From Saitoella complicata NRRL Y-17804 (Eukaryota; Ascomycota; Saitoellomycetes; Saitoellales; Saitoellaceae): a stretch of DNA of 64,000 nt. This document shows positions 1 to 64,000 of this stretch, piece by piece (position 1 is the stretch's first letter; each line of letters begins with the position of its first letter). Where the stretch lies: NCBI RefSeq assembly GCF_001661265.1, contig NW_017566994.1, positions 310,001-374,000 of the forward strand, given 5' to 3'. Both the position numbers and the translations under genes were made by a program. A model generated the notes under the pieces. The model worked only from the letters and a program-made list of their open reading frames with translations, searched no databases and had not been told where the DNA came from.

Positions 1-1913
1 GCTTGGAAGTCGATGTACGGAGTGTCGGCGGGTGGGCTGTACAGAAGAGTATGCTTGAAGGGTACCTGAGGGGTCTGTTGAGGAGGGAACGAGGGGCGTT
101 GATGGGCGTTTGTGAATTTTTGAGTACGGATGTGATTGAGAGGGGTGGGGTTGCTGCAACCACGATAGTCGAGGCGGCTGTGAGAGGGGGAGAGGTAGGG
201 AGGAAGGAGGGGTGGTTAAGTAAGAAGAGTAAGGGGTTCGGGGGGTGGAAGAGCCGGTGGTTCGTTCTCGAGGGCGGCGATATGAGGTACTATGATAAAC
301 CTGGTGGAACTGCAGGTAGTGCCATCAGGCTTTCTAGTGCACAGATTGCGAGACAGGCGACGAAGGATGCATCGAAGGAGAATACCCAAGATGAGAAGAA
401 AACAGAGGGGAAGGAGGGGTATAAACACGCCTTTATGATCTTGGAGAGTAAGAAGGTACGGCATATTCTCTGTGCCAACTCGGATGAAGAGAGAGAGGAG
501 TGGATCCGGATGTTGTTGCAGCATATTGATTTGGCGAATTCTCCCCTGCCTCTGATGTCCGAGAAAGCGGAGAAGGAGAAGGGAAAGAAAGCCGCTAAGA
601 CTAAGCAGGGGAGGCATGTGAGTGCCAATGAGGGCGCGCATGTGGGAGGGATGGTGGAGAGCGAGAGTATGAGGAGTATGTCGAGTACGTCGACGAGGAG
701 GGATGATGAGTTTGGCGTCGGGCTTGGGCGACCGGTTACGAGGGAGAGTGTGCTCGGGATAAGCTATGACCGGATGGTACAAGGTCAGCGTCCCTCGCCT
801 CATTCACGGTCAAAGTCCGTTGAGTCCGTGCCGCCACTACCGATTATGCCGCCTATCTTGCCGGAAGTCAAGGTCCAGGGGATTAGTGGACCGACGAATG
901 GGACGGTCATCACGGATGGATCGCAGTGGGGGAACATTCATGTTCGCGACGATGATTCCATCAAAACCAATGATGACAAGAAAGCCGCGGATAAACGGAT
1001 TAAGAAAAAGTCCTTTTGGGGATTCGGACATTCGAAGACACCACAACGGACTTCCTCGGACGCGAGCACGAATTCGACGCCGCCGGCGCAGAGGAGGGGT
1101 GGGCATGGTCCCGTGTTTGGGGTGACGCTAGAGGAGGCGATTGCCGTGTCAAGGCCGGTGAGGGATGATGTCCTGTTGCCAAATGTGGTGTACCGGTGCA
1201 TCGAGTACCTCGAGGCCAAGAACGCGGTTCTGGAGGAAGGGATTTATCGCCTGTCCGGGAGTTCCTCAGTCGTGAAGATGCTGAAGGAGAAGTTTGATAA
1301 GGAGGGGGATGCAGAGTTGTTTGGTGCGAAGGAGATGTACGATGTACATGCCGTCGCCGGCTTGTTGAAGCTGTATCTGAGGGAGTTGCCGGTGAGTGTG
1401 TTGACACGCGAACTGCATGTCGAGTTCTTGCAGGTGATCGGTGAGGTGGACGACTTGCCGGCACGAACAAGAGAGGTGAATCGACTCGTTCATCGACTAC
1501 CGCCTGCGAATTTCTCGTTGTTGAGAGTGTTGTGCGCGCATTTGATCAGGGTTGTGGAGAATTCAAATGTGAATAAGATGACGGCGAGGAATGTCGGGAT
1601 TGTGTTTTCGCCGACGTTGAATATTCCTGCGGGGGTGCTGACGTTGTTTCTGGGTGATTTCGAGGGAGTGTTCATGGAGGATGTGGATGCTCTTGCAGAC
1701 CTCGTACAGAATTATGACGAAGGATATGGTCAGAGCAGCCAGGAGCAGTATGCTGAGGGGCAGTATGATACGCGGAACCATGGAGGGTTACATGTTCCTA
1801 CCAGTCTGCGGGATGACCGGCGTTCGCGAAACAGACATTCGCACATTGTGGGAGGAGATCTTGGGTATGGGAACGGTGGATACGGCGGGAGATTACACAA
1901 CGTGTACGAGTGA
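1..1913 (+). CDS. BEM3: RhoGAP with PX remnant, PH and RhoGAP domains (BEM3-like), 5' end missing
   Basis: The reading frame is open from the window edge, so the N-terminus is missing. About 636 residues are visible. The first 45 look like the end of a PX domain (LEGYLRGLL...FLSTDV). A PH domain follows at about 69-174 (GWLSKKSKGFGGWKSRWFVL ... EREEWIRMLL), then a basic, Ser-rich disordered linker. A RhoGAP domain at about 373-555 carries the catalytic arginine finger in EEGIYRLSGSS. The order PX-PH-RhoGAP is that of yeast Bem3, which switches off Cdc42 at sites of polarised growth, so the role here is inferred as Cdc42/Rho inactivation at membranes. The C-terminal 80 residues are Gly/Tyr/Arg-rich tail. 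No intron is visible in this part. Other PX-PH-RhoGAP proteins are possible but less common in ascomycetes. Confidence 0.82.
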   Translation, partial: LEVDVRSVGGWAVQKSMLEGYLRGLLRRERGALMGVCEFLSTDVIERGGVAATTIVEAAVRGGEVGRKEGWLSKKSKGFGGWKSRWFVLEGGDMRYYDKPGGTAGSAIRLSSAQIARQATKDASKENTQDEKKTEGKEGYKHAFMILESKKVRHILCANSDEEREEWIRMLLQHIDLANSPLPLMSEKAEKEKGKKAAKTKQGRHVSANEGAHVGGMVESESMRSMSSTSTRRDDEFGVGLGRPVTRESVLGISYDRMVQGQRPSPHSRSKSVESVPPLPIMPPILPEVKVQGISGPTNGTVITDGSQWGNIHVRDDDSIKTNDDKKAADKRIKKKSFWGFGHSKTPQRTSSDASTNSTPPAQRRGGHGPVFGVTLEEAIAVSRPVRDDVLLPNVVYRCIEYLEAKNAVLEEGIYRLSGSSSVVKMLKEKFDKEGDAELFGAKEMYDVHAVAGLLKLYLRELPVSVLTRELHVEFLQVIGEVDDLPARTREVNRLVHRLPPANFSLLRVLCAHLIRVVENSNVNKMTARNVGIVFSPTLNIPAGVLTLFLGDFEGVFMEDVDALADLVQNYDEGYGQSSQEQYAEGQYDTRNHGGLHVPTSLRDDRRSRNRHSHIVGGDLGYGNGGYGGRLHNVYE

Positions 1914-2282
1914 GTTTAAGAGCTGAGAGGGAGGATATTTTGGCACACGAAATTTGCAAAGGAGTTTTTCATTCGCTTGAAAGTTTGGCATCGATCATCA
2001 TTGGGAAGGCTCTCAGATCAACAGCATGCTTAAGGCCAAGGACATTTGGCTACATCTACGTCACTACTACTTAATATCTTCAAGACAATACATTCGCTTC
2101 TCAATCATGAATTTGAAGGATTTCGGAACTTTGCGTATCTCTGCCGACGATTAAGGTTTCCCCGCGCAGATGCGACTGCAGGGTTCAACGACGTCGAATG
2201 TCCAGCAGCGCACCCAAAGAGACCGCAATAATTCCAACTGCAATTACTATCGATCCGCCTGCTCGTTGAAGATAAGAAAAAA
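1914..2282. other. spacer between the RhoGAP gene and ureD
   Basis: This 369-bp stretch should hold the RhoGAP terminator and the ureD promoter. I see no conserved small gene and no clear TATA box. Confidence 0.5.
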
Positions 2283-3242
2283 ATGACACCGACTTTGGTC
2301 TCCTCACAAACCGGCGCGGCACAATTCCTCACCGTTCCCGGTCGAGGCACCGTCGGCAGAATACACACCCTCTCCTCCCAATACCCTGTCAAACTGATGT
2401 CGCCATCTCCACTACCATCTGCCAAATCACTCGTTATTCATGTTCTTTCGTACGGCGGTGGCTTGGTTCAAGGGGATAATGTCACAGTGCGCGGAACTGT
2501 CTCGACATCTTCCACCGTTGTCCTCACAACCCAAGGATTCACGAAAGTCTTCGTCGGTGGCCGTGGGTCAAAACAGAGCCTCGAAATCAAAGTCGGGAAG
2601 GGCGGAATATGTGCTTTACTACCTGATCCGGTACAGTGTTTCCGGGGGAGTTGCTACGTTCAGGATCAGGTCTTCGAGGTAGAGGTCGGAGGGAGTTTGT
2701 GCGTGTTGGATTGGGTATGTGATGGGCGAACGGGAGAGAGTTGGGAGTTTGAGAGGTTTTTGTCGAGGAATGAGGTTTGGGAGGTGCAGCCAGAGCCAGC
2801 CAGCAATGGGGATGGCACGACAAACGGAGATGCGACCACAAACGGAGATGCGACCACAAACGGAGAGTCAGACGAGAAAGCGAAAGGATCCCGAAGACGA
2901 CTAGTGATCAAAGACAACGTCCGCCTCGACGGATCAGTCCAACAACGGATGCTATCACCTCACTCCCCTCACCGGATGTATACAACCCTCGCAACCCTCA
3001 TCCTCCAAGGTCCCGCCTTCGACGCACTTTCCTCCTCCCTCCTCACCCGCTTCCGAAACGAAAAGGTCAATGTGCAGGAAACAAGTTTATGGACAGTTGC
3101 GAAGACTACGAGGGGGGCTACGGTTGTGAAAGTTGCAGCAGAGGGAGGGGTGGAGGAGTGTAGGAGGGTTATTTGGGGGTTGGTTGGAGAGGGCTTGGAA
3201 GAGTTGGTGGGGAGGGAGGGGGTTCGGGCGTTGGTTGAGTAG
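2283..3242 (+). CDS. ureD: urease accessory protein UreD
   Basis: A 319-residue protein with the UreD pattern: GRGTVGRIHTLSSQYPVKL near the N-terminus, the SYGGGLVQGDNV block, TQGFTKVF, and the DPVQCFRGSCYVQDQVFEV segment. UreD works with UreF and UreG to deliver nickel to apo-urease in the cytosol, so the organism should carry a nickel urease elsewhere. None of the partners is in this window. The start ATG follows an A-rich leader. A short Asn-Gly-Asp-Ala-Thr-Thr repeat (about residues 176-198) interrupts the domain, encoded by an 18-bp minisatellite. It probably forms a tolerated surface loop. Length fits fungal UreD proteins once this insert is allowed for. No intron. Confidence 0.88.
   Translation: MTPTLVSSQTGAAQFLTVPGRGTVGRIHTLSSQYPVKLMSPSPLPSAKSLVIHVLSYGGGLVQGDNVTVRGTVSTSSTVVLTTQGFTKVFVGGRGSKQSLEIKVGKGGICALLPDPVQCFRGSCYVQDQVFEVEVGGSLCVLDWVCDGRTGESWEFERFLSRNEVWEVQPEPASNGDGTTNGDATTNGDATTNGESDEKAKGSRRRLVIKDNVRLDGSVQQRMLSPHSPHRMYTTLATLILQGPAFDALSSSLLTRFRNEKVNVQETSLWTVAKTTRGATVVKVAAEGGVEECRRVIWGLVGEGLEELVGREGVRALVE
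2820..2873 (+). repeat. 18-bp minisatellite inside ureD
   Basis: Three tandem 18-bp units starting ACAAACGGAGATGCGACC (the last one diverged) encode repeated Asn-Gly-Asp-Ala-Thr-Thr. The unit is a multiple of three, so copy-number change would keep the frame. Confidence 0.85.
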
Positions 3243-4091
3243 ACGAAAGAACGAAGAAGGGAAATGGATATACCTGGTATACACCATATTGAGCATATAG
3301 GATCTTGAATTTGCAATGGACGATTTTCACCCTCGCAAAGCGCGAACCGCCCGCACGCGTACTGCTGTGTGCACAATTCTTGACGGCGCGCATTTTACCG
3401 CCTATATGTGTGGGGATGGTTTACTGAAAACGCCCATCTTCATAGACAAGGCTTGGGAGGGCGGTTTCAGGGGCGAAATCGATAGATCGGAGGCTTAGGA
3501 ACCGATTGATGTCCTCGAAACGCGTGTAGCACTATTTCTCATAGAGCTGTGACATGGTGAAGAGTTTTGGCGTAGGTGCATGCAACATGCATGAAAGCAT
3601 CGAAAACACTCTCTGGGCCCAGAAATCACAAAAAATGTTAGAATCAAATGTGAAAGTTACGTCAAGAATTTTGCACACAGCTGTATTAATATTCATGGCA
3701 TCCCTCGCTGCTGGGACAACGCCAGAAGGGGTTCTACGCACGAGGGCTTCAAAGAGCAGTGTATTGCGATATGTCCGACAGCCATCGTTTCCTTGGCAGG
3801 CCTTGAAGAAAAGTGTAGCGGGTTCTGGAGCGGCTTCCCACAGTCCTTTGCAGCCTTTTGCATGAGCAGATAACCTCAGAAAAAGACCTCGGCGATGTCA
3901 CGATCACATTTGACTGTTACACTGTTAGAAGTTGTTGGAGACCACGGATCAAAGTCTTTCAGAAAAAATGAAATCAATTCAGTAAACGATGTCAGCTCCA
4001 ATTAAAGTAACGAGTAACGACGGCAAACACTATCAATAAAGCGAACAATGAAACAAAGAAAACCCTAAGCCCGCCATGAGAAGCTTAACTC
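3243..4091. other. 849-bp spacer between ureD and the VWA gene
   Basis: The spacer lies between the 3' ends of two converging genes. It holds a MITE-like inverted-repeat element (3362-3683) and a telobox-like AAACCCTAA at 4060-4068 close to the 3' end of the VWA gene. Short open frames here have no recognisable domain. Confidence 0.6.
3362..3683. mobile_element. MITE-like element with 24-bp terminal inverted repeats and TA flanks
   Basis: The left end (from 3362) reads CTGCTGTGTGCACAATTCTT and runs on to GACG. The reverse complement of the right end (3660-3683) matches at 22 of 24 positions. Each end is bordered by TA (3360-3361 and 3684-3685), the target duplication typical of Tc1/mariner-type elements. 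The 322-bp interior has no transposase frame, so this is a non-autonomous element if it is a transposon at all. A related end occurs at 19290-19325. The family assignment is inference from size, ends and TA flanks. Confidence 0.5.
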
Positions 4092-7000
4092 CTACCTCTT
4101 CTCATCACTGGTGTCATAGCTCGAGTCGATGGCACCAAGGAACAGCTTCACCAACCAAACCTCCGGACTCAACTCGCACCCACTCTCCTTCCTCATCTGA
4201 TCCGCCTCCATCTCGTAGTTCGAAGTCACATCGACCCTGGCACCAACTTCGTGATGCTCGTCGAGCTCTTGGAGGAACTGGCGGGCTTTCATGTCGGTAC
4301 CAACTTGGCCAAACATGAGGTTGAGAGCACCCACACCGTACTGGTTGCCTTGGAAGAAGTGGTTTGCATCCCGAATGACGTTGAAGATGGTGTTGGAGTC
4401 CTCGCCTTGGGGTTGGCCGTCGGTGATGGTAATGATGAGGACGGGTTTGTGGAGCTGGTTTGCTCTTGCCCTAGAGAGAACCAAGGGCTCGAGGATTTTC
4501 GCTTTCAACTGCGTCCCGATCGGGGTCAATCCGCCGAACTTGACTTGAGAGATAACCTTGTCGGCATCGGCTTCGCTGCGGATATTGTCTCCCTTGATGT
4601 CGGAGTTGAAGAAACGGACTTGAATCCCGTCGTCGTCAAAAAGACTCGCGGCGAAAGCGACGTGGCTTAAGATCATCTTCATATCATCCAACCTCTCGCC
4701 CTTTTCCTCGAAGACCATGGAGCCCGAATCGTCGATGAACAAGATGACGTCGAAGAGTGCCAACTTGCAGATGTCAACAGCTATCTCGGAAGGAAGCTTC
4801 CATTTGGCGATCAACTCTGGGAGACGGTGGGCGGCGCGGGAAGCAACTTCGCGGATACGCTGTTGGTATGCGTGAGGAGGGTAAAAAGCCTCAAGATGCT
4901 GGTCTTTGATGCAACGCTCCAGAGCGCCTTCAACGGACGTAACAAAGTTGATGGGGTGGCTGTTGCCTCCATGGGATGGATGAGGGGTGTAGTGCTGAGG
5001 ATGGGAGAGGGAGCGATCGCCTCCTCCTTCTCCGATGTTCGCGAAGAGCCCGGCCGCGGTGCTGATCCCTTGGGCGACGCCCACGACATCCGTGAACAGA
5101 TTGCGAGATCCGGTATGCGGACAAGTGCCAGGTTCGTGCCAGCACGAGCATGATACACACTGGAAGCGCTCGGGCCCATGGTGGACTCCGTGCCCAGCGG
5201 GACAAGGTTCGTGCCAGTAAGAGTGGTACTGCGTACAGTGCGGGCAAATACCCGGAGGATAGCGGATAGGCGCACCATAGTTGTCCGTAGGGATTGGACC
5301 GTGAGAAGAGCCACCTCCGTGGCCATGTTGACCTCCAGGGTGCCCTCCATGTATTTGGGGGCAATGGCCGGGAGGATGGTTTTGGTGACAATGTCTGCAA
5401 AGGATCACCGTGGGACAGGCCTGGTGTGGGGGGTGGTATTCACGACAGCGAGTGCAGATTATGACGACTGTGTCGCTGTGAGGAGGGCAAGGGCCGGGAG
5501 GATGCGGCTTCTGGCACGTATGACAAGGACAAGGGCCAGGCGGGTGCGGTTTCTGGCATGAATAGCAATGGATGGGGGTGGGGCAGGCTTCATGCGGGGG
5601 GTGAGGGTGTTGGCAGCGCACACAAATTGTCGTGGTCGTGTTGACGTGAGGAGGGCAAGGGCCAGGCGGGTGCGGCTTCTGGCACGTATGACAAGGNNNN
5701 NNNNNNNNNNNNNNNNNNNNNNNNNNNNNNNNNNNNNNNNNNNNNNNNNNNNNNNNNNNNNNNNNNNNNNNNNNNNNNNNNNNNNNNNNNNNNNNNNNNN
5801 NNNNNNNNNNNNNNNNNNNNNNNNNNNNNNNNNNNNNNNNNNNNNNNNNNNNNNNNNNNNNNNNNNNNNNNNNNNNNNNNNNNNNNNNNNNNNNNNNNNN
5901 NNNNNNNNNNNNNNNNNNNNNNNNNNNNNNNNNNNNNNNNNNNNNNNNNNNNNNNNNNNNNNNNNNNNNNNNNNNNNNNNNNNNNNNNNNNNNNNNNNNN
6001 NNNNNNNNNNNNNNNNNNNNNNNNNNNNNNNNNNNNNNNNNNNNNNNNNNNNNNNNNNNNNNNNNNNNNNNNNNNNNNNNNNNNNNNNNNNNNNNNNNNN
6101 NNNNNNNNNNNNNNNNNNNNNNNNNNNNNNNNNNNNNNNNNNNNNNNNNNNNNNNNNNNNNNNNNNNNNNNGGGGTGGGACAGGCTTCATGCGGGGGGTG
6201 AGGGCGTTGGCAGCGCACACAAATTGTCGTGGTCGTGTTGACGTGAGGAGGGCAAGGGCCAGGCGGGTGCGGCTTCTGGCACGTATGGCAGTGAATGGGA
6301 GCCGGGGGGTGGACGGGCTGGCAAGGTTGTTGCGGGTGGTGGTACTGATGGCAGCGGGTGCAGATCACGACAGTCGTACTCCCATTATGACAAGGTCCAG
6401 GTGGGTGAGGCTTCTGGCAGGTACCACAGTGGTGTGGAGGCTGAACCGGCGGGCAGGGCTGCTGCGGCGGGTGATACTGGTAGCACCGAGTACAGATCAC
6501 GACGATCGTGGTGTTGTGAGGAGGACAAGGCCCAGGAAGGTGGGGCTTCTGACAGGTGCCACAGTGGGAGGGAGGGTGGCTCGAGGGGCAAGGACCAGGC
6601 GGATGGTACTGATTGCAGCGAACGCAGATCACGCCCGTGGTACTGTGCGAGGGAGGGGGACAAGGACCCGGAAGGTGACAGCGGCGGCATTGCTGACAAG
6701 TGACACGCTCGGTTACATGCGTAGCACAGGTGTGAGTGGGCGGGCAACACACGTGCGGCGGATGGGGGATCGTACAGTGGATGCAAGTCCCCCCTCCGTG
6801 GACGACCGGGTTCGGACAATGTCCTGGCGTATGGAACCTGTAACATTGGTTGCACTTGCAGGGCTCGGGACCGTGATGGACGCCGTGGCCGTGAGGGCAA
6901 GGTTCGAAGTGGTAGTTGTGGTGTTGGGTGCAGTGAGGACAGACGCCCGGGGGGAATTGGGTGTGGACACCACCGCCGTAGTACGTGTGAGATTCGCCGG

Positions 7001-7280
7001 AGGGATTGTGCATGCCGGTAGGATGACCTCCCGGGTGGGGAGAATGGCTTCCGTACGGGTTAGGCGAATGGTGTCCATGATGTCCATGGCCGTGTTGAGG
7101 GTGCGGCGAGTGACTGCCTCCATGAGGACTAGGCGTTCCGCGATACCCCGGCTGAGGCGAGTGCGGCTTATTGTACGGGTCATAATGCTGTCCCGAACCC
7201 TGTTGCTCGGATTGCTCGTAGTTGATGTGAATATGAACGTCAGGCGCCGCAGACGACTGGAGTTTATTGGCGAGGGTCAT
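4092..7280 (-). CDS. VWA-domain protein with a tandem CX2CX3HX4-6C mini-knuckle array (interrupted by assembly gap)
   Basis: Single-exon frame of about 1062 residues including the gap. Residues 1-110 are a His/Pro/Gly/Ser-rich tail. From about 112 to 740 comes an array of Cys/His units with spacing C-X2-C-X3-H-X4-6-C (for example CHTCQKPHPPGPC, CVRCQRPHPPHEAC); I count 19 outside the gap. A C-terminal VWA domain (about 844-1040) keeps the metal-site residues: DDSGSM, the Thr of GGLTPIGT and TDGQP. There is no signal peptide or membrane segment, so it is probably intracellular. VWA domains usually mediate protein contacts through a bound divalent ion. The array resembles retroviral-type zinc knuckles (CX2CX4HX4C) with one residue fewer before His, so zinc binding is inference. 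The closest recognisable part is the fungal VWA domain. The function of the whole is unknown to me. Confidence 0.8.
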   Translation of the reverse strand: MTLANKLQSSAAPDVHIHINYEQSEQQGSGQHYDPYNKPHSPQPGYRGTPSPHGGSHSPHPQHGHGHHGHHSPNPYGSHSPHPGGHPTGMHNPSGESHTYYGGGVHTQFPPGVCPHCTQHHNYHFEPCPHGHGVHHGPEPCKCNQCYRFHTPGHCPNPVVHGGGTCIHCTIPHPPHVCCPPTHTCATHVTERVTCQQCRRCHLPGPCPPPSHSTTGVICVRCNQYHPPGPCPSSHPPSHCGTCQKPHLPGPCPPHNTTIVVICTRCYQYHPPQQPCPPVQPPHHCGTCQKPHPPGPCHNGSTTVVICTRCHQYHHPQQPCQPVHPPAPIHCHTCQKPHPPGPCPPHVNTTTTICVRCQRPHPPHEACPTXXXXXXXXXXXXXXXXXXXXXXXXXXXXXXXXXXXXXXXXXXXXXXXXXXXXXXXXXXXXXXXXXXXXXXXXXXXXXXXXXXXXXXXXXXXXXXXXXXXXXXXXXXXXXXXXXXXXXXXXXXXXXXXXXXXXXXXXXXXXXXXXXXXXXXXXXXXXXXXPCHTCQKPHPPGPCPPHVNTTTTICVRCQHPHPPHEACPTPIHCYSCQKPHPPGPCPCHTCQKPHPPGPCPPHSDTVVIICTRCREYHPPHQACPTVILCRHCHQNHPPGHCPQIHGGHPGGQHGHGGGSSHGPIPTDNYGAPIRYPPGICPHCTQYHSYWHEPCPAGHGVHHGPERFQCVSCSCWHEPGTCPHTGSRNLFTDVVGVAQGISTAAGLFANIGEGGGDRSLSHPQHYTPHPSHGGNSHPINFVTSVEGALERCIKDQHLEAFYPPHAYQQRIREVASRAAHRLPELIAKWKLPSEIAVDICKLALFDVILFIDDSGSMVFEEKGERLDDMKMILSHVAFAASLFDDDGIQVRFFNSDIKGDNIRSEADADKVISQVKFGGLTPIGTQLKAKILEPLVLSRARANQLHKPVLIITITDGQPQGEDSNTIFNVIRDANHFFQGNQYGVGALNLMFGQVGTDMKARQFLQELDEHHEVGARVDVTSNYEMEADQMRKESGCELSPEVWLVKLFLGAIDSSYDTSDEKR
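5430..6700 (-). repeat. coding tandem repeat, about 126 bp per unit
   Basis: The best-conserved units on both sides of the gap are about 42 codons long and each carry two knuckles, one with H-X4-C and one with H-X5-C, joined by a Thr-rich linker (NTTTTI). Units become more diverged towards both ends of the array. Confidence 0.75.
5697..6171. other. assembly gap, 475 N
   Basis: The N run lies inside the knuckle array of the VWA gene. The sequences on its two sides are near-copies of each other over about 110 bp, and the reading frame agrees on both sides, so a tandem repeat that could not be assembled is the likely cause. Confidence 0.97.
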
Positions 7281-8078
7281 GATTGGCTTTGTGGTCTGGA
7301 TCGGAGAGGAGAGAGGAGGTGAGGATCAGGATGGTTAGCCGTGGGTGGTAGCGGGTCTTATAGCGATTTGGAAAAGGACCGTCGATATGCTGGGATGCTG
7401 GGAGGGAGCGAGCATGTGGAGGTCACACCGTGCCGGTCTCACGGTCCGGTAATGCGGTACGCGTTATGATCGCGGGTGGAAGCGCTTGGGAGCCGGTTGT
7501 AGGCACGAGGTTGCACCCGCGGCGACTCTTGCAAGCAATCGTGTAAATGATAGACCGGTAAACATACCCAAGGAAGCTTAAGCCGAGGTTCACGTTATCC
7601 CGTTGCCAGCGGACATCGATCGTCATGGGATCAGCGAGCTTTGTGTGATTCGCTCGGTTTGAAGAATTCATATGCGAGCGGACCTATATTGATGAGAATA
7701 TACTATTGCCAAGAATGATCTGATATCGCATAGGTAAGATACACATACACGCGAATTCGTCGGCTTCCACCCCTGCGCATACATTTTTGGTTCAGGCCGG
7801 CCCGAAGCTCGGCGTGGGCCGCTCGTCAGACCGCGTGCCTGCGAAGCGAAAGTGCAAGTTGAAGGATTGTGGATGTTGGCAAAGTTGTAGGTCCGAGCCA
7901 TCTTCGTGTAGATGGAACGGTTTACCGTATGTCCTGCCTAAACAGCGCTAGTGAGATTTCAAGTCACATCGCGACGGTTGACAGCTGATCAGGAACGCAG
8001 AAGAATTAGCAGTACAATTGTCGCACAGAAAATGGGCCAAATAACGCCTGGGACATATGAAAATCTGCAAACCCCTAC
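7281..8078. other. 798-bp spacer upstream of the VWA gene
   Basis: This holds the promoter of the VWA gene and the 3' flank of the next minus-strand gene. I see no recognisable gene, RNA or repeat in it. Confidence 0.5.
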
Positions 8079-8792
8079 TCACACCGACCACCTCCTCCCC
8101 CCCTTCCTCCCCTCCTCCCTGCCCCTCTCCACGACCCCTCCAACCAACCTCCCCACCGTCTCCAGAAACCCATCCATATCCTGCACTGTGAACCCCACCT
8201 TCCTACCCCCAACTTCTTTCAGGACTACACCGTCACCCCGTGCGAGGGGTTTCCAGAAGAGGAGGGAACGGGGTTTGCCTTTTGCCCAGGAGATCCCACG
8301 GATTGAGGTTCCCCAGGGGTGGTAGTCCCACCAGTGGAGGCCGAGGCAGGAGGCGGTTGCTAGCCAGTCGATCTTTTCGAAGGGGATTGCGTAGGATAGA
8401 CTCGGTCGTGGTGATGCTGGTGCTGGTGCTGGTGATCTGGACCCAGTCTTGGGACTGGTGTTGGAGGAGGAGGAGGTGGTTGTTGTTGGTGTTGTTATTG
8501 TTGTTGTTGGTTGGAGTGGGTTAGGTAGGTAGTGGTAGTTCTTCACGATCAACGTCCGTGTGGAGGGTGAGATCTCCACGTAGGGATCTTTGTATCCTGA
8601 TATGGCTTTCATGCTGCGTACCAGGCCGCATATTGGGTTCGTGTTGGTCGGGTCGTTGCAGTCGAGCTGCAATTCCCGCGGTGGATGCAAAACAGTACTC
8701 GTATTTGGCGACATCGAAGTGGGTGAATCCGTGGGATCGGAGCGAGCGTGGGAACTTGAGAGGCCTTCGAGGATGTTGACTAAATCTGTCAT
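8079..8792 (-). CDS. uncharacterised protein with a possible PH-like fold
   Basis: The first ATG in the frame (8790-8792) gives 237 residues; codons upstream lack an ATG. No family is recognised with certainty. The protein has a Ser/Pro/Thr-rich low-complexity insert in the middle (TTTITTPTTTTSSSS). On either side are alternating hydrophobic segments that look like beta strands (TLIVKNYHYL, IPFEKIDWLA, TSIRGISWA, RSLLFWKP, VVLKEVGGRKVGFTVQD), and then a helix (DGFLETVGRLVG). Strands followed by one closing helix suggest a PH-like domain split by a low-complexity loop; this is inference from pattern only. It has no signal peptide or membrane helix. It is divergent from the GTP cyclohydrolase gene across 371 bp. 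Confidence 0.6.
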   Translation of the reverse strand: MTDLVNILEGLSSSHARSDPTDSPTSMSPNTSTVLHPPRELQLDCNDPTNTNPICGLVRSMKAISGYKDPYVEISPSTRTLIVKNYHYLPNPLQPTTTITTPTTTTSSSSNTSPKTGSRSPAPAPASPRPSLSYAIPFEKIDWLATASCLGLHWWDYHPWGTSIRGISWAKGKPRSLLFWKPLARGDGVVLKEVGGRKVGFTVQDMDGFLETVGRLVGGVVERGREEGRKGGRRWSV

Positions 8793-9163
8793 TCTGTAGC
8801 TGGGGGTGTTTGGTGCCACTCGAGAAGGGGGAGGGAGGAAGTGTATTTAAAGTAGGTATGGATTGGACTCAGGACGCGGGATGCGGAGTGAGATGAAAAG
8901 CCGCTGCCGTGTCCGAATGCCGAGTCATGGGAACACGTGCCTGTGTGTAGCGAAAGGTTGACGTGTGAAGTTACGCGGGGGTTTGTGGCATCCGGGGACA
9001 TCCACACGGGCTTCCAAGGTCGGCGATGACCGGATAAACTGCCACCGTCCGTGCCTGACGCAACCCACGCACCCCTGCATCTCCGCATCTGCGCCCAGGC
9101 CCGAACTTTAAAGTCACGAAGTCACCACGCAGGAAACGGAAAAAACGTACCGTCCCCTTCGCG
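8793..9163. promoter_or_regulatory. divergent promoter region, PH-like gene and GTP cyclohydrolase
   Basis: 371 bp between two divergent start codons. A TATTTAAA-like element near 8842-8850 could serve the minus-strand gene. Nothing else is recognisable. Confidence 0.4.
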
Positions 9164-10000
9164 ATGACTCCTCCACCAGTATCGCACATCCCTCCGGCGC
9201 CCTCCTCGGAAAACATGACGGAGACCGAGGGCGAGAACCCTACACAGCTTGCGCTCGACACTGCAGCCCCCCTAAACCCCGCCTCCCACCTCCTCAAAGA
9301 CGGCGCCGGTCCATCGCGACCAAGCACCCCCTACACCTCAACCCCCCCCGTCGACCCCTCCAACGGCCTCTCCTGGCCCGCCCACGGCACCCTCTCCCGC
9401 CGACACGAAACCCCCACCCAACGCACCACCCGTATCGAAAACATTTCGACCCATATAACCTCGATTTTGTCCAATTTAGGCGAAGACCCGAGTCGTGAGG
9501 GGTTGTTGAAAACTCCGACACGGTTTGCGGAGGCTATCGATTTCTTTACGAGGGGGTACGAGGTTGATTTGAAGGATATCGTGAATGATGCGATTTTCGA
9601 GGAGGATCATGATGAGATGGTTGTCGTAAGGGATATTCCGGTGTTCAGTATGTGCGAACACCATCTGGTGCCGTTTACGGGCCACATCCACATCGGCTAC
9701 ATCCCAAACCGCCGCGTCGTCGGCCTCTCCAAACTCGCCCGGATCGCAGAGATGTTTTCCCGCCGTCTCCAAGTACAGGAACGTCTCACTAAACAAGTCG
9801 CGTTGGCGATCCAAGAGATTTTGGCACCGCAGGGGGTTGGGGTGGTGATGGAGGCGAGCCATTTGTGTATGGTGATGAGGGGGGTACAGAAACCGGGGGC
9901 GACGACGGTTACCAGTGCTATGTTGGGCGTGTTTAGGGAGGGGGGGAAGACGAGGGAGGAGTTCTTGAGTTTTATTAGGGATGGGTCGAGCAGAAGATAG
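9164..10000 (+). CDS. FOL2: GTP cyclohydrolase I
   Basis: 278 residues. It converts GTP to 7,8-dihydroneopterin triphosphate, the first step towards folate and tetrahydrobiopterin-type pterins, as a cytosolic homodecamer. The catalytic domain spans about 90-275 and starts with the helix [25 protein letters not shown]. Zinc ligands are visible as Cys164 and His167 in CEHHLVPF and Cys235 in HLCMVMRG. The GLSKLARI and [10 protein letters not shown] blocks are also typical. The first 85 residues are a Pro/Ser/Thr-rich extension with no domain, common in fungal homologues. Single exon; the ATG at 9164 is the first in frame. Confidence 0.95.
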
Positions 10001-10634
10001 GCCGCGACCGAGGAACGAGGTCGACGGAGGAGAGGAGGCCTATCGAGGCTGCGATGAGGTTGCATCCTTCTCTACAGCTACAGTTTTTGTCTTTTTGCTT
10101 TCCGGGTGTTCAGGCGTACGATTGGTCTTTAACAGATTAGGGCATAATACACAAATGGCGGGCATTCAACAGGCCTGGCCCCAATACTCCTTCTCCACTC
10201 TCTCTTGTCATTTTGTTTTTGACGTAACGTAGATAAATAAGGGTATCAGTGGGATTCGAACTCGTGCCCTGTGCACGGACCCCCGGGAGCTCAAGAAGGA
10301 TGGACGGCATTAGCTCGGTGCGGGGAGCCGGCGGGGATGAACGAAAAACAAAACACCAAACCCTGCTGTCATCAACATTCCCAGCGACAGTCTTTTGGTT
10401 AGCATTTACTCAGCTTTAGAACCGTGATAAGTCGCAACGACGGCGTCTCTACACCGCCAATACCCCCGGTCCCGGTCATCCTCGCTCTCTATATCTTATG
10501 ACCCCGACCTAACTTCCGACCCACGGCAGCATACTGTTAAGAACGAACCACAGGCGTCGATAACGACTTTTTTCTTCATCCTGGCGCTAGGCATTTTGTT
10601 GGAGGTCCTCACCTTCGTTGGGTGGGTTTTGAGA
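10001..10634. other. 634-bp spacer with an orphan tRNA B-box-like motif
   Basis: The spacer lies between GTP cyclohydrolase and the WG-repeat gene, both on the plus strand. The minus strand at 10243-10265 carries GAGTTCGAATCCC, close to the pol III B box, but no complete cloverleaf could be built around it. The frame of the downstream gene stays open and hydrophobic above its first ATG, so an upstream exon is possible. Confidence 0.45.
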
Positions 10635-12545
10635 ATGTTTTTGGTGGGGGTGAATGCTGCACTGGGGTTAAACATCTTTCCCGGTCCTGGGGGGGTTGCA
10701 CTTGGAATTGGAGGGAAGGAGGTGGATGGGGATCTTTTGGAGAGTGAGGTTGTGCCGGTGTCGGAGGGTGAGATTGATGACGTCGTGACTTCCGATCACG
10801 AAATCAGTGTCAACACCGAGATTGATGGAGAGGGTGAAGTGAGAGACAGCGACGACTCAGCAAACACCCTCGTCTCCCCCAACCTCAACCCCGCGCCCTC
10901 CTCAGACCCCGACACAAGACCACCCACATCGAGCTCAACCACCTCCTCCTCGCGCCGGATCAAACTCCATCCAGATGATTCCTGGCTCAGCACTGAGGGT
11001 AAGGAGAAGAGGAGGGAGGAGTGGGTTAGTCCGCGGAAGTTGAGGAAGATGAAGAAGATGGAGGGGAAGGGAGGGGTTGGAGTTGAGGTTGAGAATCCGT
11101 TTGAGGTTTTGAGGGGTGGGGATGGGACGCCGAGGAGAGAGGTCGATCATGAGCGAGACGAATTGGGAGAAGCTTCGTTGGAGGAGGACGAGACTGGTAG
11201 TGCCTCGGATCCGGAGACTGAACAGGAATACGAAGGTAAGAAGCGCGCCGTGATCGAGGAAGCGATCCAGACGAAAGACGATGGTCAAGAGGAGGGGGAG
11301 GCAACGGAGTCACCTTCTGAATCCGTGCCACTGCAGATTGAAGATGATGATGAACGGCTCGCGACCCAAACGTCACAAGAGGCAGGGTTGCATACGCTAC
11401 TTCCACCCACCCTTCTTGCGGACGCACCACAAGCCGTCGCGGACGTCTCAGCAGGTCCACTTATCGTCTGCGAAACTACATCGGATGATCCCACAACTAT
11501 CGTATGCCATCCAGTCTCCACACCGGCAGTTCCCGAGGAAGATCAAGTATCACATCAAGAACAAGAATCAGACTCAAGACCCACCACAACCAATGAATCA
11601 GTTCTCGCTCCCTTCCCCGAGCCCGAAGATTTACCGAAAAGGTCCATCAAGCCCGTCCTGGCGCAAAAGAAAAGCTTGGATAGCGGGTACGCAAGAAGTG
11701 ACGACAAAGTGAGCGATTGGGGCCTCGATGAACCGCAACAGCCGCTGAAACCGGTTATGAGCGATGTTGAGGTGATGGGTACGACGAAGATAAGTCGGGC
11801 AGAGAGTGCGCTCAGTCAGCTTGAGGATTGGGGCATGGATGAGGTGGCGGCAAATGGAAGGGAGAGTTCTGCGTCGCCACAGGAGTCGAGGAGGAGGACG
11901 AAGGGTATGATGAGAGCCGAGTCTGTTGTGTCGAGTACTTCCGCCTGGGGATTCGATGAAGAGGATGTCGTTCCGATGAACCCCAAAACTCCATTACGAA
12001 GACAACGAATGACGCGTGCCGAATCCGCGACATCTAAACTGAGCGACTGGGGTCTCGACGACAATGGTGACGCGCCCTCTCCCCTCCCATCGTCCGATCG
12101 CATGCGACCTATGCGCTCCTCCTCTTCCTACAACCCTCGGCAGATCCACCGCCGCGACTCCATCTCCTCCCTAAACTCCCGCCAATCCCGGCGCTCTCAC
12201 ACCCAACACATGCACACCCACTTCACCCCCTTCATGCGTGAACTCGACACACAATCCCGCAGAAGTTGGGTCGATGAAAGTGCGAGGAGTGTACGGGAGG
12301 GGAGTGTCATTGAGGAAGGGATTAGCGTGAGTGATTGGGGGTTGGAGGTCGATATTGAGGATGGGCAGGGGGAGAGGAAGGGTGGAGGGGATGCGTGGTT
12401 GGGGTTGGATGTTGGGGAGGTGGTGGAGGCGGAGGTGAAGAGGGATAGGAAAGGGATGATTAGAACTGCGGCATTTGCTGTGGGCTTGGCGTTGAAGACT
12501 AGGATGAACAAGGCGAGGAGCGAGACGGAGGGTACGGTCGTATAG
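10635..12545 (+). CDS. acidic disordered protein with five WG motifs, function unknown
   Basis: The first ATG in the frame gives 636 residues. No folded domain is recognised. A short hydrophobic N-terminus (MFLVGVNAALGLNIFP) is followed by an acidic, Ser/Pro-rich region. Five copies of a short motif then occur near residues 361, 397, 437, 471 and 567: SDWGLDE, EDWGMDE, SAWGFDE, SDWGLDD, SDWGLEV. Three of them are preceded by RAES and a further Ser about 12 residues upstream. The C-terminal end is a basic helix-like stretch (KGMIRTAAFAVGLALKTRM). The frame stays open and hydrophobic upstream of the ATG, so a missed 5' exon with a membrane segment is possible. WG motifs in acidic disordered chains can bind Argonaute proteins or adaptor ear domains. 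Neither role is shown here. Confidence 0.65.
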   Translation: MFLVGVNAALGLNIFPGPGGVALGIGGKEVDGDLLESEVVPVSEGEIDDVVTSDHEISVNTEIDGEGEVRDSDDSANTLVSPNLNPAPSSDPDTRPPTSSSTTSSSRRIKLHPDDSWLSTEGKEKRREEWVSPRKLRKMKKMEGKGGVGVEVENPFEVLRGGDGTPRREVDHERDELGEASLEEDETGSASDPETEQEYEGKKRAVIEEAIQTKDDGQEEGEATESPSESVPLQIEDDDERLATQTSQEAGLHTLLPPTLLADAPQAVADVSAGPLIVCETTSDDPTTIVCHPVSTPAVPEEDQVSHQEQESDSRPTTTNESVLAPFPEPEDLPKRSIKPVLAQKKSLDSGYARSDDKVSDWGLDEPQQPLKPVMSDVEVMGTTKISRAESALSQLEDWGMDEVAANGRESSASPQESRRRTKGMMRAESVVSSTSAWGFDEEDVVPMNPKTPLRRQRMTRAESATSKLSDWGLDDNGDAPSPLPSSDRMRPMRSSSSYNPRQIHRRDSISSLNSRQSRRSHTQHMHTHFTPFMRELDTQSRRSWVDESARSVREGSVIEEGISVSDWGLEVDIEDGQGERKGGGDAWLGLDVGEVVEAEVKRDRKGMIRTAAFAVGLALKTRMNKARSETEGTVV

Positions 12546-12868
12546 GATGTGGATTCTCATTGCGGCCTGAAGTGTTACGTGTATGGATAGGTCCGGTGGT
12601 GTTTTTTCTTTGGAGGATCACGGCGTTTCACCTCTTTTTCTTGTGTCCTCTGTTCCTTACAAAAGTTCTATGGTATTGCTTTAATAAACTTTGCATTAAC
12701 CATAACGTTAACGAGCGGCCGGCCGCGGGTGCATGCCTCCGATGGTTTGCGCTACGCTCCCACAGTTGCCCCGCTCAGATCAAACGATCAGACAAAACAC
12801 CAGGAGCAGATCAAGATGAGCGATCCAACAGCAAGTTGAGAAACTCTTCGCATCTCCAATCCGTCAAA
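12546..12868. promoter_or_regulatory. spacer and promoter upstream of the GST-like gene
   Basis: 323 bp. It contains a perfect 12-bp palindrome GCGGCCGGCCGC at 12715-12726 with inverted CGG/CCG triplets, the half-site type used by Zn2Cys6 regulators. The link to any regulator is inference. Confidence 0.35.
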
Positions 12869-13642
12869 ATGAGCACCAGTACTGGAACCGATAAGATCGG
12901 AACTCTCCTCTACTCACCGACCTCCCCCTTCGTCCGCAAGATCATCACCGCATCCCGCGAACTTGGCATTCTCCACCGCCTCACCATCACACGTCTCCCC
13001 ATCGGTCCACTCCTCACTGACGCAGAGATCTGGTCTCACAACCCCTTGGGCAAAGTTCCCTGTCTGATCATCGAGAAGGATGACGACGAGGACGACGACG
13101 ATGAGGTCTTGTTCCCATCCCCGGTGGTGTTGCGATACCTCGATGTTGAGGGCCGAATGACAGTCGCCGGCCGTGACGGGAATGGCGGGACTAAGGAAGA
13201 AAGGTTGAAGGAGCTGCAACTCGAGGCTTTGTGTGACGGGATCTTGGACGCGATGGTCCTCGTCCACTACGAACTCACCATCCGCCCCGAATCCACGCCC
13301 TCCCAAACCCCCTGGCAATCCTGGATCGACGGCCAAACCTCCAAGGCCCGCCGCGGCCTCCACCTCCTCGCCTCCCGCGTCCGAGACGGCACCATCACGA
13401 CTCCCAAACCGGACCAAATCATGAATGTTGTGCAAATTAGTTTAGCGGCGGTGTTGTGGTGGTTGCAGCGTAGGTTTCCGGAGGAGGGGTGGTTGGAGGA
13501 TGAGGAGATGGGGGTGTTGAAGGAGTGGGAGGAGGTGGTTAAGAAGAGGGAGAGTATGGCGCCGGAGCCGGAGATGGAGTTTGGAGAGAGTGTGGTTGTG
13601 GAGAAGGGACCCAATGGTGATGAGAAGATTGTTCAGGTGTGA
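12869..13642 (+). CDS. glutathione S-transferase-like protein
   Basis: 257 residues from the ATG at 12869; an in-frame open stretch upstream reads as leader and was not used. The N-terminal thioredoxin-like domain starts TLLYSPTSPFVRKI, with a candidate catalytic Ser in the YSPTSPFVR loop, then NPLGKVPCLI, the cis-Pro segment that binds glutathione. An acidic insert (KDDDEDDDDE) precedes the SPVVLRYLD helix. The C-terminal half is helical (LEALCDGILDAMVL..., ISLAAVLWWLQRRFPEEGWL) as in soluble GSTs of the bacterial YibF/fungal GstB-like type. Likely role: glutathione conjugation or reduction in the cytosol; the substrate cannot be told. The tail after about residue 230 is acidic and unusual. 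No intron. Confidence 0.8.
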   Translation: MSTSTGTDKIGTLLYSPTSPFVRKIITASRELGILHRLTITRLPIGPLLTDAEIWSHNPLGKVPCLIIEKDDDEDDDDEVLFPSPVVLRYLDVEGRMTVAGRDGNGGTKEERLKELQLEALCDGILDAMVLVHYELTIRPESTPSQTPWQSWIDGQTSKARRGLHLLASRVRDGTITTPKPDQIMNVVQISLAAVLWWLQRRFPEEGWLEDEEMGVLKEWEEVVKKRESMAPEPEMEFGESVVVEKGPNGDEKIVQV

Positions 13643-14060
13643 TCGTACGAACGGAAACTTAAATGAAGTGGATATACTTATCTGACGTTCTTGAATGGTA
13701 ATTGCAACTGTAGGGTAACCCTAAACGTCTGAATCCTTCGATACCTCCAAGAAACTCATCGATATACTTTAGAAGTGAAGCAGGGCCAATGAGAGGTCAT
13801 ACATCGAACGTTACCTTCCCGAAGTTTTACCGAACCTGGGGCCCCGCACGCGTGCCGTGGAGTTAGAGTAGAGCGCCCGCTTAGAAGTCCAGATTGGCTG
13901 GAACCAGTCGACGTTACCCCCCAACGAGATCACGGATTAAACTTTATACCCCCACAGCTCATTCGGCATGGTCACAAGACTGGAGTAAGGCTTGGATCAG
14001 GCGCTCCTTCGTTTCAACTGTCAATACACGTACCGGTACCAGGATCAACTGAAGTCAACG
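13643..14060. other. spacer with inverted telobox, upstream of the sugar transporter
   Basis: 418 bp. TAGGGTAACCCTAAA at 13711-13725 is two telomere-type repeats head to head. The same 14-bp core recurs at 19092-19105. No gene seen. Confidence 0.5.
13711..13725. promoter_or_regulatory. inverted telobox
   Basis: TAGGGTAACCCTAAA shares its first 14 bases exactly with the site at 19092-19105. It lies 68 bp after the GST-like gene and 335 bp before the sugar transporter. Confidence 0.4.
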
Positions 14061-15797
14061 ATGGTCGGCGCTCCCGCTGTTACGAAATCGACGGGCACGG
14101 AGCACTATAATACTCTTCAGAACAATGTCGCGTCATCTTGGCTCCGCGATCCGGGTCTCCTCCGTCTCAATCTCGGTATCGGGTTCCTTTTTGCCTCCGC
14201 GGCAAGTAATGGCTACGACGGGTCCCTGATGAACGGACTCCTCGTCATGGACACCTTCAACCGCAATCTCGGCCCCAACATCAGTAGTAGTCTACTCGGA
14301 CTCGTTATTGCGGGGATAAGTTTGGGTGGATTACCGAGTTTTATCCCGGCGAGTTATGTGACGGATCGAGTGGGGAGAAAGAAGGCGCTTGGGATTGGGT
14401 CGTCGTTGATGGTGGTGGGAGCGGTTGTGCAGGCGTTTACGAAGGGTGCGTATGCGATGTTGGCGACACGTATCGTCATCGGTATCGGACTTGGGTTTTC
14501 TCAGACGAGTGCACCAACCCTCGCGACAGAACTCGCACATCCGAAACATCGTGGTGCGATCTCGGCACTTTTTCAGGCAACGTGGTATTGGGGTGCGATT
14601 GTGGCTGCGTCGTGTTGTATGGGGACATTGTTTTTGGATTCGAGTTGGGGGTGGCGGCTACCGTGTTTGTTGCAGGCGGTGTTTCCGGGGTTACAGCTCG
14701 TTGGACTCGCGCTCGTGCCGGAGTCGCCGAGGTGGTTGGTTTCGGTTGGAAGGGAGGAGGAGGCGAGGATGATATTGACAAGGTATCATGCGAATGGGAG
14801 TATTGATGACGAATTGGTGCGGTATGAGTATGAGGAGATTAAGGCCACTATCGCAGCTGAGAAGGTTGGTGCTGCGCGGTCTGGGTTCTTGACGTTTTTT
14901 AAGACGTCGGGGAATCGGCACCGGTTGTTTATTTGTGTGTTTTCGGGGTTTATGATTAATTGGGTGGGAAACGGGATCGTGTCGTACTACCTCGCGCCTA
15001 TTCTCCGTACCGTCGGCGTTACGAACTTGACGGCACAAGCGGGGATCAATCTGGGCATGCAGGTATGGAATGCGATATTGAGTGCGGTGGGTGCGGTGTG
15101 TGCTGAGAAGTTTGGAAGACGCCCATTGTGGTTGACGAGCGCGAGTGGCATGTTGGGTGCGTTCGTGGTCATCACGGCGCTGTCTGCTACGTTCGCCAAG
15201 ACGCAATCGCATGCGATCGGCGCTGGTGTTGTCGCGTTCCTCTTCGTCTTTTTCGGATTCTACGACATCGCGTTTACGCCTCTCTCCATCGCCTACCCAA
15301 TCGAGATCTTACCATTCCATCTGAGAGCGAAAGGGTTGAGTATCAACCTCACCGTCGTCTTCGCCGCGAGTTTCTTCAATCAGTACGTCAACCCGGTCGC
15401 ATTCGAGAGGTTGGAGTGGAAGTTGTATTTCGTGTATGTTGGCGTTTTGTGCGTGGTGATACCTGTCATCTACTTCACCTTCCCCGAAACAAAAGGCCGT
15501 ACGCTCGAAGAAATCGCAGAAGTCTTCGATGGGAAGAAACCGCAGGTTGAAGAGGATGGTCGTGGTGGTGCGGATGGACACGGGAGGGGGGAGGTGAGGA
15601 TGGTCCGAAGTGATGATAAGTTCGATATAGAGTATGAGATGGAACCGACGGATTTGGTATTTAGGGATCCGGGGTTCAGTAAGGAGGGGATTCAGATGGA
15701 GACGATTGTGCCGAAGGGGTGTGGGACGAAGCATTTGGAGACGTTGACTGTGGCGGAGTTTAGGAAGGATTGTGCGATGCTTGATCGGGCGTGCTGA
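14061..15797 (+). CDS. MFS sugar transporter (hexose/lactose-permease type)
   Basis: 578 residues from the ATG at 14061. Sugar-porter signatures are present: the NGYDGSLMNGL opening of TM1, DRVGRKKALGIG after TM2, the PESPRWLVSVGREEEA motif before the central loop, EKFGRRPLWL in the second half, and the PETKGRTLEEIAEVF C-terminal signature. Twelve membrane helices are expected. The cytosolic tail of about 90 residues is polar and not conserved. It probably moves hexoses or disaccharides across the plasma membrane by proton symport; closest in style to fungal lactose permease-like carriers, which is inference. The gene ends 148 bp from the 3' end of a convergent Zn2Cys6 regulator, a common arrangement for a transporter and its local regulator. 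Confidence 0.9.
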   Translation: MVGAPAVTKSTGTEHYNTLQNNVASSWLRDPGLLRLNLGIGFLFASAASNGYDGSLMNGLLVMDTFNRNLGPNISSSLLGLVIAGISLGGLPSFIPASYVTDRVGRKKALGIGSSLMVVGAVVQAFTKGAYAMLATRIVIGIGLGFSQTSAPTLATELAHPKHRGAISALFQATWYWGAIVAASCCMGTLFLDSSWGWRLPCLLQAVFPGLQLVGLALVPESPRWLVSVGREEEARMILTRYHANGSIDDELVRYEYEEIKATIAAEKVGAARSGFLTFFKTSGNRHRLFICVFSGFMINWVGNGIVSYYLAPILRTVGVTNLTAQAGINLGMQVWNAILSAVGAVCAEKFGRRPLWLTSASGMLGAFVVITALSATFAKTQSHAIGAGVVAFLFVFFGFYDIAFTPLSIAYPIEILPFHLRAKGLSINLTVVFAASFFNQYVNPVAFERLEWKLYFVYVGVLCVVIPVIYFTFPETKGRTLEEIAEVFDGKKPQVEEDGRGGADGHGRGEVRMVRSDDKFDIEYEMEPTDLVFRDPGFSKEGIQMETIVPKGCGTKHLETLTVAEFRKDCAMLDRAC

Positions 15798-15945
15798 GTT
15801 ACCGAGGGTGTATTGTTAGGGCATTTTTCGGAGTGGGTAGGGGAAAGGAGGGTATGTGTGATATTGATGATACCTAGTGATACCTACCGAAAATCCGACT
15901 TTCGTTCTTCACCTATGTACGTGCATATTCCCATAGCTTTCGTAG

Positions 15946-17634
15946 TCAAGAAGTACTCCATGACCTCCTTCGCTGATCGTCTTCGTGGTCTTCCCCGACT
16001 TCCTCGAACAATGGAATTGCATGGTTCAACGACCCTGGTATTCCATCTACATCGAATATCCTCGCGGCCTTCCCCTTTAGTAGATCACCAATGCACGTAT
16101 TATGCACTGGAAGCTTTGATAACAGCCTACACAGCGCCCCGAAAACCTCTCTCGAGTCTGCCTTGCCCGACTGAGTTAATGCATTCGCAGGAGAAGGAGG
16201 GGAAGGTGTGCACATAATCACGTCCGCGAGCGCGTTCGTGACCTCGAAAAGTTTGAGTTCCATTCCTGGCCCATGAGCACGAATCGCATCAAAGGAGAGC
16301 TTGGAGGTGACTTTTAATACATCGACCGCGATCTCTTTCGGGAGTGTGAGGGTCACACCCGCTTCGGGTTCGGCGCCCGCTTTCGCACTCGGTCCACAAC
16401 AGCCTTGTTTAAGTCCCATCTGCCAAGCGAGTGTTCGCATCCATTGTTGCGTAATGAGGATATCCGCCCTCTGGGTCTCGGAGCTATCCGTCGTGATCGG
16501 GAGGGGTCTCGAGAGTCGTTTCCCGAGGTCCGTGAGCCATGTTCGTGAGAGATTTGGGTTCGGTGCGGTTTCGTCGTGCGGGTGGAAGAAGGATGTGTCG
16601 AGGCTTGCGAAGAGGTGGACGAGAGAGACGAAGCCTGTTAGGACTGTAGGGTCATCGACGTCTGGATCATTGGTTGAGGGGAGGGAGATTGTAGGTGCCA
16701 ATACGGCAGGAAGGTTCCCGTGCATGGATGGTCCACGCTCCGTCACGTATAGTAACCAGAATAACCGGCGTAAGCGACGCCGGTCGCGTGGATCTGAGTA
16801 TGCGGCGTATGTTGACTCTTTGTGAAGTTCGAGGAGTTGGGTGAAGGTGATTGCTTCGCGGAGGTATGTGATGGATTTGTGTGTCCAGCCACTTTCGGAG
16901 GCGTAGTAGACGTGAAGGAAGAAGGAGGTTAAAGCGCCGGGTTCGGTGGCTTCTTTGGGGTAGTCGAAGGTTTGGCGGACGCGGAGGCATTCTTTGATAA
17001 GGAGATCGCCGGTCGCGGTACCAGATGTTGCGAGCTGGAGTTGTGCGATAGTGGCCGCGCAGAGCGCGGTAGCCAAACAGTACAGTTCTGGATCTCGTGG
17101 GGAAATAGCAAGCGCAGCTTCCAGATCTGATGCCGAGATGATCGGCCAGATCGGGTATGTTCGGTGTCTGTATATCTGGATATAGGTCTTAAGTGACGAC
17201 AATGCAACCCACTCATCTTGTCGCTGGGGACCAAAGCACGATGCGCTTGCCGAGCCCGTGTCATCTGAGGAAACGGAGGATGCATCGCGGATCGGCATGG
17301 AGGGCGAGTCCGGTGGGTTCAAGAGAGAATGGACAGGACTTCGCGCAAGTATAGGTGATCGCATAGCAGGAGGACGTTCGTACGGAGCTCCATACATCGC
17401 TTTCTGTCTTTCAATCGCCTCTATGGTGCGCATTCGCGGTCGGCGGGGTCCGGTCTTGCCGGGTACGCGGAGGTAGGTGCAGTCGATCCCAGCGCCGACG
17501 CATTGTTGGCATGGGGAGGAGGATATGGGGATGACTCCAAGCTGAATTGAGATGCTGATCTCGGCATTGGAGCACTTGACTTTGCGGATCTTGCAGCCGT
17601 CGCAGGCACGACGGACGGGAGTTGGCGAAGCCAT
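15946..17634 (-). CDS. Zn2Cys6 transcription factor
   Basis: 562 residues. The N-terminal zinc cluster has Cys11, Cys14, Cys21, Cys42, Cys45 and Cys52. The loop between the third and fourth Cys is 20 residues, much longer than the usual 5-12, and contains no usable intron sites in this frame. A basic linker (RVPGKTGPRRPRMR) follows. From about residue 140 the middle region resembles the fungal-specific regulatory domain (LKTYIQIYRHRTYPIWPII, later GWTHKSITYLREAITFTQLLEL and DRRRLRRLFWLLYVTERG). It should act in the nucleus as a DNA-binding activator or repressor. The convergent sugar transporter is a candidate target. The style resembles regulators of carbohydrate use, but the exact subfamily is not resolved. 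Confidence 0.88.
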   Translation of the reverse strand: MASPTPVRRACDGCKIRKVKCSNAEISISIQLGVIPISSSPCQQCVGAGIDCTYLRVPGKTGPRRPRMRTIEAIERQKAMYGAPYERPPAMRSPILARSPVHSLLNPPDSPSMPIRDASSVSSDDTGSASASCFGPQRQDEWVALSSLKTYIQIYRHRTYPIWPIISASDLEAALAISPRDPELYCLATALCAATIAQLQLATSGTATGDLLIKECLRVRQTFDYPKEATEPGALTSFFLHVYYASESGWTHKSITYLREAITFTQLLELHKESTYAAYSDPRDRRRLRRLFWLLYVTERGPSMHGNLPAVLAPTISLPSTNDPDVDDPTVLTGFVSLVHLFASLDTSFFHPHDETAPNPNLSRTWLTDLGKRLSRPLPITTDSSETQRADILITQQWMRTLAWQMGLKQGCCGPSAKAGAEPEAGVTLTLPKEIAVDVLKVTSKLSFDAIRAHGPGMELKLFEVTNALADVIMCTPSPPSPANALTQSGKADSREVFGALCRLLSKLPVHNTCIGDLLKGKAARIFDVDGIPGSLNHAIPLFEEVGEDHEDDQRRRSWSTS

Positions 17635-18049
17635 TGATTGTTTGGTAAGAACGCTTAACGGCGAAGGAAGATTTCACACTGCCCAATGCGATGGCAGAAC
17701 AACTGAGTCCGCAACGTCTGGTATGTAACAGAAATCGGAGAATTATCGCACGTTGGAGTTTAAGGTTGTATGGTGCGGGTAGGGTGCAGTATGGGGTACA
17801 GCGAACAGCAAACCCGAAAAGGTGCCGAGAAGCGAGAGATGATATTATGGTCCGAAACTTTGTGGATTTCTTTTTCCGATTATCCCGTATGCTCGGGCAA
17901 TTTTCTTCAACATCTACGACTGAGAACCCTGAGCGAATCACGCTCCGCGGAGATCAACCCACAGCACCCTGCCTTATCGCAATCAGGCAACCGTTCGCCG
18001 AAGGATTTTGGTCCGTTGACCTGTCAAACAGTTGATCCTTCACGTCACA
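17635..18049. promoter_or_regulatory. divergent promoter region, Zn2Cys6 regulator and DUF4202 gene
   Basis: 415 bp between divergent start codons. No distinct TATA box or repeat recognised. Confidence 0.45.
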
Positions 18050-18676
18050 ATGTCTTTCGAACCCAGTACTCGCTACCAAAAGGCGATCGAGGCCTTCACC
18101 GCCGCACACACCGACGACCCTCGTCCTTCCTCCACTGGCGAACCATACAACGTCCTCTACCACCGTCGCCTCGCACATTTCTGTCGCGAGCTGTGTCTCG
18201 CCGGGGACAACACTCCCTCCGAGGCGCTCTTGCTCGCGGCGAATTGTCAGCATATCCGAAGATGGGAGCATCCGCGTTCCGACTTTTCCGAGGGTCTCGT
18301 CGGTTACAAAACCTGGCGGACAAAGACGAATCGATGGCACTCGGAGGAGGGGGAGAGGATCTTGTTGGCTTCTGGGTATGATGCGACCGAGGATGCGGAT
18401 CTCATCGCTCGTTTCAAGGAGTTGGTCACGAAGAAGACTTTGCAGAAAGATGATCCTGAGATGCAACTTTTCGAGGACGCGATCTGCTGCGTATTCCTCG
18501 AAAACGAGTTCGACGAGTTCAAGGATCGGTATGAGGATAACGAGCAAAAGACGATCGTAATCGTGCAGAAGACTTGGGGGAAGATGGGACCGTTGGGAAG
18601 GGGGATGGCGGTCAAGTTGTTGGATGGGATGACGGAGCGGGAGAAGGAGATTATCGGGAAGGCGTTGGCGGGATAG
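18050..18676 (+). CDS. DUF4202 domain protein
   Basis: 208 residues from the ATG at 18050 (AACAATGTC context). The protein matches the DUF4202 family as I remember it: YHRRLAHFCRELCLAG, then ALLLAANCQHIRRWEHPRSDF and GYKTWRTKTNRWHSEEGERIL, and a C-terminal block with EDAICCVFLENEFDEF and TIVIVQKTWGKMGPLG. Conserved His residues around HIRRW suggest a metal-dependent fold. No reaction is established in my knowledge, so the function is left open. It is soluble, without signal or membrane segments. Single exon. Confidence 0.82.
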   Translation: MSFEPSTRYQKAIEAFTAAHTDDPRPSSTGEPYNVLYHRRLAHFCRELCLAGDNTPSEALLLAANCQHIRRWEHPRSDFSEGLVGYKTWRTKTNRWHSEEGERILLASGYDATEDADLIARFKELVTKKTLQKDDPEMQLFEDAICCVFLENEFDEFKDRYEDNEQKTIVIVQKTWGKMGPLGRGMAVKLLDGMTEREKEIIGKALAG

Positions 18677-19090
18677 AGGGTGTGTGGGGTGGATATTCGT
18701 TTTTATGACGTGTACCAAGTGTTGGAGCGGTTTGTCATGATACGGAAACGCGGTAGTCACAGATATCTGATTCACGGGGTATAACACTTCACTGCGGTAA
18801 ACCTAGTATACACACGAAACCCTTAGAACACGAGGACAACTTTTCCCACGGTGAATTGGCCTACTACTAGTACATCGACAGGCCATGGTATGGCCCGTCC
18901 GGTTCGAGCGCAGCTAACCCGTTCGTGGGAACGATCGGCTGATGCGGGGTGTCATCCGCTAAATACCACTTACTGAGCGTAGGGGTGAATGGGGTTTTCT
19001 ATTAGGACTAGCTAGCATACATATCAAGATCAAGATGAGGCACAGGAGGCCCAGAAACAGTGGCAAAGTGACACGTGCACATCACAGGGG

Positions 19091-19105
19091 TTAGGGTAAC
19101 CCTAA
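19091..19105. promoter_or_regulatory. inverted telobox
   Basis: TTAGGGTAACCCTAA is a near-perfect palindrome made of two telomere-type half sites. It could bind a Myb/telobox protein such as a Tbf1 or Reb1-type factor; this is inference. The F-box gene starts 572 bp downstream. Confidence 0.4.
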
Positions 19106-19289
19106 GACCTCTCAATGTTGGTCGCTATTTCGTAGACATCCTTCCCAGAAGCATATTGGTTGATTACCTTGTCGCGGTCGACATCGGCACATATCTTCCC
19201 AAGCATTTCGACCCTTACTGAGTTTCCTAGACCCTTTTTCGAGCTGTTTGGAGGTGTTTTATGTTACCGTTACAGGGGTCTCGCGCATG

Positions 19290-19325
19290 TACGAAAATGC
19301 GCGTCAAGAATTTTGCACACAGCAG
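19290..19325 (+). mobile_element. solo end of a MITE-like element
   Basis: The reverse complement starts CTGCTGTGTGCAAAATTCTT and continues GACGCGCATTTT. It matches the left end of the element at 3362-3683 over about 34 bp apart from a 3-bp insertion and one substitution, and is also followed by TA. No partner end is visible upstream, so this is either a truncated copy or a shared motif. Confidence 0.4.
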
Positions 19326-19677
19326 TATTGCAACTGAGAGTATTCGTGACAGTCGAATTCGGGGGGCTCGTAGGGTATTCTTCAAGTGTGGGCATAATAA
19401 TCAGGAGGATGTCGAAGTACGCCGACTAAGTTTAGCATGGTGTTGTTTCATAATGTATCGTATTTATGATTAGCTAGTTTACAAGCCTGTAGCAGGTATG
19501 CTTTGATTGAAATTCGTTGTCGAGGTCAACTTGTTCGCAATCTCCAGAGCACAATTCTCACGGGATCGGCCCATCGCGGCTGCGTGCACCCAACCTCACC
19601 ACAGCACTCTCTACAATATTGCTCGATATCGGACCAAACGGTTACAATCACTTTCGCGCCATTCAGTAACCTAAACT

Positions 19678-20292
19678 ATGATGAATGCAGGCCGGGGCGC
19701 CGCAGCGCATCGTGTCCTATTTCAACCTGAACTCCTCGAGATCATCCTTAGCCATCTCACGACTCCTCAATTGTCGCTATGTCAAGGCGTGTGCGGCAGA
19801 TGGAGAGACGTTATTCAAACTTCGCCTAAATTACGATGGAACTTATTTGAACTCGCTTCACCTCCGCACACGTACGGTAAACCCTCTCCAAAGACTCAAA
19901 CGGCTACTTGCAGTTCCGTGGGATACGAGTTGCATCCTTCCCTCGTACCCCTCCGCTGGCATATCAATTCTGACGGTGATACTAACTCGGTCGAGTATTG
20001 CTGGCCGGAGCGACCTGGCACGCAAGATGCTCCAGCCTACACTTACTTCGCCACGCGTCCGGCAAGAAAGCATATGAAATTGATTGTGTCATCGAAGACA
20101 TCCTGGCAGTGGTTTACCCTTGCTTTCGAAAACGAGGCTAGAGAGGAGGGGATTACGATTGACGAAGTCGTCAAGGATCAACGCATGGTACATCTGAGGG
20201 ATACGTTGGAGAGGACTGAGTACGGTGTTTACGACGCTTTTTTCAGTGGGGAGAGTGGAGCGTTGAAGCTGACGTTGGCGAGTTACTCATGA
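19678..20292 (+). CDS. small F-box protein
   Basis: 204 residues. The N-terminal F-box (about 12-55) has the pattern VLFQPELLEIILSHL, then SLCQGVCGRWRDVI and SPKLRWNLFEL. F-box proteins bind Skp1 and bring substrates to SCF ubiquitin ligases. The remaining 150 residues contain no leucine-rich or WD repeat that I recognise. They hold a Trp/Tyr-rich stretch (VEYCWPERPGTQDAPAYTYF, SKTSWQWFTLAFE) that could be a small substrate-binding fold. The length is short for a fungal F-box protein, so a downstream exon cannot be excluded. Substrate unknown. Confidence 0.75.
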   Translation: MMNAGRGAAAHRVLFQPELLEIILSHLTTPQLSLCQGVCGRWRDVIQTSPKLRWNLFELASPPHTYGKPSPKTQTATCSSVGYELHPSLVPLRWHINSDGDTNSVEYCWPERPGTQDAPAYTYFATRPARKHMKLIVSSKTSWQWFTLAFENEAREEGITIDEVVKDQRMVHLRDTLERTEYGVYDAFFSGESGALKLTLASYS

Positions 20293-20967
20293 CCGTGCAC
20301 AAATCCGGCACTCCTTCCAGGTTATCAACTAGTATATATTGAATTGTACCAACCTTAACCAGTGTCCATCGCCACCGTAGGGGATCCACGAAGCACGAAC
20401 TGTGGTGCTGAGTGTGCTGGGCGTGGAAAGAGGGGTGTTGGTTCGGTCCAAACCTGACGGCCTGAACGGGCTTGCTCGGTCGTCTGATCCGCACGAGTGG
20501 CTGTGACTTTGGGATCATGTTCCTCAACCGCGTCGCTGACAAGTAGACTGGACGTACCGAGCTCACTCGCTCAACTGCCGAAGTTGATCCGAGCGCGATA
20601 TGCTGGCAAGGACGACATCGATCGCCCAGCTGCTCTTGGCCGAACTCGAGTCGTCTCGTCGAATCCGGAGTTCGGGTTAGGGTTTAGTGCACAACGCTGA
20701 AACTTCACCTTTAGCAGATCACCTTCATGCTCACCCGATCCAATTTTTCATTCCTAAGTCGTCCAGACCATCAATTTATCAGATTGTACTAACCGCTTCC
20801 TACTGCACCTCGGTTCTTCGTGTCCGTGATCGCACGGCGTTTCTAAGGTTGACTAAGGTTACCTAACCGCGACCCATACAACGCCAACAGAAAAAAAACT
20901 CAAGAAACAAGCACCATCCAAATGCTATTTGAGGGACAAGGACGATAGGATTGAAGGCAATTGTGCG
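20293..20967. promoter_or_regulatory. spacer and promoter upstream of the DHA2 transporter
   Basis: 675 bp with no recognised gene. It contains GGGTTAGGGTTTAG at 20674-20687 (telobox-like) and one ATCTGATAA on the minus strand at 20776-20784, a single GATA-type match that chance alone could explain. Confidence 0.45.
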
Positions 20968-22572
20968 ATGAGTACACCAGCGACGGCAAGATCAAGTACA
21001 ACAGTGATGCCTCTTAGCACCGACATCGAACGGCACGACGCCGAACTCGCCACGTCCGCACCCTCCACTACCAACGGCCATCCCGACGCGATCGCAGAGA
21101 AATCCGCCTCAGATTCAGCACCTCTCGAACCCCACCACGATGACCCGATCTCTTGGATGTCTTTCCCCCACGAATGCGTCTTCATCGCAACGCTCTGCTG
21201 CGCCCAACTCATGACGCAAGCCGCGCTCGCGCAGGCTATTACGCCGTTACACATCATCGGCTATGCGTTCGGTACGTCCAATCCGGGCGAACTGTCCTGG
21301 TTTGCGGCGTCGTACTCCCTTACCGTCGGTACCTTCATCTTAATCGCGGGGAGACTGGGTGACATGTATGGCCATAAACTGGTATTTGTGTGTGGGTTCG
21401 CGTGGTTCGGACTCTGGTCCCTCATCTCCGGCCTATCCGGCTACTCCCGCTCACAAGTCTTCTTCGACATCTGCCGCGCACTACAAGGCATGGGCCCAGC
21501 TTTTGTCCTCCCGAACGCACTCGCCATTTTCGGAAGATTCTACGCACTCCGTCCACGGCGAAAGGAAATGGTCTTTGCGTTGTTTGGAGCGACTGCGCCG
21601 ACTGGCTTCGTGGTTGGGAGTATCTTTTCGGCACTTACGGCTGTTGAGGGTGGGGAGAGGGGTTGGGCGTGGACGTATTATGCTTCGGCGATATTCTGTG
21701 TGTTATTGGCGGTGGGGAGTGTGTGGATCATTCCGCACGTTCCAAATGATATGGATAATACGGAGACGTTCGATTATGCTGGTGCGGTTACGGGTGTGGT
21801 GGGATTGGTGCTCGTCAATTTTGCGTGGAATCAGGGACCTGTCGTGGGGTGGAATGTGCCGTATACGTACATCCTCCTCATCGTCGGGATCCTCTTCCTC
21901 TGTGCGTTCGTATGGGTTGAGAAGAGGGCGAAACATCCTTTGGTCCCATTCAACGCTCTCACGTCCGAGACTGGGTACGTGTTGGCGTGTATCTGGGCTG
22001 GATGGTCTTCGTTCGGGATCTGGGTCTTTTACTTGTGGCAGTTCCTGCAGATCGAACGTGGTGTCACCCCGATCCTCGCCACGGCGATGTTTACCCCGGT
22101 CATTATCTCCGGTCTCTGTGCCGCGCTCGTTTGTGGGTGGTTGTTGTCACGTATCCGCACTTCAGTCCTGATGACAATCTCAATGGTCGCTTTCACGGTG
22201 GGGAACATCATGGTCGCTGTAGCACCCGTGCACCAAACATATTGGGCCTTAACCTTCGTCGCAATTTGCATCATGCCCTGGGGTATGGACATGTCCTTCC
22301 CCGCCGCAACCATATCTCTCTCAAATTTCATGCCAAGGCAGCATCAGGGGATTGCGGCGAGTTTGGTGAACACCGTTGTTAACTATAGTATCTCGATTGG
22401 GTTGGGTGTTGCGGGGACGGTGGAGAGTAGGGTCAATCGGGATGGGACGAATGGGTTGAAGGGATATAGGAGTGCGTGGTATACTGCGATTGGGTTTGCG
22501 GGGGTTGGGGTTGCTGTGAGTCTGTTGTTTGTGGTCAGGACTTGGAGGAGGTGGGAGAAACCTGAGGGATGA
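20968..22572 (+). CDS. MFS transporter, DHA2 family (ATR1/AMF1-like)
   Basis: 534 residues from the ATG at 20968. A polar N-terminal tail of about 65 residues is followed by a 14-helix pattern. Visible family features are the drug-resistance type loop GRLGDMYGHKLVFVCG after TM2, RALQGMGPAFVLPNALAIFGRFY in TM4, and the TAPTGFVVGSIFSAL segment of TM5. The style is closest to yeast Atr1 and Amf1, exporters or facilitators linked to aminotriazole, boron and ammonium. The substrate here is unknown. It should sit in the plasma or vacuolar membrane. Single exon; upstream codons in frame lack an ATG. Confidence 0.86.
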   Translation: MSTPATARSSTTVMPLSTDIERHDAELATSAPSTTNGHPDAIAEKSASDSAPLEPHHDDPISWMSFPHECVFIATLCCAQLMTQAALAQAITPLHIIGYAFGTSNPGELSWFAASYSLTVGTFILIAGRLGDMYGHKLVFVCGFAWFGLWSLISGLSGYSRSQVFFDICRALQGMGPAFVLPNALAIFGRFYALRPRRKEMVFALFGATAPTGFVVGSIFSALTAVEGGERGWAWTYYASAIFCVLLAVGSVWIIPHVPNDMDNTETFDYAGAVTGVVGLVLVNFAWNQGPVVGWNVPYTYILLIVGILFLCAFVWVEKRAKHPLVPFNALTSETGYVLACIWAGWSSFGIWVFYLWQFLQIERGVTPILATAMFTPVIISGLCAALVCGWLLSRIRTSVLMTISMVAFTVGNIMVAVAPVHQTYWALTFVAICIMPWGMDMSFPAATISLSNFMPRQHQGIAASLVNTVVNYSISIGLGVAGTVESRVNRDGTNGLKGYRSAWYTAIGFAGVGVAVSLLFVVRTWRRWEKPEG

Positions 22573-22733
22573 GTCTCTTGAGGTGCACGAGACTACCGAG
22601 CTATTTGGATGTAGTGCATGTGGTTGATCATATACCCACCATAGAAGATCAATCTCCCGATCCATTAATGTTAATCTACCTGCATCGTCCACGAATCTAC
22701 TTCAACCTACCACAACCCGTACCCTCGTAATTC

Positions 22734-23543
22734 TCAATCCGAATCCGTCTTATACCCATCATTCGAATCCGGAGAGGGACACCGGTTATTCAAATCCACA
22801 CTCAGCCTCTCCCGCCTCGCTATAGTCCAATCCATCCACAACCCTACGTCTTTTACTATTTCGCCCGGCATGGCAAGTCTTTGCATCCAACCGGGCAAGA
22901 AGCCTTTTGCGTCGGAGGTTGTGCTCATAGTCCACTCTACTCTGTCGTCAGGGAGGACTCGGACTCGTTCGATGGATGTGTAGGCACCGCGGACGGTACC
23001 CGGTTCCCGTGGGATTTGGGTATTGACGGCGCTCGTTGGGAGGGATATGACCATGAATTCTGTTGGGGAAAGGGTCATGGGATATATCGTGACCATGAAA
23101 TCGCGTTTCGAGAGTGGTGCTGGAAACGTATACGTATTCAAATGTGTCGTCCACCGATCGCACTCCTCACTGTGGGACGCAGGCGTACATGGCCCTTCGC
23201 CGAGGTATTCAGTGGATGTGATGGTGGGGATGTAGGATGCTTCATTCTCGGCGTGGTCCTTGAAGAGGGTGGATTTGAATTCTGAGAATGTGATGTCGGG
23301 GTGTATGCTTTGTCGTGCGTACCACCATAACCCTGCGTACTTTTTCTTGTAGCCCTCTACGCGGACTGGTGTCGTCTCCGTCGCAGTTGAAAAGTTTCCG
23401 TGGGTAGAGGTGTATGTCTTCACGTGCGTCCATTGTGTAACTGACTCGATGAGAGGTTTTGCTTCGGCGAGGAGGGTGGAGGGGTGGGCGGGTGACCACC
23501 AGTTTTGAGGATGAAGATTGAGGAGGCTGGAGGAGGGCGGCAT
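22734..23543 (-). CDS. DUF3074 domain protein (START-like)
   Basis: 269 residues. It matches the fungal DUF3074 family as I know it: WWARR-like GLWWYARQSIHPDITFSEFK, HAENEASYIPTI, then LNTYTFPAPLSKRDFMVTIYP and GAYTSIERVRVLPDDRVEWTMSTTSDAKGFLPGWMQR. The pattern of a helix-grip fold with a hydrophobic pocket puts it near START-type lipid-binding proteins; the ligand is unknown. It has no signal peptide or membrane helix. Its 3' end faces the DHA2 transporter across 161 bp. Single exon. Confidence 0.8.
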   Translation of the reverse strand: MPPSSSLLNLHPQNWWSPAHPSTLLAEAKPLIESVTQWTHVKTYTSTHGNFSTATETTPVRVEGYKKKYAGLWWYARQSIHPDITFSEFKSTLFKDHAENEASYIPTITSTEYLGEGPCTPASHSEECDRWTTHLNTYTFPAPLSKRDFMVTIYPMTLSPTEFMVISLPTSAVNTQIPREPGTVRGAYTSIERVRVLPDDRVEWTMSTTSDAKGFLPGWMQRLAMPGEIVKDVGLWMDWTIARRERLSVDLNNRCPSPDSNDGYKTDSD

Positions 23544-24357
23544 ATTGAAGCAGAGTTAACTGTAACTGACTGGAGGACAGCTGTGTATATAGGTCTCACT
23601 TGGATTGGCACCAGAGAAATGTCCCCCGACAAGACAGGTATACGTAGGGACGTTAACTTATAGAACTTCGGGTTGTGTCGGAACAGCGGCGGCCGAAGCA
23701 GGAGGTGATGTGATGTGATGTGATATCGTAAATCGAAGGTAGTCTGATGGTTGAGGCTTCCTGAGATCTCAAGGGTAGAGGGCGAAAGGCGGCGTTATAC
23801 GGAAGAGCCTGGCGAGTCGACGTCGCGACCGAGGAAATAATCGCCGGCGAGTTACGGTGTGACTTACTGTATGTGATGTGATACTTAATTCGGCCGACGA
23901 GCCCAGCGTTGCTGAGTAATTTTTATAACTGCATAATGCCATAATGACTTCGTTCGCTGTGGATTAGGTTGAAAGGGTCTTTGTTACTTCTTGTATAAAT
24001 ATCCTTGCAATCGGTTCACATCCACCTTCAACAGGAGACCATCGCTGCGCTTTTTGATTCCCAGAGTCTTTCGCGTGCTCTATATATCGGGCATAAGATA
24101 AATCCTCATCCTCACCCATACAATCCATCTTCTGCAAGCCCTCGTCACAGCCAATGGTCACGAGTCGACTCGACTCGCACCGCACCCTTCATCCGCCGAA
24201 GACAAACGAGCTTTCCGACCTCAAAAAGAACTTTTCCACTGGGTATAGGTTGCTTCCAGGTGCTCACAACAATCGTGACATTCTCCTGACCGCCTCCCGA
24301 TTTCATCCCCCCGTCACATCCACTGCCTCACCACACCCTCAAGCTCATGGGTTCCGT
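23544..24357. other. 814-bp spacer with a GTGAT microsatellite
   Basis: The region lies between the 5' end of the DUF3074 gene and the 3' end of OST4, both on the minus strand. Four perfect GTGAT units occur at 23706-23725. Short frames show no domain. Confidence 0.5.
23706..23725 (+). repeat. (GTGAT)4 microsatellite
   Basis: Four perfect 5-bp units followed by a degenerate fifth. A single GTGATGTGAT remnant also occurs near 23874. Confidence 0.85.
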
Positions 24358-24519
24358 TCACTGAGAAGCACCAACGTGTCCCTTCGCACCCTTCGTCGCG
24401 CTCGGCATCTGCACAGCTGCTGTCTTTGTGTTCGCGCTCAAGTAGTGGTATAGTACGATCAATACCATCATTCCCGTACCGAGCCAGATTGCGATGGAGT
24501 TTAGTTGTTCGTCGGTCAT
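24358..24519 (-). CDS. OST4: oligosaccharyltransferase subunit OST4
   Basis: 53 residues from the ATG at 24517-24519. The start MTDEQLNSIAIWLGTGMMVL matches the short membrane protein Ost4, whose single helix (about residues 9-28) stabilises the Stt3-Ost3/6 subcomplex of the ER oligosaccharyltransferase that N-glycosylates proteins. Yeast Ost4 is 36 residues; the extra C-terminal tail here is polar and cytosolic. The ATG was chosen by homology because the open frame extends upstream into unrelated codons. The gene is divergent from the P450, with 138 bp between start codons. Confidence 0.88.
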   Translation of the reverse strand: MTDEQLNSIAIWLGTGMMVLIVLYHYLSANTKTAAVQMPSATKGAKGHVGASQ

Positions 24520-24657
24520 TGTTGTGTTGACTTCTGGATCGTACGAGTTTTGATCGAGTGTTTGCCTGTCAACACTTACAGCAGTACACAACGTAGCGGT
24601 TGGCGGCTCGGAACCCCTGCGTGCGACCAACAATTGCAATTGATCCATTCCCAACAA
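24520..24657. promoter_or_regulatory. 138-bp shared region between OST4 and P450 start codons
   Basis: The two start codons are only 138 bp apart, so the promoters must overlap or one transcript must start inside the other gene's leader. No TATA box is seen. Confidence 0.5.
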
Positions 24658-26290
24658 ATGGACCTCCCCTCCCTCCTCTATCTTTTCGTCCAGCAACCCA
24701 TCGCCCTCGTCGTCCTCCTCCTAACCACTCTCCTCTCCTACCGCCTCCTCACCCCCCGCTCCCCCCGTCCTCCCAGTGCCACGACCCACATCCCCTTCCT
24801 CGGCAGCGCAATCGCCTACGGCACCGATCCCGTCAACTTTTTAGTGGAGCAACGCAAGAAACTAGGAGATGTATTCCAGGTGAATTTGTTGGTGATGAAA
24901 ATGACGTTCGTGGTTGGTGGGAAGTGGCAGCGGTGGTTGTTGAGGCAGGTGGGGGAGGAGGATGGGATGAGTTTTTGGAGGGCGATATTGGAAATGCATC
25001 TGGGGCTGCTCAATTCCTCTTTTTATCATCCTGGGTGGGTCGAACGGGCGAATAAGGCTCTCCAAAACGGTATGATCCTATCCCTACCAATGTTCTTTGA
25101 TGTTCGAATTCTGATGGTGTGTGAATTGTACAGGAATGAACCGACCCGCCCGCCTCGAAAAATACGCGGAGCAATTTGCCAAAGTCGCAGAAGACCTCTA
25201 CGAACAATGGTCCACCGCCGAAAAGATCCCGCTCTTCCTCTCTGGCTCTGACCTCCTCCTCCGCGCCAACATGACAGCTCTCTACGGTCCCGCCTTCGTT
25301 ACCAAACACGCCGACGAACTCATCCCCATCGTCCGTCGTTTCGAGCGCAGTTTCACGAATCCGCTTGTGCGGGCGCTGCCGTTATGGGCGAGTAAACCCG
25401 GACGGGAGTTGAAGAGGTGTTATGAACGGATGAAGGTGATTATCGATGAGGAGGTGCAGAGGAGGGTTGGGGATCAGGACTATTGGGGGCAGCAGGACGA
25501 TTATATGAGTTATTTGCTGACGATTGACGATAGGGTCGAGGCTTTCTTTGATTGTTATGGGGAGCATTTGATGATCATGATCTCCGCCTCGCACGTCAAC
25601 ACCGCCGGGACATTTTCGTGGACGCTGCTGCACCTTCTCCGCACACCCGGTCTACTATCGCAATTTCAGGATGAGATACGGTCCAACCCACCTTCCGACT
25701 CTGGCGTGTACCCGGCGAAGAACATGCCGTTTAGTGAAGCATGCATGCGGGAGACGGGTCGATTGTACACCAACCTCGTCCTCGTCCGATACGCCGAAAA
25801 AGACCTGGTGGGTCCGGATGGGACGGTGGTGCCGAAGGGATGGGTCGCGGCGAGTCCGTTGGCGACACAACGAGACCCTGAGCTTTACCCACAACCCGAA
25901 CAATGGACCCCCGCCCACTTTTTGCCGGATAAGAGCGGGAAGAGCGATTATGCGAACAAGTTCCGGAATAATGAGTTTGTGCAGTTTGGGTATGGGAAAC
26001 ATGCGTGTCTTGGCGAAAAGTTGACGCATACGCTTCTAAGGTCCTCGCTGTGGCCTGCGTTGCTTGATTCGTATGATGTCGAGATTGTGGATGGATTGCG
26101 AGAGGTGGAGGGGATTAATGGAGTGGGTGTTGAGGCGAATTGGAGGGAGAATATGGGGACGCCGTTTGCTGTTAGGGAGATTTGGATTAGGGTCAGGAAG
26201 AGGGAGAGGAAATTGACGGAGGCGGGGGGGCAGACAATTGTGGAGGAGAAGATGAATGGGCTTTTGAGTGTTGACACGACGGGGTTTTGA
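24658..26290 (+). CDS. cytochrome P450 (CYP51/CYP7-like clan), membrane-anchored
   Basis: Two exons, 24658-25069 and 25134-26290, joined by a 64-nt GT...AG intron; 522 residues. An N-terminal membrane anchor (QQPIALVVLLLTTLLSYRLL) places it on the ER face. The heme loop is FGYGKHACLGEKL with the thiolate Cys near residue 429. The K-helix is represented by ETGR, the PERF-type region by EQWTPAHFLPD, and the I-helix by SHVNTAGTFSW with Thr kept. The overall style (IPFLGSAIAYGTDPVNFLVEQRKKLGDVF) is like the CYP51/CYP7/CYP8 clan, not the sterol demethylase itself, whose typical AGQHTS I-helix is absent. Substrate unknown; no biosynthetic cluster surrounds it. Confidence 0.87.
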
Positions 26291-26618
26291 AGTCGTGGGA
26301 GGGTGCGCATGGGAGCGGCTTGGTGTGATGATGATGAGTTGATCTCTCGGCATTGTTAGTAGCATCTTTTTGGCATGAAACTGTTGCTTCTTTCTGGTCG
26401 AATGTGATGATTCGAGTGCGATCACCAATTAACTGGCTTCGGACTTTAAGTGGTTTCATATTAATGTACCCAGCCGCGGCCGCCCATGCAACAGCTGCAT
26501 CCCTCTCACACGTAGACTAACCCCTCGCCGTACTCGTACTCCAACAACCCAAAGAGGCGGCATTCATTCACCTGTCCTCCCTTTCTCTCATCCAACGTCG
26601 GACAGAAACACGGAGAAC
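26291..26618. promoter_or_regulatory. spacer and promoter of PAP1
   Basis: 328 bp with the 5' flank of PAP1. It contains a NotI-type GCGGCCGC. No other feature recognised. Confidence 0.45.
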
Positions 26619-28452
26619 ATGGCTCAAGGTCCAGCTCGTCAATTCGGCGTTACTCCGCCCATCTCCATGGCGTTGCCTACGGACGCCGAGAACAAGATGA
26701 ACCATCTCTTGATTGAGGAGTTAAAAGCACAAGGTTCATTCGAGAGTCCGGAGGAGTCTGAGAAGAGGTGAGAATTTGAGAAGTTCCGTACAAATGTATG
26801 CTGACATCTGTCTCTCTCACAGGGTCAAAGTCCTCAATGAAATCCAGAAGATGACGGAGGAGTTCGTCAAAACAGTCAGCATGGATAAGGGAATGACGGA
26901 ACAAATGGCCAAAGACTGTGGTGGTAAGATCTTTACCTACGGTTCCTATCGTCTCGGTGTGTATGGACCTGGTTCGGATATCGATACCTTGGTTGTGGTA
27001 CCACGTCACATCACCCGCGAGGATTTCTTCAAGACGTTCGATAAGATGTTGCGTGCGAGGCCTGAGGTGGATGAATTGTCTTCCGTTCCGGACGCATATG
27101 TCCCGATTATCAAGATGGAGTTCAGTGGGATCTCGATTGATCTTATTTTTGCGCGTCTCGCTATCCCGCAAGTCCCTCTCAGCCTCGAGCTCGACGACAA
27201 CAACCTCCTCCGCAATGTCGACGAGCGCGACGTTCTTTCTCTGAACGGTACCCGGGTTACGGATGACATTCTCCGCCTCGTACCCAACCCCTCCGTCTTC
27301 AAGCACGCACTCCGCACCATCAAGCTCTGGGCTCAACGCCGCGCAATCTACTCCAACGTCCTCGGATTCCCCGGTGGAGTCGCCTGGGCAATGCTAACCG
27401 CCCGAATCTGCCAACTCTACCCAAACGCCATCTCCGCCACCATCGTCTCCAAGTTCTTCCGCATCTACACCCAATGGTCCTGGCCACAACCCGTCATGCT
27501 AAAGCCAATCGAAGACGGACCCCTCCAAGTCCGCGTATGGAACCCCAAGATCTACCCCCACGACAGACTCCACAAAATGCCCATTATCACCCCCGCCTAC
27601 CCCTCCATGTGCGCAACCCACAACATCACCGACTCCACCAAAAGAGTCATCATCGCCGAACTCGAACGCGCAGGCGACGTCGCCGACAAAATACTGATCG
27701 GCCGTGCCCCCTGGTCCGATCTGTTCGCCAAGCACACGTTTTTTCATAATTACAAGTACTACCTCTGCGTCACCGCGTTCTCCAAAACCAAGGAGCAGCA
27801 TTTGAAATGGTATGGATTGGTGGAGAGTAGGGTTAGGCAGCTTGTTATGAAGTTGGAGATGGTGGAGCAGATTGGACTTGCCCATCCGTATGTGAAGGGG
27901 TTTGATAAGGTGTATTATGCGGGGAGTGAGGAGGAGGCGAGCACGATTGTTGATGGGGAGATTCCGGCGAATGTTGTTTGTGAGGCTGCGGATTTGAAAG
28001 CTGAGCTTCCCGTTTCTGCAGCTGCCGATGCGCCTAAAGTCGAGAAAGACGAGGATGGGCGGATTAAGGTTTATACGACCTCCTTCTACCTGGGCTTGGA
28101 GGTCGTGCAGCAAGAGGGTCAGGTCCCGAAGAAACTCGATATCTCGTGGAGTACGACCGAATTCTACGAATTCTGTAAGAGGTGGGATAAATACGACCCC
28201 GAATGCATGAATGTACGGGTGAAGTACATGAGAAGGTAAAGCTCCTGATTCCGCTAACTGTTTATGAGTAACGGTTAACTGGGGTTATACAGTTTCGACC
28301 TCCCCGACGACGTCTTCGCACCTGGCGAGGAACGCCCAGCAAGGCCCGAGAAGAAGACGAAGAAGGGCGGGAAGAAGAGGGCGTTGAATGCTGACAATGC
28401 AGTGGAGGTTGGGGTGAAGAGGGTGAGGAGTGGTGAGAGTGTGCAGGCGTGA
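26619..28452 (+). CDS. PAP1: poly(A) polymerase
   Basis: Three exons, 26619-26767, 26823-28235 and 28293-28452, with introns of 55 and 57 nt (branch sites GCTGAC and GCTAAC); 573 residues. It adds poly(A) tails to mRNA 3' ends in the nucleus as part of the cleavage and polyadenylation factor. The nucleotidyltransferase signature FTYGSYRLGVYGPGSDIDTL holds two catalytic Asp residues and the third lies in ISIDLIF. The central domain (KLWAQRRAIYSNVLGFPGGV) and the RNA-binding domain (FFHNYKYYLCVTAF, HPYVKGFDKVYY) follow. The C-terminus is a lysine-rich nuclear-localisation-type tail (KKTKKGGKKRALN). Length agrees with yeast Pap1 (568). Confidence 0.96.
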
Positions 28453-29190
28453 GGTGAGAGGTGCGTGATGGTTAGCGTCAGACAGCGTGGTGGAGCTGCT
28501 TACGCCCGGGTTGCATAGGAATTCACCGACAAGAGGAAGAGATGGGTGGAATGAGGTTCGTGGTGCAACGATACCAGTGTTCGGCAATTCCTCCGCGTGT
28601 GTGGGTACTGACTGCGTGCGCAGGAACGAACGGCTGAGCGAAACAGTGCAATATCATCCATTTTATGACGACGCCAGCTGTAGTAAACGCATGGCAACTG
28701 AACGAGAACGACGCCTTTATACTTTTGTTTCCGACATTTGTGAGATGGAAAATACGAAAAAGCATGAAAAATTTGGGCGAGCTACTAACTGCTTCCCTGT
28801 CTGCTTTCTATTGCGTTTGATGGCTATAGTGTTGATGCTCATCGACTTTGCAACAATAAAACCACTGTGAGCCTCGATGCAAACACGATGTATCAGATGG
28901 CGATCGGTATGCAAAGTAATGGCAATTGCGAAGGAACTGTGTGGTTTACGTTACTTAACTAGCAAAGCTCTCTATTGCTATCGCAATACTACTTTTGCAC
29001 CTCGTACATCATGTTCCGTTCAAATGCTCTTGTTAAGAAGTAGGTAAATCAACCAAACATGCTTAGCAAAATGGGTAGCAAATCTATCAAATAGAAGAAA
29101 CGCCGAAGATGCCCATCACCTTTTGTCCCATGACCCGCACAACAAACTATCTATGCACCACATCAAACCCAACACACGATATCACTTTTA
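28453..29190. other. 738-bp spacer between convergent PAP1 and the histidine kinase
   Basis: It holds the two 3' flanks. Several short frames on both strands have no recognisable domain, and AT content rises around 28900-29160 as expected for 3' regions. Confidence 0.5.
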
Positions 29191-32100
29191 TTACGCAGCG
29201 CCAGTAGCTTCTTCCAGTAAACGCTGCTTCTTCTCCATTGCGAAGCGGATGACGTCCTTTACGTCCGTTTCCATCACGGGCTTCGTTAACACCCGATCTG
29301 CACCAGCCCCCACAAATTCTTCCTGGTCCTCCTTCAATGCATTACCTGTGACGCCACAAACTGGAATCACGTATCCCAACCTCCTCATCTGCCTCACGGC
29401 TTCGACACCAGACAAGATCGGCATCTGGTTATCCAGGAAAACCAGGTCGATCGCCGTTTCGGTATCACAGCGTTCCTGCAACGTCTTGATCGCGATGGAA
29501 CCATCTTCCGCCGCAGTAACGGTATGGCCCATACGACAGATGAGACGAGTCATGAGGCGGCGAGTAATCATGTCATCGTCAACGACCAGGATCTGCAACG
29601 TCCGCGTCGTGAGTGCCGGCTCAGATTCGGAACGTTCGTGAAGATGCGGGTGTTCTTGCAGAGTATTCGGCGCCGCGGGATCATAACTCTTGCTCGACAT
29701 CAATGGTGCAGGAGCCGTCATCGGTCGCGCCTCGTCCCTACTCTCCTTCTTCGGACTCGGACTCGGACTACGATTCCTAGCTGGACTCGAAGCCCTCGGC
29801 GGAGGCGGCGTGGGTCTCTCGAGAAGCATAGTCGGCGCCAAAGCAGCTCCTTCATCCTTCTTTAACAACGGACTCGTATCACTTTGTCCCGCACTCGAAC
29901 TCTGCTGTGTCAGTACGCTCGGTCTAGGCATCAACCCCGGTCGTAGAGCCCGAACACTCGACTCCCCTTCCTCATCGCTGATCTCGACGTTCAACTTGAT
30001 CACACCAGGACCAACTTCTCTGTCCGCACACGGGGTCAACTCGACTTCGTCCACATGCATGACCGTCGCACCTTTGTTGGATAAGTCACCCATGCTGATG
30101 TCGCTCTTGACCGTGCCATTGCTGTTGCCACGATCGCGTGGAGAGCTCTTGCGTTCGAGGGTCGCGGCGAGATTTTGCATCGTAGCCTCGCTAGCCCAAC
30201 CGGCCGCTGCACTTGGCCGCTTATGCCCATCCCCATTTCCAGCGTGGTGTTGAGCAGGTACCCAATCCGGCGGCAACCCATACGCCATCTCGACCCAGAA
30301 AGTACTCCCCTTCCCACGGACACTGCGCACACCCAACCTTCCACCACTCAACTCCACAATATTCCTCACGAGCGCCAATCCCAGTCCCGTCCCCTTTCCT
30401 CCCTGTCTTCGGCCTTCTTCCGTCTGCACATACGGCGAGAACAACCTATTATCCTTCATATCACTCTTCTTGATACCCACACCTGAATCAACAATCTCGA
30501 CACGGATGATGGCATGGTTATGAATCCGGAGAGGTTCGTCACCTGTGGCGGAATCGGTACTATGAAACCTCTCGAACTTGGGGGCAAGGACTAAGCCTCG
30601 AGTCCCAGCTGTATGCGCAGTCGGACATGGCACAACCGCCGGCACCATCTTCTCGCCAAGCTCCTTGATCTTACCATCCACATCCATCGGGCCGATAGCC
30701 TCCTCCTCCTCTGGCACGATTGGTCCCGCGTACAATAACCGCGTTACGATCTTGACCTCACCACCGACACCCGTGAACTTGACCGCATTCCCCGCCAAAT
30801 TCCCGATAACTTGTCGTAACCTCATCTCATCACCCATCAACTCCACCCCCAACGCATCAATCGCCGGATCACAATCCGACAATAACGTGATTTGACGATC
30901 TGCCGCGCTGACCCTAATCCCCACCAGAATCGTCCTAATCACGGAGTGGAACGAGAATGGTTTGGTGGATTGTAAGAGCTTGCCCTCCTCCATCCTGTTG
31001 AAATCAAGAACGTCATTGAGAACTTGTGCCATCATCCCCAAACTACTCTTCAACGCATCCGCAATCTCCTTCGTTCCTTCCCCAATCCTCTCCCGATCCA
31101 ACACCCCATCACCCTCGAGCGTCTGTACCGCCAACGTAGCAATATTCAACGGCACCCGTACCTCATGAAAGATATACGATACGAACCTCTTCTTCGAATC
31201 CGCTTCCTGCCTCTCACATGCCTGCGCCTCCCTCGTCGCCGCAATCTGTTCCTTCAGCCTTTCCTTCAACACGAACGATCGTCGAGACATTTTCTCGCGG
31301 GCGTAGGAGATGTACATCAAGAACCCGAAGAACGTAAACAAAAACACCACATGTCTCGCCCAACTCGAACGGCCACTCACGATGAACACGCCCAGTAAGA
31401 CGATAAAGGTCGTCCAAGCGACAATATGCGGTAATCTGGAGATCTTCATGGACCAAATCGCCAACGTGGGGACGGCGGAAGCGAAGAAGAATAGACCGGC
31501 GAAATCGCGTTGACCGCAGTTTCGGTGATCGGTGTAGAAGCCGCAATGGTACATGTCGCTCAACATCGCCAATGCCCAACTCCACGTCCCAACTACCGCC
31601 CAGAACTGCCAAATAACTTTATGTGATTGAGGCCAGTTGAACCATGCCATAACGGGGAGTGGGAGTATCGTGACACCAGTCCAGAAGACGTACGTCCACC
31701 ACATAAACACGTTAAATGGTTTCGGGGTAAGACCAACACTCAGCCCCCAAAACAACACGTAAAACATACACGTCGTCATCGTAATATTCTTCTGCGTCTC
31801 CCAACTCTCCGCCTGGAAGTTCCGTTCCTTCTCCGGATCGTTAAACCGCAAAAACAAAAACTTGTTGACCTTTCGAATGATGAAATACGTCAAACCTTTC
31901 AGTTGTTGCGCAGCAGTCATCCCGAAACTCTGCCGTCTTGGGAAACCGGACGAAGTACCCTGCGACCCACTCGTCCTCGAACCTCTACTCCTCGACGCGC
32001 CACCCCGTCTTGAAGACGGAGCAGCGTCATCCCCCTCCTCCTCATCATCCGGAAACACAGAACCCTCGTACGCGGCCTGCCGTAGTGCCGTAAACGTGTT

Positions 32101-32304
32101 ATCCACCACGATCTCTGAATACGACTCTGCGGAACTCGATGAGCGATTCGTGTGGTGTTCCTTGGGTTGTTGGAGTTGAATGTGTTCTGGGCCTTCGAGT
32201 TGGAGGTGGGGGATTTCGGGGTCTTGGGGGGAGGTGTGGGTTGGTAGTGCCGGTGATGCTCGCATGAAGGAAGCGAAGCGGCGGCGGAGGCCTATTGGAG
32301 CCAT
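29191..32304 (-). CDS. six-TM hybrid histidine kinase
   Basis: 1037 residues, single exon. A disordered N-terminal tail (1-130) leads to six hydrophobic helices between about 175 and 335, with little loop sequence outside the membrane. A coiled linker (RRSFVLKERLKEQIAATREA) leads to the HisKA domain with phospho-accepting His380 in FVSYIFHEVRVPLN. The ATPase domain shows the N box (RLRQVIGNLAGNAVKF), G1 (DSGVGI) and G2 (GKGTGLGLALV). A Pro/Ser-rich linker separates it from a receiver domain with Asp958 in VFLDNQMP and Lys1008. Signals should pass by His-Asp relay to an Ypd1-type protein and then to Ssk1/Skn7. The ligand and fungal HHK class are not resolved; no PAS, GAF or HAMP repeats are present. 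Confidence 0.92.
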   Translation of the reverse strand: MAPIGLRRRFASFMRASPALPTHTSPQDPEIPHLQLEGPEHIQLQQPKEHHTNRSSSSAESYSEIVVDNTFTALRQAAYEGSVFPDDEEEGDDAAPSSRRGGASRSRGSRTSGSQGTSSGFPRRQSFGMTAAQQLKGLTYFIIRKVNKFLFLRFNDPEKERNFQAESWETQKNITMTTCMFYVLFWGLSVGLTPKPFNVFMWWTYVFWTGVTILPLPVMAWFNWPQSHKVIWQFWAVVGTWSWALAMLSDMYHCGFYTDHRNCGQRDFAGLFFFASAVPTLAIWSMKISRLPHIVAWTTFIVLLGVFIVSGRSSWARHVVFLFTFFGFLMYISYAREKMSRRSFVLKERLKEQIAATREAQACERQEADSKKRFVSYIFHEVRVPLNIATLAVQTLEGDGVLDRERIGEGTKEIADALKSSLGMMAQVLNDVLDFNRMEEGKLLQSTKPFSFHSVIRTILVGIRVSAADRQITLLSDCDPAIDALGVELMGDEMRLRQVIGNLAGNAVKFTGVGGEVKIVTRLLYAGPIVPEEEEAIGPMDVDGKIKELGEKMVPAVVPCPTAHTAGTRGLVLAPKFERFHSTDSATGDEPLRIHNHAIIRVEIVDSGVGIKKSDMKDNRLFSPYVQTEEGRRQGGKGTGLGLALVRNIVELSGGRLGVRSVRGKGSTFWVEMAYGLPPDWVPAQHHAGNGDGHKRPSAAAGWASEATMQNLAATLERKSSPRDRGNSNGTVKSDISMGDLSNKGATVMHVDEVELTPCADREVGPGVIKLNVEISDEEGESSVRALRPGLMPRPSVLTQQSSSAGQSDTSPLLKKDEGAALAPTMLLERPTPPPPRASSPARNRSPSPSPKKESRDEARPMTAPAPLMSSKSYDPAAPNTLQEHPHLHERSESEPALTTRTLQILVVDDDMITRRLMTRLICRMGHTVTAAEDGSIAIKTLQERCDTETAIDLVFLDNQMPILSGVEAVRQMRRLGYVIPVCGVTGNALKEDQEEFVGAGADRVLTKPVMETDVKDVIRFAMEKKQRLLEEATGAA

Positions 32305-32982
32305 GGCTGCGGAAGTATTAATATGGATGGATGTTGTGGGGGTGTTGTTCGATCAGGAGTCTTTCTCTTCTCAAGCTCGAGCTCAACCAGCCTTCCTGAG
32401 AGAAGCTTATTGATCCCGGTAGATGTCGCTACAGCAATAGAGAATCCGATGACCAATGTTTCAACAAGCTCGTCGCATTCAGACTTTTCTCTCTGGTCGG
32501 TGGTGGTTGGGTTGTATCGGCGGATGCAAGCTTCAAGCTATCGCCGGCTGCGGTGTGGGCTATACGTGCCATCCACGCCGGCGCATACACGTTTCAATTC
32601 GGGGGAAAATTTGCCTCGGGAAGAATGGATGCTATTCATATCCGCATATCGGAAGGTGCTTACAAATGCTCTCCGACAGGGTTCACGGTGAAGAGCTCTA
32701 CAATATGAGAGGGTCGTAGGGAAGGCAGGATGGCTGCACCGTCGGAAAATCGACTTTTTCCAACACCTGATCGGGATCTGCGAACTCCGGTTTTTGCAGT
32801 CGCGTATCGTGAGATTGATTTTGTCATCAGAAGTAAGTAGTATGTTGACGAAAGAAGACCGTGTTAAGGGTTCCGTCACTTGTACTCTGGATGTATAGGC
32901 CAACCCACCATGCTATTGCTTTTGATAATTTCCGTGTGCCGCCCGCAGCACGTCCTTAGCTAATCGTAAATCTAACCCCCAT
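32305..32982. other. 678-bp spacer between the kinase and FTR1
   Basis: It holds the kinase promoter and the FTR1 3' flank. No gene or distinctive motif recognised. Confidence 0.45.
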
Positions 32983-34176
32983 CTACACCACCTCCCTAAT
33001 CTCATCCACCTCCCTCACCCTCTGGGTACTATTCCTCTTCTCCCCCTCACCAACCGTACTCCCACTCCCAACCCTCCTCACTGCGCCCACCCCCTTCTTC
33101 TCCACCCCCAGCCCCCTCCTCTGCTTCCCACACACAATCCTCCACAAACTCATCTCCTTCCCAACCTTCCCCCTCTGCTCCTTCCACCTCATCAGCGCGA
33201 TGGACCCCATCACAAGGATCCAATAACAACAATACGCCGCCACAGTCCCCTTCGTCGCCGTATTATTCCACCCCAATATCGCATTAAACACTTGCCACCC
33301 CCCATTCCCGGTCTCCGGTGAACAACAATTAACATGCCACACACTCTGTCTAATATCATACGTGCCAGGCCCATCCCCAAGTTCCGAGACGTCACCCCCA
33401 ACCAACAACCCCCACCGATAATTCTCGAAAAACCCTACTGCTCTCGAAAAGAGCCCAGCAGAGACGAGGTACAACACACACGTGCTCCCCACCAAGAAAT
33501 AATGCAGTTTAAACATGTTGCCACCACGGTAGAGGGCGTATCCGATGCAAAGCCCGGCTATGAGGCCACATGCTACGGCGAGGGGGAATGCGGAGGCTGG
33601 GTAAGATACCGCTACCCCGCCGACGAAAACCACAGCTTCGAGGCCTTCGCGGAGGACAGTGATGAAGGGCAGAATAAAGAGAGCGTACTTCCGCGACCAC
33701 CGGCCAAAGCGTTTCCCGAGGCGGTGTTTGGGGGTGTGACTGTGACCATTGGCATCGGTGATGTCGTGTCCCTCCAACGCACGGTCGAGTTTCACTTTCC
33801 ATTTGCCCTGCAATTTCGAAATCCTGAGCATGGCAAGTCCCATAACCGTAATCATCATCGACGCAATGAGCGCAAACACCCCCTCCCACAAATCTTCCGC
33901 AGAACCCCAGATATCGTGACCGAGGCCATACCAAACCCCGATGAATGCGCCGCCGATGCAGAGACAGAGCGCGAACCCGCATCCCGCTCCGGTCCAGATT
34001 TGGTTGCGTAGCTTTTTGTACATGAGGATGTCATGACCAGAGGAGGTGTGGTCGGGGTGGAGAGTTTGTGTGACGAAGGCGAGGAGGACGGAGACGATGA
34101 TTGCGGCCTCGATTGTTTCGCGGAGGACGATGAAGAAGATTGGGACGGAGAAGACGTCGGCGGCTGTTACTGGCAT
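32983..34176 (-). CDS. FTR1: high-affinity iron permease
   Basis: 397 residues, single exon. Two REXXE iron-binding motifs are visible: RETIE at residues 19-23 in the first helix and REGLE in a central helix (LPFITVLREGLEAVVFVGGV). About seven membrane helices are expected. A lumenal Cys-containing segment (HVNCCSPETGNGGWQVFNAIL) precedes the last helix, as in Ftr1 proteins. The polar cytosolic tail is rich in basic and Ser residues. Ftr1 takes Fe3+ straight from the oxidase Fet3 at the plasma membrane. Its divergent neighbour is FET3, sharing an 854-bp promoter with three GATA-type iron-response sites. Confidence 0.96.
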   Translation of the reverse strand: MPVTAADVFSVPIFFIVLRETIEAAIIVSVLLAFVTQTLHPDHTSSGHDILMYKKLRNQIWTGAGCGFALCLCIGGAFIGVWYGLGHDIWGSAEDLWEGVFALIASMMITVMGLAMLRISKLQGKWKVKLDRALEGHDITDANGHSHTPKHRLGKRFGRWSRKYALFILPFITVLREGLEAVVFVGGVAVSYPASAFPLAVACGLIAGLCIGYALYRGGNMFKLHYFLVGSTCVLYLVSAGLFSRAVGFFENYRWGLLVGGDVSELGDGPGTYDIRQSVWHVNCCSPETGNGGWQVFNAILGWNNTATKGTVAAYCCYWILVMGSIALMRWKEQRGKVGKEMSLWRIVCGKQRRGLGVEKKGVGAVRRVGSGSTVGEGEKRNSTQRVREVDEIREVV

Positions 34177-34203
34177 CTTTTCTCCAACGTTGTGTTCAGT
34201 GTG

Positions 34204-34212
34204 TTATCAGAT
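34204..34212 (-). promoter_or_regulatory. GATA-type iron-response site near FTR1
   Basis: ATCTGATAA on the minus strand, 28 bp upstream of the FTR1 start codon. Confidence 0.6.
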
Positions 34213-34927
34213 CCATGGGGGAGAGGGCGTCCTTTTATTCCGTCGAGCTTACGAGGATAATCAGATGGATGCCGAGGGAAAGATCAGACGAGGCTAGCGT
34301 AGCGTGGTGGTCCCGAGTCAGAGTGTGCTAAGTGAGGGTTAGATCTGGTATGCAAGGTCGTCGAGTGCGAGTGACATATAGCTAGCTACTTTGGTTCTGT
34401 CAATAGTACTCACGATACGGTAGCCGAGAACGTTAACGATCCCAGAACGATCTGGTCCTCCAACGTTCTAATCCGTTCGTATACGCGTCGGCCATTGCAG
34501 TTGCAATAATGAGCGTCATACAGTTCCAACTCGCGTTCGCGGGTTTCGGAGTCTCAAGCCAGCTGCAGCTTCCTCTCGAAATCAGATCATGCCAAGCTCA
34601 CGGTCCGTGACATCGATTGATAATTATAATCAATGGCCAATCCATGATTTTAAGCTTTCAAGATCATCTCCGCAACACGTATGTACACGGCATATCTTTC
34701 GCCTGCACGCTGCAATTGCGAGTTCTACCGGTACCGAGGCGGCGCGAGATCGTGATCGGCGCCACTCACCCCCGCGGCCACACGAAACAACAGGTGCGGG
34801 TCATTCTCCCAATGATCTAATCAGATCTCCATCCTTCCCACCCTAACCCTCCCTCGCCTCTCAACGCCCCCAAATACGCCATCGCTTCTATTCTCCCCTC
34901 GGCCCACCTCTCACCCAAAAATAATTT

Positions 34928-34936
34928 TTATCAGAT
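34928..34936 (-). promoter_or_regulatory. GATA-type iron-response site near FET3, distal
   Basis: ATCTGATAA on the minus strand, 94 bp upstream of the FET3 start codon and 41 bp from the next copy. Confidence 0.6.
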
Positions 34937-34977
34937 CGTGGACTAATCCCCGTGTGGTTTCTGGAGCGAGGCAGATG

Positions 34978-34986
34978 ATCAGATAA
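34978..34986 (+). promoter_or_regulatory. GATA-type iron-response site near FET3, proximal
   Basis: ATCAGATAA on the plus strand, 44 bp upstream of the FET3 start codon. Confidence 0.6.
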
Positions 34987-35030
34987 AGATTGATGTATCT
35001 GCTGCTTGACGAGAACACCATACCGACAAG

Positions 35031-36910
35031 ATGAAAGCAAGAACAGCTGGGTTGGTTGCGTTGGCTGCTGCTGCTGCTGCGATTGCGGAGAATGTTGTCG
35101 AGTTGGAGTGGAATATCACTTATACCACCGCGAACCCGGATGGGATGTTCGAGAGACAAGTCATCGGCGTCAATGGTGCATGGCCGTGAGTCTCTCCCTC
35201 TCCTCTTCTTTCTTTCCATTGCTCGTGCTGACTGTACATGTCTGAAGACCACCAGCAGTCAACCTAACCGAAGGCGACCGAGTCATCATCAAAACCAACA
35301 ACCACCTCACCGAAGGCACCTCCCTCCACGCCCACGGCATGTTCCAAAACACCACAACCTACATGGACGGCCCCGTCGGCGTAACCCAATGCGCAATCCC
35401 CCCCAACGGCTCCTTTACCTACAACTTCACCGTCGACCAAGTAGGCACATACTGGATCCACTCTCACGCAAAGGGTCAATACCCTGATGGATTGCGTAGT
35501 CCCTTTGTCATACATGCGAAGAATGAGACGCATGGGGCGAGTTATGACGAGGATGTTACGGTACCGTTGAGTGATTGGTACCATACCCGAATCATGGATT
35601 TGAATGAGCGGTTTATGTCACTAGCCAACCCCTCCGGCGCCGAACCCGTCCCAAAGTCAGCACTCATGTTCGATACACAAAACGCCACCCTCTCATTCGA
35701 GGCCGGCAAAACCTATCGGCTCCGCTTCGTCAACATGGCCGCATTCGCCGCATTCCACGTCTGGATCGAGGGACATACGATGCGCGTGATCGAAGTCGAT
35801 GGGGTGGATACGGAGGAGTACGAGACGGATGGGATTTCGCTGACTGCGGCTCAACGCGTCTCGGTACTCGTTACGGCGCGGAATGATACGAGTGGGGCGT
35901 TCCCTATCGTCGGTGCGATGGATACGGATATGTTCGATACCGTACCCGGGGATCTCAACCCCAACGTCACTTCCTACATCATCTACGACTCCGCTTCTTC
36001 GTTGGATCTTCCCACCCCAGCAACCGTCGACGCATTCCCCCCCTTCGACGATACACAACTCGTCCCTTCTGTTCCTATCCAACCATACAGCGGCGACCAC
36101 AACATCACCCTCGACGTCCTCTTCGACGTCCTCGGCGACGGCTCAAACTACGCCATGTTCAACACCCAAACCTACCTCACCCCCGATACACCCCCCCTCT
36201 TCACAGCCATGTCAACAGGCGTGAACGCAACTGACCCCGTGCTGTATGGCTCCGCGACGAATAGTTTTGTTGTACCGCATTTGGTTGGGGTGGAGATGGT
36301 TATTAATAATTATGATCCGGGGAAACATCCTTTTCACCTCCATGGGCATACTTTTCAAGTCCTCGGACGGTCGGTTGAGGATGCGGGACCCTACGACCCC
36401 TCCAACGTCACTTTCGACATTCCGGCGAACCCGATGAGGAGAGACGTGGTCCAGGTCCCGCCGAATGGGCATGTCCTACTTCGATTTTTTAGCGATAACC
36501 CCGGTGTCTGGTTATTCCACTGTCACATCGAATGGCATATTTTGTCAGGCCTAATCGCACAAATCATCGAAGCACCCCTCGTCATGCAAGAACGCGTCTC
36601 CATCCCCTCATTCATCTCGGACGAATGCGCAGCGCAATCAATCCCAACATCCGGAAACGCACTCGGCAACACCGGTGCGCTTCTATACGACTTCCACGGC
36701 TATAACGCCGGCCCAGGGTTTTTGCCGACGGGGTTTACGGCGAAGGGGTATGTTGGGATGGTTATGTCTGTACTATCTGCTTTCTTGGGGATGGGTGTGA
36801 TTTGTTGGTATGGGATTACGGAAGTGAAGGAGGCTGCGGAGGAGGCCAAGGAGAGGGAGGGGGAGGGGGAGGAGAAGGTTGGGGGGGTTGCTGTTGTTAG
36901 GGAGTTGTAA
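35031..36910 (+). CDS. FET3: multicopper ferroxidase
   Basis: Two exons, 35031-35185 and 35248-36910, with a 62-nt intron (branch GCTGAC); 605 residues. A signal peptide ([19 protein letters not shown]) and a C-terminal membrane helix ([19 protein letters not shown]) make it a type I plasma-membrane protein. Copper motifs are [19 protein letters not shown] and HCHIEWH. Residues corresponding to the iron-oxidising set of yeast Fet3 seem present (Glu in WIEGH, Asp in FDTVPGD, Tyr in QTYLTP), by alignment from memory. Several Asn-X-Ser/Thr sites suggest glycosylation. It oxidises Fe2+ to Fe3+ for the partner permease Ftr1. Positions inside the first two copper motifs differ from yeast (LHFHG, YWYHSHTDG), though the His ligands are intact. 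Confidence 0.95.
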
Positions 36911-37113
36911 GATGCTTGAGGACGGGGAGAGAAAGAAGGAGAAGGGGTGGTAGTGCAGATGGAAAGGGTGAAAATTGAGTAGCATGTTAATAAAATGCTG
37001 TGCTCCTCTTTGACTTCCTTGCTGGCGGTTTGGATTCCCCGCGCTCCATGCACCCCTTCCGAACCTTAACCCCGGATCAAATACGTACGACATCCTCGAC
37101 ATCGCCCATCAGA

Positions 37114-38217
37114 ATGTCGAATTCTCATTCTCATGACGGCAGCCACTCCCATACTCATGATCACGGCCACGACCTCGAAGAATCCCTCGGCCTCTCCCGC
37201 ACTCTAAACTCCTTCACCTCCTACCGCCCCTCCCTCCACTCCTCCCTAACCCACCGTCTCCGCCGCTACCACTCCCTCCCCCTCCCCCACCGCTCCCTCC
37301 TCTCCACCTACCCCTCCCAAATCAGACATGCTAGCACCTGTATCGACGAAAATGCCTCACTCCTCGAATCAATCGCGGAGGTGGGTGGGACGGGCGTGTT
37401 GGGTGATGTAAAGAATGGGGTCGAGGGGTGTGGGGAGGGGGACATGGAGAAGGTTAGGAGTGTTGTGAAGCAGTTTGCGAGGGACTGGAGTGTGGAGGGA
37501 AGGGGGGAGCGGGATGCGTGTTATCGGCCGATCGTGGAACTCCTTGAATCGTTGTTTCCGGATCGACATGAGCGGAATATTCGGGTACTGGTGCCTGGAG
37601 CTGGACTTGCACGGTTGGCTTGGGAGTTGGCTCGTGTAGGGTTCCACGCCCAAGCGAACGAGTTTTCGTATCATATGCTTCTTGGATCATTCTATATCCT
37701 CAATTGCGGGGTACCCGTTGGACACCACACCATCCACCCCTACGTCCACTCCTGGTCAAATCACCGCTCCCGGCAAAACCACTTCCGATCCGTCGCAATC
37801 CCAGATGTCGACGTCGCCGGCGAACTCCAACACGAACGCGCCGGAACCCTCGAATTCGCGAGTGGCGATTTCGTCCAGGTCTACTCCAAACCCACAGAAA
37901 CCTCCCAGTACGACGCGATAGCAACCTGCTTCTTCATCGACACCGCACAAAATATCGTGGATTACATCACCACCATCCACAACCTCCTCCTTCCCGGCGG
38001 GAAATGGGTTAACCTCGGACCTTTGTTGTGGCATTTCGAGAATAAGGAGGAAGGGGGGATAGAATTGACGGCGGATGAAGTTAGGGGGTTGGTTGAGGAG
38101 ATGGGATTTAGGGTTGAGGTGCAGGAGAAGAGGGTGAGGACGAGGTATGTGGGGGATGAGGAGGGGATGTTGGGGTATGTGTACGAGGCGGAGTTTTGGG
38201 TTGCGACGAAGTTGTGA
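37114..38217 (+). CDS. N2227-family methyltransferase (carnosine N-methyltransferase-like)
   Basis: 367 residues from the ATG at 37114 (ATCAGAATGTCG); an in-frame ATG at 37048 would add 22 residues. The N-terminus is His/Ser-rich (HSHDGSHSHTHDHGHD). The N2227 domain covers about 60-365: RALVPGAG-type SAM loop (IRVLVPGAGLARLAWELA), NEFSYHMLLGSFYILN, HPYVHSWSN, then the TCFFIDTAQNIVDYI and GGKWVNLGPLLWHF blocks that define the family. Animal members methylate carnosine; fungal members (yeast Yhr209/Ynl092-type) have similar folds and probably act on histidine-containing dipeptides or proteins. The exact substrate is not shown. No intron. Confidence 0.88.
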   Translation: MSNSHSHDGSHSHTHDHGHDLEESLGLSRTLNSFTSYRPSLHSSLTHRLRRYHSLPLPHRSLLSTYPSQIRHASTCIDENASLLESIAEVGGTGVLGDVKNGVEGCGEGDMEKVRSVVKQFARDWSVEGRGERDACYRPIVELLESLFPDRHERNIRVLVPGAGLARLAWELARVGFHAQANEFSYHMLLGSFYILNCGVPVGHHTIHPYVHSWSNHRSRQNHFRSVAIPDVDVAGELQHERAGTLEFASGDFVQVYSKPTETSQYDAIATCFFIDTAQNIVDYITTIHNLLLPGGKWVNLGPLLWHFENKEEGGIELTADEVRGLVEEMGFRVEVQEKRVRTRYVGDEEGMLGYVYEAEFWVATKL

Positions 38218-38499
38218 GGAGACCAAGACCATAGGATGCGAGTGTGTGAGTGCAGGGAGAGCCTGGAAAACGAGTTTTATTGGCATAGAGATGTAGTTGG
38301 TAGACACATGGTGCGACAGTGTGAGTCGTGACAGAAGAATTTTACAGGATACGACCTGAAGTGTCGTCTACATGATACCGACGAATTTAGACACCGCAGG
38401 GGTCATCGAGGTAGTTAGACTGTGACATATCTCATATTCAAAACTACTCCCTCTCAAACAGTCCACAACGTCGACGTCGACGTTTCCGACAGATCCCAA

Positions 38500-39019
38500 T
38501 CATTCCTGTATATGAGCAACGACCTCAATCTCCACCATCATCGGCGGCAAAGCCAATGCAGCGACCCCAACACAGGTCCAAATCGGTGCATGATTGGGCA
38601 TGTACTTCTTATTCAGCTCGACCATCTTGTAACTCCACATGTCAGTCATTCGAGCTTTCTCACGCCTCTTCTCCCCGTCTCCACGAGTAGCGATGTTCGT
38701 CACAGAAACAGAGCATGGAGCTTAATATTTTACGCACCTTATCAAAAGCCTCCTCATTCATCGGACAATGATAACTCCTCACACTCCAAACCCCCTCCCA
38801 CCCCCTCTCAACCCCAGCCGCCCTCAACGCAGTCTCGATATTCAGGTAAGCTTGCTCGAGATGTTCGCTCAAGTCGGAGGAAAACTCCAGTTTCTCGTTC
38901 CAGCCGCCTTGGCCGGAGAGGTGGATGTTTGGGCCGACGCGGACGGATTGGGAGAAGTTGTAGGCTTCGCGGAGGTGTTTTCCGGCGGCGGGATCGTTGA
39001 AGTAGGAGAGGTGGGACAT
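38500..39019 (-). CDS. RidA/YjgF-like protein
   Basis: Two exons on the minus strand, 38738-39019 and 38500-38625, separated by a 112-nt intron (GTGCGT...ACAAG); 135 residues. The RidA fold is shown by YNFSQSVRVGPNIHLSGQGGW, LEQAYLNIETALRAAGVERG, VWSVRSYHCPMNEEAFDKMV, NHAPIWTCVGVAAL and the ending MMVEIEVVAH. Such proteins form trimers. Many deaminate reactive enamine/imine intermediates of pyridoxal enzymes, but this subgroup lacks a clear Arg at the usual site (WTCVG follows PIW), so activity is uncertain. The start was placed at MSHLSYFND by similarity; an upstream in-frame ATG at 39130 would add 37 residues. The second acceptor choice (GTGGAG at 38637) would break the frame. Confidence 0.8.
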
Positions 39020-39518
39020 GTTTGCAATTGGGCACCGGTATGTCTGAGCAGAGTCGGGGAGGAGGACAGGACAGCTGAGAGAAGGGTTGGTCGAAACTAT
39101 ACGAGAAGGTTGAGAGGGCAGATTGGACATGGTCACATGGATGCGGCACGGCCAGGGATCGATGGCGGAGACCTCCCGCCGGGCAAGACTTTTACCAGTA
39201 ACCGAACCCGTTTACGTAGGTCATTTCGCGTATCCCTTCATCTGGAACACCGGGCCGATCGTGAAGCATTGAAAAGTCACAATAAATAATATTGGCCGTA
39301 ATGAACGTTTCAGACATGGTACCAGTACCTGTGTATATTCCGTAATGACCATAACCAGATGCAAAAGAAAACAAACCAAACCCAGAAAACGCGCTTAACA
39401 AAAAGAAATAGCTCGCCCAAACGTGGAGCCTCGGTGCTTTTCAGCCGGTCCTCCCCGGCATGCAGCATGCCCCCTCCGCAATTCTCGCCATCCCCGCCAA
39501 CTCCCTCTCATCTTACAC
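39020..39518. other. 499-bp spacer between RPB5 and the RidA-like gene
   Basis: It holds the promoter of the RidA-like gene and the 3' flank of RPB5, including a longer possible N-terminus of the former (39020-39130). Nothing else is recognised. Confidence 0.45.
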
Positions 39519-40216
39519 TCACATGCAGATTCGGTAAGTGTTATATCTCCCACTCGTCGGAGACCTTCTGGTGATCTTAACGACCTGTCCTCTCTTCAAA
39601 CCATAGTACCTCGCCACAGGATCCACCGGCAAAATGCGAGGCAACTGTGTCTCCTTCAACCGATACTTCTCCAACAACTCCAACTTTTCCTCCTTCGACA
39701 GGACCTCGTGTTTAGGAACGAGCTCGTGCTGAGTGATATTGACGATCAAGTCCGATTCGGGGAAGAGCTCGATGGAGTGCTGTGCCGCAACCGCCAACGC
39801 GACCTTGGAGGCAGATGGCGAGAGTTTACCGGCGTAGACGTAGATTCCGACAGCGCACTGGTGTTCTGCCAATGTCGCGGCGAAAGCACGGAGGGGTTTG
39901 ATACCGATCGTCTCGCCGGTTTCCGTATTTGTGGAGAATTCGACATAAAGCTGGGAGTTTGATTCCTTGTGTCTGAAGAATTGGCGGAGGGCGGTACGGT
40001 CGACACCGGAAGCGGTACCGTAGGTGTTTTGGAATTCCTCACGAGTGATGGTGGTCTCGTTCTCGGCGACGACGTAGCCCTGGGATCAGAAGCGTTAGTC
40101 ATCGATCCGTGTTTGATAGATCTGGGGGGTGTGGAACAACATACCCGGTCCAGCACCATCTGGTTGACGGTGAGCCATACTCTGTGTAGTCTGGTGATCT
40201 GTGCTTGGTTGTCCAT
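39519..40216 (-). CDS. RPB5: RNA polymerase I/II/III shared subunit ABC27
   Basis: Two exons on the minus strand, 40145-40216 and 39519-40079, with a 65-nt intron (branch GACTAAC); 210 residues. The protein starts MDNQAQITRLHRVWLTVNQM and continues into the jaw domain. The C-terminal assembly domain is strongly conserved (NITQHELVPKHEVLS, LLEKYRLKETQLPRI, DPVARYYGLKRGQVVKI, GRYNTYRICM). Rpb5 is a shared subunit of all three nuclear RNA polymerases and sits in the DNA entry jaw. The length agrees with yeast Rpb5 (215). Confidence 0.95.
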
Positions 40217-41296
40217 TTGTCGTTGATGCTCTTTACTTTCTCACTCTCTATTCTCTCGAGACGGTATTACGACGCGATACGCTTTTGCGCTGCTGCAGCA
40301 CGGTGACGAGGACGAAGGATATGTATTAAAAACTACAGCCAACATAATGATTAGCCAGCCGCTCAACCCAACACAAACTCCCCTCCGCAATCAACAAAAG
40401 CAGTCAGCAACGAAAACGCCAGATCAGATTGTCGATGTCCACACCGAGCCGAAGCTCATCGGACAATGTAGATAAGTATGTTTAAGATTTGGATCATCAT
40501 TTGAACGGATCGGTGCCAGACTTGCTCGTTGATGTGAAGAGGATACAGAGAGAAGACTTACCAATTGATCACGGCCGCGGGAGAATGGTTGTTCGCTGGA
40601 AGAGAAGAGAAGAGGTGTGTTTGATTTGACGGTTGCGCTCGACGCGAGCTCGAAGGTAGAAATTTAGGCGTGACGTGCACGTGCCGTGTGAACGGGACCG
40701 TCAAGATCTTCGCTTGATTTACATGAACGAGTCGATTTATTAGTAGTAAATTAGCATCATTTTGCATCACTAACAATGTCTGTGTAAATCGTGATTCCAA
40801 GTCCGTGGGTCCCACGCGTACGGTACCGGTCGCAATTGAAGTTATTCCCCATGCCCGTTCAGAACTGCGACAAGTCCGCGAAGAGCAAGGACACGATCAC
40901 CCAATGCTTCTGAGATGTCACTTGTCTGTGAGGAGTTAGAGGACGCTGGGTGTGTACGTACCGGTACTAATACGAAAAACCCGTGGGAACAATGAATGAC
41001 TTGAGTAAACCTTGCTGAACAAACCCAGCCGATCGCGACAGCAAAGGTACACATCTAAGGACAGTATTGATACATCTTTAGGGAGTCCTGGGGGATTCAG
41101 CTGTAACATGACGAAATTCATCACGGCGCGGGGTCGACGATTACGCAAGGGGACAACGGAACAGCTGCTGCACATTTCGGCATAACTCCACCACCGCACT
41201 CCGACCATCTCGAATATAAATACCACTCGATCCGCCCCAGCACAACTCCTCCACCCACCAGTTCGATTGAACAGGAACCAAACAGATCAGATCAAT
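40217..41296. promoter_or_regulatory. 1080-bp divergent spacer, RPB5 and aldo-keto reductase
   Basis: No gene is recognised. On the minus strand a splice-donor-like ATTGGTAAGT (near 40555-40564) preceded by a pyrimidine tract may mark a 5'UTR intron of RPB5. A TATAAATA at 41215-41222 serves the plus-strand gene. Confidence 0.45.
41215..41222 (+). promoter_or_regulatory. TATA box of the aldo-keto reductase gene
   Basis: TATAAATA lies 75 bp upstream of the start codon in an otherwise C/A-rich leader, a spacing that fits a TSS near 41245-41255. Confidence 0.6.
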
Positions 41297-42463
41297 ATGT
41301 CTCGTATGTCCTTCTTCAACCAACCCGAGCCGGTCTCGTCCTTGGCCCACTACCGCCTCCTCTCACCCACCGCCGCTGTGCGTGTCTCCCCCCTCTGCCT
41401 CGGCACCATGAACTTTGGTACAAAGTGGGCCGAGTGGATGGGCGAGTGCTCCAAGGATACCTCCTTCGAGATCCTCGACCACTACTACGACCAAGGTGGA
41501 AACTTCATCGACACCGCTTCTCCCTACCAAGGTAACGAGAGTGAAGAATGGATCGGAGAGTGGATGCAGAAGAGGAAAAACAGAGACCAGATTGTGCTCG
41601 CGACGAAATACACGACGCTGTACCCCCCGCTTACGGAGCCCGTCGGTCACGACATCAAGATCAACCGTGCGGGTAACTCGAGGAAGAGTGCGCATGTTGC
41701 GGTGAGGGATTGTTTGATCAAGCTCAAGACGGATTACATTGATTTGTTGTACGTGCATTGGTGGGATTACACCACCTCTGTGCCCGAGTTGATGCAGACC
41801 CTTAACCACCTCGTTATGTCCGGGAAGGTGTTGTACCTCGGCGCTTCGGACATGCCCGCCTGGGTCGTCTCGAAGTGTAACCAGTACGCTCGTGACCACG
41901 GCATGGCTCAATTCGTCGTCTACCAAGGAAAGTGGAACTTGGCGGAGCGCGATATGGAGAGCGAGGTCATCCCGATGTGTAAGGATGAGGGTATGGGTGT
42001 CGCGCCCTGGGCTACGTTGGGCCAGGGTAAGTTCAAGACTGCAAAGCAGTTGGAGGAGGAGAAGAATGAGTCTCGCCGTAACATGGATCAGGCTAAGGAA
42101 AGCGACCACCGTGCCTCTGAAGCTCTTGAGAAAGTTGCGAAGGAGCTCGGTGAGGGTGTTTCCATCCAGCAGGTTGCGTTGGCGTACCACCTTTACCACA
42201 CTGCCCATGTCTTCCCCATTATCGGTGGACGCAAGGTTTCTCACCTTAAGGACAACATCGCCGCTTTGGACATCCACCTTACAGATGCTCAGTTCGCTAC
42301 GCTTCAGGAGGGCGGGGAGCAGAAGAGGTTGTTCCCGCAGACGATGGTCGGAACGAAGACGAGTGAGGTTCCGATTTTGAAGAACTCGGGAGTTTTGGAG
42401 GAGGCGGGTGTTGGAGGTGGAAGGGGAGCCGGGGGCGTCCAGGAGTGGAAGGCCCCGGCCTAG
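41297..42463 (+). CDS. aldo-keto reductase (aryl-alcohol dehydrogenase AAD type)
   Basis: 388 residues from the ATG at 41297. The AKR barrel carries the tetrad: Asp and Tyr in NFIDTASPYQGNESE, Lys in VLATKY and His in YVHWWDY. The NADP site lies in PIIGGRKVSHLKDNIAAL. The length and the WNLAERDMESEVIPMC block match fungal AAD/norsolorinic acid reductase-like enzymes (AKR9), which reduce aromatic and other aldehydes in the cytosol. Codons end mostly in C or G and the promoter has a good TATA box, both signs of strong expression. The HSP31 gene follows on the same strand 350 bp on. The C-terminal 30 residues are Gly-rich and atypical. Confidence 0.92.
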   Translation: MSRMSFFNQPEPVSSLAHYRLLSPTAAVRVSPLCLGTMNFGTKWAEWMGECSKDTSFEILDHYYDQGGNFIDTASPYQGNESEEWIGEWMQKRKNRDQIVLATKYTTLYPPLTEPVGHDIKINRAGNSRKSAHVAVRDCLIKLKTDYIDLLYVHWWDYTTSVPELMQTLNHLVMSGKVLYLGASDMPAWVVSKCNQYARDHGMAQFVVYQGKWNLAERDMESEVIPMCKDEGMGVAPWATLGQGKFKTAKQLEEEKNESRRNMDQAKESDHRASEALEKVAKELGEGVSIQQVALAYHLYHTAHVFPIIGGRKVSHLKDNIAALDIHLTDAQFATLQEGGEQKRLFPQTMVGTKTSEVPILKNSGVLEEAGVGGGRGAGGVQEWKAPA

Positions 42464-42813
42464 AGAATTGGCTACTAATGAGGCTTGTGTTTGACTACGT
42501 ATACCTACGATCTTTTTCAGTGATAGAAAACCATCGCAAACTTTTCTCCCACGCATCCGTCGGGTCTACCAACTCTTGCCTATAAGCTCATGATCATGAC
42601 CGTTTTCAATCCAAGGTTGACCTTCGTAAATGAGAAGATGAAGCTGAAATACGAGTACTCTCAAATGCAGCTGCTGCTTACTAATCGTTCTCCGCGGGTA
42701 AACCTGCGAGGTCCTCACGCTCGTGACGTCAGGGCATACCAAGTCCCTCGACTTTTGTGAACCCCACAACCTTCGATCGAAACTCCACCAAACCTCCAAA
42801 ACTCCAAACAAAA
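42464..42813. promoter_or_regulatory. spacer and promoter of HSP31-like gene
   Basis: 350 bp. A CRE palindrome TGACGTCA is at 42724-42731, 83 bp before the start codon. Confidence 0.45.
42724..42731. promoter_or_regulatory. CRE/ATF site upstream of HSP31
   Basis: TGACGTCA is the full palindromic site of CREB/ATF-type bZIP factors (Atf1/AtfA), which drive stress genes in fungi. It fits the expected stress control of the downstream gene. One match per 64 kb is expected by chance. Confidence 0.45.
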
Positions 42814-43554
42814 ATGTCGTCTCAGAAAAAGATCCTCTTCGTTCTCACCTCCCACAACAAGATCGACAAGCTCGACAAGCCTACCGGGTGGTACCTCCCC
42901 GAGGTGGCTCACCCCTACTACGTCCTCGCTCCTCACTACTCCATCACCTGGGCTTCTCCCGCTGGTGGTGAAGCTCCTCTCGATCCCGGATCCGTTGAGG
43001 CATTCAAGGATGATGACGAGGCTCAGAAGTTCTTGAAGGAGGTTAATGACTGGAAGCAGTGCCGTAAGCTTTCTGACGTCCTTCCGGAGGTCGAGAAGGG
43101 TGAGTACGTCGCTGTTTTCTACCCCGGTGGTCATGGACCTATGTACGACTTGCCCCGTGACGAGAACTCTTTGAAGATCCTTGAGAGTTTCTGGAAGCAG
43201 AACTTGCCCGTCTCCGCTGTCTGCCACGCTCCTGCCGTCCTGGCCGAGACTTCCTTCGTCAAGGGCCGCAAGGTAACTGGATTCTCCAACGAGGAGGAAG
43301 ACCAGGCTGGGTTGACTGATGCCATGCCTTACCTCCTTGAGGACCGCTTGAAGGAGAGGGGTGGTTTGTACGAGAAGGCCGAGAAGGCTTGGGGAGAGAA
43401 GTTGGTTGTGGATGGAAAATTGATTACGGGACAGAACCCTGCGAGTGCGAAGGCCGTTGGAGAGGCGTTGCATCAGATGATTACTGGTGGTGCCCCGGAG
43501 GATGAGAGCAAGGCTAGCGTGCAGGACAAGCTTGCTGGTATGGGTGCTTCGTAG
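42814..43554 (+). CDS. HSP31: DJ-1/PfpI protein, HSP31-type glyoxalase III
   Basis: 246 residues from the ATG at 42814. The catalytic triad of yeast Hsp31 can be placed: Glu30 in TGWYLPEVAHPYY, Cys137 in the nucleophile elbow VSAVCHAPAVL, and His138 beside it. The PGGHGPMYDLP loop and the NEEEDQAGLTDAMPYLLED block also match. Hsp31 proteins convert methylglyoxal to lactate without glutathione and act as stress chaperones in the cytosol. Length agrees with yeast Hsp31 (237). A CRE site lies 83 bp upstream. Single exon with strongly biased codons, suggesting high expression. Confidence 0.93.
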   Translation: MSSQKKILFVLTSHNKIDKLDKPTGWYLPEVAHPYYVLAPHYSITWASPAGGEAPLDPGSVEAFKDDDEAQKFLKEVNDWKQCRKLSDVLPEVEKGEYVAVFYPGGHGPMYDLPRDENSLKILESFWKQNLPVSAVCHAPAVLAETSFVKGRKVTGFSNEEEDQAGLTDAMPYLLEDRLKERGGLYEKAEKAWGEKLVVDGKLITGQNPASAKAVGEALHQMITGGAPEDESKASVQDKLAGMGAS

Positions 43555-43770
43555 ATGCTCTAGCTCTACGTCAAGTGGTTGTGTTAGGATACGTGTACGA
43601 TATGATAGCATCTATATGATTCATATGTTGCGCAAGAGCACTCAGGCCACGGCATCATTAACCAAATGTGCGAATTTGTTTTCAGTATCTGTGGGTATCC
43701 ATATAGAAGTCAGATGCAACGCCGATCCCGGTCCTTCTCTCCCTACCATTTCATATCCTCAGTCCCAGTT

Positions 43771-44745
43771 CTATACCATATCCAACCACCCATACGTCTC
43801 CGCAACCGCCGTCATATTCACCCCCTCTTCGCCAAACATCCTCGCAACTCGCAAATACTCCTCATCAGTCTTCATCTTATGCGGATTAATCGCACCCTCT
43901 CCCATCCTATGTACCCACCCCGACAAATCTTCAACATTATCATCGACGTCGAACGCTTGTTGGTTTGGGAGCTTGATGAATGTGAAGGTGTCGGGTGTTT
44001 CTCCGGCTTCGTGGAGGAGGCGTCCGACGAGGCGGTCTTCGTGTTCGTCGTTGATGGGGTTTTCGTCGTGCAGGGTTGAGAGGCGGTGAGCGAGCGAGGT
44101 TGAGAGGGTATAGAATTGGCCGCCGGGGTAGGGGTATTCCTTGACGAAGCGGTCCATAGGCCGGCCGATCATGAGTCTTTGCTTGAAGTCCGTGTTGTCG
44201 ATGTCGAGATCTGGATTAAGGTTCGGGTGGAGATATTGCGTGTAGAACGCCAATGCCGAGAGGAAAGAGTCGTCGTCGAGTTTGCTAACGAATCTGTAGG
44301 ATAGGAATCTACCCGAATCCCGGAAGTACTTGAGGAACTCTATGGACTTGACGGTGTTTGCGACGTGTGCGGATTCTTCTAGGTGCGACAGAACCACCAA
44401 ATCTCCATAGGTCTCGTTCTCGGCTTTCACAATGTCGATCCAAGGACCGGGATTCGAGAGAACGAACACACATCTGATGTTAGGATTATCAGAGGCGTAA
44501 AGACGTTGCCAGGTAGCGCGAATAATACTGTGGCGACTCAAGGATTTTGCTAGTGTCATGGTTGCGATGAGCCAGACAGGATCAGATGCGGTGAAGGTGC
44601 CGGCAGCTGCAGTGCTGAATCGAGATATGGATGGGGAGAGATCCGAGTAAGAGAGGAATGTGACGAGAAGGGTTATGGTGATAACGCATGCTAGGAGACC
44701 ATAGCGAATGAGGGGTGAAGACATGGAAGGGATCGCGGCGACCAT
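43771..44745 (-). CDS. type II membrane glycosyltransferase (GT31/fringe-like)
   Basis: 324 residues from the ATG at 44743-44745, chosen because it puts a signal anchor (YGLLACVITITLLVTFL) close to the N-terminus; earlier in-frame ATGs exist up to 44904. The lumenal domain has the GT31 style: SLSRHSIIRATWQRLYA, CVFVLSNP, DLVVLSHLEESAHVANTVKSI, and a DXD-type metal site FVSKLDDDSFL. GGQFYTLSTSLAHRL and NEDHEDRLVG-like INDEHEDRLVG follow. It probably transfers galactose or a related sugar in the Golgi lumen. The donor and acceptor are not shown. It is convergent with HSP31 and divergent from DBP6. Confidence 0.82.
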   Translation of the reverse strand: MVAAIPSMSSPLIRYGLLACVITITLLVTFLSYSDLSPSISRFSTAAAGTFTASDPVWLIATMTLAKSLSRHSIIRATWQRLYASDNPNIRCVFVLSNPGPWIDIVKAENETYGDLVVLSHLEESAHVANTVKSIEFLKYFRDSGRFLSYRFVSKLDDDSFLSALAFYTQYLHPNLNPDLDIDNTDFKQRLMIGRPMDRFVKEYPYPGGQFYTLSTSLAHRLSTLHDENPINDEHEDRLVGRLLHEAGETPDTFTFIKLPNQQAFDVDDNVEDLSGWVHRMGEGAINPHKMKTDEEYLRVARMFGEEGVNMTAVAETYGWLDMV

Positions 44746-45169
44746 GATGACCTGATTCACAGAGACCGGTCGCGGTACCGTGGAGTGAGGGCGAGAGGAC
44801 AGGAGAGGATCAGGCGCAGTTGTTGCAGTACGGGGAGATATGGTAGTACATATGAAATCTACGGCTCGGACTAATTCACCGAGTAACCCGCGTACGCATG
44901 TCATTCCAGCTTCACACCGGGCCGCGCGCGCTCGATCACCGCGGGAGCGCAACGAATGTCACCGTGATGGACTCGTGTCGTCTGGGCATTCCTGTATCGG
45001 GTAAAAAGGGTTGACATTGAACAGCGTCGACATTTCAACTCTGCCCTCTGTCAGCATCCCGTGGCTGTGTCGTGGCTGTGCACAGGGACGTGCATCTGTT
45101 GCATCCAAAAATAGATACTGCGATACACCACCAAAGTCTGCTCGTTGACAGTTGTTGATCAATTGCAAG
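44746..45169. promoter_or_regulatory. divergent promoter region, GT31-like and DBP6
   Basis: 424 bp. The minus-strand gene frame stays open up to 44952. No clear TATA box or repeat. Confidence 0.4.
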
Positions 45170-47248
45170 ATGTTCAACATCCAAAGATGGACAGGAAATG
45201 AGGTTCAACAGCCAAAGAAGAACGTGGCTGTCCTGGAGAAACTGAAGAGTAAGCTGAAGAGGAAGAGGGAGGAGCCGGAGCCTGAAGCCGCACCTGCCTC
45301 GGAGCCGGCGCCTGAGAATATGGAGGAGTCTGTGTCAATGGAGGAGGTGGTCGAAGAGAAGGCTACTGAGGCACAAGAACCAGAGCCGGAGAAGGAAGAA
45401 GAGACCAAGGAGAAGAAGCCACCAAAGAGGGAAAAGAAAAAGAAAAAGAAGATCGAGGAGCCAGTCGAAGAAGAAGTCGACGTCGGCCGCGGTCATTCCC
45501 GCGTCCTCAATATCTTTCACGCCCACGCTAAACCCATCTCGCAACCCGACTCAGACACCGAACTCCCCGACGCACCAGTCGAGGAATTGGATCCAGAGCT
45601 GAACCCAACAACGCTCCAACCCCTCCCCCAACCCGCCCAAAAAGCCAAAGCACCGCGCGGCCCAGGCGTCACCGGTCTCCCGGAATGGCTGACAAACCCC
45701 ACCACCATCCCCAGCACCACACGAATCCCATTTTCCGAACTCGGCCTATCCTCGAAAATCAACACCCGCCTAGCCACACAGAACTATACCGCCGCCTTTG
45801 CCGTGCAATCCGCCGTTCTCCCCGCACTGTTAAAAGATGCGCAGAGTTTGGTGCAAGGTGTGAAGGAGGATTTGTGCGTGAGTGCTCAGACGGGAAGTGG
45901 AAAGACGTTGGCGTACACGATTCCGATTGTGGAGGCGTTGTCTACTAGGGTCGTTACGAGGCTGCGGTGTTTGATTGTTTTACCGACCCGCGAGTTGGTG
46001 ACCCAAGTCCGCGAAACATTCGAGCAGATCGCCGGAGGCTCTGGCCTGAAAATTGGAACATCCACCGGCCAGCGCTCCTTCGCGAACGAACAGACCATGC
46101 TCTGCGGCCAACCCACCGACAAACCTCTACGTGGCGGCAAAAGTCTCGTCGACATCCTAATCTGCACTCCCGGTCGTTTGGTCGACCACATCCAACAAAC
46201 GCCAAACTTCACCCTCCAACACCTCCGCTGGCTCGTCGTCGACGAAGCCGATCGTCTCCTCAACCAATCTTTCCAGGAGTGGGCGGATGTGGTGATGAAC
46301 GAAATCGATAACCCCGCAAACCTTCTCTCACCAGAGGAGGAGGAGAGGGGGAGTGATGCGGTTAGTGGGGGTGTGGGGAGGGCGGGTGAGGGGTGGATCA
46401 GCGCGTGTCAGAAATGTATTTTCTCGGCAACGTTGAGTAGGAATCCGGGGAAGATCGCGTCTCTTCGTCTGCGGAGGCCGCGGTTGATTATGGTCCATGA
46501 CCCAGCGGCACCTACCGAAGAGGGTACGGCTGCTGAGGATGGGGCCGCTGGTGAGGAGATGGATGGCGACGACGACGATGACGAGCCAAAGACTTTCTCC
46601 GTCCCGGCTGGGTTGACGGAACATGCGCTCATCAGTGGCCCGGAGAAACCGTTGTTTTTGGTACAGTTGATTAAAGAGAAGGGGATTAAGGGTGCATTCG
46701 TATTCACCAAATCCAACGAATCTGCGGCACGTTTGGCGCGGTTGTTGGTTCTCATGGATCCCCTGCAAGCCGATAAAGTGGGACTGTACTCCGGTGAAGT
46801 CTCCAAAGACGAACGAAAGAAAACCCTCACTGCATTTAAGAAAGGCACGATCGAGATCCTCGTCTGTTCCGACCTTTTGGCGCGTGGTTTGGACTTACCA
46901 AGCGTCCCACACATCATAAACTACGACCCACCCCCCAGCACCCGCCAATACATCCACCGCGTCGGCCGAACAGCGCGTGCTGGGACCTCGGGAGACGCCT
47001 GGTCTCTCATTCTCCCACACGAAGCCCGGTTTTTCTGGAAGATGGTGAGGAGTGTGGGGAGGGGTGGGAAGAAGGTTGAGAGGGTTGAGGGTGTGGTGTT
47101 GGAGAGTTTGAAGAAAGGGGTTGAGAGTGGGAGGGAAGGGTATGAGAGTGCTTTGGAGGTGCTTGGGAAGGAGGTTGAGGAGGGGAGGAGGGGAGGGCAG
47201 AAGAGGGGCGGGGAGAGGAGAAAGTCGGGAAAGGGTGGGAAGGAGTAA
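45170..47248 (+). CDS. DBP6: DEAD-box RNA helicase, Dbp6/DDX51 type
   Basis: 692 residues from the ATG at 45170. An acidic and lysine-rich N-terminus (1-130) is followed by the helicase core: motif I SAQTGSGKT, Ia LPTRELV, Ib CTPGRL, II VVDEADRLL, III SATLS, IV FTKSN, V CSDLLARGLDL and VI HRVGRTARAG. A Glu/Asp-rich insert (about 445-475) between motifs III and IV and a Gly/Lys/Arg-rich tail are typical of Dbp6, which acts in early 60S ribosome assembly in the nucleolus. The first residues MFNIQRW also suit this family. Single exon. Confidence 0.93.
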   Translation: MFNIQRWTGNEVQQPKKNVAVLEKLKSKLKRKREEPEPEAAPASEPAPENMEESVSMEEVVEEKATEAQEPEPEKEEETKEKKPPKREKKKKKKIEEPVEEEVDVGRGHSRVLNIFHAHAKPISQPDSDTELPDAPVEELDPELNPTTLQPLPQPAQKAKAPRGPGVTGLPEWLTNPTTIPSTTRIPFSELGLSSKINTRLATQNYTAAFAVQSAVLPALLKDAQSLVQGVKEDLCVSAQTGSGKTLAYTIPIVEALSTRVVTRLRCLIVLPTRELVTQVRETFEQIAGGSGLKIGTSTGQRSFANEQTMLCGQPTDKPLRGGKSLVDILICTPGRLVDHIQQTPNFTLQHLRWLVVDEADRLLNQSFQEWADVVMNEIDNPANLLSPEEEERGSDAVSGGVGRAGEGWISACQKCIFSATLSRNPGKIASLRLRRPRLIMVHDPAAPTEEGTAAEDGAAGEEMDGDDDDDEPKTFSVPAGLTEHALISGPEKPLFLVQLIKEKGIKGAFVFTKSNESAARLARLLVLMDPLQADKVGLYSGEVSKDERKKTLTAFKKGTIEILVCSDLLARGLDLPSVPHIINYDPPPSTRQYIHRVGRTARAGTSGDAWSLILPHEARFFWKMVRSVGRGGKKVERVEGVVLESLKKGVESGREGYESALEVLGKEVEEGRRGGQKRGGERRKSGKGGKE

Positions 47249-47562
47249 AATATATTATCCTATAGCTATAGCTACATCGATATCGAGTGCAAATGAAAGG
47301 ACCTATCAACGTATTACCACGTTCACCGAGCCTGATTAGTGACGTGGTCCTTCATGACTAAGACAGGACCACTACATCCTTTCTACAGCTCTGCAATCTC
47401 AATCTTTACGTTACATTCCCCCAAATCCATCCTCCTCACTCCCATTCGCAACCAGCTCACGCGCCACAAACCAAATTTCGCCTGCGCCACACCTCCACTC
47501 CTATCGCCCACGTACAGCAACGGCGAAAAGTGCGAGTAGCGACCCATCGAAAAATCGGCATC
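47249..47562. promoter_or_regulatory. spacer and promoter of RPS18
   Basis: 314 bp between DBP6 and RPS18. Pyrimidine-rich stretches precede the start codon. No telobox is present here. Confidence 0.4.
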
Positions 47563-48676
47563 ATGGTGAGTACTGCGTCCGTTTGCGTGCGTTGATCGAT
47601 TGAGAATGTATTGGAGGGCGAATTGCTGTGGAATTGCGGCGGGTTTGGAGGGGAGGGGACGATGGATGGGTTGATGTTGTTCGGGTGGCAGGGGGGACGC
47701 TGCGTGGATTGGGGATTGGAGGCCGACTTGGCACGGGGGAATGACATACAATCGAGGAAACGCGACGCTCTCGTGACGAGGGAGAAGGGAGATACGGCAT
47801 TTCGACTGTTTCAACAATTCGTCAGTCCCGCCAACTTTTCACCCTCGGGGTTCACCACCACCCACTACCCCTTGACCACAACATCTTGCCTCTTCCTAAT
47901 TCTCAATCGCACCGCACGCAAAACGTACAATCGCGAATTGTTTTGCTGACCTTCATGTTTAGTCCCTCGTCGTCCCCGAGAAGAACAGCTTCCAGCACAT
48001 CTTGCGTTTGTTGAACACCAACGTCGATGGTGCCAACAAGATCATGTACGCCTTGACCCAGATCAAGGGTGTCGGTCGTCGTTACTCCAACTTGGTCTGC
48101 AAGAAGGCCGATGTTGACCTTAACAAGCGGTATGTCTACTCTGGTTGTGTGGGTATGAAGCGGGAAATTGAGTGTGTTGCGCGTGTGTCTATGAGATGGG
48201 ACAAGTGTGCTTTGTGCGGATTGAATGTGAATTGGCTTCTGGAAGGTGTTGGGCAACTCGTCCATCTGGTCGGGTTGGGAATGAACGTCTATGGGGGCAC
48301 ACGCGCACGCACTTTTTTCCTGCCTGCACTTGTCACTGATCACGGAAGTGAAAATGCGAACAAAACTAACATTCTTATCAGCGCCGGTGAGCTTACCGTC
48401 GAAGAGCTTGAGCGTCTCGTCACCATCATCCAGAACCCCACCCAGTACAAGATCCCCACCTGGTTCCTTAACAGGCAGAAGGACATTGTCGACGGCAAGA
48501 ACGGCCAGATCCTCTCCAACAACTTGGACTCCAAGCTTCGTGAGGACTTGGAGCGCTTGAAGAAGATCAGGGCTCACCGTGGTTTGAGGCACTACTGGGG
48601 TTTGAGGGTTAGGGGTCAGCACACCAAGACCACCGGTCGCAGGGGAAGGACCGTTGGTGTCTCCAAGAAGAAGTAA
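47563..48676 (+). CDS. RPS18: 40S ribosomal protein S18 (uS13)
   Basis: Three coding exons: 47563-47565 (only ATG), 47963-48129 and 48382-48676, with introns of 397 and 252 nt; 154 residues. The protein opens [20 protein letters not shown] and shows [69 protein letters not shown] and [12 protein letters not shown], nearly identical to yeast Rps18. uS13 sits in the head of the 40S subunit and contacts tRNA and the 60S. Both introns are long compared with others in this window, as is common for fungal ribosomal protein genes. Box motifs for an intronic snoRNA were looked for and not found. Confidence 0.97.
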
Positions 48677-49181
48677 ACGGTTTCTCGTACTCTTTGGTGT
48701 TTTGGAGTCATGCGCGGGATGGCTTGGTATGCCTTGCTGTTCTGGAGGAAATTCTGAGGTCTTTGAATGTACCCATTTTGGTTGCCGATCGCATTGTCTA
48801 CGCGATTATGTACGTGCTCGTCTGCGTGATCTGGTTGTAGATGGGTCGTCCTTGAATATCCTGAAGCATTTTCGTCCATTACAGCTTTATTTCAACCGGG
48901 CCTCCACCTCCTGCCATCAGTCCATGATCCACTCCAAGTACCCTTGTATCAGCTCATCCGAAGCACTTCATGACATCTACACAATAACGCCGTAATTTAC
49001 TTGCCTATTCCGACCACTTTCCGTGACTTCAACCTTCGGTTCACCCTCCAGCTCTGAGCCCCCCCCTGCGTGCTGCCTACCGAACCGTACTCCAGAAAGT
49101 TCCTGAGTGAGCGCAGCGCAATAAATCGAGCCGAACGTCCGTACAAGTCTTCGTTACACAAACACAAACAAATTCATCAGA
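48677..49181. promoter_or_regulatory. spacer and promoter of HSP10
   Basis: 505 bp. A heat-shock-element-like GAAAGTTCCTGAG lies at 49095-49107. No gene recognised. Confidence 0.45.
49095..49107 (+). promoter_or_regulatory. candidate heat-shock element upstream of HSP10
   Basis: GAA-AG-TTC-CT-GAG has two perfect and one near-perfect alternating nGAAn units with correct 5-bp spacing, 75 bp before the HSP10 start codon. It may fall inside the leader, so its role is uncertain. Confidence 0.4.
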
Positions 49182-49569
49182 ATGGTACGTTCTCCTACGA
49201 TCTGTCACGAACTCCTATGCTTCAGGAACCTCTGCTAACTGTTGATCACAGTCCTCCGTCGCCACCCGTAACGTCAAGTCCATCGTCCCTCTCCTCGACC
49301 GCGTCCTCGTCCAGCGCGTCAAGGCCAGCGTCAAGACCGCCTCCGGTCTCTTCCTCCCCGAGAAGTCCTTGGAGAAGTTGTCTGAGGGTACCGTCATCGC
49401 CGTCGGTAAGGGCGGTTTCGTCGACGGAAACAAGGTTGAGGTTTCCGTTCAGGCTGGTGACCGTGTTTTGTTGCCTCCTTTCGGTGGATCTGCTATCAAG
49501 GTTGGAGAGGATGAGTACACTTTGTTCAGGAACCACGAGATCTTGGCCAAGATTGACGAGGCTGCCTAA
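49182..49569 (+). CDS. HSP10: mitochondrial chaperonin 10
   Basis: Two coding exons, 49182-49184 (only ATG) and 49252-49569, with a 67-nt intron (branch GCTAAC); 106 residues. It shows the GroES fold: IVPLLDRVLVQRV, the mobile loop KTASGLFLPEKS that docks on Hsp60, EGTVIAVGKGG, AGDRVLLPPFGG and YTLFRNHEILAKI. It caps the Hsp60 folding chamber in the mitochondrial matrix. Length equals yeast Hsp10 (106). Import relies on the uncleaved N-terminus. Confidence 0.97.
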
Positions 49570-50020
49570 ATGTGCCGTGTGAGCTCAACCTAAGAGGAAG
49601 GTGGTCAGAGGGGATGAGACGCAATGATGAAGGCTGGAGAAGAGCGTGTATGATGTGGAGTGTGTACGATGCATTTCAAAAAGGGTTTATGGCGTTTTGA
49701 AGATATACAAACATTTTTTTTTGGTTTCAAGCATGAGCGAACATGGCTCGGTTTCTCCACTCACAGCTGTCTACGTGTCTCATTCATACCATCCAGTTTC
49801 CCACATTTCTTCAGACAGACTTTTCCGTCCGCTCCTACCGCATGACTTGTAATGCAAGTTCTGATCGTTCGTTTTTCTCACATTGCTGCCCCGTTTTGGC
49901 GATGACTGACGTGGCTAAGTTCGTATGCGCGCACGAGCCGCGTGCCTTTGACATCCAAAGAATCCTCGAAGCGACAACGAAGACGACGACCAGCGACCCC
50001 GATCAGCGTCCTCCGTCAGC
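49570..50020. promoter_or_regulatory. spacer and promoter of SEC63
   Basis: 451 bp with the HSP10 3' flank (AT-rich, T8 run near 49715) and the SEC63 promoter. No gene recognised. Confidence 0.4.
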
Positions 50021-51886
50021 ATGTCAGAATACTCCTACGACGAGGAGGGCAACTACTTTCCCTTCTTCGTCCTCACCTTCCTCGGACTGGTACTCGTCCC
50101 ATTGACATACACCTCGCTGTTTAGGAAGAAAGTTGAGAGACCGGCGCAGGTGAATTGCAATTGCGACGCATGTGTACGGAAAAAGAGTGCGCTTGCGAAG
50201 CAAGACAGTCGAATTAAGTTTGGGAAGAGGTTCTTTGCGTTGGCGGCGGGATGGGCGTTGTTTGCTTGGATGGCCTACCGTGTCGCGAATCAGAAATTCG
50301 AGAGCAAGCATTGGGATCCGTATGAGATTTTGGGCATATCGGCATCAGCTACGGAGAAGGAGATCAAGAAGCACTACAAGAAGCTTTCGCTTAAGTTCCA
50401 CCCCGACAAGATCCGCGAAACAGCCAATGAGACCCTTACCGATATCGAATCGAAGTTTATCGAGATCAGCAAGGCTTACCAGTCTTTGACCGACGAAGAG
50501 GTACGCAAGAACTTCCTTGAGTACGGTCATCCCGATGGAAAGCAAGAATTCGGCATGGGTATCGCACTCCCTCTCTGGATCGTTGAGTCGCAGAATAATC
50601 TCTGGGTCCTCGGCGCTTACGGTGCAATCGTCGGCCTCGGACTTCCATTCATCGTCGGGAAGTGGTGGTACGGATCAAAGAACAAGACCACAGAGGGCGT
50701 CGAAAACGATACTGCTGCAATGTTCTTCAAAGGAATGAAGGAGACTGTTGGGGTGCAGGAGTCCTTGCAGTTGATTACGAAGAGTAAGGAGTACGCGGAA
50801 GAGTTCGGTCAAAACGCGGAGGTGTCAGGAAAGCTCGAGAAGGCGTTGGCGCAGGCTGGTGTTACCCTGCCCAAAGACGATCCCAACGCAGCAAAGAAGG
50901 CGCTTGCGCTCATTGAGGCGCACTTGAACCGTCTGCCACTCGAGAATGGCGAAGAGAGAGACAAGCAGAAGGCGTTGTTGCCTCTCCTGAGACTACACGC
51001 CTCTCTGTCTTCTATCGGCGTTGCCTTCAACTACCTCAAGTTTGCCGTCGAACTTCCTCGCCTCGGCCAAAACCTCATTCAGGCCGTACCATTGGGCGGC
51101 TCTCCTCTTCTTCAGCTTCCCGGTATTACCACGGAAGTAGCGACCAAGCTTCGGGCCAAGGGTATTTGGACCGTGCAAGACCTTATGGCAGTTGAGAAGG
51201 ACGAGCGCAAGACTCTCCTCATCGATGCTGGCGTCGACGCGTCTGTGTACAAGCTCACTGAGAAGGTTGCCCGCTCAATCCCTGTTCCTGAAGTGGTAAA
51301 GGCTTACTTCAAGGTTCCGGGCGACAACGAAGTCACTCCCGGTGCCCTCGTCAACTTTGTCATCAAGGCACGCATCATCCACCCTGGCGTGACCCCACCG
51401 AAGCTGCCCGAGAACGCATTCAGCGAAGAGGAGGACGCAGAGGACGATGTCGATGCCCTGATTGGACGAAAGACCAAAGCAGAGGAGGAAGAACTCGCGA
51501 AGAGCCCCATGATCCACGCACCATACTGGCCACGAAACAAGACTCCCAAGTGGAGTATCTTCCTAGGCAACACAAAGATGGAGAGAATCTTCGTTCACCC
51601 GACTAACGTTACCGACCTGAGTACCACCCTCCGCACCTTCCGTGTACAATTCCCTGCACCACCACAACCTGGCAACTACCAATTCACCATGTTCCTCGTC
51701 TCTGATTCTTATATCGGTACCGACGTAACAAAGGAAGTGGAGTTGAAGGTCGTGCCGGTGGAAGAGTTGGGTGACCAGGCGAAGGTCGTTGAGGATACAA
51801 TTGAGGATACTGAGGATGAGGATGAGGAGAGTGAGGAAGGGGGAGAGAGCTCGAGTGAGTATGATTCGAGTTCGGACGAAGAGTAG
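50021..51886 (+). CDS. SEC63: ER translocation protein Sec63
   Basis: 621 residues, single exon. Two N-terminal membrane helices (FPFFVLTFLGLVLVPLTY and FFALAAGWALFAWMAY) flank a Cys-containing loop, then a J domain at about 98-168 with His127-Pro-Asp129 that recruits the Hsp70 Kar2 in the ER lumen. A third helix (LWVLGAYGAIVGLGLPFIVG) follows. The cytosolic part is a Sec63/Brl domain (LPGITTEVATKLRAKGIWTV, later FRVQFPAPPQPGNYQFTMFL and SDSYIGTDV). The C-terminus is a long Glu/Asp/Ser stretch, the known contact site with Sec62. Length is close to yeast Sec63 (663). Confidence 0.96.
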   Translation: MSEYSYDEEGNYFPFFVLTFLGLVLVPLTYTSLFRKKVERPAQVNCNCDACVRKKSALAKQDSRIKFGKRFFALAAGWALFAWMAYRVANQKFESKHWDPYEILGISASATEKEIKKHYKKLSLKFHPDKIRETANETLTDIESKFIEISKAYQSLTDEEVRKNFLEYGHPDGKQEFGMGIALPLWIVESQNNLWVLGAYGAIVGLGLPFIVGKWWYGSKNKTTEGVENDTAAMFFKGMKETVGVQESLQLITKSKEYAEEFGQNAEVSGKLEKALAQAGVTLPKDDPNAAKKALALIEAHLNRLPLENGEERDKQKALLPLLRLHASLSSIGVAFNYLKFAVELPRLGQNLIQAVPLGGSPLLQLPGITTEVATKLRAKGIWTVQDLMAVEKDERKTLLIDAGVDASVYKLTEKVARSIPVPEVVKAYFKVPGDNEVTPGALVNFVIKARIIHPGVTPPKLPENAFSEEEDAEDDVDALIGRKTKAEEEELAKSPMIHAPYWPRNKTPKWSIFLGNTKMERIFVHPTNVTDLSTTLRTFRVQFPAPPQPGNYQFTMFLVSDSYIGTDVTKEVELKVVPVEELGDQAKVVEDTIEDTEDEDEESEEGGESSSEYDSSSDEE

Positions 51887-52539
51887 AGTGAGAGGAGAGT
51901 GACATTAGTGATACCTGGATTGAAGATATCGTTGAGCATAGCTGGTGCGGTGAATGGCATATTTTGTATCTCTTTTGTCTGTTTCCTGAACGCTCCCATG
52001 ACCAACTCTTGCACTGTGTGCCCGGCTAGGCGCTCTGCTGAAGGGACACTCTCCAAGATTAGACTCAGTTCAGGATCTTACCAAGCAGGACAAAAGTGGC
52101 TACAGTGGAAAGCAGTCCTTTACGTCAATTCATAGTCTCGCAAACAAGGTTAAGAACACATTTGCGGTCCTATCAAGCAACACAGAGGAAGGCTCTTTCA
52201 ACGAATTGTCGCATAAGTAACGAAACAAACACAGCACATTCACGGTGAAAAAGGAAGAGAGGGAACAGAAGCAGCAAACGAACTGAGGCTCTCTGAGCAA
52301 CCTCAGCCCACAGGTCCAGGGCGTACCATTGGGCCGCAGTTCCAGGGCGATACCTTGGCAGATGTCATAAAATCCTTATTTAGTTAAACCCAAACCCAAC
52401 GCCGGTACATCGAGCAACACGTAAACGACACCCAGATCGTTTCCAAATCCGCGCAAGTCGACGCGTGCGTCGACCCCATCCACGCACACAACAATGCAAT
52501 TCCCGACGCTCGATCCAGACCCAGCAAGAAACAAATTGC
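51887..52539. other. 653-bp spacer between convergent SEC63 and RPS5
   Basis: It holds two 3' flanks. An imperfect 21-bp direct repeat (GGTCCAGGGCG... and GTTCCAGGGCG...) lies at about 52312-52358. No gene recognised. Confidence 0.45.
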
Positions 52540-53221
52540 TTAACGGTTGGACTTGGCAACACGCTCGAGCTCATCCTTCTTCTTGATGGCGTAAGAGTTG
52601 GAAGAACCCTTGGCAGCGTTGATGAGCTCCTCAGCCAAGCACTCAGCGATGGTCTTGACGTTGCGGAAAGCAGCCTCACGAGCACCGATGGTCAAGAGGG
52701 AGATAGCCTGGTTGACACGGCGGAGAGGGGAGACATCGACGGCCTGGCGACGGACGGTACCAGCGGAACCGATACGGGTGGAGTCCTCACGGGGACCACA
52801 GTTGACGATAGCGTCGACGGCGATCTGGAGGGGGTTGGCATCGGTCAAGAGGTGGACGATCTAAACGAAATGAGTTAACACCTTACTCAAAAAAATATGC
52901 AATTGGTGGTTCAGAACTAACCTCGAAAGAGTGCTTGACAATGCGGACAGCCAACAACTTCTTACCGTTGTTACGGCCGTTCATCATCAAAGCGTTGGTC
53001 AAACGCTCAATGATGGGGCACTGAGCCTTCCTGAACCTCTTGTTGGCGTAACGACCAGCAGTGTGGGGGAGGTAGGTAGGGGCACGGATCTGAATGTAGT
53101 CGGTCAAGGAGATGTCCTTAACCTCAACATCCTCGTAGGACCACTTGTTGAAGAGCTTGACGGAGCCAGCCTCGGCGAGGACATCCTTAGGGAGGGAAGG
53201 GTAGGCGATTTCGGCAGACAT
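52540..53221 (-). CDS. RPS5: 40S ribosomal protein S5 (uS7)
   Basis: Two exons on the minus strand, 52922-53221 and 52540-52860, with a 61-nt intron; 206 residues. Diagnostic blocks are [60 protein letters not shown], then [36 protein letters not shown] and [20 protein letters not shown]. uS7 lies in the 40S head near the mRNA exit and E site. Length agrees with fungal S5. Codon choice is strongly biased. Confidence 0.97.
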
Positions 53222-53422
53222 CTTTGCTGGGTGGACGATTGTTGGATCTCGAGGATTCGGTGAGTTCTGCGGCCGGCGTAGAGTTTTGTGTGGGAGCGCG
53301 CTGCAGGCAAATTTTGGTAGGGCAAGTGAACCCTGCAGATGAGTTTATTCAAAAGCGCGTTAAAATATAAAATCCAGAATAATCCTCATAAACCACGATG
53401 CCATCATGAACGCAACAATTGT

Positions 53423-55400
53423 CTACTTCTCGAACCTCTCTCCACCGATCCAAGCATTGAACATCTCCAACGAGCTCTCAGGCTGGTCGTAAGGAACCTG
53501 TACGTCCTCCATTAGCATCATGTTATCAACCATCGAAAAAATGGGTATTGTATACCATGTGTCCGGCGCCAAACACCCTCATGAAAGTAAAGTTTCCGTT
53601 CGACTTGACATCACCAACATGCTCCCCACTCTCCCTCATCGTAAACTTATGCTTCTTAGCCGTGTTAAAAGATCTCTTGCCAGGCCACTCAAGCGCCTCA
53701 GTCCAAGCCTCATTACCGATCCTGTTCACACGCGTACATGTTAGCCATCACCCGCAAGCATGAACAAAAAGCGTGCGTACCAGTTACAGATAAAATCAGC
53801 ATCACCAGCATAAACCAACACATCAACACCCTTCTCAAGCACAACCGGCACATTACGGTGGAAAGGCTGCATCCAATCACCAGCGAAAAGGAAGTTACGG
53901 TTAATATCGAAATTGCAAGAATCGTATTTCTCGACCTCGACACCGAGAGCGGATTTAACGTCCTCACGGTTGAGGTAGCGTGAGATATCGCCGAGAATTG
54001 GGTAGCAGAGGTTTTCCTTGTCGACGCACTCGTCACGGACGTCGTAGACATTCTTGCCGGTTTTCTGGTACGGACCCATCATGACCTACGTTCTTGATGT
54101 GTCAGCGTCCGTGAGGATTCTTCACTGCCATGAAGAACATACGTTATTACAGTAAATCGCAGCAGGGACACAGCTCCACCTCGACCCACTCTCATAACAA
54201 CTCTCAATCAAACTCTTACACCTCGGCCAATTCTGCCTCATTCCCTCACACTGCATCTCATCCAACACAGGGCCATAAGAGTTATTGCAGGCCATGTCGG
54301 GGTAGAATTCGTATTGTGTCAAAGGGTCGGTGAGACCGTTTCCGATGAGGACGGATTCGAGGTTGATCTTGGGGACGGAGGCGAGTGCGGATTCGGTGGT
54401 TGAGACGTGGAAGTCGTGGGATTCGCGGTTGGAGTGGGCGAGGATTTCTTTGGCGAAGACGGGGATGTAGTGGCCGGCGTAGGACTCACCAGCGATGTGG
54501 ACTGTTTCATCTCGGTTAGCATCATCATTGTGATAGATACGGCTGGGACGTACATGGCAAATCAGCATACTCAGGGAACTGCTTGAAGAACAAAGTCAAG
54601 AGGGCATAAACGTCCTGTCCAGCAGCAACAGTGTTCGACACACTCTCGTCACCATACGAATACCCAACATTAACAGGCTGGTCGAGGAAGATGACCTGTA
54701 ACATTATGTTTAGCACTGTCGGCAGTTGCAAAAGAATGTTACATACCGATGCATTGTTGTTCCACGAGAACTCATTCTTCTTAACCTTGTCACCCTTAAC
54801 ACTAGCCGGACCGAGCTCCATGAACAATCCGGTAAGGGAGGAGCAGCCGGGTCCACCGTTGAGCCAGAGAACGATGGGGTCTTTCTTGGGGTCATTACGG
54901 GACTCGAAGAACCAATAGAAGAAGTGTTTCTCGTCGGAGACATCGAGGTATCCGGCGTACTATTCAAAACAATCAGCATACATCCCTGTAAAAGAGGGGT
55001 GGGAGGGAGATCATACCTGCTTGACGTCATCGACACCCAAATCCTTCGGAGACTTAACACGGAGAGAGTAATCATCGCCCAAAGCCTCAAGCTTGACGGT
55101 ATTCCACCCATGCTCGACCTTCTTAATGCTCTTCTTAGGCGCATGAATCGCGATTGGCTCAAACCCCTCGACAGCCTTCTCGAAAACACCCTCGAGTTCG
55201 CGAAGGGAGCCAATCAAAGCACCGCCGAGATGCGTCGAGGCCTCAAAGATAGCATTCCTAGACACCTCAGCATTCTCAGAGGGAAGAAAATCCGGGATAG
55301 GGACAGCGGCGCCCTGGTGGTTGATACCGCGGGCAGGGGACGCGATAACTCCTGCAACGCCGAGCGCGAGCCCGAAGACGAGGGTCGAGAGCTTTGCCAT
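53423..55400 (-). CDS. PRC1: vacuolar carboxypeptidase Y
   Basis: Seven exons on the minus strand: 55017-55400, 54747-54959, 54554-54695, 54143-54501, 53781-54085, 53556-53721 and 53423-53497; introns are 51-59 nt with CTAAC-type branch sites; 547 residues. A signal peptide ([20 protein letters not shown]) and a propeptide of about 100 residues precede the serine carboxypeptidase domain. The oxyanion segment is [10 protein letters not shown]. The catalytic triad is Ser in GESYAGHY, Asp in GDADFICNW and His in GAGHMVPYDQPE. It removes C-terminal residues from peptides in the vacuole after processing of the proform. It is the most intron-rich gene of the window. Length fits the Pezizomycotina enzymes (about 550). 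Confidence 0.95.
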
Positions 55401-55942
55401 TTCAGTTGCTCTCAATTGATGATTTGGATGGAGTAAGTGGTGAAGATGGTGAAAGGGGGGGGAGGAGGGCCTTGGTGGTGTAGCGATTGCAGGTCAAGAA
55501 GGTCGGGTACGCGGGGTGAGGGTACGGCCTGGAGGTGCAGGGGGGCCGCGCAATCGTGCAGTGGGCATTGGTGCGTGGTGCGGGGAGCGGCCTACCGGTA
55601 GGCGAGAAAAGCGGTGGGATCTTATCGATCTTCATGTTCAAGCCTTACCAAATTGAATATCCTCTTCTTCTCAGTCTTACAAACCCAAGAAACTGTCAGT
55701 AACGTTCTCACGCGACACCCTTCCCGTGCACGGAACAACCTCCCCCGGATGCATCAGCCCTCCCCCGCCTTTACCGAATTCTACCCCTCAAGGTTAATCC
55801 GATCCGCGCCCAACGCCGGTCCTATAAAACACCCGACTGATCCACTCTACTCCACCAGATCAATTGGATCACTACAGCTGATCCGTGCTTGATCTTGATC
55901 CTCCACCAGCTACAGATCGATCGATCGAAAGTAACGCTCACG
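55401..55942. promoter_or_regulatory. divergent promoter region, carboxypeptidase Y and DAK
   Basis: 542 bp. A TATAAAA at 55823-55829 serves the plus-strand gene. No gene recognised. Confidence 0.45.
55823..55829 (+). promoter_or_regulatory. TATA box of the dihydroxyacetone kinase gene
   Basis: TATAAAA lies 114 bp upstream of the start codon within a GC-richer region. Confidence 0.55.
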
Positions 55943-57718
55943 ATGCCCTCCGGAAAGCACCTCTTCCCATCCCCCGACCCTGCCACCGGCGGTCTCGTCC
56001 TTCCCGCCCTCCACGCCCTGGCCGCCCAAACTCCTTCTCTAACCGTCATCCCCCACGAAAAAGTCATCTACGACACCGCCCACAATCCCGCCCACGTCGC
56101 TCTCCTCTCCGGCGGTGGTGCCGGGCACGAACCCGCGCATGCGGGATACGTCGGCGAAGGCATGTTGACGGTCGCAGTAAGCGGCGAAGTCTTTGCGAGT
56201 CCGAGGACGAATCAGGTGTTGGCGGGGATCAAGGCTGTGGCGCCTATTTCCTCCGGCGTCCTCGTGATCGTGAAGAATTACACAGGCGATACGCTCAACT
56301 TCGGTCTCGCTGCCCAGAAATATCTGGGAGGAGCGGCGAACCCAGTTCCAATCCGCTCAATCACAATCGCCGATGACGCCGCCGTCCCTCGTTCCCGGAT
56401 CGCCCGCGTCGGACGCCGTGGACTTGCTGGTACCGTCCTCGTCCATAAAATCGCCGGAGGACTCGCGTCGCAGGGTGCAGGCCTCGACGCCGTCCACAAA
56501 ATCGCACAACGCGTAAACAACTCCCTCGTCACAGCCGGCGTCTCTCTCGACCGCTGTCACGTCCCAGGCCGTCCCCACTCCGACACCGACTCCCTCCCAA
56601 AAGAGGAAGCCGAGCTCGGAATGGGTATCCATAACGAACCAGGCGTAAAGCGTCTCTCCCCCATCCCCGCCGCCGAGGACCTCGCGAGTGATATACTAAA
56701 GATGTTGCTTGACCCCAACGACCCGGAACGCGCATACGTCCCGTTCGCGGCGAGTGATGCGACGGTATTGATGGTAAATAACCTCGGCGGGACATCCGTC
56801 CTCGAACTCTCCGCGTTCGCCTCGACGGTCATCGCTGCCCTCGATAGCCAGTGGGGAATCAAGCCCGTTAGGGTATTGGTGGGAACGTACATGACATCCC
56901 TCGACGCTCCCGGCGTATCCGTAACCCTTCTCAACTGCGGTACCGGCCCCGGCGCTCAACAACTCCTCGACCTCATCGATCTTCCTGTTCGTGTACCGGG
57001 GTGGCACTCCATCCCCTCCCAAGCTCCTGCACAGACCATCGCGGCAGCCGAGACACTCGCTCCCGAATCATCCGTGACACCCTCCGATATCGGCCTCGAC
57101 CCCCGTAAACTCATCTCTGCACTCCGTGCTGGCGCCCAGGCACTCCTGAAAGCCGAACCCGAGATCACGCATTTCGACACCATTGCCGGCGACGGTGATT
57201 GCGGCCATACCCTCTGTCTCGGCGCAAACTCCCTCCTCGCGCTCTCCTCTTCCGCAGAATCCTCGGGCAGCGGTCCCACGATGCGACAAATCGCCGACGC
57301 GGTCGAGGGCGCGATGGGTGGTACCTCCGGCGTAATCTACTCAATCTACCTCAACGCATTCGCAACAGCACTCTCCACCCCGCCGTCAGGGGACGTGAGT
57401 CCCGAGGTGTGGTTACGCAGCGCAGCGAACGCAGCACTCGACTCACTCCTAACCTACACCACCGCTCGTCCCGGAGACCGCACCCTCATCGACGCACTCC
57501 TCCCATTCTGCCACGCCCTGCGTTCAGGAGCCACTCTCGACGAGGCGTTGAGCAAGGCCAGAGAGGGGGTGGAGAGTACGAGGGGGATGAAGGCCGGGGT
57601 TGGGAGGGCTGTGTATGTTGAGGAGGGGAAGGCGGAGGGGGAGGGGGTTCCGGATCCGGGGGCTTGGGGGGTTGTTGTGTTGTTGGAGGGGTTGGCGCAG
57701 GGGTGGAGGGATGTGTAG
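55943..57718 (+). CDS. DAK1: dihydroxyacetone kinase
   Basis: 591 residues from the ATG at 55943. The DhaK half has LSGGGAGHEPAHAGYVGEGM, and the substrate-binding His230 in GMGIHNEPG, which forms a hemiaminal with dihydroxyacetone. The DhaL half (about 390-590) has the ATP and magnesium site GDGDCGHTLCLGA and GGTSGVIYSIYLNA. This ATP-dependent single-chain enzyme makes dihydroxyacetone phosphate from dihydroxyacetone (and phosphorylates glyceraldehyde) in the cytosol, detoxifying dihydroxyacetone and feeding glycerol into glycolysis. Length agrees with yeast Dak1/Dak2 (584/591). Single exon. A formaldehyde-dehydrogenase-like ADH follows on the same strand. Confidence 0.96.
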   Translation: MPSGKHLFPSPDPATGGLVLPALHALAAQTPSLTVIPHEKVIYDTAHNPAHVALLSGGGAGHEPAHAGYVGEGMLTVAVSGEVFASPRTNQVLAGIKAVAPISSGVLVIVKNYTGDTLNFGLAAQKYLGGAANPVPIRSITIADDAAVPRSRIARVGRRGLAGTVLVHKIAGGLASQGAGLDAVHKIAQRVNNSLVTAGVSLDRCHVPGRPHSDTDSLPKEEAELGMGIHNEPGVKRLSPIPAAEDLASDILKMLLDPNDPERAYVPFAASDATVLMVNNLGGTSVLELSAFASTVIAALDSQWGIKPVRVLVGTYMTSLDAPGVSVTLLNCGTGPGAQQLLDLIDLPVRVPGWHSIPSQAPAQTIAAAETLAPESSVTPSDIGLDPRKLISALRAGAQALLKAEPEITHFDTIAGDGDCGHTLCLGANSLLALSSSAESSGSGPTMRQIADAVEGAMGGTSGVIYSIYLNAFATALSTPPSGDVSPEVWLRSAANAALDSLLTYTTARPGDRTLIDALLPFCHALRSGATLDEALSKAREGVESTRGMKAGVGRAVYVEEGKAEGEGVPDPGAWGVVVLLEGLAQGWRDV

Positions 57719-58439
57719 GGGGGGAAGAAAGGGGAAGGAGGAGGAGGAGGAGTGTGATACCCTGTATCACCCGTATGTTTATGACAGAGATGAATTGTTT
57801 GGTATGGAATGAATTTTGCATTCGATATGAGTTCTGAAACTTTGCAATTGAAAAGGCCATCAAATGCTATGGCGTACTCGAAACGATTTACTTCCTCATC
57901 CATTCATAGCGTTGACATGCGTTCAGAGTACGCGTGGGAAGATCTGTGCCTAAGAATTGGGACGTCGAGACAAAAAAGGCATAAGGGCCAAGATTGACAG
58001 CGGATAAGCCGCGAGAGAGCTTGGGATTACGTAATATTCGAGCTCGAGCATGGGAAGGCGTGTGCGGAGGACCTTGGTAGTACCACATGTACACGGGCCG
58101 GGAGGCATAAGAAGCGGGCCGGTTCTCTACAATTGCAACCCAACAAGGCATCTCGTTTCTGACAGGCATTGTGTTATGTGCATTGGTCGGTAAGCGACTT
58201 GGCGCGAGAGCAGCTGATTCGGAGATGACATCCAGGAGCTCATCGACGTTGCCAATAGCTGTTCATGAAGGAACACCATTTCGACGAGGTCAGCTAGAAG
58301 AAGGAGAGCGTTGAGAAGGTCAGCAGGAGCATTGGCCAGATGCACCTACACCTCCACCATAGAGACTCAATCGACTCCATTCAGCTTACAAATCATTCTT
58401 CTGTCGCGCGCCTATCAAGATTATTGATGCGCATGGCCA

Positions 58440-58447
58440 TGACGTCA
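58440..58447. promoter_or_regulatory. CRE/ATF site upstream of the zinc ADH
   Basis: TGACGTCA lies 44 bp before the TATA box and 117 bp before the start codon, a favourable position for a bZIP stress activator. Confidence 0.5.
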
Positions 58448-58491
58448 CAACCAACTCTCCACCTTCAGCTGATCCCCCAGACTCCTCAGCA

Positions 58492-58497
58492 TATAAA
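58492..58497 (+). promoter_or_regulatory. TATA box of the zinc ADH gene
   Basis: TATAAA lies 67 bp upstream of the start codon. Confidence 0.6.
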
Positions 58498-58564
58498 GCC
58501 CTCGACTCCCTCCACCTCTACCCCTCCCTATCAACCATAACACTACCCCAATAATACTATCACC

Positions 58565-59887
58565 ATGAACCTCGCATCCAACACCGCCGCAACCGTGATG
58601 GATACCATCCCCACCTCCACCACCAACGAATCCCGCGATCCTCCTAACGGGGAGACAATGCGCGCCCTCGCCTGGTTCGGAAAGCACGATGTCCGTATCA
58701 TTGATGCCGCGAAGCCGCAGGTTACTGAGCCCACTGATGTCGTTGTTGCCGTTACTGGATCTACCGTCTGTGGTTCAGATCTCCACCTGTACAACGGAGA
58801 GATTCTCCAGCTCCAGAAAGGCGATATCCTCGGTCACGAGTTCTGTGGTGTTGTCGAGAGTGTCGGGTCTTCCGTGTCGAAGTGGAAGGTCGGCGACCGC
58901 GTCGTCGCATCTTTCCAGATCGCATGTGGACAGTGCGAGTACTGCAAGAAGGGTCTCTCGTCCATGTGTGACACGACTAACTCCTCCCCCGTCATGAACA
59001 CCATGTACGGCCACCGTTTCGCCGGTCTCTTCGGGTACTCTCACTTTGCTGGTGGCTTTGCCGGGGGACAGGCTGAATACGTCCGTGTTCCGTGGGCCGA
59101 GACCAATCTTCTCAAGATCCCCGATGAGGTTCCGGATGAGAGAGCGTTGTATTTGTCCGATATCGTGTGTACGTCTTACCACGCCTGCAAGGAAGCCAAC
59201 ATCCAGGAAGGCGACGTCGTGGGTCTCTGGGGCTTGGGACCGATCGGGTTGTTGTGTGCGCAGTGGTGTAAATTGATGGGTGCAAAGCGCATCATCGGAA
59301 TCGACAACGTCACCGACCGCCTGGACTTCGCTCAAAAGAAATACGGCGTCGAACCCCTCAACTTTGCCGAGAAAGACACCTCGAAGGGTATCCAGGAAAT
59401 GGTCCCCGGAGGCCTCGACAAAGCCATCGATTGTGCCGCATTCCGCTACGCAAAGGGCATGATCCACAAAGTCGAGCGCGCATTGGCCCTCGAGACCGAT
59501 ACCTCCGAAACCGTGAACGAAATGATCACCCTCGTCAAGAAATTCGGAACATGCGTCCTCATCGCCGACTACGCCGGCCTCACAAACCACTTCAACATCG
59601 GCGCACTCATGGAAAAGGGCGTCCGTCTCATCGGAGGCGGTCAAGCCCCCGTCCAGATGTATTGGGAGGAGTTGATGGACAAGTGGATCAAGACCGACAA
59701 GTTCAAGGTTGAGGATATTGTGACGCACAGGTTCGGGTTGGAGGACGTTCCAGGGATTTATGATGTTTTTGATAAGAAGGAGGAGGGGATTATGAAGTGT
59801 TTTGTGGAGACGAAGCATTCGAAGGCGCCGACGGCGGGCACGCCGAGGTTGAGTCATATTAAGGAGGGGAAGGTTGTTTCTGCTTGA
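58565..59887 (+). CDS. zinc-dependent alcohol dehydrogenase, formaldehyde dehydrogenase-like
   Basis: 440 residues, single exon. A medium-chain dehydrogenase: catalytic zinc ligands Cys69 in STVCGSD and His91 in GHEFCGVVE, structural zinc Cys121, Cys124, Cys127 and Cys135 in ACGQCEYCKKGLSSMC, and the NAD-binding turn GLWGLGPIGLLCAQW. Inserts compared with yeast ADH (around VMNTMYGHRFAGLFGYSHFA and FNIGALMEKG) place it in the FDH-like/glutathione-independent formaldehyde dehydrogenase branch. Likely an NAD-dependent oxidation of an alcohol or aldehyde in the cytosol; substrate not shown. The first 30 residues are an extra polar tail. Strong promoter and codon bias suggest high, stress-linked expression. 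Confidence 0.9.
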   Translation: MNLASNTAATVMDTIPTSTTNESRDPPNGETMRALAWFGKHDVRIIDAAKPQVTEPTDVVVAVTGSTVCGSDLHLYNGEILQLQKGDILGHEFCGVVESVGSSVSKWKVGDRVVASFQIACGQCEYCKKGLSSMCDTTNSSPVMNTMYGHRFAGLFGYSHFAGGFAGGQAEYVRVPWAETNLLKIPDEVPDERALYLSDIVCTSYHACKEANIQEGDVVGLWGLGPIGLLCAQWCKLMGAKRIIGIDNVTDRLDFAQKKYGVEPLNFAEKDTSKGIQEMVPGGLDKAIDCAAFRYAKGMIHKVERALALETDTSETVNEMITLVKKFGTCVLIADYAGLTNHFNIGALMEKGVRLIGGGQAPVQMYWEELMDKWIKTDKFKVEDIVTHRFGLEDVPGIYDVFDKKEEGIMKCFVETKHSKAPTAGTPRLSHIKEGKVVSA

Positions 59888-60275
59888 GCTTGAGCGCGAG
59901 TGTGAGCAGTTTTGGAGTGTACGATAGGCATAGGAGTTATGAAAGTGTACCCAAGTATTTTAGTGGTGCCGATCTTTGGGTGAATTGATACCGTTCAATC
60001 TTTCGTGCAATTGCAAGTTACCTGGTCGAAGGAGAGTTCCAATGATGTTTCCTGGAAACTGTCATCAACACAATTTTTCGAAAGTTCCGACAGTCTCGGA
60101 GCATCCTCCGCCGTCGACGAGCGGGTGCTGCGAACCGAGCGACACAAGCGCAACCGCCGGCTAAGGAACCTCCGTACGTAAAAGCTCTCCACCAACTGCA
60201 ATGACCCCACACAATCAAGCTCCCTTCCTGCCCCTCAATCGCCTTTGATTCCTCGCCCTCTCCTTCCCTTGGACT
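59888..60275. promoter_or_regulatory. spacer and promoter of GAL7
   Basis: 388 bp between two plus-strand genes. No clear TATA box or Gal4-type site is seen. Confidence 0.4.
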
Positions 60276-61424
60276 ATGTCGACCTCCTTCGACTTCGACA
60301 ACGACTCCCACCGCCGCTTCGACCCCCTCCGCAACACCTGGGTCCTCTGCTCCCCGCACCGCACAAACCGCCCCTGGCAAGGCCAACAAGAAAAACCATC
60401 CACTACTACTCTTCCAACATACGGTTCGGAATGCTATCTCTGTCCCGGTAACATGCGTGCACAGGGGGATCGGAATCCAGTGTATGACAGCACGTACGTT
60501 TTCGAGAACGATTTCGCTGCGGTCAAGGTCGAGCAACCCGATTTCCCACTCACGCAACCGAACCAGGAGGATATTGAGGCAGGGGATAAATCGAGTCTAT
60601 TATTGAGAGCTGAAGGAGTGAGAGGGAAATGCTACGTCATCTGCTTCAACCCAGCTCACAACACGACCCTTGCCGAACTTCTCGCCCACGCTCTGCTTCC
60701 CGTCATATCCGCCTGGAAATCCATCTACTCATCCCTCGCTCAACGAGCCGCACAGGGGGAACCCTTCCGGTATGTCCAGATATTCGAGAACAAGGGCGAT
60801 ACGATGGGATGTTCGAACCCACACCCGCACGGGCAGGTATGGTGCACGGACTCCATCCCGACCGAACCCAGTACTGAACTCACCAACATGACTGCTTACA
60901 AAACTCAACACGGGACCTGCTTGTTGTGTGACTATGCAGCGTTGGAGAGTTCGGCGGAGGGAAAACCACGCGTGGTGTTGGAAAACGAGGATTGGATTGT
61001 TGTCTGTGAATGGTGGGCGACATGGCCCTTCCAGACTCTCCTCCTCCCTAAACGGCATATCCCGTCCCTCCTCGACCTGACTGAGGAGGAAACCGCGAGT
61101 TTTGCGGACATTTTGTCGAGGTTGACGTGTCGGTATGACAACCTCTTCGAGACATCATTTCCATATTCGATGGGAATACATCAAGCACCACTTAAGGGGA
61201 AGGGAACGGCATGTGAAGAGGATGGGTGTGATATCGCACATTTACACGTTCATTTTTATCCGCCGTTGTTGAGGAGTGCAACCGTGAGGAAGTTCTTGGT
61301 TGGGTTTGAGATGATGGGGGAAGTACAACGGGACTTGACGCCGGAGATGGCGGCGGCGAGGTTGAGGGCGTGTGATGAGGTCCACTACAAGAATAAGGTT
61401 GTCGAAGGAGAGAACGAGCAGTAA
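60276..61424 (+). CDS. GAL7: galactose-1-phosphate uridylyltransferase
   Basis: 382 residues. It swaps UMP between UDP-glucose and galactose-1-phosphate in the Leloir pathway (cytosol). The active-site motif SNPHPHGQVW holds nucleophilic His185. Zinc ligands begin with ECYLC near residue 53, and the second half shows WWATWPFQTLLLPKRHIPS and AHLHVHFYPPLLRS. The N-terminus HRRFDPLRNTWVLCSPHRTN is typical. Length agrees with yeast Gal7 (366). No other GAL gene is adjacent, so there is no GAL1/10/7 cluster here. Single exon. Confidence 0.96.
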   Translation: MSTSFDFDNDSHRRFDPLRNTWVLCSPHRTNRPWQGQQEKPSTTTLPTYGSECYLCPGNMRAQGDRNPVYDSTYVFENDFAAVKVEQPDFPLTQPNQEDIEAGDKSSLLLRAEGVRGKCYVICFNPAHNTTLAELLAHALLPVISAWKSIYSSLAQRAAQGEPFRYVQIFENKGDTMGCSNPHPHGQVWCTDSIPTEPSTELTNMTAYKTQHGTCLLCDYAALESSAEGKPRVVLENEDWIVVCEWWATWPFQTLLLPKRHIPSLLDLTEEETASFADILSRLTCRYDNLFETSFPYSMGIHQAPLKGKGTACEEDGCDIAHLHVHFYPPLLRSATVRKFLVGFEMMGEVQRDLTPEMAAARLRACDEVHYKNKVVEGENEQ

Positions 61425-61650
61425 GATACCGAGCAATGGGACGAATACACAATGATGAGCATAGCAGTGGCAATGATGAATAATAGTGTATTCCAATCGA
61501 AGCAGAAAAACGCTTACGAAACCAAGCAATGAACCCAATTGCGAACAACCACAAAGGAATATATGATTCTGGTATATTTGTTCCCATCCCCCTCCTCTTC
61601 CGCCATACCATCTCTCCCATTCCATCGCACGCCCTTCGCTTCGCTCGGAC

Positions 61651-63576
61651 TTAACGGTGCGAGGCAGTACCGTTACTTCTCTTACCAGCCAACAAATGCT
61701 TGGGCCTGGACTCGGGAACATGCCTATCAGCCTCACCAGCCCTAGCATGCCTATTCCTCTCCCTGAACGCCATCTTCGCAACGCGGTCCGCCCTCTCCCT
61801 CGCAACCTCGGACATGATACCATCCTCCCTCCTGTCTGTCTTCGGCGGCGCCCTCGATCTTGACCTAGCCTTCGAGGACTCGCGCATCATCACCTCCTCA
61901 CCAGACGCAGGACCACCAGGAGCCCGAGAACGGTCGCGTGCGCGCTCGGAGATAGTGGAGTGGTCCAGTCCGAGACGGCCAAGGTGGTCTTCCATTTGGG
62001 AGATCTTTTTGAGACCGGCGGTACGTGGGATAGCGGCGCGGTTCTTAAGTGCCTTCTTGTTGATCTTGGACGCGTTCATGATCATCTTTTGTTTTCTCCT
62101 GATGATCTCGGCTTTCCGGAGTGTCTTTGCGTCCTCCTCATCCTCCATCTCCTCCTCAGAATTGTAGAAGCCTTCGCGCTCCAAACGCTCTTCTTCGCGT
62201 TCGAGGGCAGCGAGTTTCTCCTCGATATCGGGGTCGATAAAGTCGTAAATGTTCTTTCCGTCCAACAATTCGGGGATACGGTCTTGTTTCCATTCGTCGT
62301 TCTCCAAGAGGTAGTTCTTCCTGAGATCGTAGTTGTAGACACCAGCACCTCCATCCTGGAGCTCGAGATCGCGCTCCAAGGGGCGACGGTTGGGGTCTTC
62401 CTTGTCGTAGCCAGCCTTCTCCTTTGCACCTTCGGGAATGAAGGGAAGACGTGGGACGTCGTCACGAGTGACGGGCTGAGCCAAGTGGATCTTGTTGAGG
62501 ACGTCGTTGATCTTGGAGCCACGGAGCTTAGCCTCGACACGGGATGCCAAGAGCTTGTCGCAAGCGAGGTTACGGACGTTCATGATACCCTCGTCATTGT
62601 AGCAGGATGAGGTGACCATCTGGACATCACCCTGGTCGGTGATGGTACGGAGGAGCGCCGCACGCTCAGGGTCGAGATCCTCGGGCTTCATGACATCGGT
62701 CTTGTTGATAACGAGGAGAACGACCTTGTTGGCGAACAAAGGCTTGATAGAGTGGAAAAGCTTGACCTGGGCCTCAACAGAGTACCCACACTGCTCAGAC
62801 AAATCCATGAAGTAACAGATACACGCGCGCAAATGAGCCATCGCGGTAACGGACTGCATCTCAATGGTGTTCATCTCCTCCAAGGGGTGATCAAGAATAC
62901 CGGGAGTGTCGATCACCTGCCAGCGGAGGTACTTGTAGTCCATGTGTCCGACGAAGAGGGATTTGGTGGTGAAAGCATAAGGCTGGACATCGACCTCGGC
63001 ACGGGTGATCTTGTTGATGAAGGAGGATTTACCCACATTGGGGTAACCGCAGATGAGGATGGTACGGGTGTTGGGGTCGATGGAGGGGAGACGAGACAAA
63101 TGCTGACGGACCTGCTCGAGGTAGGCAAGAGGGTCCTTCTGACGCCTCATGATGGTGGCCATACGACCGAGTGCCGCACGCTTCAGCTGCTTACAGCGGT
63201 ATAGCGAATCACCAAACTTCATCAACCTGACATAATCCTTCGACACAGTATCAATCAAATGTCTCGCCGTAGCCAACTGCGACAACGCAATCTTCAAGTG
63301 ATCACGGTCATAAAGAATATTCAACAAATCGGCATGGAAAGGGTGGATATCATTCAGCTTCGGGAACTCGGACAAGATTGCCTCGAGCTTCTCGGTGAAG
63401 GTCTCGGAGGTGAACTTGACCTTGCGGGCATAGAAAGAGCGGATACGGGAGATCTTGAAGTTCTTGTGGATGACGGTGGGAGTTTTGCGTTGAGTCCTGC
63501 TCAACACAATGTCCAAGAACTCGGTGGCCGAGGGCACGGGTTGGATAGAGCCGAATCCAAAGGTAGCGGTCGCCAT
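61651..63576 (-). CDS. NOG1: nucleolar GTPase, 60S biogenesis
   Basis: 641 residues from the ATG at 63574-63576; an upstream in-frame extension was not used because homologues start here. The N-terminal helical bundle shows [20 protein letters not shown] and the [12 protein letters not shown] block. The GTPase domain (about 165-330) has G1 [10 protein letters not shown]3 [12 protein letters not shown] and G4 NKTD. The long acidic and basic tail ([19 protein letters not shown], later Arg/Ser-rich) threads through pre-60S particles. Nog1 binds early nucleolar pre-60S ribosomes and leaves in the cytoplasm. Length matches yeast Nog1 (647). Single exon. Confidence 0.97.
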
Positions 63577-63929
63577 TGCTGTTCGTTGAAGACCGTTTAC
63601 TTTCTTGTCGGACGGACTGTCAAGCAGGCGTTGGTAGTTTATCGCGGGCAACTTTTTTCCTGCACGGTCGCCACCTGTGCCACGAAGTATGGGGATAGTT
63701 GCTGGGGTGACCAGACGGAAGTTCTGGACAGTGAACGGTCGAATAGCGGTTTATCAGGCAGATTATAAGTGGTAAATAACTTCCTTGGAGTCTTCTACAA
63801 GTTTTGCCGACTAGACACTGTTGGATAACTGCACCCCTCTGTACCGTCCTGCGACCCTTCGAGGTCAAGGATCATACACCCAACTTCACGGCCCCCAGCT
63901 CAGCATCGAGGAGGTGATCTGTTATAGCG
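63577..63929. promoter_or_regulatory. divergent promoter region, NOG1 and cyclophilin
   Basis: 353 bp between two divergent start codons. No TATA box or repeat recognised. Confidence 0.4.
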
Positions 63930-64000
63930 ATGCCCCTTCCACGCGTCTTTCTCGACGTCCGTATTGGCACAACCGGTGGTGGCCGCATCATAATCCAACT
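63930..64000 (+). CDS. cyclophilin-type peptidyl-prolyl isomerase, N-terminal 23 codons only
   Basis: The frame runs off the window. The visible residues, MPLPRVFLDVRIGTTGGGR then IIIQ, match the start of cyclophilins (PRVFFDVTIG...AGRIVIEL pattern). Cyclophilins interconvert Xaa-Pro bonds and act as folding helpers; a start of this kind is common in the Cpr6/CypD type. The ATG at 63930 is the first in the frame. The assignment rests on a short stretch, so it is tentative. Confidence 0.68.
   Translation, partial: MPLPRVFLDVRIGTTGGGRIIIQ

Follow-up and report, generated by a model that had tools for sequence, protein, structure and literature searches.

A tandem CX2CX3HX4-6C mini-knuckle array joined to a VWA domain in the ascomycete Saitoella complicata

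A gene of the ascomycete Saitoella complicata NRRL Y-17804 joins a long run of miniature Cys/His units to a C-terminal VWA domain, which raises the question of what kind of protein is built from two such parts. The gene lies in a stretch of 64,000 nucleotides (the window; positions 310,001 to 374,000 of contig NW_017566994.1), and its units form the longest CX2CX3HX4-6C mini-knuckle array that we have met. Here, the frame, the units and their codons, and the relatives of both parts are used to weigh the explanations of this architecture.

Architecture of the array gene

The array gene occupies one frame on the minus strand, running from an ATG at 7280 to a stop at 4092, and encodes 1062 residues, 158 of them read as X, plus the stop. 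The range 4092-7280 marked in the earlier note on this DNA is thus the entire frame, and two paralogues from this genome have N-termini that agree with the start codon. In window coordinates, the gene is composed of the following features:

4092..7280, minus strand: whole open frame, no intron needed (translation; 475 N inside)
7260..7280, minus strand: motif MTLANKL (by eye, without a significance test)
6942..7217, minus strand: His/Gly/Pro/Ser-rich stretch without Cys, ahead of unit 1 (sequence)
6816..6941, minus strand: first terminal module, units 1-2 (pattern scan)
6180..6785, minus strand: units 3-11 (pattern scan)
5697..6171, no strand: assembly gap of 475 N, the frame remaining open across it
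5361..5693, minus strand: units 12-17 (pattern scan)
5121..5246, minus strand: second terminal module, units 18-19 (pattern scan)
4095..4997, minus strand: C-terminal region common to the paralogues, including the VWA domain (sequence comparison)
4719..4733, minus strand: MIDAS motif DxSxS, here DDSGS, residues 850-854 (sequence)
4362..4751, minus strand: VWA domain, PF10138 vWA-TerF-like (Pfam)

The gap is probably an unresolved repeat that hides further units, since its flanks are identical at 116 of 119 bases, and the unit number is a lower bound that counts the 19 units visible outside 5697-6171. Ahead of the array, residues 1-105 contain 17.1% His and 0% Cys. The best 19-residue hydropathy within the first 40 residues is 0.18, and over the whole protein hydropathy peaks in the 19 residues that start at residue 831, within the C-terminal region. 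Because the N-terminus is not hydrophobic, the protein is likely intracellular. A motif scan of the 801 bases upstream gave no Zap1-type zinc element at up to one mismatch. Taken as raw counts without a background, the same bases hold three Loz1-like places (one mismatch each), one exact match each to Ace1/Amt1-like, MRE-like and GATA-like motifs, two exact STRE-like matches, and HSE-like ones with one mismatch.

Five neighbouring frames were also scanned, two of which had no match and three of which were identified:

3-1913, plus strand: PH and RhoGAP protein, cut by the window start
2283-3242, plus strand: UreD urease accessory protein (PF01774, E 1.7e-45)
9164-10000, plus strand: GTP cyclohydrolase I (PF01227, E 2.5e-74)

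UreD, which we take to be a nickel-enzyme maturation factor, is the nearest identified gene on its side and is convergent with the array gene, a placement that is probably due to chance. A tRNA T-loop-like motif was noticed by eye on the minus strand at about 10230-10330, and neither ARAGORN (bacterial code) nor Rfam (gathering thresholds) found anything in the window.

Unit spacing and constraint on the ligands

A pattern scan of the frame finds exactly 19 visible CX2CX3HX(4-6)C units, 12 with X4, five with X5 and two (units 1 and 18) with X6. Eleven lie on the N-terminal side of the gap and eight on the C-terminal side. When the 468 known residues of positions 100-725 were shuffled 2000 times, the mean was 0.425 units and the maximum was 4, which bears out the proposal of at least 19 units of common Cys/His spacing outside the gap. 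Scanning the protein with 2, 4 or 5 residues ahead of His gives 0, 1 and 0 matches. With 19 matches at three residues and one at four, the units are indeed one residue shorter before His than the CX2CX4HX4C knuckle, as had been claimed. The visible Cys residues are concentrated here (62 of 65 within residues 106-720), giving the array a Cys content of 13.6%, and its charge is mildly basic, with 22 K+R against 11 D+E in 457 residues.

The units share further preferences in their sequence. Pro directly follows the last Cys in 16 of 19 units and stands within two residues past His in 17 of 19, an aromatic residue occupies position 2 in one unit of 19, and Gly precedes His in none. From unit 5 to unit 16, CxRCxxxHxPxx(x)C alternates with CxxCQKPHxPGPC (CxTCQKPHxPGPC among units 3-11), with one doubling at units 14-15. 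The two ends of the array also resemble each other, as the stretch around units 1-2, taken with a few preceding residues, is identical to that around units 18-19 at 32 of 53 positions. The spacers are mostly Pro-rich and measure 10-16 residues between units 1 and 5 and 1-10 between units 5 and 17, the gap aside; a spacer of 38 residues follows unit 17, and 14 residues separate units 18 and 19. A single-sequence structure model of units 4-11 is poor, with a mean pLDDT of 45, and lends no support to a knuckle fold.

The ligands of the mini-knuckle units are under constraint. Ligand identity is given by construction, as the units were chosen by their ligand pattern, and the codons behind it vary. 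The first Cys is encoded by TGT in ten units and TGC in nine, the last Cys likewise by TGT in ten and TGC in nine, and His by CAC in 14 and CAT in five. In pairwise comparison of the units (171 pairs), their ligand codons show 328 synonymous differences (and, by construction, 0 nonsynonymous ones), a comparison in which the counts alone are readable, because two-fold codons contribute one third of a site each and the site-corrected pS exceeds 1. No broken unit was seen in the spacers between the 19 units. The five residues lying between ligands are hardly constrained, with a pN/pS of 0.81 over the 19 units. For six A-type and six B-type units, subsets chosen by the analyst that cover 12 of the 19, pN/pS across ten codons is 0.10 and 0.27, respectively, and becomes 0.22 and 0.66 when the five non-ligand codons alone are counted.

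Family searches and paralogues

Profile searches of Pfam and the PDB returned nothing beyond chance for the units. The zf-CCHC model PF00098 has 24 matches listed in the genome, none of them on C3, the contig of the array gene. When five modules of two units each, together 10 of the 19 units, were compared with it at E up to 10, none matched. Ribosomal_L32p (E 0.093) and DUF2256 (E 9.1) each appeared for one of the five modules and were taken as chance, as was a ribonuclease match in the PDB (E 0.29) on the N-terminal side of the array. The PDB gave no match for the modules or for the C-terminal half, and two NCBIfam names at E 0.2 fell far below their cut-offs. Membership of zf-CCHC was rejected on spacing, as 19 matches have three residues before His and one has four. 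A metallothionein was set aside for a protein of 1062 residues with 13.6% Cys in its array and no metallothionein model at E up to 10, and a copine because the copine A and C2 models are absent among the families at E up to 10 for both parts outside the gap. The earlier note had named the placing of the units in a known zinc-binding family by profile as one result that would speak against it, and the Pfam scans place them in none.

Three prokaryotic and viral collections, which have little bearing on fungi, were also searched. Among the viral contigs there were no confirmed relatives (10 pattern stretches for the array, 6 for the C-terminal region and 55 for the modules), and among the genome contigs none was confirmed either (353 stretches for the VWA alignment and 62 for the modules). 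The phage collection held no relative of the N-terminal side of the array. Within the S. complicata genome, a protein search found no second array locus, the repeat counts there being lower bounds. Five classical CCHC knuckles lie in one frame of 203 residues at G000:C10:317859-318281, perhaps a Gis2/CNBP-type protein.

The C-terminal region is VWA-like. Its match to PF10138 is borderline, scoring 29.3 bits against a cut-off of 29.4 in one scan and 31.9 bits, above the cut-off, in another, while PF00092 VWA stays below its cut-off (15.9 against 23.8 bits). The MIDAS is complete as DxSxS...T...D, with the codons of T919 and D954 beginning at 4526 and 4421, and it is invariant in all four aligned sequences. 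Together with the PF10138 match at the cut-off, this agrees with the earlier reading of an intact VWA metal-site domain. PDB matches obtained with the VWA profile are weak (integrin alpha-X, E 0.036; ITIH1, E 0.2), both of which we take to be VWA proteins, and a single-sequence structure model of the domain (mean pLDDT 39.4) is too poor to inform on a Rossmann-like fold.

Searching the genome with the C-terminal part returned four places, namely the gene itself and one locus on each of the contigs C7 (L002), C12 (L003) and C9 (L004). Two of these loci encode proteins that carry a different arm ahead of the shared region:

L002, 1054-2421: VWA-region protein with a Q/P/G/Y-rich, prion-like arm
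L003, 941-2373: VWA-region protein with a Q/P/G/Y-rich, prion-like arm (gene with a putative intron of 53 bases)

Over aligned positions of the C-terminal region, the array protein is 63% identical to L002 and about 50% (49-50%) to L003, and L003 is 51% identical to L002. L004 is a remoter VWA protein (29% identical; E 2.1e-15 against the array protein). Against the VWA models, L004 passes the PF00092 cut-off at 27.2 bits, L002 stays below that of PF10138, and L003 has no match at E up to 1. The arms of L002 and L003 span 168 and 175 residues, start motif counted, with no Cys and with 25.6% and 19.4% Gln, respectively. By eye, the starts are alike (MGLASKL in L002, MGLANKL in L003 and MTLANKL in the array protein), and VHVHVN in L002 resembles VHIHIN in the array protein, a motif absent from the residues printed for L003. 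This likeness at the N-terminus covers few residues, and residues 1-110 used as a query returned the array gene itself and no paralogue.

L002 and L003 therefore resemble the array protein in a homologous C-terminal region and in the first seven residues, but have a Cys-free Q/P/G/Y-rich arm where it has the array. The different arms of the paralogues suggest that the middle arm has been exchanged within a small VWA family and that the array is the product of such an exchange. Because L003 is less similar in its C-terminal region to the array protein or to L002 than these two are to one another (63%), the simplest history by parsimony, judged from three sequences, would be a gain of the array in the array gene, with the Q/P/G/Y arm as the older state.

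A proposed mechanism, its rivals and known systems

In our assessment, the protein is best explained as an intracellular VWA adaptor in which zinc-folded mini-knuckles took the place of a disordered arm, a reading to which we give about an even chance. We infer that the metal is zinc, that each unit binds one ion of it, that the protein binds partners and acts as a scaffold, and that the exchange ran in this order. The array protein would belong, as an adaptor inside the cell, to a small VWA family of fungi. Its VWA domain with the intact MIDAS would dock onto a protein partner, and the short motif at its N-terminus may be an element for targeting or assembly that the family shares. The middle arm, Q/P/G/Y-rich and probably disordered in the two paralogues, would instead hold at least 19 miniature C3H1 sites in the array protein. 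Each unit would fold round a single zinc ion into a turn, with CX2C holding it and His and the final Cys closing it, and the sites would be set apart by the mostly Pro-rich spacers of 1-16 residues (one of 38). Such an arm would be long, multivalent and stiffened by metal; it would bring partners together, and its folding would depend on how much zinc the cell supplies. A further-reaching form, in which one member of a VWA adaptor family swapped a prion-like disordered arm for zinc-folded beads on a string and thereby put its docking head under zinc control, we consider doubtful.

Several other explanations account for part of these observations. If the units were nucleic-acid-binding knuckles as in LINE gag/ORF1 proteins, the gene would encode an adaptor that binds RNA multivalently and carries a VWA domain. 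The spacings CX2CX3HX4C and CX2CX3HX6C are known from those proteins, units 1 and 18 are of the X6 form, and the array is mildly basic. Classical RNA-binding knuckles are marked by an aromatic second residue and Gly before His, but the array has the former in one of 19 units and the latter in none, and the array gene is not among the 24 genome places of PF00098; we regard this explanation as unlikely. A metal store or buffer, positioned in the cell by the VWA domain and binding surplus zinc, copper or cadmium through the array and the His-rich N-terminus, would make sense of the 62 of 65 visible Cys within residues 106-720 and the 17.1% His of residues 1-105. However, metallothioneins contain roughly 30% Cys and the array lies below that level, the four ligands keep a fixed spacing while the residues between them vary freely, which argues for sites that fold separately, and the single Ace1/Amt1-like and MRE-like matches upstream decide nothing. 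The low Cys content and fixed spacing thus favor separate folded sites over a metallothionein, and a store appears improbable. The earlier proposal of a "large metal-loaded intracellular scaffold or metal store" is accordingly retained in part: an intracellular place fits the N-terminus and a scaffold is the best reading, with the store as the weaker half.

The array could also be a recent and dispensable expansion, a lineage-specific repeat with little function of its own beside a VWA part that alone matters. Its near-identical copies (116 of 119 bases across the gap) point to recent duplication, and the protein search found the array nowhere else in the genome. Nonetheless, none of the 19 visible units is broken despite many synonymous changes in the ligand codons, and we consider such an expansion very unlikely. 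Should the units of the proposed zinc-folded adaptor indeed bind zinc, they would represent a compact tandem metal-site repeat outside every Pfam model scanned, and the paralogues would provide a natural experiment in which a homologous head carries either a disordered or a metal-folded arm. The units could also yield minimal 13-residue zinc modules for protein design.

The CX2CX3HX4C spacing is not new. Neither a long CX2CX3HX4-6C array nor its fusion to a VWA domain was found in the open-access literature searched, partly as titles and the starts of abstracts. The claim that no described family repeats this spacing so many times thus stands for the long array, and the spacing itself has been described in single units. 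For LINE gag/ORF1 proteins, namely those of helena and its kin and of locust elements, the literature gives both CX2CX3HX4C and CX2CX3HX6C (PMC2330053, PMC3391268), spacings shared with the array; in the passages that describe them, one unit of each kind stands beside a CX2CX4HX4C, and neither a long array nor a VWA domain is mentioned. The CX2CX3HX4C example printed in the locust paper really has four residues before His. CX2CX3HX4C is also printed for dinoflagellate RRM-DEAD helicases (PMC12787238), and the formula occurs in two HERV-W papers. The zf-CCHC family (PF00098) resembles the array in its C3H1 ligand order, its short unit and the presence at times of several units per protein, whereas the array has one residue fewer before His, Gly before His in none of 19 units, and no match to the model. 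With the vWA-TerF-like and VWA families, the array protein has in common a PF10138 match at the cut-off and a full MIDAS, but it is the product of a fungal gene with an N-terminal Cys/His array. The nearest functional parallel, drawn as an analogy and with no claim of kinship, may be the bacterial TerY-P modules, in which a VWA protein is paired with a kinase bearing a zinc ribbon and metal sensing has been hypothesised (PMC11090510).
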